Source: a bacterium | GTDB lineage: Bacteria > Bacillota_I > Bacilli_A > RF39 > UBA660 | Length of the DNA: 32,865 nt | Direction: 5' to 3' | Assembly: GCA_030531905.1 (NCBI GenBank) | Contig: JAUNMG010000014.1 | Coordinates: forward strand, 1-32,865 | Shown: piece after piece, positions 1-32,865 of the stretch | Numbering within the stretch: position 1 is the first letter of the stretch | Layout of the letters: the number at the start of each line of letters is the position of its first letter | Made by a program: the position numbers and the translations under genes | Notes under the pieces: model-generated | Databases searched by the model: none | What the model was told of the DNA's origin: nothing | The model's input: only the letters and a program-made list of their open reading frames with translations

Positions 1-2
1 AC

Positions 3-18
3 GACTTAAGTCTTTTTT
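3..18 (+). terminator. Probable terminator of a gene left of the window
   Basis: A short palindrome (GACTTAAGTC) is followed directly by seven T. It looks like the tip and U-tract of a terminator whose gene lies outside the window. The stem may be longer than can be seen here. Confidence 0.4.
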
Positions 19-101
19 TATATAGAATTTGTTTCACATCAATTGTATAACAACAGACAAATAACTAAATAATCAAAAAAGACTTGATTTTTTAATCAAT
101 T

Positions 102-107
102 TATAAT
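102..107 (+). promoter_or_regulatory. -10 box of the tRNA-His promoter
   Basis: TATAAT lies about 25 bases before the mature 5' end of the tRNA. No good -35 hexamer is visible at 16-18 bp, so the assignment rests on the -10 box and its position. Confidence 0.35.
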
Positions 108-131
108 AAACTATAAGAGTCTTAAACAAAT

Positions 132-208
132 GGCGTCATTGGTGAAGTGGTTAACACGCTGGTTTGTGGCACCAGTATGCAAGAGTTCGATTCTCTTATG
201 ACGCCCCA
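132..208 (+). tRNA. tRNA-His (anticodon GTG)
   Basis: The sequence folds as a cloverleaf. The anticodon stem CTGGT/ACCAG encloses the loop TTGTGGC, which gives anticodon GTG (His). The T-arm is AAGAG-TTCGATT-CTCTT. The acceptor stem has eight pairs, including the extra G at position -1 opposite discriminator C73, which is the hallmark of tRNA-His. The 3' CCA is encoded. A terminator follows 40 bases downstream, so this is a single-gene unit. Confidence 0.96.
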
Positions 209-247
209 TATTGGAAATTATACACACCTTTGTGTGTTAAATAAGTA

Positions 248-284
248 AAAGTCCGTAATACTTGATGTTATGGACTTTTTTTTT
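248..284 (+). terminator. Terminator of tRNA-His
   Basis: AAAGTCCGTAA pairs with TTATGGACTTT (one G-U pair) and is followed by a run of nine T. About 270 bases of very AT-rich sequence without a gene then separate it from the next CDS. Confidence 0.85.
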
Positions 285-505
285 AATCATATGTGCTGGA
301 TAATAAAATGAATGTGTCTATAGAAATTTTCTTTGTATTAAAAAAATAAAATATTAAGTATTAAAAGATAGAATAATTTTACTTTGTTATGATGATACAA
401 ATCTATATAATAAAGAACTAACAAACATAGTTGGTATATTTTAGAAAAAATTTTATAGCTTACTTTTCCTTATTTGTTATGCTAAAACGTGTTTTTATTT
501 TCTGT

Positions 506-536
506 TTTTATCACTTGAGTTTATTATGTGATAAAA
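506..536. promoter_or_regulatory. Inverted repeat in the promoter region of the LD-carboxypeptidase gene
   Basis: TTTTATCAC (506-514) and its exact complement GTGATAAAA (528-536) are separated by 13 bases and sit just before the ribosome binding site. The right arm contains a TAAAAT -10-like box. It could be an operator or a weak 5' hairpin. Confidence 0.4.
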
Positions 537-555
537 TGAATACAAGGAGGTAGCT

Positions 556-1566
556 ATGATTTATCCAGAGTTTATAAAGAAAAATGATACTATTGGAGTA
601 AGTGCACCATCTGATGGTATTACCAAAAAAGAAAAATTATATAGATTAGATTCTGCTATCAAGTATTTTTCTAGTTTGGGATATAGAATAGAAGAAACTA
701 AAAATGTTAGAACAAGCCTAAAAGGGAGAAGTAGTTCTTCTAAAGCTAGAAGCAAACAATTAAAAAGCCTTTTTGAAAAAACAGAAGTAAAAGCAATTAT
801 TTGTTCTGGTGGAGGAGATTTTCTTTTAGAAATGTTATCGGATTTTGATTTTAGTTGTGTTTTGAAAAATCCTAAATGGCTACAAGGTTATTCAGATCCA
901 ACAGGTCTTTTGTTTACAATTACAACAAATCTTGATATTGCAACTATCTATGCTGATAACTTTCCTGCGTTTGGAATGAAACCATTAGATAAGTCACTCA
1001 AAAACAATTTAGAAATATTACAAGGAAATATAGTTAAACAAAATAGTTTTAAAAGGTACGAAAAAGAAAATTTAAGTTATATAGTTGGAGATGAACCTTA
1101 TAATTTAGATACTGATGTTTATTGGGAAAACTTAAATAGAGATGAAGTTAATATTACAGGACGTATGATAGGTGGATGTCTTGATATTATAAACGATTTA
1201 TTTGGAACAAGATTTGATAAGACTAAAGAATTTATTGAAAAATACAAGGATGATGGTATTATTTGGTACTTTGATAATTGTGAGTTTAGTAGTGAACAGT
1301 TAATTAGAACTTTGTGGAAATTGAAAGATAATGACTGGTTTAAATATACTAATGGAATAGTCTTTGGAAGGAGTATGACTGAGAAAAGTTATTATGATAT
1401 TTCTTTTAAAGAATCTGTAAAAAAATCCCTTGAAGATCTTGATATTCCAATAATTATCAATACAGATATTGGACATATTCCTCCAAGAATGACAATTATC
1501 AATGGAGCAATTGCAGTTATAAGTTCAAAAAATGGTAAAGGTACAATTGAATTTTTCTTAAAATAG
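556..1566 (+). CDS. S66-family LD-carboxypeptidase (LdcA/MccF-like serine peptidase)
   Basis: The 336-aa protein has the order and spacing of peptidase family S66. An N-terminal GVSAPSDG strand is followed by the nucleophile motif GYSDPTG (Ser113), the GGCLDII segment, an acidic motif NCEFSSEQL (Glu243) and the C-terminal GHIPPRMTIINGA motif (His307). These fit the Ser-Glu-His triad of the family. Known members cleave the L-D bond of muropeptides in the cytoplasm (LdcA) or hydrolyse microcin C-type antibiotics and related conjugates (MccF). The sequence does not decide between these roles, although length and spacing look closer to MccF-like members. There is no signal peptide, so it is cytosolic. 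The start is supported by AAGGAGG seven bases upstream. It is monocistronic and ends at a bidirectional terminator. Confidence 0.85.
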   Translation: MIYPEFIKKNDTIGVSAPSDGITKKEKLYRLDSAIKYFSSLGYRIEETKNVRTSLKGRSSSSKARSKQLKSLFEKTEVKAIICSGGGDFLLEMLSDFDFSCVLKNPKWLQGYSDPTGLLFTITTNLDIATIYADNFPAFGMKPLDKSLKNNLEILQGNIVKQNSFKRYEKENLSYIVGDEPYNLDTDVYWENLNRDEVNITGRMIGGCLDIINDLFGTRFDKTKEFIEKYKDDGIIWYFDNCEFSSEQLIRTLWKLKDNDWFKYTNGIVFGRSMTEKSYYDISFKESVKKSLEDLDIPIIINTDIGHIPPRMTIINGAIAVISSKNGKGTIEFFLK

Positions 1567-1571
1567 CAAAC

Positions 1572-1601
1572 AAAAAATACAAGGTTCAAACTTGTATTTT
1601 T
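1572..1601. terminator. Bidirectional terminator between the LD-carboxypeptidase and ferredoxin genes
   Basis: AAAATACAAG (1574-1583) and CTTGTATTTT (1591-1600) form a 10-bp stem with A and T tracts on both sides. It therefore serves the convergent genes on each strand. Confidence 0.85.
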
Positions 1602-1790
1602 CTATTCTTCTTCGATAGCACCAGTAGGGCAAGCTTCAATAGCTTCCTTACAACTATCTATTAGACTTTCATCAACATTTTCATCTTTAGCAAAAGAAAG
1701 TCCTTCATCATCAAGTTCAAATACTTCATCACATATAGCAGCGCATGCTCCACAACCAATGCAAGCATCTTGATTAACTTTAACCTTCAT
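1602..1790 (-). CDS. Small [4Fe-4S] ferredoxin
   Basis: This 62-aa cytosolic electron carrier has the single-cluster ferredoxin pattern C-x2-C-x2-C (Cys10, 13, 16) with a distal Cys-Pro (EACPTGAIEEE). Two more cysteines (Cys20 and the one in DSCKEA) match the disulfide-forming pair of Clostridium/Thermotoga-type monocluster ferredoxins. The start at 1790 is chosen because GAGGAG lies seven bases upstream; a longer in-frame reading from 1829 would overlap the promoter. The gene is divergent from the next one and has a good promoter of its own. The redox partner cannot be told from context. Confidence 0.93.
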   Translation of the reverse strand: MKVKVNQDACIGCGACAAICDEVFELDDEGLSFAKDENVDESLIDSCKEAIEACPTGAIEEE

Positions 1791-1820
1791 AATAACACTC
1801 CTCTTTTTAATATCAAATTT

Positions 1821-1850
1821 ATTATACATAAATATTTCCTTTACGTAAAG
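1821..1850 (-). promoter_or_regulatory. Ferredoxin promoter with a palindrome over the -35 box
   Basis: On the minus strand TTTACG, a 17-bp spacer and TATAAT preceded by TG form a good promoter. The -35 box lies inside the perfect 12-bp palindrome CTTTACGTAAAG (1839-1850). That suggests repressor binding, and the palindrome also offers a mirror-image -35 to the divergent gene. Confidence 0.6.
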
Positions 1851-1925
1851 AAAAATATCTATTTATTAATATTTATTAAAAAAAATGTAGTTTTATGTTA
1901 TTCTTATAGTAAGAAGGTGGTAAAG

Positions 1926-2813
1926 ATGAGAAGTCGTATGGATCGATATAGAGACTATGATGATAACAATCAAACAGTGCAACGTTCAAGGAAAAATCAG
2001 GAGTTATACGAAACTATAGGAACAAATGCTAAATATACAAACTTTACTGATGTTAGTAATAGTAATACATATTTATTAAATCCTTCTAAAAAGTCAAATT
2101 ACACAAGAGAAAATTATCAGCAATTAAAAGAGTATACAAATATTACACCTACAACTAGAACTAGAAAAGAATTAGATGACTTTAATCATCTTTATCAAAA
2201 AGAAGAAAATAAAATTTATGATATAAATAGTTTTTTAGAAAAAGCTAAAGAACAAAGAAAAGATAAAGATGCCTTAGAAGAAAAAAGAAAACTAAAAAAT
2301 ACCAACTATAACATTTTAGCATCAATTAATCCAGAAGAATTAGAAGAGTATCGTAAAGAAAAAATGAAGCGAATAGCTCCAGAAGAAGATGGCTTAAAAG
2401 AATTAATAAATACAATTGCATCTAAAACTTTAGCTGGAGAAATTTCAAAAGAAACAGGTGTTGATTTATTAAGTGATTTGATGGCAACAAGTGCTTTTGA
2501 TCGAATACCTAGTGAAAATAAGAATGAAAAAGATAAGGGCTTAGAACTTTCTAAAGAAATACTTGATAAAGATGCCTTAAAAGAAATAGATAAAGTCAAA
2601 GAAGAAGATAAAACACCTAAGAATAATAGCACTAACTTAAAAGATATGGATGATTCATTTTATACTAAATCAATGGATTTATCTGATAAAGATTTCTTTA
2701 CAGATGATGATGAGGAGGAAAAGAAAATTCCAGTTGGAATAAAGATATTACTTGTGTTAGTATTAATAGTTTTAATAGGAGTAAGTATTTATTTTATATA
2801 TCAAAGTGTTTAA
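1926..2813 (+). CDS. Hypothetical charged protein with a C-terminal membrane anchor
   Basis: The protein has 295 aa. I do not recognise the family. Most of it is very hydrophilic, rich in Lys, Glu, Asp and Asn, with likely coiled-coil stretches. The last about 25 residues form one strongly hydrophobic helix (from PVGIKILLVLVL), so it is probably tail-anchored with its bulk in the cytosol. A shorter segment around DGLKELINTIASKTLAGEISKETGV looks like a small folded helical unit. The start at 1926 has AAGGTGG at 1914-1920; an earlier in-frame ATG lies inside the ferredoxin leader and is unlikely. PAP2 and HAD phosphatase genes follow on the same strand. No enzymatic motif was seen. Confidence 0.75.
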   Translation: MRSRMDRYRDYDDNNQTVQRSRKNQELYETIGTNAKYTNFTDVSNSNTYLLNPSKKSNYTRENYQQLKEYTNITPTTRTRKELDDFNHLYQKEENKIYDINSFLEKAKEQRKDKDALEEKRKLKNTNYNILASINPEELEEYRKEKMKRIAPEEDGLKELINTIASKTLAGEISKETGVDLLSDLMATSAFDRIPSENKNEKDKGLELSKEILDKDALKEIDKVKEEDKTPKNNSTNLKDMDDSFYTKSMDLSDKDFFTDDDEEEKKIPVGIKILLVLVLIVLIGVSIYFIYQSV

Positions 2814-2840
2814 ATGTAATTTTAAATACTTTTTTTATGT

Positions 2841-2846
2841 TATAAT
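2841..2846 (+). promoter_or_regulatory. Extended -10 promoter of the PAP2 gene
   Basis: TG-T-TATAAT is an extended -10 element with no clear -35. The predicted RNA start lies only about 10 bases before the ATG, so the leader holds little beyond the ribosome binding site AGGTGG. Confidence 0.5.
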
Positions 2847-2862
2847 AAATTTAGGTGGTATT

Positions 2863-3483
2863 ATGAAAAAAGAAAATATAATATTAAGTATCTTACTTAT
2901 TTTGTTTTCTATAATAACTATTTTAGTATTAACTAATAAAACTAAAGATATAGATATGTATGTTTATAATTTATTACATTCATTTAGTAGTGATAAACTA
3001 ACTAGTTTTTTTAAAGGTATTACTAGTCTTGGTAATTCTAAATTTTGTGTTATTTTAGTATTAGGATTTTTGTTGTTACTTAGAAATCTAAAGGGATTAT
3101 TTCCACTTTTAGCAGCAATTGATGTTGAAATAATTAATTTAGTTCTAAAGTTTATTTTTAAAAGACCTAGACCTAATATTATTCATTTAGTCCATGTATC
3201 TAATTATAGTTATCCGAGTGGACATGCGATGATTTCTGTAGGGATATATGGTTGTTTTATCTATATGATTATGAAATATATTAAGAATAAGAAATTAAAA
3301 ATTCTTAGTGTTAGTTTGTTAAGTATATTAATTTTATTAATTGGAATGTCTAGAATCTATTTAGGTGTTCATTATTTTACGGATATAGTAGCAGGATACA
3401 TTATTTCTTGTTGTTATTTAATTATTTTTGCTAAAGTAGTAAGAAAGTGGGGGAATATAGATGAAAGAGTTAATAGTAAGTGA
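2863..3483 (+). CDS. PAP2-family membrane lipid phosphatase
   Basis: The 206-aa integral membrane protein carries the three phosphatase signatures in order: K-x6-RP (KFIFKRPRP), PSGH (YPSGHAM) and SR-x5-H-x3-D (SRIYLGVHYFTD). Several hydrophobic helices surround them, with the active site expected on the outer face. Family members dephosphorylate undecaprenyl pyrophosphate (BcrC-like) or phosphatidic acid and phosphatidylglycerol phosphate; the sequence does not choose among these. The start at 2863 fits AGGTGG at 2853-2858; earlier in-frame starts lie upstream of the promoter. The stop is TGA, one of few in the window. The last 23 bases overlap the following HAD gene, so the two are probably translationally coupled. 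Confidence 0.9.
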   Translation: MKKENIILSILLILFSIITILVLTNKTKDIDMYVYNLLHSFSSDKLTSFFKGITSLGNSKFCVILVLGFLLLLRNLKGLFPLLAAIDVEIINLVLKFIFKRPRPNIIHLVHVSNYSYPSGHAMISVGIYGCFIYMIMKYIKNKKLKILSVSLLSILILLIGMSRIYLGVHYFTDIVAGYIISCCYLIIFAKVVRKWGNIDERVNSK

Positions 3484-4258
3484 TTTTGATGATACTTTAA
3501 TTAATAGTGATGAAGAAATACCAGCTTCTACTGTAGTTGTCCTTGATAGTTTAAGAAGAACTGGGTATAAGTTTGCAATCGCAACAGGAAGACCTTTACA
3601 AACAATCCTTGATTATAATCATGATTTTTTATTTACTGATTATATAATATCTAATAATGGAGCAGTTATCTATGATTGTGTAAAAGAAAAAATAATCTTT
3701 CATAAAAGTATGTTAGTTAGTAATATAAAAAAGATAGTGAAAACTTATTACGATAAAGCAATTATTTATCTAGTAGATAGTTATAACTGGAATTTAATAA
3801 GTGAAAAGTCTGCTTATAATAATGATGCAGATATAGTTAATAGAATAGTTGATTATGAAAAATTTATAGAAGAAGAAAAAAAAGATATTAATAAAATTGA
3901 ATTATATTTTAAAACTTTGAAAGAGGCAGAGATTTCCTTAAAAGAGATTAAGAGTTTGAATTTAAAGGTGAATGTTAATTTACAAATATCAGGTGATAAA
4001 TTTATGTTAGAAATTACTCATCAAGATGTTAGTAAACTGACAGGTGTTAGTTATGTTGCTTCAAAAAATAAAATTGGTTTAGATAGGGTTGTTGCCTTTG
4101 GAGATGGCCATAACGACGTTGAATTAATTAAAAATGTTGGTGTTGGAGTAGCTGTAGGTAATGCTGTTGATGAGTTAAAGAAAGTAGCCAAAGAGCTAAC
4201 TGATGATTGTAATCATAAGGGTGTTGAAAAATTCTTGAAGAAGCAGTTTATGGGATAA
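3461..4258 (+). CDS. HAD-superfamily Cof-type phosphatase
   Basis: The 265-aa cytosolic hydrolase has the HAD nucleophile motif DFDDTLI (Asp8, Asp10), a TGR motif (IATGRPL) and the C-terminal metal-binding GDGHNDVEL. Between them lies the larger cap typical of Cof-type (class IIB) enzymes, which act on sugar phosphates, pyridoxal phosphate or FMN. The substrate is unknown. Translation begins within the end of the PAP2 gene after a GGGGG-type ribosome binding site, so the two form an operon. The stop codon lies inside the terminator hairpin. Confidence 0.9.
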   Translation: MKELIVSDFDDTLINSDEEIPASTVVVLDSLRRTGYKFAIATGRPLQTILDYNHDFLFTDYIISNNGAVIYDCVKEKIIFHKSMLVSNIKKIVKTYYDKAIIYLVDSYNWNLISEKSAYNNDADIVNRIVDYEKFIEEEKKDINKIELYFKTLKEAEISLKEIKSLNLKVNVNLQISGDKFMLEITHQDVSKLTGVSYVASKNKIGLDRVVAFGDGHNDVELIKNVGVGVAVGNAVDELKKVAKELTDDCNHKGVEKFLKKQFMG

Positions 4259-4276
4259 AAATTTATCCTTTTTTTT
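4253..4276 (+). terminator. Terminator of the PAP2-HAD operon
   Basis: GGATAA pairs with TTATCC and is followed by eight T. The left arm includes the stop codon of the HAD gene. Confidence 0.85.
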
Positions 4277-4277
4277 G

Positions 4278-4306
4278 TTGGAATTTAATTTTAGTTATGA
4301 TATAAT
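4278..4306 (+). promoter_or_regulatory. recG promoter
   Basis: TTGGAA, a 17-bp spacer and TATAAT. The predicted RNA start near 4313 rules out in-frame start codons upstream of it and supports the GTG start used here. Confidence 0.7.
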
Positions 4307-4325
4307 ATGCGAGAAGGACGTGGTA

Positions 4326-6323
4326 GTGGTGACTGAATTAAAAGACGTTAAAGGAGTAGGTCCAAAAGCATTGACTCTTTTAAATAAGATTAATATATAT
4401 ACTATAGAGGATTTAGTTACACATTATCCTTTTCGTTATGATATTTTAGAACGTGGAGATCTTACAAAAACAGAAGATCAAGGTCATATTATTATTGATG
4501 GTAAGGTAGAAAGTGTTCCTATCTTAATGAGATTTAAAGCAGGACTTAATAAAATGAACTTCAGATTAGTAACAGCAAGTGGAGTGGTAGGTGTATCCAT
4601 CTTTAATAGAGCATTTTTAAAAAATCATTTACAAGTAGGAACAGGAGTTACTGTTATTGGTAAGTTTGATAAAAAGAAAAATGTCATTACAGCATCTGAA
4701 TTAAAACTTGAAACACTTTCAAATAAAGTTAAGATAGAACCAGTGTATCATGCTACTAGTGGTCTAACTAATAAAAATATTTCAACATTTATAAATATGG
4801 CATTATTATTTTATGGAAAAGAAATACCTGATTATATTCCAGAGGAATATCTTTCTAAATACAATTTTTCAAATAAAAAAACATCTTTAAATGTTATTCA
4901 TAATCCATCTACTATGGAAAAATTAAAAGAAGTAACTATCAGATTAAAATATGAAGAATTATTTGCTTTCATGTTTAAAATTAACTATCTAAAATTAGAA
5001 AATAAAAAGAATAACAAAGGTATAGCACATGAAATAGATCATTCTAAGCTGGATAAATTTATTAAAACAATTCCTTTTGAACTTACAAAAGATCAATTAA
5101 AAGCAGTAGATGAAATAGTAAACGATTTAAAAAGTTCTAGTAGAATGAATAGACTTTTACAAGGTGATGTTGGTAGTGGTAAGACAATAGTGTCATTTAT
5201 TGGAATGTATGCTAATTACTTAAGTGGTTACCAAAGTGCTTTAATGGCTCCTACTGAAATACTAGCAGTACAACATTATAATAATTTGAAAGATTTATTA
5301 AAAGATACAAATATATCAATAGAAATATTAACTGGTTCAACTTTAAAGAAAGATAAACAACGAATTTATAAGGATTTAAAAGATGGTAATGTAGACATGA
5401 TTATTGGTACTCATGCTTTAATTCAAGAAGAGGTTGAATATCATAATTTGGGTTTAGTTATTACTGATGAACAACATAGATTTGGAGTTAATCAAAGAGC
5501 CAATTTACAAAATAAGGGAATTAGACCTGATATTTTATATATGAGTGCAACACCAATCCCAAGAACATATGCCTTAACTATTTACGGTGATATGGATATG
5601 TCTATTATTAAAGAAAGACCAAAGGGTAGAAAACCAATTAAAACTTATGTTAAGAACAACGATGAAATAAAAGATGTTTTACAAATGATGTTAGATGAGT
5701 TAAAGAAGAATCATCAGGTTTATGTAATTGCACCATTAATAGAAGACAGTGAAAATGATACTTTAGCAACTGTTTGTAATTTAAAAGATCAAATGACGCT
5801 TGCTTTTGGAAAACAATATAAGATAGATATAATTCATGGTAAGATGGCAAGTGGGGCAAAAGATTTGATAATGCAAGAGTTTGCTCAAGGAAAAATTCAA
5901 ATTCTTATTTCTACAACTGTAATAGAAGTAGGAGTAGATGTTGCTAATGCTACTACAATGGTTATCTTTGATGCTAATAAATTTGGACTTTCTACACTTC
6001 ATCAGTTAAGAGGTCGTGTAGGTAGAGGTAATGATGAATCTCAATGTATTTTAATTAGTAGTAGTGATACCAAAAGATTAGAAATAATGAAAGAAATAGA
6101 TGATGGTTTCTTAATAAGTGAAGAAGATTTTAAATTACGTGGACATGGAGATTTATTTGGTACTAAACAAAGTGGTGATATGGAATTTAAGATAGCTAAT
6201 CCAAGAGAAGATTATAAAATATTACTTCAAGCTAAGAAAGATTCATATGATTATTTAGTAAAAGAACTTGATAGTGAAGATGATTTAAAGAACAGGTTAA
6301 TTGCAACTATTAATAGTAATTAG
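4326..6323 (+). CDS. recG: ATP-dependent DNA helicase RecG
   Basis: The protein has 665 aa, close to the usual length of about 680. An N-terminal wedge/OB region (KDVKGVGPK, then HYPFRYD) precedes superfamily-2 helicase motifs: Walker A GDVGSGKT, DEQHRFGV (DExH-type), SATPIPRT, TVIEVGVDV and HQLRGRVGRG, ending with the RecG C-terminal segment. RecG remodels stalled forks and branch-migrates Holliday junctions. The start is taken as GTG 4326, with GAAGG eight bases upstream and downstream of the predicted RNA start; GTG 4329 is an alternative. It is transcribed as its own unit. Confidence 0.95.
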   Translation: MVTELKDVKGVGPKALTLLNKINIYTIEDLVTHYPFRYDILERGDLTKTEDQGHIIIDGKVESVPILMRFKAGLNKMNFRLVTASGVVGVSIFNRAFLKNHLQVGTGVTVIGKFDKKKNVITASELKLETLSNKVKIEPVYHATSGLTNKNISTFINMALLFYGKEIPDYIPEEYLSKYNFSNKKTSLNVIHNPSTMEKLKEVTIRLKYEELFAFMFKINYLKLENKKNNKGIAHEIDHSKLDKFIKTIPFELTKDQLKAVDEIVNDLKSSSRMNRLLQGDVGSGKTIVSFIGMYANYLSGYQSALMAPTEILAVQHYNNLKDLLKDTNISIEILTGSTLKKDKQRIYKDLKDGNVDMIIGTHALIQEEVEYHNLGLVITDEQHRFGVNQRANLQNKGIRPDILYMSATPIPRTYALTIYGDMDMSIIKERPKGRKPIKTYVKNNDEIKDVLQMMLDELKKNHQVYVIAPLIEDSENDTLATVCNLKDQMTLAFGKQYKIDIIHGKMASGAKDLIMQEFAQGKIQILISTTVIEVGVDVANATTMVIFDANKFGLSTLHQLRGRVGRGNDESQCILISSSDTKRLEIMKEIDDGFLISEEDFKLRGHGDLFGTKQSGDMEFKIANPREDYKILLQAKKDSYDYLVKELDSEDDLKNRLIATINSN

Positions 6324-6335
6324 TCGTAGTTTTAT

Positions 6336-6364
6336 TTGACAAGATAATTAAAATATGATATTAT
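6336..6364 (+). promoter_or_regulatory. Strong promoter of a small RNA
   Basis: Consensus TTGACA, a 17-bp spacer and TATTAT. The predicted RNA start is near 6371. Confidence 0.75.
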
Positions 6365-6370
6365 TAACAG

Positions 6371-6483
6371 CGAGTGAGAGCATATAAGCGTTATTTATAA
6401 TGTGAGCTATGCTGGAATTATTTTTAATTCTACACGAGCAAACTAAGCACGGAGTCACTGAATAAGTATTCTGTGTTTTTTTT
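6371..6483 (+). ncRNA. Candidate structured small RNA of about 110 nt
   Basis: A strong promoter and a U-tract terminator bracket a non-coding stretch with nested stems. AGCATA (6380-6385) pairs with TATGCT, enclosing CGTTAT/ATAATG. A second hairpin is GAATTA-TTTT-TAATTC. A terminator follows. The next gene has its own TATAAT after the terminator, so this reads as an independent RNA rather than a leader, though attenuation cannot be excluded. It does not match the T-box, SRP, 6S, tmRNA or common riboswitch motifs that I know. Confidence 0.55.
6456..6483 (+). terminator. Terminator of the small RNA
   Basis: CACTGAAT-AAGT-ATTCTGTG (one U-U mismatch) is followed by eight T. Confidence 0.8.
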
Positions 6484-6527
6484 CCGAAAAACACGAATAT
6501 AATATTATGGAAGGAGAGAAAAAATTC

Positions 6528-6968
6528 GTGGAAGAGCAACGAGATTCAGAGCAGTTAAAGAAAGAATTAGAGGTATTACTTAAAGAACTTGGATATGATA
6601 TGTCTAATAAAGAAGATAAAAAGGTATTTGTAGATGTAGTTGTAGAAACTATGGATTGTATTGGTCAGGGGATGCCTAAAGAAGAAGTTTTTAATTTAGT
6701 ACATAATAAAAATGCCTATATTTATGTTGAATTAGCATATTTCTGTTATGAACAAGGTATGGTGAAATTACATAATTCTCTAGAAAACTTTCATCAGGGA
6801 AGAAATGAAAAAAGTGTAAACAGAAAAGTGTATGATAGAGTTTTTTCTGGAGAGAAAAATCCAACTGTTTTTGATTCAGCTTATTATGTAGCAAGCTATT
6901 TAGAAAAAGAAACAAAACAAAATATGCAAGAATCAAAGTCAAAGCAAAAAGTAAAAACTGTCAACTAA
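6528..6968 (+). CDS. Hypothetical small cytosolic protein
   Basis: The protein has 146 aa and is not recognised. It is mostly helical and charged, with an N-terminal coiled-coil-like stretch (DSEQLKKELEVLLKELGYDM), a middle rich in aromatic residues (NAYIYVELAYFCYEQGM) and a Lys/Gln-rich tail. There is no membrane segment. GTG 6528 is chosen because AAGGAGAG lies at 6511-6518; an in-frame ATG at 6507 has no ribosome binding site and would lie at about the RNA start predicted from TATAAT at 6498-6503. It sits between two candidate small RNAs and may be species- or family-specific. Confidence 0.65.
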   Translation: MEEQRDSEQLKKELEVLLKELGYDMSNKEDKKVFVDVVVETMDCIGQGMPKEEVFNLVHNKNAYIYVELAYFCYEQGMVKLHNSLENFHQGRNEKSVNRKVYDRVFSGEKNPTVFDSAYYVASYLEKETKQNMQESKSKQKVKTVN

Positions 6969-7000
6969 AAAATATTTAAAATAAATTTTAAATAAATTAA

Positions 7001-7029
7001 TTGACAATTTATAATTTATAATTTATGAT
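7001..7029 (+). promoter_or_regulatory. Promoter of the second small RNA
   Basis: Consensus TTGACA, a 17-bp spacer and TATGAT, with a predicted RNA start near 7036. Confidence 0.7.
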
Positions 7030-7103
7030 TAAGATGCATGATGGTATAAATATCATGCTGATATCACTCATTGATATATAGGATGAGTGTATATTCAACC
7101 GAA

Positions 7104-7118
7104 CCCCCTGAAGAGAGC
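7104..7118 (+). repeat. attL core: 15-bp direct repeat
   Basis: CCCCCTGAAGAGAGC is repeated exactly at 18980-18994. In both places a U-tract terminator arm GCTCTCATTTTTT follows. Only the loop differs: ATTTAACCGT at the left copy, GAAA at the right copy. Confidence 0.8.
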
Positions 7119-7141
7119 ATTTAACCGTGCTCTCATTTTTT
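7113..7141 (+). terminator. Small-RNA terminator as rebuilt by the element
   Basis: GAGAGCA pairs with TGCTCTC (loop TTTAACCG) and is followed by ATTTTTT. If recombination occurred in the 15-bp repeat, the loop and right arm were supplied by the element. Confidence 0.85.
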
Positions 7142-7190
7142 ATGCCCATTTTATAAGGGCTTGCGAGTATAGGGGAGAATGAAAATAATT

Positions 7191-7212
7191 CTTGGGAACA
7201 ACTCGGGAACAA
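7191..7212 (+). repeat. Left arm-type integrase sites
   Basis: GGGAACAA occurs twice with an 11-bp period (CTTGGGAACAA then CTCGGGAACAA). A near-identical pair lies at 18854-18875 near the other end. Both pairs point the same way, as expected for integrase arm-binding sites flanking a core in the circular form. Confidence 0.6.
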
Positions 7213-7279
7213 GTTTTGTTAAATTTGCATGATTATTGCAGACATGTAAGTGAAAAAGTAGTATAATGAAATCATAGAG

Positions 7280-7314
7280 TTCTATACAATTAAAATTATA
7301 GAATTTTTTCTTTT
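7280..7314 (+). terminator. Terminator-like hairpin in the leader of the HEPN-like gene
   Basis: TTCTATA (7280-7286) pairs with TATAGAA (7297-7303) and is followed by six T, a C and four T. It lies between TATAAT (7262-7267) and the ribosome binding site, so transcripts would meet it almost at once. It may act as an attenuator. Confidence 0.5.
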
Positions 7315-7328
7315 ATAAGGAGGGTAAA

Positions 7329-9278
7329 ATGGATAGAATAAAATACTATTCTCCAAGCGATTGGTCAGGAGGTTATAATTTGGAAAAAGCAGAACAAGTA
7401 ATACTTAATTTTGATAATGATAAGGAATATGACATTAATGACATTTTAGAATTCTTTAATATATATAAATATTTTGATAATAAAGTATATTTAACAAAAT
7501 GGGATGATGATTATATTCAAAAATTAAAAGATATAGTAAAACAAATGAAAGTAAAGGCATATAAATATTTTAATACCAAAATAAATGAAGATAATATTAT
7601 ATCAGTTTATGAAACAGTGGATATTCATTATAAAAATGAATTCTTTGAATTATTTTCCAATTGTATAGAAGCTATGAATATTTCAAACGAAAAAATGGCA
7701 GAATTACTTCAATGTGAAAAAATACGCATAAGAGATGTATTGGAATATAAAACATTGGTAATAAAGTATGATGACATTATTAAAGAATATTTAATGAATA
7801 ATAATAATGAGTCCGTAGAATTATTAATTGGAAAGTATTATATAGATGAAGAATCATATGACAAATTAAATTTTCCATCAAGTTTAACATTAGCCGACAA
7901 AGAAAAAATGATATTAAAATATATTGAATATGAATTTGCAAATTTAAATTTCATTAGGATAATTGCAAAAATACAAAGTAATAAAGATTCAATAGTCGTA
8001 GATGATAAAACAAAATTAAAGGCCCAAAAAAGAAGAGAAGAAATTGAAAATAATTTATTTAAGAATACTAATACAACTATAGAATTTGGTATAGGAGTTG
8101 TTATAAATGATAATCAAGAAGAGGCGTCATTAATAACATCAAAAGGAAATGACACAAATTATTCGTATTCTGGAAAGTGGATAAAAGAAAGCAATGATTA
8201 TCCTACATTATTGAATAATTTTATATATTTGTTCAACTATGTAGATCCATATTTTAGAATAGATTTAATTAATAAAAAATGCTATTCTGGTATTTTTGAA
8301 CGAATTAATTATAAAGTAGTAAGATCTTATAATCCAAACCAAACATTTAATAATAGGGCGATGGTTGCTAATATGCAGATAGCAGCATATTATAATTATT
8401 TGAATAAAAATAATATAAGGTTAGAAGATATTATTGAATGGTTTTTTAAAGAATATCTAAAAAGTGAATTCGATATTGATAATTATATAATATCGATGCC
8501 TTCTGCCAATTCAAATTATTTTGAAAAATGTAAATCATTATTACCTGAATTTGACCTGATATTAAAAGAGTATAAGTATTATTGTGAGGATGGCATTATT
8601 GATCAAGAATTAGTTAATATTTCATCAACACAAATGTTTTTTAAAGATATTCCTTCTTTGAATGATAAAAAGTATATTTATGCTAATAAGATAGACGATA
8701 CATTATTAATCCAATATTATTTCTTCTCAGATCAATGTTTGCTAAATTATAATCCAATTACGAATAAGTCTTATGGATGCTTTTATGAACTATTAAGAAA
8801 TATTGAAATGAAATATTCAGATTATAATATACATGAACAAAAAATGATTGATTGGCTTGTAGATAAAGAACTATTAGCAGTAGATAATAATTACATAAAG
8901 CTCAAGAATAAACCGTTAATTAATATATATGCCGATTTATATTTTAATGAGGTTATTAATTATTGGAGATATCCTAAACAACTTAGAAATATAGTTGATT
9001 CGTTAATAGAAAATGGAATTTTATATTCAGAAAACACATTATTTTCTAAACCTGAACAAGATTATTTTAATTATTATCTTAATATGTCAGAGTTTATAGA
9101 TGGGTTTGATATTAGAAATTCAAATTTGCATGGTTCACAATCAGGAGATAGAAATTCCGAAATACATTCAAGCAGATATATGATGAAAATAAAAAAAATA
9201 CCGGTGACTAATTATCATCGGTTTTATTATTGTCTAAATTATCTATTACGGCAACCACTTCATCTAAAGTACTTGTAA
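7329..9278 (+). CDS. Large HEPN-like protein, candidate anti-phage factor, altered C-terminus
   Basis: The protein has 649 aa as read and is cytosolic, with a start supported by AAGGAGG. Near the C-terminus the segment GFDIRNSNLHGSQ contains R-x4-H (Arg596, His601), the catalytic pattern of HEPN RNase domains. Large proteins ending in an RN...HG HEPN-like domain (ApeA-like and others) are known abortive-infection factors; that link is inference. The N-terminal two thirds carry no motif that I recognise. The position next to attL is a common cargo site of satellites. Oddly, the frame runs through the bidirectional terminator at 9200-9225 and ends 71 bases inside the convergent integrase gene. 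The last about 25 residues are therefore antisense to the integrase and probably not native. Confidence 0.7.
   Translation: MDRIKYYSPSDWSGGYNLEKAEQVILNFDNDKEYDINDILEFFNIYKYFDNKVYLTKWDDDYIQKLKDIVKQMKVKAYKYFNTKINEDNIISVYETVDIHYKNEFFELFSNCIEAMNISNEKMAELLQCEKIRIRDVLEYKTLVIKYDDIIKEYLMNNNNESVELLIGKYYIDEESYDKLNFPSSLTLADKEKMILKYIEYEFANLNFIRIIAKIQSNKDSIVVDDKTKLKAQKRREEIENNLFKNTNTTIEFGIGVVINDNQEEASLITSKGNDTNYSYSGKWIKESNDYPTLLNNFIYLFNYVDPYFRIDLINKKCYSGIFERINYKVVRSYNPNQTFNNRAMVANMQIAAYYNYLNKNNIRLEDIIEWFFKEYLKSEFDIDNYIISMPSANSNYFEKCKSLLPEFDLILKEYKYYCEDGIIDQELVNISSTQMFFKDIPSLNDKKYIYANKIDDTLLIQYYFFSDQCLLNYNPITNKSYGCFYELLRNIEMKYSDYNIHEQKMIDWLVDKELLAVDNNYIKLKNKPLINIYADLYFNEVINYWRYPKQLRNIVDSLIENGILYSENTLFSKPEQDYFNYYLNMSEFIDGFDIRNSNLHGSQSGDRNSEIHSSRYMMKIKKIPVTNYHRFYYCLNYLLRQPLHLKYL
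9200..9225. terminator. Bidirectional terminator between the HEPN-like gene and the integrase
   Basis: ACCGGTGA and TCATCGGT pair (one G-U) around the loop CTAATTA. T residues follow on the plus strand and a run of eight T on the minus strand. The integrase stop codon (9208-9210) lies in the loop. Confidence 0.8.
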
Positions 9279-10332
9279 ATAGGTGTGAATAAGTTTTTAA
9301 AGTTTCTTCAACTTTTGTATGGCCTAAGTATTTTGCTACAACTTGAACATTAGCGCCTTTATTAACCAGAAGAGATGCACAAGAATGTCTGAAATCATGT
9401 AATCGGATCTGTTTAACATTAGCTAATTTACAGTTAACATTTTTATGATTAGTAAGTGTATTACTACATACAGGAAGCATATCTCCAGCTACAAAGAAAT
9501 TATCATTAAATGCAGGTATCTTTTCTGCCTCTTTTTTCATCATTTTAAGGTCGTTTGTAAGGACTTGTGGCATTTTTAATATTCTTATACTACTTTTAGT
9601 TTTAGGAACCGAGAATCGCCAATTTTTAACGGAACCACAACGATCATTAATTTGCTTAGTTATACTCAAAGTTCTATCTTTAAAATTTATATCTTTCCAT
9701 TGTAGTCCTCTAAGCTCTCCACGTCTTAACCCACAATAATATAATATCTCAAAAATGCCAATCCATTTGATATCAGTTTCAACCGAAAGAAATTGTTTGA
9801 ATTCTTCATAAGTGAAAAATAATTGTTCTTTTGGGAATTCATTAGGATCATTAAAGTTATACATTTTAGGATATACCTTAGCAAAGTTAAATTCGTGCCA
9901 TGCAGTAGCATAATTCAAAATGGTTTTTAATAATTTATAAATGTCATTTTTAGTTCTCGTAGCAAGATGTGTACTATTTATTTCATCATGCCATCTTTCA
10001 AAAGTAGGGTAGTTAAAATCTTTAAGTTTAACTTTATATAATGATTTTAAATAAGGCAATTTGTTGTTATAACCGTATAATGTATTTTCTTTAACTTTAT
10101 CTTTTCTAAAATCAATAAACATCCTAATCATTTCTTCAAAAGTTACATTATTAGTATTTTCATATTCTCTTAGTTTTCATTTGAATTCAAACTCAGCATC
10201 TTCTGCTTCTTTTTTAGTTGCATATCTACCTGATTTCTTAGTTTTATGAGTACCATCAATATCTTCATATTGAGTCTTATAAAACCATATTTTACCATCT
10301 TTCGTAGGCCTATTATCTTTATATACACCCAT
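9208..10332 (-). pseudogene. int: Tyrosine-recombinase integrase interrupted by one TGA codon
   Basis: The full reading frame runs from ATG 10332 (AAAGGA eight bases upstream) for 374 aa. An arm-binding N-terminal domain of the AP2-like type (KIWFYKTQYEDIDGTHKTKK) is followed by a SAM-like core-binding domain. The catalytic domain has every key residue: Arg203 (GLRRGEL), Lys244 (VPKTKSS), His312 and Arg315 (HDFRHS), His338 (LGHTK) and Tyr348 (TYSHLF). Codon 52 is TGA (plus-strand TCA at 10177-10179), just after the arm-binding domain, with the frame intact on both sides. A product starting at Met68 would keep catalysis but lose arm binding. It is either a recent pseudogene or a truncated recombinase; a sequencing error is possible. 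Confidence 0.85.
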
Positions 10333-10339
10333 ATAAAAA

Positions 10340-10357
10340 TTCCTTTCTACAAAGGAA
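10340..10357 (-). promoter_or_regulatory. Hairpin sequestering the integrase ribosome binding site
   Basis: In the integrase mRNA TTCCTTT-GTAG-AAAGGAA forms a perfect 7-bp hairpin whose right arm contains the Shine-Dalgarno AAAGGA. The left arm overlaps by three bases an 11-bp segment (10355-10365) that can pair instead with 10472-10482. Confidence 0.45.
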
Positions 10358-10482
10358 ATACCGTTAAAAACTTGTAATATTATATAAAAATGGTATAATT
10401 AATTTAGGAAATCCCATTACATTGTATTTATATAATGTTTATTTGTTTAAAGTTTCTCAGACTCGAACAAAAACGGTATTTC
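10355..10482. repeat. 11-bp inverted repeat flanking the small-RNA region
   Basis: GAAATACCGTT (10355-10365) and AACGGTATTTC (10472-10482) are exact complements about 106 bp apart. They enclose the small-RNA promoter and its antisense segment. They may be protein sites or a long-range stem in the integrase leader. Confidence 0.6.
10372..10399 (+). promoter_or_regulatory. Promoter of the antisense small RNA
   Basis: TTGTAA, a 16-bp spacer and TATAAT with an upstream TG (extended -10). The predicted start is about 10405-10407. Confidence 0.65.
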
Positions 10483-10517
10483 TGATTGATCTCGTATTCC
10501 AGTACGAGATTTTTTTT
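10405..10517 (+). ncRNA. Antisense small RNA against the replication-operon leader
   Basis: A promoter and a strong terminator bracket about 110 nt without an ORF. Bases 10423-10464 are the reverse complement of 11540-11582, the leader of the 11600 gene, with three substitutions and one 1-nt bulge. Two of the three substitutions still allow G-U pairs. In addition 10407-10415 can pair with 11588-11597, which covers the end of the AAGGAGGAG Shine-Dalgarno and the bases after it. The RNA is therefore predicted to block translation of the 11600 gene and the overlapping rep gene. It is also cis-antisense to the integrase leader on the minus strand. Regulation is inferred; the complementarity is read directly. 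Confidence 0.7.
10489..10517 (+). terminator. Terminator of the antisense small RNA
   Basis: ATCTCGTA-TTCCAG-TACGAGAT is a perfect 8-bp stem followed by T runs (10510-10517). It has no T-tract on the minus strand, so it serves a plus-strand transcript. Its tail touches the stop codon of the convergent repressor gene. Confidence 0.85.
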
Positions 10518-11178
10518 ATATGTTTTTAGAAACCCTTATAGCTTTATGAGGTTGTGTAGCACTTTCTGTGAATTTTTTCTTTGTATAAAATTTAGGCAAG
10601 ATAGATTTTGAATTGTTATTATTAAGTGGTGCAACTAAGTAGCCATCTTTTTTAACATAAATATGAATGAATAACCAAGAATCATATTCTTTTAGTTTTA
10701 CTAAGTAATCTCCATCTTCTTTAATTGATTTATTATTTAGAAATTCAACTAATACAGTATCACCAATATCATATTTAGGTGCCATTAGATCATCTACAAC
10801 ATCAAATATCAAATATCCTGTTTTTGGTGTTAGATATTTAGTAGAAACCCATTCGTAATCAACAGGATGAATAATCCAATCTTCAGAGCCAATGTCTATT
10901 ACAGATATCTTGGCTTTTTTTGATGATTGTTCAGGTTCAAAACCATTGTCATTAATTAATGAATCTCCATCAGTTAATTGTTCAACAGTAGTCTCTAAAT
11001 AATTAGCTAATTTGCCTAATTCAATTTCACTTGGGTAAGTTCTAGCTCTTGTCCAATCACATACCTTTGTATAAGATAATTTAAGATCATCAGCAACATT
11101 CTTTCTTGATATTTTTTTATAGTCTAATAATGCCACAAGATTATTAGCTAAGATTTTTCTCATTTCAATTTTATTCAT
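10516..11178 (-). CDS. Element repressor: XRE HTH with an S24/LexA-like domain lacking the catalytic serine
   Basis: The 220-aa protein has an N-terminal helix-turn-helix (about residues 8-68, RKNVADDLKLSYTKVCDWTRART) and a C-terminal LexA/CI-like beta domain (about 115-200). Peptidase members read G-D-S-M-x-P at the nucleophile; here the stretch is DDLMAP (130-134), with Leu131 where Ser is expected, while Lys161 is at the expected place. Self-cleavage is therefore unlikely, and derepression may need a partner or anti-repressor, as in Stl-type satellite repressors (inference). The start at 11178 fits GGAGG eight bases upstream. It is divergent from the Cro-like gene across a shared operator region. 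Confidence 0.85.
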   Translation of the reverse strand: MNKIEMRKILANNLVALLDYKKISRKNVADDLKLSYTKVCDWTRARTYPSEIELGKLANYLETTVEQLTDGDSLINDNGFEPEQSSKKAKISVIDIGSEDWIIHPVDYEWVSTKYLTPKTGYLIFDVVDDLMAPKYDIGDTVLVEFLNNKSIKEDGDYLVKLKEYDSWLFIHIYVKKDGYLVAPLNNNNSKSILPKFYTKKKFTESATQPHKAIRVSKNI

Positions 11179-11197
11179 GTTTGCTACCTCCAATATC

Positions 11198-11226
11198 ATA
11201 ATAAAATAAAATGATAAATTTGTCAA
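11198..11226 (-). promoter_or_regulatory. Repressor promoter
   Basis: On the minus strand TTGACA, a 17-bp spacer and TATTAT. An ATGATAAA motif (11211-11218) lies in the spacer, so autoregulation is likely. Confidence 0.75.
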
Positions 11227-11261
11227 CATAAAAGTAAAGAAAAAATGATAAAAATGATAAA
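11211..11261. promoter_or_regulatory. Operator repeats ATGATAAA between the divergent regulators
   Basis: ATGATAAA occurs at 11211-11218, 11245-11252 and 11254-11261. A partial inverted copy (TTTATC, 11284-11289) lies in the early promoter. Spacing and position fit binding sites for the repressor, the Cro-like protein, or both. Confidence 0.5.
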
Positions 11262-11267
11262 AAAATA

Positions 11268-11296
11268 TTTACAAACAGAAATGTTTATCCTATAAT
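11268..11296 (+). promoter_or_regulatory. Early promoter of the Cro-like and rep operon
   Basis: TTTACA, a 17-bp spacer and TATAAT. It faces the repressor promoter and drives the Cro-like gene and probably the genes after it. Confidence 0.75.
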
Positions 11297-11324
11297 GGAG
11301 AAGAAGATAGGAGGAGGTGAAAGA

Positions 11325-11540
11325 ATGAAAATAACACTTAAAGCGTTAAGAGTAAATGCTGGATATACAATAGAAAAAGCTAGTGAAGCATTAGGAATAA
11401 GTACAGTTACATTAAGAAGCTATGAAACTAAAAAAACAATTCCAAATATGGAAATGCTAAATAAGATGTTAAAACTATATGATGCTAAATTTAGCAAATT
11501 TGAATATTCAGCAAAAGATAATGCATTAGTATTGAATTAG
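11325..11540 (+). CDS. Cro-like XRE helix-turn-helix protein
   Basis: The 71-aa DNA-binding protein is essentially one HTH domain (GYTIEKASEALGISTVTLRSYETKKTIPN). It occupies the position of Cro or an early activator in phage-type switches, opposite the repressor. ATG 11325 follows AGGAGGAGG; an in-frame ATG at 11295 would overlap the promoter and is rejected. The stop codon TAG marks the start of the segment complementary to the antisense small RNA. Confidence 0.88.
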   Translation: MKITLKALRVNAGYTIEKASEALGISTVTLRSYETKKTIPNMEMLNKMLKLYDAKFSKFEYSAKDNALVLN

Positions 11541-11582
11541 AGTCTGAGAAGCTTTAAAGAAATAAATATTATATAGAATACA
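11540..11582 (+). promoter_or_regulatory. Antisense-RNA target in the leader of the 11600 gene
   Basis: This 43-base segment between the Cro-like stop and the ribosome binding site is the inverted near-copy of 10423-10464. It ends exactly where AAGGAGGAG begins. Confidence 0.7.
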
Positions 11583-11599
11583 AAGGAGGAGATTTTCAA

Positions 11600-11851
11600 A
11601 TGCCAAAAAGACGAAAAATACTAACAAAAGAAGAAATAGAAAAAATAGCAGAATATCAATGGGCTAGTATTAAAGACATTATGGATATTGGTGCCATTGG
11701 AAGAAATAAAGCAAGAGAAGTATTAAATGTAATAAGTGATAAGTTTTATGATGGCAAATCAAAAGTACAAAACGGATTAGTTCCAATGGATATGGTTCTT
11801 GATTATTTTAATATTCCTAATAATAAGCATGGTGAAATAATTAATGGCTAG
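11600..11851 (+). CDS. Small basic DNA-binding-type protein (excisionase-like or replication accessory)
   Basis: The 83-aa protein is not firmly recognised. It has a basic N-terminus (MPKRRKILTKEE) and a winged-helix-like stretch (ASIKDIMDIGAIGRNKAREVLNVIS) of the kind seen in small phage or ICE proteins that bind DNA, including excisionase-like factors. The ribosome binding site AAGGAGGAG is strong but lies next to the antisense target, so expression is probably held down by the small RNA. Its end overlaps the start of rep by 8 bases, so the two are likely coupled and share that control. Confidence 0.7.
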   Translation: MPKRRKILTKEEIEKIAEYQWASIKDIMDIGAIGRNKAREVLNVISDKFYDGKSKVQNGLVPMDMVLDYFNIPNNKHGEIING

Positions 11852-12608
11852 AAGAAGAATGTTCAGTCTTGATATAGTTGATTCAGATCAATTTACTGAA
11901 TTACCAATCACTACAAGACTACTTTACTTTGAATTAGGTTCAAGAGGTGACGATGATGGGTTTATAGCGAATCCTAAAAAAATAGCAAAGTTCGCTGATT
12001 GTTCAGAAGAAGATATTAAAACATTAGTAGATAAAGGTTTTGCATATGTGTTTGATTCCGGCCCATTAGTAATAAGACACTGGCTTGCTAATAATCAATT
12101 GAGAAATGACAGATATCATGAAACGTATTTTAAAAATGAAAAAAGCATGATAGGAGTAAATTTAATAAATAAAACTTATTATTTATACGATGATCCTGGG
12201 TTGCCAGATGGTTTACCATTGGTTGCCCTAGATGAGATAAGAAAAAAGAAGAATAATGAAGAAGAGGAAAAAGAAGAAGAATTTAATTCAGAACAACTAA
12301 AAGAAGAGGAGTATAACAATTTTGATGTTTCTGACATTGATCCTCGAATAATAAATCAATTTGAACTTTTATGGAATAAATATCCTAAAAGAGTTGGAAA
12401 AAAAGAAGCTTTATATTATTATAATCAAGCAATAAAAAATGGAGAATCGTTCGAAATTATAGAACAAGGCTTGGATAACTATATAGATTATTTAAAGAAT
12501 GATAACACTCCTGATATTCATATAAAATATGGTTCTAATTGGTTTAAAAATGAATGTTGGAACGATGAATATGAAGTAAATTACCATAACATTGACTTTC
12601 CATTTTAG
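11844..12608 (+). CDS. Phage-type replisome organiser / replication initiator
   Basis: The 254-aa protein opens with MARRRMFSLDIVDSDQF and continues TTRLLYFELGSRGDDDGFIANPKKI, the winged-helix N-terminal domain of phage replisome organisers. An acidic linker (about residues 135-155, almost all Glu/Lys/Asn) leads to a C-terminal domain with WNKYPKRVGKKEALYYYNQAI and YIKYGSNWFKNECW, typical of DnaD/DnaB-like helicase-recruiting regions. It would bind the origin and load the host helicase. A hairpin terminator follows, and then an iteron array that is the probable binding site. Translation is coupled to the 11600 gene. Confidence 0.88.
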   Translation: MARRRMFSLDIVDSDQFTELPITTRLLYFELGSRGDDDGFIANPKKIAKFADCSEEDIKTLVDKGFAYVFDSGPLVIRHWLANNQLRNDRYHETYFKNEKSMIGVNLINKTYYLYDDPGLPDGLPLVALDEIRKKKNNEEEEKEEEFNSEQLKEEEYNNFDVSDIDPRIINQFELLWNKYPKRVGKKEALYYYNQAIKNGESFEIIEQGLDNYIDYLKNDNTPDIHIKYGSNWFKNECWNDEYEVNYHNIDFPF

Positions 12609-12634
12609 CATCCCCCCTGGGGATAGCTTTTTTT
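12608..12634 (+). terminator. Terminator of the rep operon
   Basis: ATCCCC-CCT-GGGGAT with flanking GC pairs and one bulged A is followed by seven T. Confidence 0.85.
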
Positions 12635-12685
12635 ATTTGGAGAAAAATCAACACCGACCTGCCACCTAAAAACACACAATTTTAT

Positions 12686-12784
12686 ATTTTCCGTGAGTTT
12701 TTTGGAAAATAAATCATCCATAAAACAAAACAAAATCAAAACTAAATCAAATTGAAATCAAAATAAAATCAAATAATAATCGAA
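12686..12784. other. Candidate replication origin with 11-bp iterons
   Basis: AATCAAA recurs exactly every 11 bp at 12734, 12745, 12756 and 12767, with variants in the same phase at 12712 (AATCATC), 12723 (AAACAAA) and 12778 (AATCGAA). An inverted repeat ATTTTCC/GGAAAAT (12686-12692 and 12704-12710) precedes the array. The stretch is non-coding, nearly pure A/T and C, lies just after the replication gene, and its in-phase A-tracts predict curved DNA. These are typical origin features. Confidence 0.7.
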
Positions 12785-12792
12785 AAAGAACA

Positions 12793-13122
12793 TCACATTG
12801 GATATTCAATTCTTTTAAAATCTAATGGATCTTCACTAATTATTTCTAAAGAATATTTTAATCTAAGTAGTTTAATAACTTCAGCTTTCATTTTTTTATA
12901 ATTTCTACACATCAGATTAAACGTATCAAAAGCAGAATTAATATGTTGTTCAAAAGTTGCTTCCCACATAGCATTTCTATAAAATGAACTAGCAATATAA
13001 AATGCTATAACTTCAGGAATAAAATATTCTTCCAAGTAACTATCATAGTTCTCATAAAAAGGATCAATAACCCTTTCACATTCCTCATCACTTATATCTT
13101 CATCAGTACATTTTCTAATCAT
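12793..13122 (-). CDS. Hypothetical small acidic protein of the element
   Basis: The 109-aa protein is not recognised. The first half is acidic (CTDEDISDEECERVIDPFYENYDSYLEEYF); the rest is helical with many aromatic residues, and there is no membrane segment or enzyme motif. The start is supported by GGAGG six bases upstream. It ends with TGA next to the iteron array and is divergent from the nuclease gene, sharing a 118-bp intergenic region. Small acidic proteins near defence genes can be antitoxins or inhibitors, but nothing in the sequence proves that. Confidence 0.6.
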   Translation of the reverse strand: MIRKCTDEDISDEECERVIDPFYENYDSYLEEYFIPEVIAFYIASSFYRNAMWEATFEQHINSAFDTFNLMCRNYKKMKAEVIKLLRLKYSLEIISEDPLDFKRIEYPM

Positions 13123-13210
13123 ATCTATCCTCCAATCCTTTTATTAATCACTCTAAAATTGATTTTTTGCAATAAATTTATATCGAAAAATCAAAAATTG
13201 CATAAATATA

Positions 13211-13216
13211 TGTTAT
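13211..13216 (+). promoter_or_regulatory. Extended -10 promoter of the nuclease-transglycosylase operon
   Basis: TG-T-TATAAT with no clear -35, about 40 bases before the nuclease start. Confidence 0.45.
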
Positions 13217-13258
13217 AATTATTATTATAAGAAACTTATTTTGTGGTGGAGTGGTAGT

Positions 13259-14047
13259 ATGTATAATGAAATATTAGATATATATAGGGATAGAATAGAT
13301 GACTTTTTTAAGAATGTACCTACATTTGAAAACCAGTTAACTTATGATGATTTTAATGATGAATGTTTCGATAAGATGTACAAAGAAAACAATATAGAAG
13401 ATCCTAAAAAAGTTAAGGAATTAAAAGAAGAGATTCCACAATTAAAGGATATGTGTAAAAAATGCGGTGCATATTTTATGAATCCAAGAAATAAAAGTCA
13501 TGTTAAGTATGATGTCATAATGGGCCAATTTTTTGAAAATATTTTAATAGATTATTTTACTGATCATTTAAAGATTAAAGCAACTCATGGCGATAAAAGT
13601 AATAAGAAATATCCTGATTGTATGATTTTGGGAAAAGATAAAGGAATATTGGCTTATTTTGAAGTTAAGTATCATTGTGCTCCTTTTATTTCTGCAATTC
13701 AAAAGATTAATAGATATTGCTATGAGGGTAGTGCTACACTTGACAAAGCAAAAATTGAAAGACAACTTGAAATTATTGAATCTGATATCGAGAGACCTGT
13801 TTTTTATATTCATTGGATAGATTATCCATGTGTAAAAGGGATATTCTTTGAAACAAGTGAACAGGTTAAAGAAACGCTTATAAATGAGAAAGTATTTGAA
13901 AGGCAGGAGAGAGAAGGAGATTTAGAAAAAAATCCTCAATCTGTATATAAAGAAAAAATATATTCTAAATTTTTAGAAATGGGATCATTAGAAGAATTAG
14001 TTTCTATTATAAAGGATATGCAAAAGAATGGCGTTAATATGAATTAG
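13259..14047 (+). CDS. PD-(D/E)XK nuclease-like protein, candidate restriction endonuclease
   Basis: The 262-aa protein shows the restriction-type core: Glu93 in MGQFFENIL, then KKYPD (Asp120), a short hairpin, and YFEVKYH (Glu135, Lys137). That is the PD-x14-E-x-K arrangement of PD-(D/E)XK nucleases. A Cys-x2-Cys pair (CKKCGAYF, about 66-69) may help bind a metal. No methyltransferase or helicase domain is attached. ATG 13259 follows GGTGGAG; a longer reading from 13241 lacks a ribosome binding site. It is the first gene of a two-gene operon with the TGT/DpdA-like gene (11-base gap). It may cut DNA that lacks, or carries, the base made by its partner. It could also work with the two methyltransferases. 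Confidence 0.75.
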   Translation: MYNEILDIYRDRIDDFFKNVPTFENQLTYDDFNDECFDKMYKENNIEDPKKVKELKEEIPQLKDMCKKCGAYFMNPRNKSHVKYDVIMGQFFENILIDYFTDHLKIKATHGDKSNKKYPDCMILGKDKGILAYFEVKYHCAPFISAIQKINRYCYEGSATLDKAKIERQLEIIESDIERPVFYIHWIDYPCVKGIFFETSEQVKETLINEKVFERQEREGDLEKNPQSVYKEKIYSKFLEMGSLEELVSIIKDMQKNGVNMN

Positions 14048-14058
14048 GAGTGATAAAA

Positions 14059-15432
14059 ATGAATTATGATGTTCACGGAAAAAAATTACCAATTCCATCT
14101 TTTTTTCAAGTGTATAATTATGGCGGAGGAAATGGAGATAAGGATAGGGAAATAGTTTATGCTGAACTAACAGGAGATACACCAGCATTAATAAATTACT
14201 ATTATATAAATAATAATATTCCACATTCTTTTCAAAGTCACGCATTTGATGATCTATCCGGTTATAGTAAAATTGGTGATGTGTATAATGATATTAGAAA
14301 AATGTTAATAAAAAAAGGTGAGATATATAACGGGTATAAGCCTAAAAAATACGATTTTAATTCTAAAGTATTTTTACTTGATTCAGGTGCGTTTAACATT
14401 GTTAAATATGTAGCAAAAAAAGTAAACTACAAATTTGACAAATTTATTGATGAATTAATTATTCAAATGAAAGAATATTATAACTTTGCTAATAATTTAA
14501 AGATTGATATTGTTGTATCTTTTGATTTAGGTGGAAAATATACTGAAAAAGACGGTGAAGGTTCCGATGTTGAACTAAAGAAATTCTTTAATTCTATGAA
14601 TGCTGATGAAGTTAATAATATATTGTTAGAGGAAACAATAAAATATTTAAAAGAAAATCCGGATTATTATCCAAATGTGTTGGCAACTATTCATGGTGAT
14701 TTGCAAGAAGATTATAAAAAATGTACTGAGTTCGTTTTGTCTTTGGAAAAAAAGCATAGTTACAAATTTTGGGGATTTGCATTAGGTGGTATCGCAAGTT
14801 ATAAGAAACTCGATAAAAGTTGGTATAAGGATATAGATTTTAATGAAACAGGAAAAAAAGATTATATATCTACAGTTGGTCCTGCTAGGGCTTCAAAAAT
14901 TGTACGTGAATTAATAGCAGATAACAGACCTATTCATGCATTAGGCTGTGGAGGCTATCCTAATATTGCAACTAATTATTTTAGTGGTGCCACTTCTTTT
15001 GATGCTGCTTCTCCTGTTAGAAGAGTGGGAGATGGTAATGCCAAATCTACTAAATATGTTTTTTCTACTACTTCTCCAGCAGATGCAAAGTTTAGTAAAT
15101 ATTTTGTAGGTGGAATAAATTCAAACAATACACTTAGAAAAGAACCATGTCAATATATTGATATAAATCTTGTTGATGATAAAATGGATTTGTGTGGTTG
15201 TGATGTTTGTGAAGAAGCCAATAGTGTTAATAGGATAAAAAAATTATATTCAATTAAGGATACTGATAGTGAGGCAAACTATTTTAGTAGACAATTAATG
15301 GGACTTCATGCAGTTAGACAACATAGAAAACTTTGCGAAGTAATATCTAATTATTCTTCAATTCAAGATTTTTGCAAAGATTATCCAAATGATTTGAATT
15401 TAGGGTTAGTTATTATTTTTGAACAATTATAA
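14059..15432 (+). CDS. TGT/DpdA-like 7-deazaguanine transglycosylase
   Basis: The 457-aa protein keeps the landmarks of the tRNA-guanine transglycosylase fold. FLLDSGAF (Asp108) matches the DSGGFQ acid/base motif. GFALGGIASYK (240-249) matches the GGLAVGE-type substrate loop. SFDAASPVRR (Asp315) matches the nucleophile motif FDCVLPTR. Cys379, Cys381 and Cys384 with a downstream His (417 or 422) match the CxCxxC...H zinc site. Family members exchange guanine for a 7-deazaguanine base in tRNA (TGT) or DNA (DpdA, TgtA5-type phage enzymes). Its place in a mobile element, right after a nuclease gene, favours DNA as the target; this is inference. No preQ0 synthesis genes (queC/D/E) are in the window, so the base would come from host queuosine metabolism. 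Start ATG 14059 has AGGAG eight bases upstream. Confidence 0.82.
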   Translation: MNYDVHGKKLPIPSFFQVYNYGGGNGDKDREIVYAELTGDTPALINYYYINNNIPHSFQSHAFDDLSGYSKIGDVYNDIRKMLIKKGEIYNGYKPKKYDFNSKVFLLDSGAFNIVKYVAKKVNYKFDKFIDELIIQMKEYYNFANNLKIDIVVSFDLGGKYTEKDGEGSDVELKKFFNSMNADEVNNILLEETIKYLKENPDYYPNVLATIHGDLQEDYKKCTEFVLSLEKKHSYKFWGFALGGIASYKKLDKSWYKDIDFNETGKKDYISTVGPARASKIVRELIADNRPIHALGCGGYPNIATNYFSGATSFDAASPVRRVGDGNAKSTKYVFSTTSPADAKFSKYFVGGINSNNTLRKEPCQYIDINLVDDKMDLCGCDVCEEANSVNRIKKLYSIKDTDSEANYFSRQLMGLHAVRQHRKLCEVISNYSSIQDFCKDYPNDLNLGLVIIFEQL

Positions 15433-15454
15433 AAAGGCAGTGTTTCTGCCTTTT
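15432..15454. terminator. Bidirectional terminator between the transglycosylase and methyltransferase genes
   Basis: AAAAGGCAG-TGTTT-CTGCCTTTT is a perfect 9-bp stem with A and T tracts at its ends, serving both convergent operons. Confidence 0.88.
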
Positions 15455-16307
15455 ATTTGTCTATTTTTAGATTTGATATAGCATTTAAAAATGCTTGCTT
15501 TTTTTTCTCATCACTTTTATATTCGTCAAATACAGATGCAGGAATATTTCCTTCAGTAGCTAGTCTTCTTTCACATTCATTTTTGTATTTAGTATCTAAT
15601 TCAAAGCCTATTGCTTTTCTATTTAGAATCTTTGCAGCTACCAGCGAAGTTCCACTTCCAGCAAAAGGATCTAATATTGTATCTCCAATATTGCTACTCA
15701 TTTTTAATATTCTAACAATCATAGGTAGTGGATAAATTGTAGGATGAGTAAGATCTAATTTTTTCTTAGTCATATTATTTACTCTGTCAAAGTACCATAT
15801 GTCAGTTGGGTTTCTACCAATACCACCAACTAATCTTTTATCATTTTTGGTAATATATGGTATTCGTATTTCGTCTAAATTAAAAATATAATTATTTAAA
15901 TCTTTTACGCCCCAAACAATATTTTCATATCGACCGGATAATCTATTCGTACAGTTTTGCATATTATTAAAAGTCCAAGTTATTATATTTCTAATTTTGA
16001 AATTATTTTCTTTCATAATATCATATCCTATGTAAGGTAAAGGTAGAATCTCTTTATCATTTCCTAATGGTATAGGAGATAAATTTAAGAAGAAACTTCC
16101 GTTTGGTTTTAATATTCTATAGATTTCTTTGGTAACATCATTAATCAATTCTTTCCATTCTTCTAATGATATTTTATCACTATATTTACCATACTTTTTT
16201 CCAATATTATATGGAGGAGAAGTAACTACTAATGTGACTGAATTGTCAGGAATAGTTTTTAATAATTCCCTACAATCACCGAACTCAATTCTAATATTCT
16301 CGTTCAT
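15453..16307 (-). CDS. Site-specific DNA methyltransferase, beta class (N4-C or N6-A), second of a pair
   Basis: The 284-aa enzyme has motif IV TSPPYN near the N-terminus (30-33) and the AdoMet-binding motif I DPFAGSGTS near the C-terminus (about 213-221). This is the permuted beta-class order. SPPY fits N4-cytosine or some N6-adenine enzymes and does not decide between them. About 55 residues follow motif I, giving a helical tail rich in Lys and Glu. AAGGAGAG precedes the ATG, which lies inside the 3' end of the other methyltransferase (17-base overlap). Two methyltransferases in tandem often serve the two strands of an asymmetric site; the sequences are paralogous but clearly different. Confidence 0.9.
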   Translation of the reverse strand: MNENIRIEFGDCRELLKTIPDNSVTLVVTSPPYNIGKKYGKYSDKISLEEWKELINDVTKEIYRILKPNGSFFLNLSPIPLGNDKEILPLPYIGYDIMKENNFKIRNIITWTFNNMQNCTNRLSGRYENIVWGVKDLNNYIFNLDEIRIPYITKNDKRLVGGIGRNPTDIWYFDRVNNMTKKKLDLTHPTIYPLPMIVRILKMSSNIGDTILDPFAGSGTSLVAAKILNRKAIGFELDTKYKNECERRLATEGNIPASVFDEYKSDEKKKQAFLNAISNLKIDK

Positions 16308-17094
16308 CTAATAACTCTCCTTTCTGTATTTTTTTTAATCTGTTTTCTGATATTTCAATGTATTCTGGTACAATTTCATATCCTATATAATTTCTGTTTA
16401 ATTTTTTTGCCACAGCAGCAGTTGTTCCTGAACCCATAAATGGATCTAGAACAATATCATTTTGTATGGTCGAACAGCCTATTATTCGTTCAATTAACCT
16501 TTCTGGATATTGCGCTGGATGTTCAGTTCTTTCTTCAAAATTGCCAGATACCATAGATATTTTCCATACATCGCTGGGATTTTTTAATTGGCTCTTATAC
16601 CTGTCTGGTCTGTAGTTTAAAGCCGGTATTTTAACTGCATCTAAATTAAATTTATAGTTTTCTTTGTTTTTTGTAAACCAAAAAACATATTCATATCTAG
16701 GAGCAAATCTTTTATTAGTAGAACCGCCCCAATCAAAATTCCATATTATAATATTTTTTAAATACATGTCCTCAAAATAGTCTTGAATCCAAAATGGAGG
16801 AATAATTATTCCGTTATTATATCTATTTTTAATGTTTATAAAAATTGAACCATCTTTTTTTAATACGCGTTTGCATTCTGAGAAAACATTTTTTAACATT
16901 TTACGGTATTCCTCTTCTTCTAAGTTGTCTTTGTATTTAATTCCCTTACTTGCTGTAATTTTACCTTTGTTAGTTTTATTACCATAATTAATGTTAATAT
17001 TATATGGAGGAGATGTGACAATCATATTAACGGATTCATCATTGATTTCTTTCATAGATTCACTTGATTTTTGGTATATAATATTTGTCTTCAT
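16291..17094 (-). CDS. Site-specific DNA methyltransferase, beta class, first of a pair
   Basis: This 267-aa paralogue of the downstream enzyme has TSPPYN at 28-32 and DPFMGSGTT at about 217. The region between (WNFDWGGSTNKRFAPRYEYVFWF) is the target-recognition part and differs from its partner, so each probably methylates a different sequence or strand. It has a strong promoter and the ribosome binding site AAAGGAGG. It is divergent from the Nudix-HNH operon. The cognate nuclease could be the PD-(D/E)XK protein (13259-14047) or the HNH protein (17646-18815), or the pair may protect the element from the host. Confidence 0.9.
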   Translation of the reverse strand: MKTNIIYQKSSESMKEINDESVNMIVTSPPYNININYGNKTNKGKITASKGIKYKDNLEEEEYRKMLKNVFSECKRVLKKDGSIFINIKNRYNNGIIIPPFWIQDYFEDMYLKNIIIWNFDWGGSTNKRFAPRYEYVFWFTKNKENYKFNLDAVKIPALNYRPDRYKSQLKNPSDVWKISMVSGNFEERTEHPAQYPERLIERIIGCSTIQNDIVLDPFMGSGTTAAVAKKLNRNYIGYEIVPEYIEISENRLKKIQKGELLDEREY

Positions 17095-17121
17095 TTTTTT
17101 CCTCCTTTCTCACTATAATCT

Positions 17122-17150
17122 ATTATACCTTAAAAAAACGAAAGGGTCAA
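17122..17150 (-). promoter_or_regulatory. Promoter of the methyltransferase operon
   Basis: On the minus strand TTGACC, a 17-bp spacer and TATAAT, the best promoter match in the cargo region. Confidence 0.8.
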
Positions 17151-17181
17151 CATATATTCGCAAAAAAATACAACTTTTTAA

Positions 17182-17219
17182 AAGAATTTTCCACTATTTT
17201 TAGTGTTTGTAAAATTCTT
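17182..17219. repeat. Nested inverted repeat between the divergent modification operons
   Basis: AAGAATTTT (17182-17190) pairs with AAAATTCTT (17211-17219). Inside, CACT (17192-17195) pairs with AGTG (17202-17205). On the plus strand GCTTTTTT follows, so it could be a terminator-like hairpin just before the Nudix promoter, or an operator for both operons. Confidence 0.45.
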
Positions 17220-17259
17220 GCTTTTTTATATGATATAATAAAAGTGAAGGTGAAATAAT

Positions 17260-17646
17260 ATGATTAATGTTGTTGCGGTTTTAATAGAAAATGATAATAA
17301 GGTATTAATAGCAAAACGATCTACAGGAGATCCTAATGTTTTTGGTAAATGGGAGTTCCCTGGCGGAAAAGTTCAAGATAATGAAGATGAAAAGCATGCT
17401 ATAGAGAGAGAAATAAAAGAAGAATTTGAATTATTAATTAGTGCAGAAAGTTTTTTAATAAATAATGTGTGTAAATATCCAACTAAAACAGTTGATTTAA
17501 AATTATATAGATGTAAATATTTATCGGGAGAATTTCATTTACATGATCATTCTGAATACAAATGGGTTGATAAACCAGCATTATTAAACTATGATTTAGC
17601 ACCTGCCGATATACCTTTAGCAAAATATGTTATGGAGATGAAATAA
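17260..17646 (+). CDS. Nudix hydrolase (MutT-like)
   Basis: The 128-aa cytosolic pyrophosphohydrolase has the Nudix box GGKVQDNEDEKHAIEREIKEE (about residues 35-55) with the REIxEE core. The final position usually held by Gly is Leu-Leu. MutT and CTP-pyrophosphohydrolase relatives clean nucleotide pools of oxidised or modified nucleotides. The stop codon overlaps the start of the HNH gene (TAATG), so the two are tightly coupled. A role in removing modified nucleotides that would make host DNA a target of the HNH enzyme is possible but only inferred. The ribosome binding site is GAAGGTG. Confidence 0.9.
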   Translation: MINVVAVLIENDNKVLIAKRSTGDPNVFGKWEFPGGKVQDNEDEKHAIEREIKEEFELLISAESFLINNVCKYPTKTVDLKLYRCKYLSGEFHLHDHSEYKWVDKPALLNYDLAPADIPLAKYVMEMK

Positions 17647-18815
17647 TGGATAGAGGAGTAAAATTTGTATTAGATAATTTTGATAAAACTTTAGATTTTA
17701 TAAACGATCATCCTGAATATGAAAAATATAAGAAAAGAGTTCAAATAGAATATAGTAGGATTAAATATATAAAATTTACAGGAAATATGTATGAGCATTT
17801 TCTAAAATTCAAAGGTGGAAATCATAAATATGCAGAAGACTTCAAATTTTTAGAAGAAAATGGGATTTTAAGTAATGAGTTATTAGCTGACTATTTGAGA
17901 GAAAATTATTCTGATGAAATGGATCACTATTGTGGAATTGAAGATTTAATAGTAGGAAATATTTATTCAAATAGTGAAATCGCTAATACTTTTAAATGTT
18001 CAAATATGGGAGGTATGAGAAGGTCAAAGGAAACTAACTCATTAGTTCTAATTGCAAAACATAACAATCCTTTATATGACGATCAATGGACAGATGACGG
18101 AATATTAAATTATACAGGAATGGGTACTGAAAATGATCAAAGTATTTCTTATGCACAAAATAAAACATTAACAATTGCTGAAAGAGAAGGAATAAAAGTA
18201 TATTTATTTGAATCATATAAAGATAACGAATACTATTATGATGGAGAGGTGAAACTGGCAGGAACTCCATATCAATCAGAAGAAGCTGATATAAATGGTG
18301 CAATTAGAAAAGTAATAAAATTTCCTCTAAAGAGATTAGATCAAACTAAATCATTAATAATTGATATTGAGGATATCGAAAAAAGTGAAAATGAAAAGTT
18401 AAAAGAAGTAAGAAAGTTTGATTCGAGCGAAATCAAAAATAGAGCTAAAATTGCAGAATCTGAAAATATTTCTACAAAAGAAGTTAAAACTATATATCGT
18501 GAAAGGAATCAATACATAGCTGAGTATACAAAGGAAAGAGCTAATGGTGTATGTGATCTTTGTGGAAAGGAAGCGCCTTTTAAAGATAAAAATGGAAGGC
18601 CATATCTTGAATCACATCATGTAATAACATTAGCTGAAAACGGTCCTGATGCAATTTATAATACTGTTGCTATATGCCCTAATTGTCATAGAAAAATACA
18701 CGTTTTACATCAAAAAGAAGATATAGATAAATTGTCAAAAGTTATAATGAAATATTTATTAACTGATGATGATAAAGAAAATATTAAGAAATGGGAAGAA
18801 TTATTTAAAAACTAA
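17646..18815 (+). CDS. McrA-like HNH endonuclease with an SRA/YDG-type recognition domain
   Basis: The protein has 389 aa. The middle part (about 100-235, from GIEDLIVGNIYSNSEI through YDDQWTDDGILNYTGMG to the basic end) resembles the ScoMcrA-type SRA/YDG-like domains that read modified bases. The C-terminal part is a zinc-bound HNH nuclease: CDLCG (Cys303, Cys306), SHHVI (His324, His325), then CPNCHRKIH (Cys344, Cys347, His348, His352). Such enzymes are type IV, modification-dependent restriction factors; some are type II with a partner methyltransferase. It is translated from the end of the Nudix gene. Divergent from the two methyltransferases, it could restrict foreign modified DNA while avoiding their product. 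Confidence 0.85.
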   Translation: MDRGVKFVLDNFDKTLDFINDHPEYEKYKKRVQIEYSRIKYIKFTGNMYEHFLKFKGGNHKYAEDFKFLEENGILSNELLADYLRENYSDEMDHYCGIEDLIVGNIYSNSEIANTFKCSNMGGMRRSKETNSLVLIAKHNNPLYDDQWTDDGILNYTGMGTENDQSISYAQNKTLTIAEREGIKVYLFESYKDNEYYYDGEVKLAGTPYQSEEADINGAIRKVIKFPLKRLDQTKSLIIDIEDIEKSENEKLKEVRKFDSSEIKNRAKIAESENISTKEVKTIYRERNQYIAEYTKERANGVCDLCGKEAPFKDKNGRPYLESHHVITLAENGPDAIYNTVAICPNCHRKIHVLHQKEDIDKLSKVIMKYLLTDDDKENIKKWEELFKN

Positions 18816-18820
18816 TTTCG

Positions 18821-18853
18821 AAAAAGTGTTGAAAAATAGTCATCACTTTTTTT
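18821..18853 (+). terminator. Terminator of the Nudix-HNH operon
   Basis: AAAAAGTG (18821-18828) pairs with CACTTTTT (18844-18851). Inner TGA/TCA pairs follow a U-U mismatch, and a T run closes it. Confidence 0.85.
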
Positions 18854-18875
18854 CTTGGGAACAAATGGGGAACAA
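18854..18875 (+). repeat. Right arm-type integrase sites
   Basis: CTTGGGAACAA is followed by ATGGGGAACAA, matching the left pair at 7191-7212 with two differences. About 105 bp without a gene then lead to attR. Confidence 0.6.
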
Positions 18876-18979
18876 CTACATAGAGCAAGATGGGTAAAAT
18901 AGGGCTATTTACGAGAAATATAGCAAGTGATAAAACAATAATAATGAAAAAAATGACAAAAAATCACCCCATAATTTTT

Positions 18980-18994
18980 CCCCCTGAAGAGAGC
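18980..18994 (+). repeat. attR core: 15-bp direct repeat
   Basis: CCCCCTGAAGAGAGC is identical to 7104-7118 and is followed by GAAA and the terminator arm GCTCTCATTTTTTT. Confidence 0.8.
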
Positions 18995-19012
18995 GAAAGC
19001 TCTCATTTTTTT
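18989..19012 (+). terminator. Displaced original terminator arm of the target small RNA
   Basis: GAGAGC-GAAA-GCTCTC with a GNRA tetraloop, then ATTTTTTT. If the crossover was in the 15-bp repeat, everything from the loop onward is the pre-integration 3' end of the small RNA gene. Confidence 0.7.
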
Positions 19013-19141
19013 GTTTTTAAACGATTTTAGACTTAATATTTATTATATTTTGTTTAGAAAAAAAATTAATATAATGAGGAAATATAGAGTTGATAATATT
19101 AATAAAATATCAAAAGTATAGAAATATATATTTTTTTTATG

Positions 19142-19147
19142 TATAAT
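19142..19147 (+). promoter_or_regulatory. Extended -10 promoter of the HAD-GNAT operon
   Basis: TG-TATAAT-type box 18 bases before the chosen start. The predicted RNA start (about 19154) excludes the in-frame ATG at 19153. Confidence 0.5.
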
Positions 19148-19164
19148 TAATTATGGTGATAGTA

Positions 19165-20223
19165 ATGCGAATAGGAATAGATATAGATGATACTATAACT
19201 GACATAAAAGATAAACTAACAAATGCTGCAATACAGTATGCTAAGAGTTTAAATAAAAATGTACAAAATATAGATTATAATATTGTTGATATATATAACA
19301 ATGGAAATATTTATCAGAAATTATTTAATTTTAATTATGAAGAATTAAAGTATTTTTTAGGAACAATACAAGAAGAAATAACTGATAATGCTATTCCAAG
19401 AGAAAATTGTGTTGAAGTAATAAATAAGTTACATAATGATGGCAATGAAATATATATTATTACTGCAAGATATAAAGAATTTCATAAAGATCCATATTTA
19501 CAAAGTAAGGAATGGCTTGAAAAAAATTTAATTTACTATGATAAATTAATTGTTAATGCCAGAGATAAAGGACAAGCATGTATAGAAAATAATATTGACT
19601 TATTAATTGATGATAGTATAAGTAATTGTTTGAATGTTGAAAATTTAGGAATTGATACTATAATTATTGGAAATAAAAATGATAGAGGAATAAAAAACAT
19701 TAATAATTGGCAAGAAATATATGAATATATAAAAAATAATAATATAATTAAGATTATTCAATATCAAGAAAAGTATAAAGATGAAATATGTTTATTTATT
19801 AATGAATGTATGCATAACTTTATAGGTAGACCTTATAAAGAAAGATTAGATATATCTAATATAGAAGAATATTATATAAAAAATAATGGTAACTTTTGGC
19901 TAGCAATAGATGTAAAAGGTGATAAAATAGTTGGAAGTATTGCCATTGAGAATAGAGATAAATATGGAATACTAAAAAGATTCTATGTAGATAAAGAATA
20001 TCAAAAATTAGGAATAGGGAATCGGCTTTATAAAATATTTTATAATTATGTAAAAAATCAAACTAAAATAGAAAAAATAAATCTTGTATGTGGTAAAGTT
20101 TTAAAAGAAGCACATAAATTTTATATTAAAAATAACTTTAAAGAAGTTGAAAGTTTACCCATAAAAATGCATTATGCAGATGATGATGATTTTTTTGTAA
20201 AGAAAGTAGATAGAGGAGGATAG
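19165..20223 (+). CDS. Fusion protein: HAD 5'-nucleotidase-like domain plus GNAT acetyltransferase
   Basis: The protein has 352 aa. Residues 1 to about 185 form a HAD domain of the deoxyribonucleotidase (NT5C-like) type: MRIGIDIDDTITD holds the nucleophile Asp, IITARYKEF the motif II Thr, and DLLIDDSI the acidic motif IV. Residues from about 190 form a GNAT N-acetyltransferase, with RFYVDKEYQKLGIG as the acetyl-CoA-binding motif A and a typical AHKFYIKNNFKEVE end. The fusion, followed by an efflux-type MFS gene, hints at modification and export of a nucleotide-like or aminated small molecule; the substrate is unknown. Start 19165 follows GGTGAT. The MFS ribosome binding site lies within its last codons. 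Confidence 0.82.
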   Translation: MRIGIDIDDTITDIKDKLTNAAIQYAKSLNKNVQNIDYNIVDIYNNGNIYQKLFNFNYEELKYFLGTIQEEITDNAIPRENCVEVINKLHNDGNEIYIITARYKEFHKDPYLQSKEWLEKNLIYYDKLIVNARDKGQACIENNIDLLIDDSISNCLNVENLGIDTIIIGNKNDRGIKNINNWQEIYEYIKNNNIIKIIQYQEKYKDEICLFINECMHNFIGRPYKERLDISNIEEYYIKNNGNFWLAIDVKGDKIVGSIAIENRDKYGILKRFYVDKEYQKLGIGNRLYKIFYNYVKNQTKIEKINLVCGKVLKEAHKFYIKNNFKEVESLPIKMHYADDDDFFVKKVDRGG

Positions 20224-20228
20224 AAGTA

Positions 20229-21422
20229 GTGATTAAAAAAGTTTTTAACAAGAATGAAAATAAAATATTATTAATGTTAGCCTTTTTTAGTATTTCTATT
20301 GGATTATGGAATAATTTTAGGCAATTATGGTTAGAAGATAACTCATTTTCTGTTTCAAATATTAGTAATATCATAAGCCTAGGTACATTAATAAGTGTAA
20401 TAGCAATAGCACTAATTGGTAAATATGTAAAATTAAATAAATTAAAAAGCACATTAACACTTGTTCTTATTTTAAAATTTGTTAATATGTTGTTCTTATA
20501 TATTTTAAATAATTCAAATTTATTATTGCTAATAAATATCTTGATAATAATTGATATTGTCACAGAATACATAACAATAACATGTATTTATCCATTAATA
20601 ACAACACTTACTAAAAATGCTACTATATATAGCAAGAGAAGATTAACAGAATATTTGTTTAGGGACATAGGAATATTATTTGGTGGTATTTTTATTGGAA
20701 AGACTATTTCTGGAATTTTAATTAATTATAATGTTTGTTTAATAATTTCAAATATATTTCTATTAATTTCTATTTTTATAATAATGACAATGAGAATAGA
20801 TACAAGTAATGAAATAAGAAAAGACAAAACTTCTTGTTTAAAAACTGTATTAAAAAGTAAAATTATGTATTTATATTTAATATATACATTGATCGGTACT
20901 ATTGCTATGTCAACTGCATTGGGTTTAAAAATGTTAACATTAACAAATTATTTTAATTTTAGTGATAATATGGCAACAGTATATTTATTAGTAATTGGAT
21001 TATTAGCAGATGTATTTGGAATAATTGCTTTAAAATATCTAACACCAAAAAATGATTACCTAACGATAACATTAAAATTTGGTATAAGGTTTTTAGGATA
21101 TATTTTAGCCTTCTTTTCTAATAATTTATTTATTACTATAATAGCAATATCTTGGTCAATTTTTATATCTACAGCATATGAAAATATTTGTGATGCAGTA
21201 TATATAAATAGACTTGAAAATAGATATCAATTAAGTTTTTCAAATATGTGTCATATTATAAGATTTTTAGGAGAATCAATAGGTGTGTTCCTTTGTGGGG
21301 TGATGTATGAAATCGGGTTAAAATATATGTTTGGATTATCAGCATTGTTTATGGTGTTTCAAATTAGTATAGCTTATTATTTAATAGTTTTAAGGAAGAA
21401 AGAGGCGATTATCAATGAGTAG
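20229..21422 (+). CDS. MFS transporter
   Basis: The 397-aa membrane protein has about 12 hydrophobic helices and the loop pattern of the major facilitator superfamily; the substrate is not evident. GTG 20229 follows AGGAGG at 20214-20219 inside the end of the preceding gene, so the two are co-translated. Its own 3' end overlaps the ATG of the 2H phosphoesterase gene (ATCAATGAGTAG). The three genes form one operon. Base composition is even more AT-rich than the backbone. Confidence 0.87.
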   Translation: MIKKVFNKNENKILLMLAFFSISIGLWNNFRQLWLEDNSFSVSNISNIISLGTLISVIAIALIGKYVKLNKLKSTLTLVLILKFVNMLFLYILNNSNLLLLINILIIIDIVTEYITITCIYPLITTLTKNATIYSKRRLTEYLFRDIGILFGGIFIGKTISGILINYNVCLIISNIFLLISIFIIMTMRIDTSNEIRKDKTSCLKTVLKSKIMYLYLIYTLIGTIAMSTALGLKMLTLTNYFNFSDNMATVYLLVIGLLADVFGIIALKYLTPKNDYLTITLKFGIRFLGYILAFFSNNLFITIIAISWSIFISTAYENICDAVYINRLENRYQLSFSNMCHIIRFLGESIGVFLCGVMYEIGLKYMFGLSALFMVFQISIAYYLIVLRKKEAIINE

Positions 21423-21951
21423 AATTACCTTAATAACAAAATTCAAAGAAAAAGAACTAAATAAAATAAATAATTAACTAAAGAATATTCATTATCATAT
21501 GTGTAAAGTACCTTATGGTATTAATGATGAATTGAGAAATGAAATTGATAATTTGCCATATCACTTTACAATATTTGCTACTGATAAACAAAATGAAAGT
21601 AAGTTATTAAATATTGCTAGTGATATAAAAATGAATAAAATAAAATTAAAAATTAACGATATAAGAATAATGAATGGGCGAAATAATAGTTTTGTATTAT
21701 ACTTTTCCATAGAAGAAAATAAAGATATAAAAGAATTACAGAAAAAATTCTTTTTACAAATTCCTGGAGAAAATTATGATCCAGATAAATTTACTTTTCA
21801 TATGACATTACATATTGATAAAGATGAAAAATTAGTTAATAAAATAAAAGAAGAGATAGAATTTAATTTTAAGCCATTTAGGCTTGTATTTGATGAATTA
21901 GCTTTATATGACTATCCAGGAGATATGATTAAAGAAATTAGTATAAAATAG
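21415..21951 (+). pseudogene. 2H-phosphoesterase (2'-5' RNA ligase-like) broken by an in-frame TAA
   Basis: The reading frame from ATG 21415 (GAGGCGAT upstream, overlapping the MFS stop) gives 20 residues. It then meets TAA at 21475-21477 and resumes in the same frame with KNIHYHMCKVPYG. The product would be 178 aa. Two HxT motifs define the family: YHFTIFA and FTFHMTLHI. Such enzymes hydrolyse cyclic phosphates or ligate 2'-5' RNA ends. An internal ATG at 21499 keeps both HxT motifs but has no ribosome binding site. It was probably functional until recently. Confidence 0.8.
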
Positions 21952-21965
21952 TATAATAAGAAAAA

Positions 21966-22026
21966 ATGACACAGTGACACTATAGATGAGAGTAGGATAT
22001 GCATAATCAATGTGTCACAGTGTCAT
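21966..22026. repeat. Long inverted repeat with 15-bp arms
   Basis: ATGACACAGTGACAC (21966-21980) and GTGTCACAGTGTCAT (22012-22026) are complements with one central mismatch, 31 bp apart. Each arm also contains a tandem 6-mer (TGACAC twice, GTGTCA twice). There is no T-tract, so it is not a standard terminator. It lies between the 2H gene and the toxin-antitoxin locus. Confidence 0.75.
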
Positions 22027-22128
22027 ATAATGTATTATTATAAATATTATTTAAAGTAGTGCTTGTTAATAAAGAAAAAATATTATAAAATAGTAAACAA
22101 TTTCTAAAAATGCCTTACAAAAAAAGTA

Positions 22129-22157
22129 TTCATAAAATAATAGTTTTATGGTATATT
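22129..22157 (+). promoter_or_regulatory. Possible promoter of the type III antitoxin RNA
   Basis: TTCATA, a 17-bp spacer and TATATT. Moderate match; position fits the RNA repeats that follow. Confidence 0.4.
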
Positions 22158-22163
22158 CTAAGC

Positions 22164-22320
22164 ACATAAGTTATTATGTTGAAAAAAAATGCATATACTA
22201 ATAATGCCTTATGGCAACAAAAAAGCTAGTAATTCCCACTATAAGAGGAACTTGAAAAAGAAGCGATTCCGGCCATAACAGTGAACTAAAAAAAGAAACT
22301 AGAGAGCACACTCTAGTTTT
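22164..22320 (+). ncRNA. Degenerate repeat RNA antitoxin (CptI/ToxI-like)
   Basis: Three units begin with GC after an A-run, at 22191, 22225 and 22263 (periods 34 and 38). The second and third align along TTCC, ATAA, AG, GAACT and the A-run. A terminator then separates the array from the toxin gene. This order (repeats, terminator, toxin) defines type III systems, where the toxin cuts the repeat RNA into pseudoknots that inhibit it. The repeats are poor, in line with a decaying locus. Confidence 0.55.
22296..22320 (+). terminator. Terminator between antitoxin RNA and toxin gene
   Basis: AAACTAGAG-AGCACA-CTCTAGTTT is a 9-bp stem with T residues, placed as in other type III loci, where read-through sets the toxin level. 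Confidence 0.8.
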
Positions 22321-22361
22321 ATTATGCTTTTTGGTATATAATGTTTATCGAAGGTGATATC

Positions 22362-22869
22362 ATGAAAGAGTCTTTAATTTTAGTTAGATTGGATACAGAA
22401 TATTGCAACTATTTAAGAAAATTTGACAATAAAGTTCCTTATAATTATAACGAAAAAGAATTAAGATCAAGGTGTATTATTTGAAGTAAATAATTGTAAG
22501 TATTTTGCACCTTTATCTAGCCCTAAACCAAAACATTTAAAATTAAAATCTAAATTAGATTTTTTAAAGATAGATAATGGTAAGTTGGGTGCAATTAATT
22601 TTAATAATATGTTACCTGTTACTGAAAATAATATTATCAAATTAGATTTGAATAAAGGATGTTTAACTAAATCAGAAGAAAAATATACAAAATTATTAAA
22701 AGAACAAATCTATTGGTTAAATCGTAATGATGAAAAGTTATATGGGAGATCTAAAAAACTATATGATAAATATATAAATGGTACATTAGATTCGAGTATT
22801 TCTGAAAGATGTTGTGATTTTAAATTATTAGAAGAAAAATGTGTTGAATATAACAATGCGGCATTATAA
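22362..22869 (+). pseudogene. Type III toxin, CptN/ToxN/AbiQ family, frameshifted
   Basis: The first 35 codons (LVRLDTEYCNYLRKFDNKVPYN) match the N-terminus of ToxN-family RNases. The second frame, from about 22471, continues with VLFEVNNCKYFAPLSSPKPKH, GKLGAINFNNMLPVTENN and the C-terminal SERCCDFKLLEEK. The usual length is about 170 aa. Between AGA (22464-22466) and GGT (22471) only four bases stand where about nine are expected, a net loss of five, so translation stops at TGA 22482-22484. The ribosome binding site AAGGTG is intact. Active members are RNases that act in abortive infection; this copy should be inactive. Confidence 0.88.
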
Positions 22870-23010
22870 TTTTATAGATACCAAAACTAGATACTAAATA
22901 TCAAAAATAAAGTTATTTTTATAAACTATGGTAAATTCTTATAAAAGAAAAAGCCTTATTTTGTAAGACTTTAACAAATTATTAAATTGTTACGAAATGA
23001 TAATAATATT
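22870..23010. other. Intergenic stretch after the toxin gene
   Basis: No ORF. A weak hairpin AAAG-C-CTTA/TAAG-A-CTTT (22950-22972) may end the toxin transcript. Nothing else stands out before the third attachment-like copy. Confidence 0.4.
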
Positions 23011-23065
23011 TTCCACTGAAGAAAGCGAGAGCTCTCTTACTTTTTCTTCTTTAAACAATTTTATC
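23009..23065 (+). repeat. Decayed third copy of the attachment/terminator sequence
   Basis: CTGAAGAAAGCGAGAGCTCTC (23016-23036) differs from the attR copy at two positions. The following TTTAAACAATTTTA matches TTTAAACGATTTTA at 19016-19029, so similarity runs for about 55 bases. Confidence 0.55.
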
Positions 23066-23101
23066 AATAGTCCTAAGTATTCATGAAAAAAGTAAAACTA
23101 A

Positions 23102-23314
23102 TTTAAAAGAAAATATAAAGTAGAATATTTTTTAACATTAGAGAAGCCTTTATTTATAGGTAGAGTTATAAGTAATACTTTATTTATATTAATGGCATTT
23201 CTAGATGTAAACTTTATAATGGCTATATTTGTTATATTTGTAATACTTCAAGCAATAAGTGTAGTTAAATTACAATATGATATGAATAGATGTGGTGATA
23301 TAGTTAATGCTTAG
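23102..23314 (+). pseudogene. C-terminal remnant of a membrane transporter (MFS-like)
   Basis: An open frame of about 70 codons has no start codon and follows a stop at 23099-23101. It encodes FLTLEKPLFIGRVISNTLF and two hydrophobic helices, then a hydrophilic tail. The EKPLFIGR segment resembles the last-helices region of MFS-type exporters. The N-terminal part is missing, presumably lost when the neighbouring island inserted or was rearranged. No ribosome binding site is seen. It is not a copy of the MFS gene at 20229. Confidence 0.55.
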
Positions 23315-23365
23315 AAATAATTTTTAGAATTTATGTTGGTCTATACTATCAAAATATTGATTTAC

Positions 23366-23394
23366 TCTCATTCTTACTCGTGATATAATATCTT
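23366..23394 (+). promoter_or_regulatory. Promoter of the membrane-anchored XRE gene
   Basis: TTTACT, a 17-bp spacer and TATAAT, with TAGGAGA before the ATG. Confidence 0.6.
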
Positions 23395-23419
23395 CGTAAA
23401 AACTTATAGGAGAAAGATT

Positions 23420-24118
23420 ATGGATCAAGAAAAATTTGGTAATTTTATAAAAGAAGTTCGTAAGAAAAATAATTTAACTCAAAAAGAGTTTGCTGATAAA
23501 TATAACGTTACATATCAGGCTGTTAGTAAATGGGAAAATGGTAAAAATCTTCCTGATATTTCTTTAATGATGCAAATTAGTAAAGACTTTGGAATGACAC
23601 TTGATGAAATATATGATGGTAAATATAATGATTCTAAGAAAAAGCAATTTATAATTTTACTTGTAGTTTTAGGAATAATCCTAATTTTAGCTATTTTCTT
23701 TACTATTATTTCTCATGATGATGATTTTAAATTTAAAACCCTATCTTCTACTTGTAAAGACTTTAATATATCTGGAAATATTGCTTATAATGATAAGAAA
23801 TCAGCAATTTACATATCTAATATTGAATACTGTGGTGGTAATGATAAATTTGAATATAAAAAAATAGAGTGTGTGTTATTTGAAAAATATCATGACATAG
23901 ATAGAAAGATTAAATCTTATAGTTATACTAGTAAATCTGGAATAAAATTAGAAGATTATCTAAAAAATTTGACTTTGACAATAGATAATTTTTCTAAAAC
24001 TTGTAAAAATTACAAAGATGGTAGTTTATATCTATCTATAAACGCTACTACTAAAGATAATCAAACTATTACTTATCAAATACCATTAAAGCTAGAATCA
24101 GAATGTAATTTTAAATAA
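23420..24118 (+). CDS. Membrane-anchored XRE-family regulator
   Basis: The protein has 232 aa. Residues 1-66 form a canonical XRE helix-turn-helix (NLTQKEFADKYNVTYQAVSKWENGKNLPDI). One transmembrane helix (about 75-97, FIILLVVLGIILILAIFF) follows, then an extracytoplasmic domain of about 130 residues with four to five cysteines (STCKDF, IEYCGG, IECVLF, KTCKNY, SECNFK) that may form disulfides. This layout suggests a one-component sensor passing an external signal to DNA. Target genes are unknown; the arylsulfotransferase gene downstream is a candidate. Confidence 0.85.
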   Translation: MDQEKFGNFIKEVRKKNNLTQKEFADKYNVTYQAVSKWENGKNLPDISLMMQISKDFGMTLDEIYDGKYNDSKKKQFIILLVVLGIILILAIFFTIISHDDDFKFKTLSSTCKDFNISGNIAYNDKKSAIYISNIEYCGGNDKFEYKKIECVLFEKYHDIDRKIKSYSYTSKSGIKLEDYLKNLTLTIDNFSKTCKNYKDGSLYLSINATTKDNQTITYQIPLKLESECNFK

Positions 24119-24128
24119 TATAAAATCA

Positions 24129-24152
24129 ACTCAACTAATTGTTGAGTTTTTT
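24129..24152 (+). terminator. Terminator of the XRE gene
   Basis: ACTCAAC-TAATT-GTTGAGT followed by a T run. Confidence 0.88.
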
Positions 24153-24220
24153 CAACTTCTTCGTTATTTAATATTTTCTTACTTATATAGTAAAATGAAA
24201 ATATCAAGGAGCTGATAAGA

Positions 24221-26191
24221 ATGAAAAAGATTACAAAAAGACATTTATTAATAGGATTATTATTAATTACTGGAATGATTCTGGGAGTAACTTTTATGAA
24301 AATTAATTCTAAAAATATAAATACTAAAAGTGTAAGTATAACAACTAGTTTAATAAAGAAACAGATAAAAAAAGAATCAAAATTTAAGATAAATGATTTT
24401 ACAATTAATAAGCCCAATATCATTGTTGATCCTTATGGAAATTCACCATTAACTGCTTTAGTTATATTTAAAACAAGAACTAAAGTTAGTCCTAAAGTAA
24501 CAATTGTAGGTAAGGACAAATTAACTACCTATACTCATACGTTTAGCGAAGATACTAATCATTATCTTCCTATCTATGGTCTTTATGCAGAAACTGATAA
24601 TAAAGTTATTATTGAATATAAAGAAAATAATAAAAAAGTAAAGAAGATAATTTCTATTAAGACATCTAAACTACCTAGTGATATGATTCTTCCTGAAGAA
24701 GTAAATAAGGATGAAGCAAATCTTACAAACGATTTATATTTTTATACACCATCAAGTACAGGTTATACTACTGCGTATGATGTTAATGGGGATGTACGTT
24801 GGTATTTAAAAAAATCAGCTATTTGGAAGATAGATAAGCTAAAAAATGGTCATTTATTATTAAGTACAGAACGATTAGTTAATAATCCTTATTATATGAC
24901 AGGATTATATGAAATGGACTTACTAGGAAAAGTTTACACTGAATATAGTTTACCTGGTGGTTATCATCATGATTATTATGAAATGGATAATGGAAATTTA
25001 TTAATAGCTTCTGATGATTTTAATAATAGTTATGGTACTGTAGAAGATTATATTGTTGAACTTGATAGAAAAACAGGTAAAATTGTTAAACATTTTGATT
25101 TAAAAGATATTTTAGAAATGGATGATGGTAAGAGTGAAAATTGGTCTAGTTATGATTGGTTCCATAACAATTCTGTTTGGTATGATAAAAAGACTAACTC
25201 AATAACGTTATCAGGAAGACATCAAGATGCAGTTATAAATATAGATTATAAAACGGGAAGTTTAAACTGGATTATTGGAGATTCTACTAAATGGAGTAGT
25301 GAATATAAAAAGTATTTCTTTAAACCAATTGGAAAAGATTTTGAATGGCAATGGAGTCAACATGCAGCAATGATAACTCCTGAAGGATATGTATTTCTTT
25401 TTGATAATGGAAATAATAAATCTAAAGATAAAGATAATTATGTAAAAGCAGAAAATTCTTACTCAAGAGGAGTTATGTACAAAATTGATACTAAAAAAAT
25501 GACAATAAAACAGATTTATGAATATGGAAAAGAACGTGGTAGTAGTTTTTATTCTCCATATATATCAGATGTTGATTATCTTGCTAAAGACCATTATATA
25601 GTTCATTCTGGTGGAATTGTTTATGTAGACGGAGTAAATTCTAATCAACCAGCAGGTTTTAGTAAGAATACTACTTTAGTATCAGATACAGTAGAGTTAA
25701 TAAATAATAAAGTTGTCTTTGAATTAAAACTTCCTACAAATGCTTATCGCGTTGAAAAGATGAGTTTATATAACAAAGATGAAAAATTAAAACTTGGTAA
25801 AGCTAAGAGATTAGGAACTCTTGGAAAAACTGATGTTGATAAAACAGTAAGAAGCTTTAAACTAAACTCTAAGAAAATAGATAAAAATTACAAAAAACAT
25901 AACATTTCAATTACAAAAGAAGTAGATAGACTTGTTGTAAAGGGTAAATTTAAAAGAGAAAATAAAGTAAATATAGTCTTATATAAAAATATGAAATCAA
26001 AGTATTATAATGTTAAAGTAAGTAAAAAGCCATATACTGCATTATGTGTTGATTTATTTACAGAAGAAGAAAATGAACAAGGAATAGATGTTACTAAGTA
26101 TATTAATAAAGATGGTTTAAGTGGTAAATATTCCATTTATATCGAGTTAGATAATACTTTATATAATACGGAAAGGTATGTGGAGTTTTAA
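24221..26191 (+). CDS. Membrane-anchored arylsulfotransferase (AssT-like)
   Basis: The 656-aa protein has an N-terminal signal anchor (HLLIGLLLITGMILGVTFM). An Ig-like N-terminal domain typical of ASST follows (about 55-150, SPLTALVIFKTRTKVSPKVTI), then the six-bladed propeller. Diagnostic stretches are DWFHNNSVWYD (His315), SGRHQDAVINIDYKTG and WQWSQHAAM (His381), which match active-site regions of PAPS-independent arylsulfate sulfotransferases. These move sulfate from one phenol to another outside the cell, for example in detoxification of phenolic compounds. It has the ribosome binding site AAGGAG and is directly followed (no gap) by a CPHC thioredoxin-like gene, echoing the assT-dsbL pairing of enterobacteria. 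Confidence 0.9.
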   Translation: MKKITKRHLLIGLLLITGMILGVTFMKINSKNINTKSVSITTSLIKKQIKKESKFKINDFTINKPNIIVDPYGNSPLTALVIFKTRTKVSPKVTIVGKDKLTTYTHTFSEDTNHYLPIYGLYAETDNKVIIEYKENNKKVKKIISIKTSKLPSDMILPEEVNKDEANLTNDLYFYTPSSTGYTTAYDVNGDVRWYLKKSAIWKIDKLKNGHLLLSTERLVNNPYYMTGLYEMDLLGKVYTEYSLPGGYHHDYYEMDNGNLLIASDDFNNSYGTVEDYIVELDRKTGKIVKHFDLKDILEMDDGKSENWSSYDWFHNNSVWYDKKTNSITLSGRHQDAVINIDYKTGSLNWIIGDSTKWSSEYKKYFFKPIGKDFEWQWSQHAAMITPEGYVFLFDNGNNKSKDKDNYVKAENSYSRGVMYKIDTKKMTIKQIYEYGKERGSSFYSPYISDVDYLAKDHYIVHSGGIVYVDGVNSNQPAGFSKNTTLVSDTVELINNKVVFELKLPTNAYRVEKMSLYNKDEKLKLGKAKRLGTLGKTDVDKTVRSFKLNSKKIDKNYKKHNISITKEVDRLVVKGKFKRENKVNIVLYKNMKSKYYNVKVSKKPYTALCVDLFTEEENEQGIDVTKYINKDGLSGKYSIYIELDNTLYNTERYVEF

Positions 26192-26674
26192 ATGAAGAAG
26201 TTTATAGTAATTATAGTTATACTTTTAGCTATTTCATTAACAGGTATAGTAGTCTTATCAAGTAAAAAAGATAAACAAGAAAATACTGATTCTAAAAATA
26301 TTAGTTATGAATCAAAACTTACAGATATTAAGTTTAATGATAAAGTAAATATTTATCTATTTTACGGAAAAGGTTGTCCTCATTGTGAAGCATTATTTAC
26401 TTACTTTGAAAGTATTAAATCTAAATATTCTAAATATTATAATCTGTATGCTTTTGAGGTTTGGTACAATGAAGATAATGGTAAAATAATGGATTATTTC
26501 TTAGAGAAATTTGATAAGAAAGTATCCTCAAGATCTGTACCATTTCTAATTATTGGTGATGAAGCATTTGAAGGTTATAGTAGTAGTATGAATCAAAGAA
26601 TTATTGATACAATAGAAGAAAAATATAAAAATAGGGATAATATCAAAGATTTCAATGACGTTTTAAATATTTAA
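26192..26674 (+). CDS. Membrane-anchored thioredoxin-like protein with a CPHC motif
   Basis: The 160-aa protein has a signal anchor (residues 4-24) and a thioredoxin-like domain with GKGCPHCEAL (Cys62, Cys65). CPHC is the active site of DsbA-type oxidases, although the fold is short and has no visible DsbA helical insertion. A cis-Pro equivalent lies in SRSVPFLIIGD. It starts right after the arylsulfotransferase stop, so the two are co-translated. It may oxidise or guard cysteines of the partner enzyme or of other exported proteins. Confidence 0.85.
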   Translation: MKKFIVIIVILLAISLTGIVVLSSKKDKQENTDSKNISYESKLTDIKFNDKVNIYLFYGKGCPHCEALFTYFESIKSKYSKYYNLYAFEVWYNEDNGKIMDYFLEKFDKKVSSRSVPFLIIGDEAFEGYSSSMNQRIIDTIEEKYKNRDNIKDFNDVLNI

Positions 26675-26678
26675 GAAT

Positions 26679-26706
26679 CTGATAAATTAATTTATCAGTT
26701 TTTTTT
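26679..26706 (+). terminator. Terminator of the arylsulfotransferase operon
   Basis: A perfect 20-base palindrome (26679-26698, CTGATAAATT and its complement) is followed by eight T. Confidence 0.9.
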
Positions 26707-26776
26707 ATAAAAATATTAAGAATAATTTAATTCTAATTAAACAGGCTATACATAAACTATATTAGGAGGGTAACAT

Positions 26777-27628
26777 ATGAATAATAAGCATGATTGCTCT
26801 TGTAATGATAGTTATGAAAAAACTAAAAAATTGATAGGAGAGGCTAATAAGAATATAAGGTTTTGTTATGCTAAAGGTCCAACAGGTCCAACATGACCGC
26901 AAGGTGAAGCTGGTATTCAAGGATTAAGAGGTGAAATAGGTCCAACGGGACCTAGAGGAGAAGATGGTGGTGCAACAATTGAAGTTGGTACAACTGAAAT
27001 GGTGGAGCCTGGTGAAGAAGCTGAAGTTCAAGATGACTTTGATAGAAATATCCATCATCTTACCTTTTATATACCAAAAGGAGAAAAATGTGATACTGGT
27101 CCAATAGGTCCTCAAGGAGATAAGGGAGAACAAGGTGATGTTGGTCCTCAAGGTGAAAAAGGAGAAACTGGTCCAGTTGGACCACAAGGTCCTGCAGGTC
27201 AAGTCTATGGCCTAGAAGCATATGGCTATAGATTCGCTCATAGTAATCAAAGATTTAATGTAGTTGCAGGTATGGAAACAATTATTCCTCTTGAAGAAAC
27301 TGGTGCTGCTATAATTACAGATTATGATAACTCTTATGCAATAGAAATAAGAAAACAGGGAATATATCAAATTAATTATTTCTTGAATATATCTACATCT
27401 GTCGATACAAAGTATGTGGTTAGTGTAAAAGCATCAGGTATAACAGTTGCTGGAAGTGACATAAGAGGAGAAGCCAAAGCTAATTCTATTACTAATGTAG
27501 TTGGTTCTACTTTATATCCACTAAAAGAAGATGAAGAAGTGACACTTGTTATAACAGCAGAAAATGCAACAGAATTGATTTTTGATGGAACTACTACTGC
27601 AAGTTTGTCCGTTATAAAAATAGATTAA
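26777..27628 (+). pseudogene. Collagen-like surface protein with a TGA at a Gly position
   Basis: From ATG 26777 (ribosome binding site AGGAGGG) a 283-aa frame runs to 27628 with one internal TGA at 26894-26896 (codon 40). Gly-X-Y triplets stand on both sides, and the TGA sits exactly where Gly is required; GGA to TGA is a single change. Two collagen blocks (about 34-65 and 102-142) flank a spacer (ATIEVGTTEMVEPGEEAEVQ...). The C-terminal about 130 residues form a beta-rich domain like the trimerising C1q/TNF-like heads of exosporium and surface collagens. There is no signal peptide, but a Cys-rich start (CSC). A downstream start at 26999 lacks a good ribosome binding site. Confidence 0.85.
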
Positions 27629-27638
27629 TAAAAAAGTT

Positions 27639-27661
27639 AAAGAGGCAAGGTGTCTCTTTTT
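27639..27661 (+). terminator. Terminator of the collagen-like gene
   Basis: AAAGAGGCA-AGG-TGTCTCTTT (one G-U pair) followed by T residues. Confidence 0.8.
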
Positions 27662-27703
27662 ATATGCAAAAATATAGGCGATTATAAAAAATAAAAAAAA
27701 CAA

Positions 27704-27733
27704 TTGACAGAGATACCCCCTACCCCCTATAAT
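27704..27733 (+). promoter_or_regulatory. Copper-operon promoter with a CsoR-type operator
   Basis: TTGACA, an 18-bp spacer and TATAAT. The spacer holds TACCCCC twice (27714-27720 and 27721-27727), the C/G-run type of sequence bound by CsoR repressors. Repression of its own operon until Cu(I) binds is the expected mode. Confidence 0.75.
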
Positions 27734-27749
27734 GATTGTGGGTGATAAA

Positions 27750-28055
27750 ATGACAAAAACAAAAAAGTGTGAAAATTGTACACGTTCAAAACATAGAACA
27801 GAAGAAGAAAAGAAAGATTTAACAAGAAGACTAAAAATAATATCAGGTCAAGTAAATGGTATTTTACAGATGATTGAAAATGATCGTTATTGTGATGATG
27901 TCTTACTTCAAATAGCTTCTGCTACTAACGCTTTAAAAAGTTTAGGCGGAGAAGTTTTAAAAAGCCACATGAAATCATGTATGGTTGAAGATATCGAAAA
28001 AGGAAATCTTGATGTAATAGATGATGTTTTTAACTTATTTGGAAAACTAAAATAA
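27750..28055 (+). CDS. csoR: Copper-sensing repressor CsoR
   Basis: The 101-aa all-helical repressor of the CsoR/RcnR family has Cys48 (DRYCDDVL), His73 and Cys77 (KSHMKSC), the C-H-C ligands of the Cu(I) sensors. A Cys-rich N-terminus (KKCENCTRSKH) adds a possible extra metal site. ATG 27750 follows GGGTGAT; an in-frame ATG at 27732 would lie before the RNA start. It leads an operon of four further copper genes. Confidence 0.92.
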   Translation: MTKTKKCENCTRSKHRTEEEKKDLTRRLKIISGQVNGILQMIENDRYCDDVLLQIASATNALKSLGGEVLKSHMKSCMVEDIEKGNLDVIDDVFNLFGKLK

Positions 28056-28056
28056 A

Positions 28057-29364
28057 ATGAAAAAATTATATGTAAAAATAGATGGTATGAGTTGTTCTCA
28101 TTGTGAAAAAACTCTAAAGAATGCTTTACTATCCTTAAAAAATGTTAAAAGTGTAGAATTTAATGGCTTTGTAGCGGTTATTTCATACACTAATAAATTA
28201 GATCATAATTTAATTATAAAAACAGTTAAAGATAAATCATATTTTACAAAAGAAGAATATATTTCTGATGATATCAAAGAGTTAGATACTAAAATCAAAT
28301 TGAAAGAATTTATTATAATAACATTATCTATAATTAGTTTTTCAATTATTTTAAATAAAATTTTTGGATATAATATTTTTAATATGATTCCAACTATTTC
28401 TACTAATACTACATATAAGTTATTATTTGTAACAGGACTTTTAACAAGTATTCATTGTATAAGTATGTGTGCATCTATTAATTTAGTAGCGACAATTAAT
28501 ACTGATAGAAAGAAAAGTTTAAAAAGACCAATCTTGTATAACTTAGGAAGATTAATTTCTTATACATTATTAGGTGGAGTAGTAGGACTAATTGGTAATG
28601 TCTTATCAGTTAATAGTATTATTTCTAAAATTATAGTTATTTTGGCAGCTACTTTTATGTTTTTAATGTCTTTAAATATGCTTGGTATTATAAAGCTTAC
28701 TAAAATAAGATTTTTAAAATACAAAACTAATACTAGAAATCCTTTTGTTATTGGACTACTCAATGGCTTCATGCCATGTGGACCATTACAAGCTATGCAG
28801 ATGGTTGCCTTATCAACAAAAAGTTTTTTTAAAGGAGCTTTTTCGATGTTTTGCTTCTGTAGCGGAACAATTCCTCTTATGTTATTAGCGGGAGTTATCC
28901 TTAACCTTGTAGATGGAAAGTTAAAAATAGTCATTAATAAGATTGCTGCTATAATAATCATGTTACTTTCCCTTGTTATGATAAATAATGCTTTGTCATC
29001 TTTTGATATTAATATTTCTAAAGTGTTAAGTAGTGATAAAACTTTTCAAAAATCTGTTATAAAAAAAGACTACCAAGAAGTTAAAATTAATTTAGATTAT
29101 GATAATTATCAAGACATAATGGTTCAAAAAGGTATCAAAGTAAAAATGATTATTCATGTATCTAAAGATAAGTTAACTGGTTGTAATAATGAAATAATTA
29201 TTAATAAATATAATATTAAGAAAAAATTAGAAGTAGGAGATAATGTTATTTTCTTTACTCCTACTAATGTAGAAAGTTTTAATTATACATGTTATATGAA
29301 TATGATAAAAAATAATATAAAAGTTGTTGATAATAAAAAGATATTTAAAGGAGGAAATAAATGA
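28057..29364 (+). CDS. HMA-TauE/SafE (DsbD_2-like)-cupredoxin-like fusion, probable copper handling membrane protein
   Basis: The protein has 435 aa. Residues 1-66 are a heavy-metal-associated domain with GMSCSHC (Cys13, Cys16). A single helix (about 87-105) leads to a six-helix core of the sulfite-exporter TauE/SafE / DsbD-like type, with SIHCISMC and GFMPCGPLQAMQ, whose Cys and His residues can bind metal in the membrane. The last about 95 residues (VKINLDYDNYQDIMVQKGIKVKMIIHV...CNNEI...SFNYTCYMNM) look like an extracytoplasmic cupredoxin-like domain with Cys and Met ligands. It probably takes part in copper export or delivery. It begins one base after csoR and its stop (TGA) overlaps the copA start (ATGA). 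Confidence 0.8.
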   Translation: MKKLYVKIDGMSCSHCEKTLKNALLSLKNVKSVEFNGFVAVISYTNKLDHNLIIKTVKDKSYFTKEEYISDDIKELDTKIKLKEFIIITLSIISFSIILNKIFGYNIFNMIPTISTNTTYKLLFVTGLLTSIHCISMCASINLVATINTDRKKSLKRPILYNLGRLISYTLLGGVVGLIGNVLSVNSIISKIIVILAATFMFLMSLNMLGIIKLTKIRFLKYKTNTRNPFVIGLLNGFMPCGPLQAMQMVALSTKSFFKGAFSMFCFCSGTIPLMLLAGVILNLVDGKLKIVINKIAAIIIMLLSLVMINNALSSFDINISKVLSSDKTFQKSVIKKDYQEVKINLDYDNYQDIMVQKGIKVKMIIHVSKDKLTGCNNEIIINKYNIKKKLEVGDNVIFFTPTNVESFNYTCYMNMIKNNIKVVDNKKIFKGGNK

Positions 29365-31535
29365 AAAAAGTAATTTTAAATATAGATGGTATGACTTGTA
29401 GTGCATGTTCTAGCAGTTTAGAAAAGTATTTAAAAACTAAGAAAAAAATAATTGATGCTTCAGTTAACTTAGTTCTTGCTCAAGCAAATATTACTTATGA
29501 TGATAGTCTTTTTCTTTCAGAAATAGAAACATATATTAAAGAAGCTGGATTTAAAAGTTTAGGGGTATATGATCCTTTAAAAGAATCTAAAAAAAATCTT
29601 AATAAAAAGCCTTTGATAATTTATGGAATCTTAACTTTATTAGTTCTTTACATCGCAATGGCTCATATGATTCATTTACCTGTAATTAGCTTTTTAAATA
29701 TGGAAAAATATCCTCTTAATTATGCTTTAAGTCTTCTTTTTCTTACTATTCTTTTCTTAGAATATGGTTTTGATATTATAAAAAATGGTTATAAGAATTT
29801 AATCCATAAAACACCAAATATGGATACGCTTGTCTCAATTGGAGTCTTATCTAGTTTTATTTATAGTTTGTTTTCAACTATTATGATTATTAAAGGACAA
29901 ACTAATTATGTGGAATTTTTATATTATGAATCTAGTTGTACCATTATATATTTTCTAAAACTAGGAAGATATATAGATAATAGAAGCAAAGAAAAAACGA
30001 AAGAAGCTATAAAAAAACTGGTAATGATTACTCCCGTTAAAGCCTTAGTAAAAAAAGATGATAAGGTAGTAGAAGTTTCTATTAATGAGGTTAAAAAAGG
30101 TGATATTTTAGTTTGTAAAAGTGGAATGAAAGTAGCAGTTGATGGAAAAATTATTGAAGGTAGTTCTTATTTTGATGAAGCTTTTTTAACAGGTGAAGCT
30201 ACTCCTTCTAAAAAGAGTATAAATGATTCTGTAATAGCTGGTAGTATTTGCTTAGATGGTTATATTTTATATGAAGCTTTAAGAATTGGTAAAGATTCAA
30301 CTATTTCTGAAGTTGTTAGATTAGTCGTAGAAGCTACTAATACAAAAGCTCCAATATCTAAAATAGCTGATAGAGTAGGTTCTTATTTTGTACCAGGAAT
30401 TATAGTTTTTGCTTTAATTACATTCTTTATAGATATGATTATAGGATTTAGTTTTGCAAAGAGCCTAACCTCATTTGTAACTATCTTAGTAGTAGCATGT
30501 CCTTGTGCTTTAGGTCTTGCAACTCCACTTGCAGTTGTAATATCAGAAGGATTGTGTGCTAAAAATGGTATCTTAGTAAAGAGTAGTGAAACTTTAGAAA
30601 ATGCTCATAAAATAGATACAGTTGTCTTTGATAAAACTGGAACTTTAACGTATGGATCGTTAAAGATAAGTAAAATTTATAATTATAGTAGTTATAGTGA
30701 TAAAGATCTTTTAAAAATAGTTTCTAGTATTGAAGATAAATCTACTCATCCTATTTCCAAAGCATTTACTGAAAAAGATTTATTAAAACTAGATTCTTAT
30801 AAGCAATTAGATGGATTGGGTTTATGTGCAAAAATTAATTCTAAGACTTATTATCTTGCTAACGGAAAAATATTTGATAAATTAAAATTAAAGAATGATT
30901 ATCTAGATGATGAGAAAAATTTATTAGAAGATGGTAGTAGTATTGTCTATGTAATTGAAGATAAAAAAGTTCTTGCTTTAATTGGTGTTTCTGATATAGA
31001 AAGAGAAGATGCTAAAATAATAGTTGCTAATTTACAAAAACTTTCTAAAGAGGTTATTCTTTTAACGGGAGATAATAGTGTTGTCGCAAATCGTCTTGCT
31101 AAAAAGATAGGAATCTCTAAAGTAATTGCTAATGTTTATCCCAAAGACAAAGCTAAAGTTATCAGTGATTTAATAAAAGATGATAAAAAAGTAATGATGA
31201 TAGGAGATGGAATAAATGATGCTCCAAGTCTTGCTACTGCAACTATTGGTGTTTCTATTTCTAGTGGAACAGATATCGCTACTAATTCAGCTGATGTTAT
31301 TCTAATGAATGATAAATTAAACAGTATTATTAAATTAATGTATATAAGTAAAAGAACAATAAAAAATATAAAACAAAATTTATTCTGGGCATTTTTCTAT
31401 AATATTTTGATGATTCCAGCTGCAGCGGGACTTTTAACTAAATTTGAAATTAGAATGAATCCAATGTTAGCGTCTCTTGCTATGACAATAAGTAGTTTAA
31501 CTGTTGTATTTAATGCCTTAAGATTAAAAAAATAA
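29361..31535 (+). CDS. copA: Copper-exporting P1B-type ATPase CopA
   Basis: The protein has 724 aa. One N-terminal HMA domain carries GMTCSAC (Cys13, Cys16), and eight membrane helices follow. Helix 6 contains CPCALGLATP (Cys380, Cys382), the Cu(I) transport site. The TGEA actuator motif, DKTGTLT (Asp424, phosphorylated), STHPIS (nucleotide domain) and GDGINDAP (Asp616) are all present. It pumps Cu(I) out of the cytosol with ATP. The ribosome binding site AAAGGAGG lies in the end of the preceding gene, with a 4-base overlap. Confidence 0.96.
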   Translation: MKKVILNIDGMTCSACSSSLEKYLKTKKKIIDASVNLVLAQANITYDDSLFLSEIETYIKEAGFKSLGVYDPLKESKKNLNKKPLIIYGILTLLVLYIAMAHMIHLPVISFLNMEKYPLNYALSLLFLTILFLEYGFDIIKNGYKNLIHKTPNMDTLVSIGVLSSFIYSLFSTIMIIKGQTNYVEFLYYESSCTIIYFLKLGRYIDNRSKEKTKEAIKKLVMITPVKALVKKDDKVVEVSINEVKKGDILVCKSGMKVAVDGKIIEGSSYFDEAFLTGEATPSKKSINDSVIAGSICLDGYILYEALRIGKDSTISEVVRLVVEATNTKAPISKIADRVGSYFVPGIIVFALITFFIDMIIGFSFAKSLTSFVTILVVACPCALGLATPLAVVISEGLCAKNGILVKSSETLENAHKIDTVVFDKTGTLTYGSLKISKIYNYSSYSDKDLLKIVSSIEDKSTHPISKAFTEKDLLKLDSYKQLDGLGLCAKINSKTYYLANGKIFDKLKLKNDYLDDEKNLLEDGSSIVYVIEDKKVLALIGVSDIEREDAKIIVANLQKLSKEVILLTGDNSVVANRLAKKIGISKVIANVYPKDKAKVISDLIKDDKKVMMIGDGINDAPSLATATIGVSISSGTDIATNSADVILMNDKLNSIIKLMYISKRTIKNIKQNLFWAFFYNILMIPAAAGLLTKFEIRMNPMLASLAMTISSLTVVFNALRLKK

Positions 31536-31553
31536 AATTAGGAGATGATATAG

Positions 31554-31787
31554 ATGTTTAATAAAAAAATAAAACAAGTAATCAATGTAGATGGTATGAG
31601 TTGTTCTCATTGTGCTAAAAAGATAGAAAATTCACTAAAAGAAGTAGATGGAGTTTTAAAAGTAAGTGTTAATTTAGATAAAAAAGAAGTAATAATAACT
31701 TCTAAGTTTGAAATTGATACAAACTTATTATGTAAAAAAATAGAAGATTTAGGTTATAAATATTTAGATGGAGGTGCTGATGTATAA
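31554..31787 (+). CDS. copZ: Copper chaperone CopZ (HMA domain)
   Basis: The 77-aa protein is one HMA domain with DGMSCSHC, which binds Cu(I) and hands it to CopA. It follows copA by 18 bases with a TAGGAGATG-type ribosome binding site. Its last codons contain the ribosome binding site and ATG of the lipoprotein gene. Confidence 0.93.
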   Translation: MFNKKIKQVINVDGMSCSHCAKKIENSLKEVDGVLKVSVNLDKKEVIITSKFEIDTNLLCKKIEDLGYKYLDGGADV

Positions 31788-32254
31788 GAAAAATAGTTTT
31801 AACATTAGTTATAATAGTAAGTATGTTTCTTCTTACTGGTTGTGGTAAAAGCCAAGAAAATAAATTTGTAAATGTAGAAGCAAAAGAAGATAAGATAGTA
31901 ATTGATACTAAAGATATTACAAATAAAGTTACTTTTGTAAATTATAAAGTAGATGATACAACAATTCAATTTTTAGTAGTAAAAGGATCTGATGGTAAGA
32001 TTCGAATTGCTTTTAATACATGTAATTCCTGTAATCCATCACCTAATGCCTATTATGTTCAAGAAGGTGATTACATCGTTTGTCAAAACTGTGGTAATAA
32101 ATTTCATATAGATGAAATAGGAGAAAAAGGTATAGGTTGTAATCCTATGGTAGTTGAAGAAAAACAAATAAATGATAATAGTATTATTTTAGATAAAAAC
32201 TATGTTGAATCATTTAAAGAAAAATTTAAAAATTTTAATGGACCAACGGAGTAG
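31780..32254 (+). pseudogene. DUF2318-type lipoprotein with a +1 frameshift in the signal peptide
   Basis: GGAGGTG followed by ATG 31780 opens MYKK, but the frame then goes wrong. Removing one A from the A-run at 31789-31793 gives MYKKIVLTLVIIVSMFLLTGC, a perfect lipoprotein signal with lipobox LTGC. The remaining 143 codons are intact and carry FNTCNSCNPS, GDYIVCQNCGNKFHIDEIG and GIGCNP, the metal-binding pattern of DUF2318 proteins found with copper and iron transporters. The in-frame ATG at 31823 would start in the middle of the signal. It is either a pseudogene, a slippage site, or a homopolymer sequencing error. Confidence 0.8.
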
Positions 32255-32305
32255 TTTTCTATATTTTCAATAATCAGAATTTTTAGAATATAATTATTAA
32301 TAATT

Positions 32306-32332
32306 AAGATAGAAATAGTTATCTATCTTTTT
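32306..32332 (+). terminator. Terminator of the copper operon
   Basis: AAGATAG and CTATCTT pair across a 10-base loop, followed by a T-rich stretch. It ends the operon about 50 bases after the lipoprotein gene. Confidence 0.65.
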
Positions 32333-32349
32333 CTTTTATAATAATATGT

Positions 32350-32355
32350 TATAAT
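32350..32355 (+). promoter_or_regulatory. -10 box of the LiaF-like gene
   Basis: TG-T-TATAAT, an extended -10 about 30 bases before the start; no clear -35. Confidence 0.45.
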
Positions 32356-32384
32356 ATTTATATATAAAAAAGGAGAGAAATAAT

Positions 32385-32865
32385 ATGAAAAATTTAAAAA
32401 GTATAATATGGGGACTTGTTTTGATTACTCTTGGAATAATAATAGGATTAAATTCATTTGAAATAATTAATGTAGATATATTTTTTGATGGATGGTGGAC
32501 ATTATTTATAATTGTTCCTTGTTTCATTGGTATTATTACAGAAAAGGATAAACTTGGAAATATAATTGGATTAATAATTGGAATAGGATTATTATTATGG
32601 AGAAGAGATGTTATAGAAATTGGTATGTTATGGAAACTTATTGTTCCAATAATATTAATATTAGTTGGAATATCATGCATATTTAAAGGAAAAATAGGTA
32701 AAAAAATAGAATCTGAAATACAAAAAATAAATAAAACAAATGATAATAATTATTGTACTGTTTTTTCTGGTCAAGAAGTTAATTTATCAGATGAAAAATT
32801 TGATGGAGCAAACTTAACAAGTGTATTTGGGGGTATTGATTTAGATTTAAGAAATGCAAAAATAA
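32385..32865 (+). CDS. LiaF-like membrane protein, partial (runs off the window)
   Basis: The 160 codons visible have AGGAGAG upstream of the ATG. Four hydrophobic helices (SIIWGLVLITLGIIIGL; TLFIIVPCFIGII; NIIGLIIGIGLLLW; LIVPIILILVGISCIF) come first. Next comes a linker and the start of a soluble domain, VFSGQEVNLSDEKFDGANLTSVFGGIDLDLRNA. That repeating beta pattern is typical of the C-terminal domain of LiaF and related cell-envelope stress regulators. LiaF restrains the LiaRS two-component system. Whether liaRS-like genes follow cannot be seen. Confidence 0.75.
   Translation, partial: MKNLKSIIWGLVLITLGIIIGLNSFEIINVDIFFDGWWTLFIIVPCFIGIITEKDKLGNIIGLIIGIGLLLWRRDVIEIGMLWKLIVPIILILVGISCIFKGKIGKKIESEIQKINKTNDNNYCTVFSGQEVNLSDEKFDGANLTSVFGGIDLDLRNAKI

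Follow-up and report, generated by a model that had tools for sequence, protein, structure and literature searches.

Genetic organization of the locus

The stretch of DNA analysed here (the window, 32,865 nucleotides) is one contig (C40) of a host genome of 1.36 Mb that is 92% complete (G000) and belongs to an uncultured gut-type bacterium. Around the small RNA under study the genes follow the order integrase, RNA, CI-like repressor, cro-like gene, P83 (encoding a protein of 83 amino acids) and DnaD-like helicase loader, the RNA gene filling the gap between integrase and repressor. The features considered below are these:

9208-10332, minus strand: tyrosine integrase (Phage_integrase, E 4.6e-23), interrupted by an in-frame TGA at 10179-10177
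10372-10399, plus strand: promoter of the small RNA, TTGTAA-16 nt-TATAAT, with a TG extension at 10391-10392 (-15/-14)
10406-10517, plus strand: antisense small RNA of about 112 nt, made up of closing stem, hairpin A, recognition hairpin B and terminator (fold, covariance model match and scaffold covariation)
10407-10415, plus strand: predicted 5' anti-Shine-Dalgarno segment, which is also the 5' arm of the closing stem (partner 10475-10483; from the fold)
10421-10426, minus strand: putative -10 of an integrase promoter, TACAAT, inside hairpin A, conserved in most loci and with a weak -35
10449-10464, plus strand: recognition core with the variable loop UUCUCAG, complementary to the cognate leader; relatives carry a varying loop at the same position
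10488-10517, plus strand: intrinsic terminator with a 10-pair stem (stem region 10488-10511) followed by a U tract
10516-11178, minus strand: CI-like repressor (PHROG 4 transcriptional repressor, E 1.5e-14), ending at the RNA terminator
11325-11540, plus strand: Cro-like helix-turn-helix gene (HTH_3, E 3e-11), upstream in the target operon
11537-11599, plus strand: target leader between the cro-like gene and P83, with the Shine-Dalgarno sequence AGGAGG at 11584-11589; complementary to 10407-10467
11600-11851, plus strand: P83, predicted first regulated gene, probably encoding an excisionase-like helix-turn-helix protein
11844-12608, plus strand: DnaD-like helicase loader/replication gene (PHROG 8489, E 1.8e-44)

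The extended -10 promoter and the U-tract terminator that a preliminary description had placed around the RNA were both found as claimed. The layout of this promoter (TTGTGT or TTGTAA, 16-17 nt, TGnTATAAT) precedes most of the related RNAs described below, and the terminator is the sole terminator-like site of the region, its helix being 96% paired, with covariation, over 35 sequences. A search of the window against Rfam at the gathering threshold returned no RNA family at the RNA gene, and nothing relevant was retrieved from six related loci with E values up to 1.

The DnaD-like gene overlaps P83 by 8 nt, from which translational coupling of the two genes is likely. The 83-aa protein has no match in Pfam, PHROG or NCBIfam, and Foldseek returned nothing informative for its AlphaFold model (pLDDT 76). 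Genes at the equivalent place in relatives do match Xis-like families: a homologue of the phrog_6058 type is annotated as putative Xis in the Butyrivibrio phage Idris, and in a second element of the host genome (L156, on contig C5) the targeted gene has a weak match to the ICEBs1 excisionase (E 0.006). In the loci examined for it, a gene for DnaD or a replisome organizer comes next. Therefore, the first target is read as probably a small excisionase-like protein, and the operon as one for excision and replication.

Complementarity between the RNA and the operon leader

The first ~65 nt of the RNA pair with the leader at 11537-11600, Shine-Dalgarno sequence included; the two arms of the complementarity, one in an intergenic gap and the other in a leader, lie 1.1 kb apart. 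Bases 10423-10464 are indeed the reverse complement of 11540-11582, as previously proposed, with three substitutions (two G-U and one G.G) and one bulge. The second block of pairing that had been assigned to 10407-10415 continues across the Shine-Dalgarno sequence and the bases beyond, thereby covering nearly the whole leader, and RNAduplex predicts -63 kcal/mol for the complete duplex. This complementarity is far above chance: the local alignment score was 67, compared with a maximum of 36 among 40 dinucleotide-shuffled controls, and a scan of the host genome with the RNA found the other half of the element as the only other match.

Compensated divergence in related elements

Homologues of the DnaD-like and P83 proteins occur in further genera of the host family, those of P83 defining 22 loci from Bacilli/Bacillota-type metagenome-assembled genomes. 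In all 22 the gap order integrase, RNA, repressor, cro, leader is the same despite the divergence of both RNA and leader, and in all 22 the 200 nt preceding P83 match the integrase-repressor region in reverse complement. The cognate matches score at least 34.6 bits (median 50.0), against a maximum of 31.9 (median 24.2) for non-cognate targets and of 39.2 (median 24.7) for the direct orientation. The nature of the changes is evident from the loop/target pairs themselves, UUCUCAG/CUGAGAA in the window being replaced by UUCUCGG/CCGAGAA, UUACCAG/CUGGUAA and UUCGUAG/CUACGAA in relatives L088, L071 and L074, respectively. The covariation of the two segments that the preliminary description had named as a check is thus present in the related elements.

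When 26 non-redundant loci were compared, the cognate duplexes averaged -47.4 kcal/mol and the non-cognate ones -22.2. The cognate target was the best one in 24 of these loci and none of 20000 permutations performed as well, a result that is inflated because some of the targets were located by complementarity; the P83-defined comparison, whose targets were not located in that way, is the cleaner test. This match of each RNA to its own target across diverged relatives shows, as far as comparative sequence evidence goes, that the predicted pairing between RNA and leader is real and under selection. The 5' end of the RNA co-varies with the ribosome binding site, more weakly than the core does with its target, the cognate combination exceeding the non-cognate mean in 20 of 25 loci (p=0.0002).

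A family of RNAs with a common scaffold

The related RNAs are about 90-115 nt long and share a scaffold of four parts: closing stem, variable hairpin, recognition hairpin (short stem, loop of about 7 nt) and terminator. The closing stem is formed by the 5' anti-Shine-Dalgarno segment and a Shine-Dalgarno-like one towards the 3' side. An alignment of 35 sequences has 90.1% of its cells paired, with two-sided changes in 20 of 25 pairs, counts which lean towards structure as they come from a model-fitted alignment; sliding the partner lowered pairing to 53% or less and no slid control came close. More than a dozen different loops were found on this one scaffold. A YUNR motif, common in the loops of antisense RNAs (PMC4485353), is readable in the loops checked by eye, but the U-rich loops make this weak evidence.

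Of 386 genomes from the family, 35 gave a match to a first covariance model, spread over 29 of 150 sampled genera. In a class-wide sample there was a single match in another family, where the RNA has a perfect 19-nt target at a start codon. Among the 17 testable loci newly found with the model (two further ones are cut by contig ends), 12 have a downstream target at start codons with 28.3-59 bits, controls reaching at most 28.3, and the remaining five, mostly the weakest, lack a convincing target. The RNA is also present on seven IMG/VR viral contigs, every one with a cognate target. Scanning IMG/VR with the DnaD and 83-aa proteins as single sequences gave no match. When named phages and plasmids were searched directly, neither the DNA nor the 83-aa protein found a match. 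Cultured phages with a homologue of the phrog_6058 (Xis) type, namely Butyrivibrio Arawn and Idris and Fusobacterium JD-Fnp2, showed neither a covariance model match nor an antisense pair, so that no cultured phage carrier was found.

Each target is situated around the start codon of whichever gene or genes come first behind cro, and the families of these genes vary: P83, phrog_6058, phrog_989-like proteins or small membrane-type proteins, the latter directly preceding P83 in L108.

Two loci deserve separate mention. The second element of the host genome, L156, carries its RNA on the minus strand at 4003-4085, with a different recognition loop (core TGTCAGGGAC) and the same layout of integrase, RNA, ImmA-like protease, repressor, cro-like and Xis-like genes. 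In JD-Fnp2 (L224, 1405-1570) the integrase-repressor gap contains a pair of promoter-like and terminator-like sites conserved in other Fusobacterium phages; this pair, which has no evident antisense target, possibly marks an analogous small RNA.

Proposed mode of action and alternative explanations

Gene layout, complementarity, compensated divergence and scaffold covariation, all established on genome sequences, are in keeping with a model which we consider very probable: through loop-specific recognition, a constitutive, trans-encoded antisense RNA would keep the excision/replication operon from being translated while the element is integrated. The RNA would be made from the strong σA-type promoter between integrase and repressor and, given the lack of a visible operator at this promoter, is probably expressed constitutively in the lysogen. 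The recognition hairpin, through its variable loop of about 7 nt, would pair first with the early-operon leader in a putative kissing-loop contact; pairing would then spread and free the 5' end of the RNA to cover the Shine-Dalgarno sequence of the first gene after cro. Translation of the excisionase-like gene would be blocked and, by coupling, presumably also that of the DnaD replication gene, thus keeping leaky early transcripts from triggering excision and replication. The preliminary description had envisaged an antisense RNA acting in trans on rep in the control of copy number or lysogeny. A trans effect on the leader of a replication operon and on its ribosome binding site agrees with the compensating divergence of the relatives, with the amendment that the first cistron is probably excisionase-like and the DnaD-type loader comes behind it; therefore, we favour control of excision and replication, that is, of lysogeny, over plasmid-style copy-number control of a Rep protein.

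The main mechanistic rival holds that the RNA prematurely terminates transcription of the cro-P83-DnaD operon, like the CI RNA of P4, instead of blocking ribosome binding. The target does sit between cro and the first silenced gene, and several relatives have a small hairpin just 5' of the core (e.g. TACGAAAAAATCGTA). However, the window has no terminator with a U tract between core and start codon, in most loci little distance separates the core from the start codon, and pairing regularly reaches the Shine-Dalgarno sequence, with covariation of the 5' end and the ribosome binding site, all of which make attenuation an improbable account. A DNA-level role instead of RNA pairing, whether in recombination, in inverting the repressor segment or as a site bound by a protein, could be imagined from the two near-identical inverted copies flanking the repressor-cro segment. 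We rejected it as extremely unlikely: it is only complementarity, including G-U pairs, and not sequence that is kept between loci, promoter, terminator and RNA scaffold are conserved, and the repressor segment has the same orientation in the loci inspected.

That the RNA acts chiefly in cis on the integrase, through antisense pairing or through interference between promoters, is unlikely. A minus-strand TATAAT or TACAAT is found at RNA nucleotides ~15-20 in most loci, facing the RNA promoter and forming a dyad with its -10 (10394-10426 in the window), and the symmetry of this dyad is higher in cognate than in shuffled pairs (16.5 vs 13.8, 0 of 20000 permutations). The predicted integrase mRNA would start opposite RNA nucleotides ~3-8, which suggests two head-on promoters with a transcript overlap of ~10 nt, and interference between them is possible. 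Nonetheless, an overlap restricted to about the first 10 nt speaks against the action in cis on the integrase leader that had been put forward earlier, the minus-strand -35 is poor, and control of the integrase would leave the covariation with the distant leader unexplained.

The recognition loop could have an additional function, compatible with the proposed silencing of the early operon, as the determinant of immunity: the resident RNA would silence related elements that arrive with the same loop, and loop types would diversify in the manner of plasmid incompatibility groups. The variety of loops on one scaffold and the different loops of co-resident systems, both in the host genome (C40 and C5) and in G178, render such specificity plausible. 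On the other side, G345 harbours two resident elements with similar loops and a predicted cross-pairing of -52 kcal/mol in one direction, and loop divergence could equally reflect drift and compensation. We thus propose only tentatively a large, trans-encoded prophage RNA family in which a rapidly diversifying loop on a fixed scaffold would set the silencing type of each element and exclude others of the same type; if true, it would be an RNA counterpart of repressor immunity groups.

Relationship to known antisense RNAs

The closest systems by function are C4 of P1/P7, RNAII of pMV158 and the CI RNA of P4, the window RNA being a member of none by the features tested. The larger transcript that gives rise to C4 also holds the C4 target. 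C4, which RNase P processes from that transcript, resembles the RNA described here as a phage immunity/lysogeny RNA with a conserved scaffold and variable loops (PMC5320573), and in a bipartite pairing that occludes the Shine-Dalgarno sequence, here computed only, through recognition core and 5' anti-Shine-Dalgarno segment. In contrast to C4, the window RNA comes with a promoter and a terminator of its own, lies in the integrase-repressor gap 1.1 kb from its target, with the oppositely oriented repressor gene in between, and matches no Rfam covariance model. With RNAII it shares a hairpin with a 5' tail, a leader placed between the gene of a small DNA-binding repressor and a replication gene, and a translational block, here predicted from pairing over the ribosome binding site; RNAII is, however, a true counter-transcript of 48 nt to the copG-repB leader of a plasmid (PMC4485353), whereas our RNA (10406-10517) is encoded apart from its target (11537-11599), is partly complementary to it and belongs to an integrated element. 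The P4 CI RNA is likewise a small antisense RNA that keeps replication genes off in the lysogen, but it derives from the leader transcript by processing and works through premature transcription termination (PMC4825925). The window RNA is encoded separately, and no terminator was found between core and start codon in its target. The prophage antisense RNAs STnc6030 of BTP1 (PMC7067206) and OOP of lambda (PMC5869508) also affect superinfection or the lysis-lysogeny decision, although STnc6030 is cis-encoded antisense to the tailspike gene and OOP to cII, neither having the place or the target of the window RNA.

In the mostly open-access literature searched, no description of this RNA family was found. 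What appears to be new is a family of prophage antisense RNAs, encoded in trans and without an Rfam entry, whose loops have diversified on a constant scaffold. Antisense control of lysogeny has so far been known from a few model phages; here an RNA family is tied to one place of the lysogeny module, in elements from 29 of the 150 genera sampled in a single uncultured family of Bacilli. As the target can be read from sequence, the rule of a constant scaffold with co-varying loop and leader is testable, and the loci provide a ready natural set of partly orthogonal RNA repressor pairs. The RNA is also a route to the early operon in prophages whose proteins match no known family.

Further features of the element

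Integrase, repressor, Cro-like and DnaD genes in the window, together with a terminase large subunit in the relative L021 and the seven IMG/VR viral contigs, point to a temperate phage or phage-like integrated element as the probable carrier; no virion genes were identified in the window and no convincing pair of attachment-site repeats was found for the element. The in-frame stop of the window integrase is not present in the 94%-identical relative L086, so that the gene is probably broken here, in which case this copy may be unable to move, or contains an assembly error.

Behind the replication gene, positions 13241-17094 carry an unassigned 268-aa gene, a TGT-like protein (queuine transglycosylase family) and two genes resembling DNA methyltransferases; this cargo may be a module for DNA modification or restriction. 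An inverted repeat, GAAATACCGTT/AACGGTATTTC (10357-10367 and 10473-10484), flanks the RNA promoter and lies also inside the 3' arm of the RNA, and it is retained with small changes in the closest relatives, L066-L069, L086 and L088.
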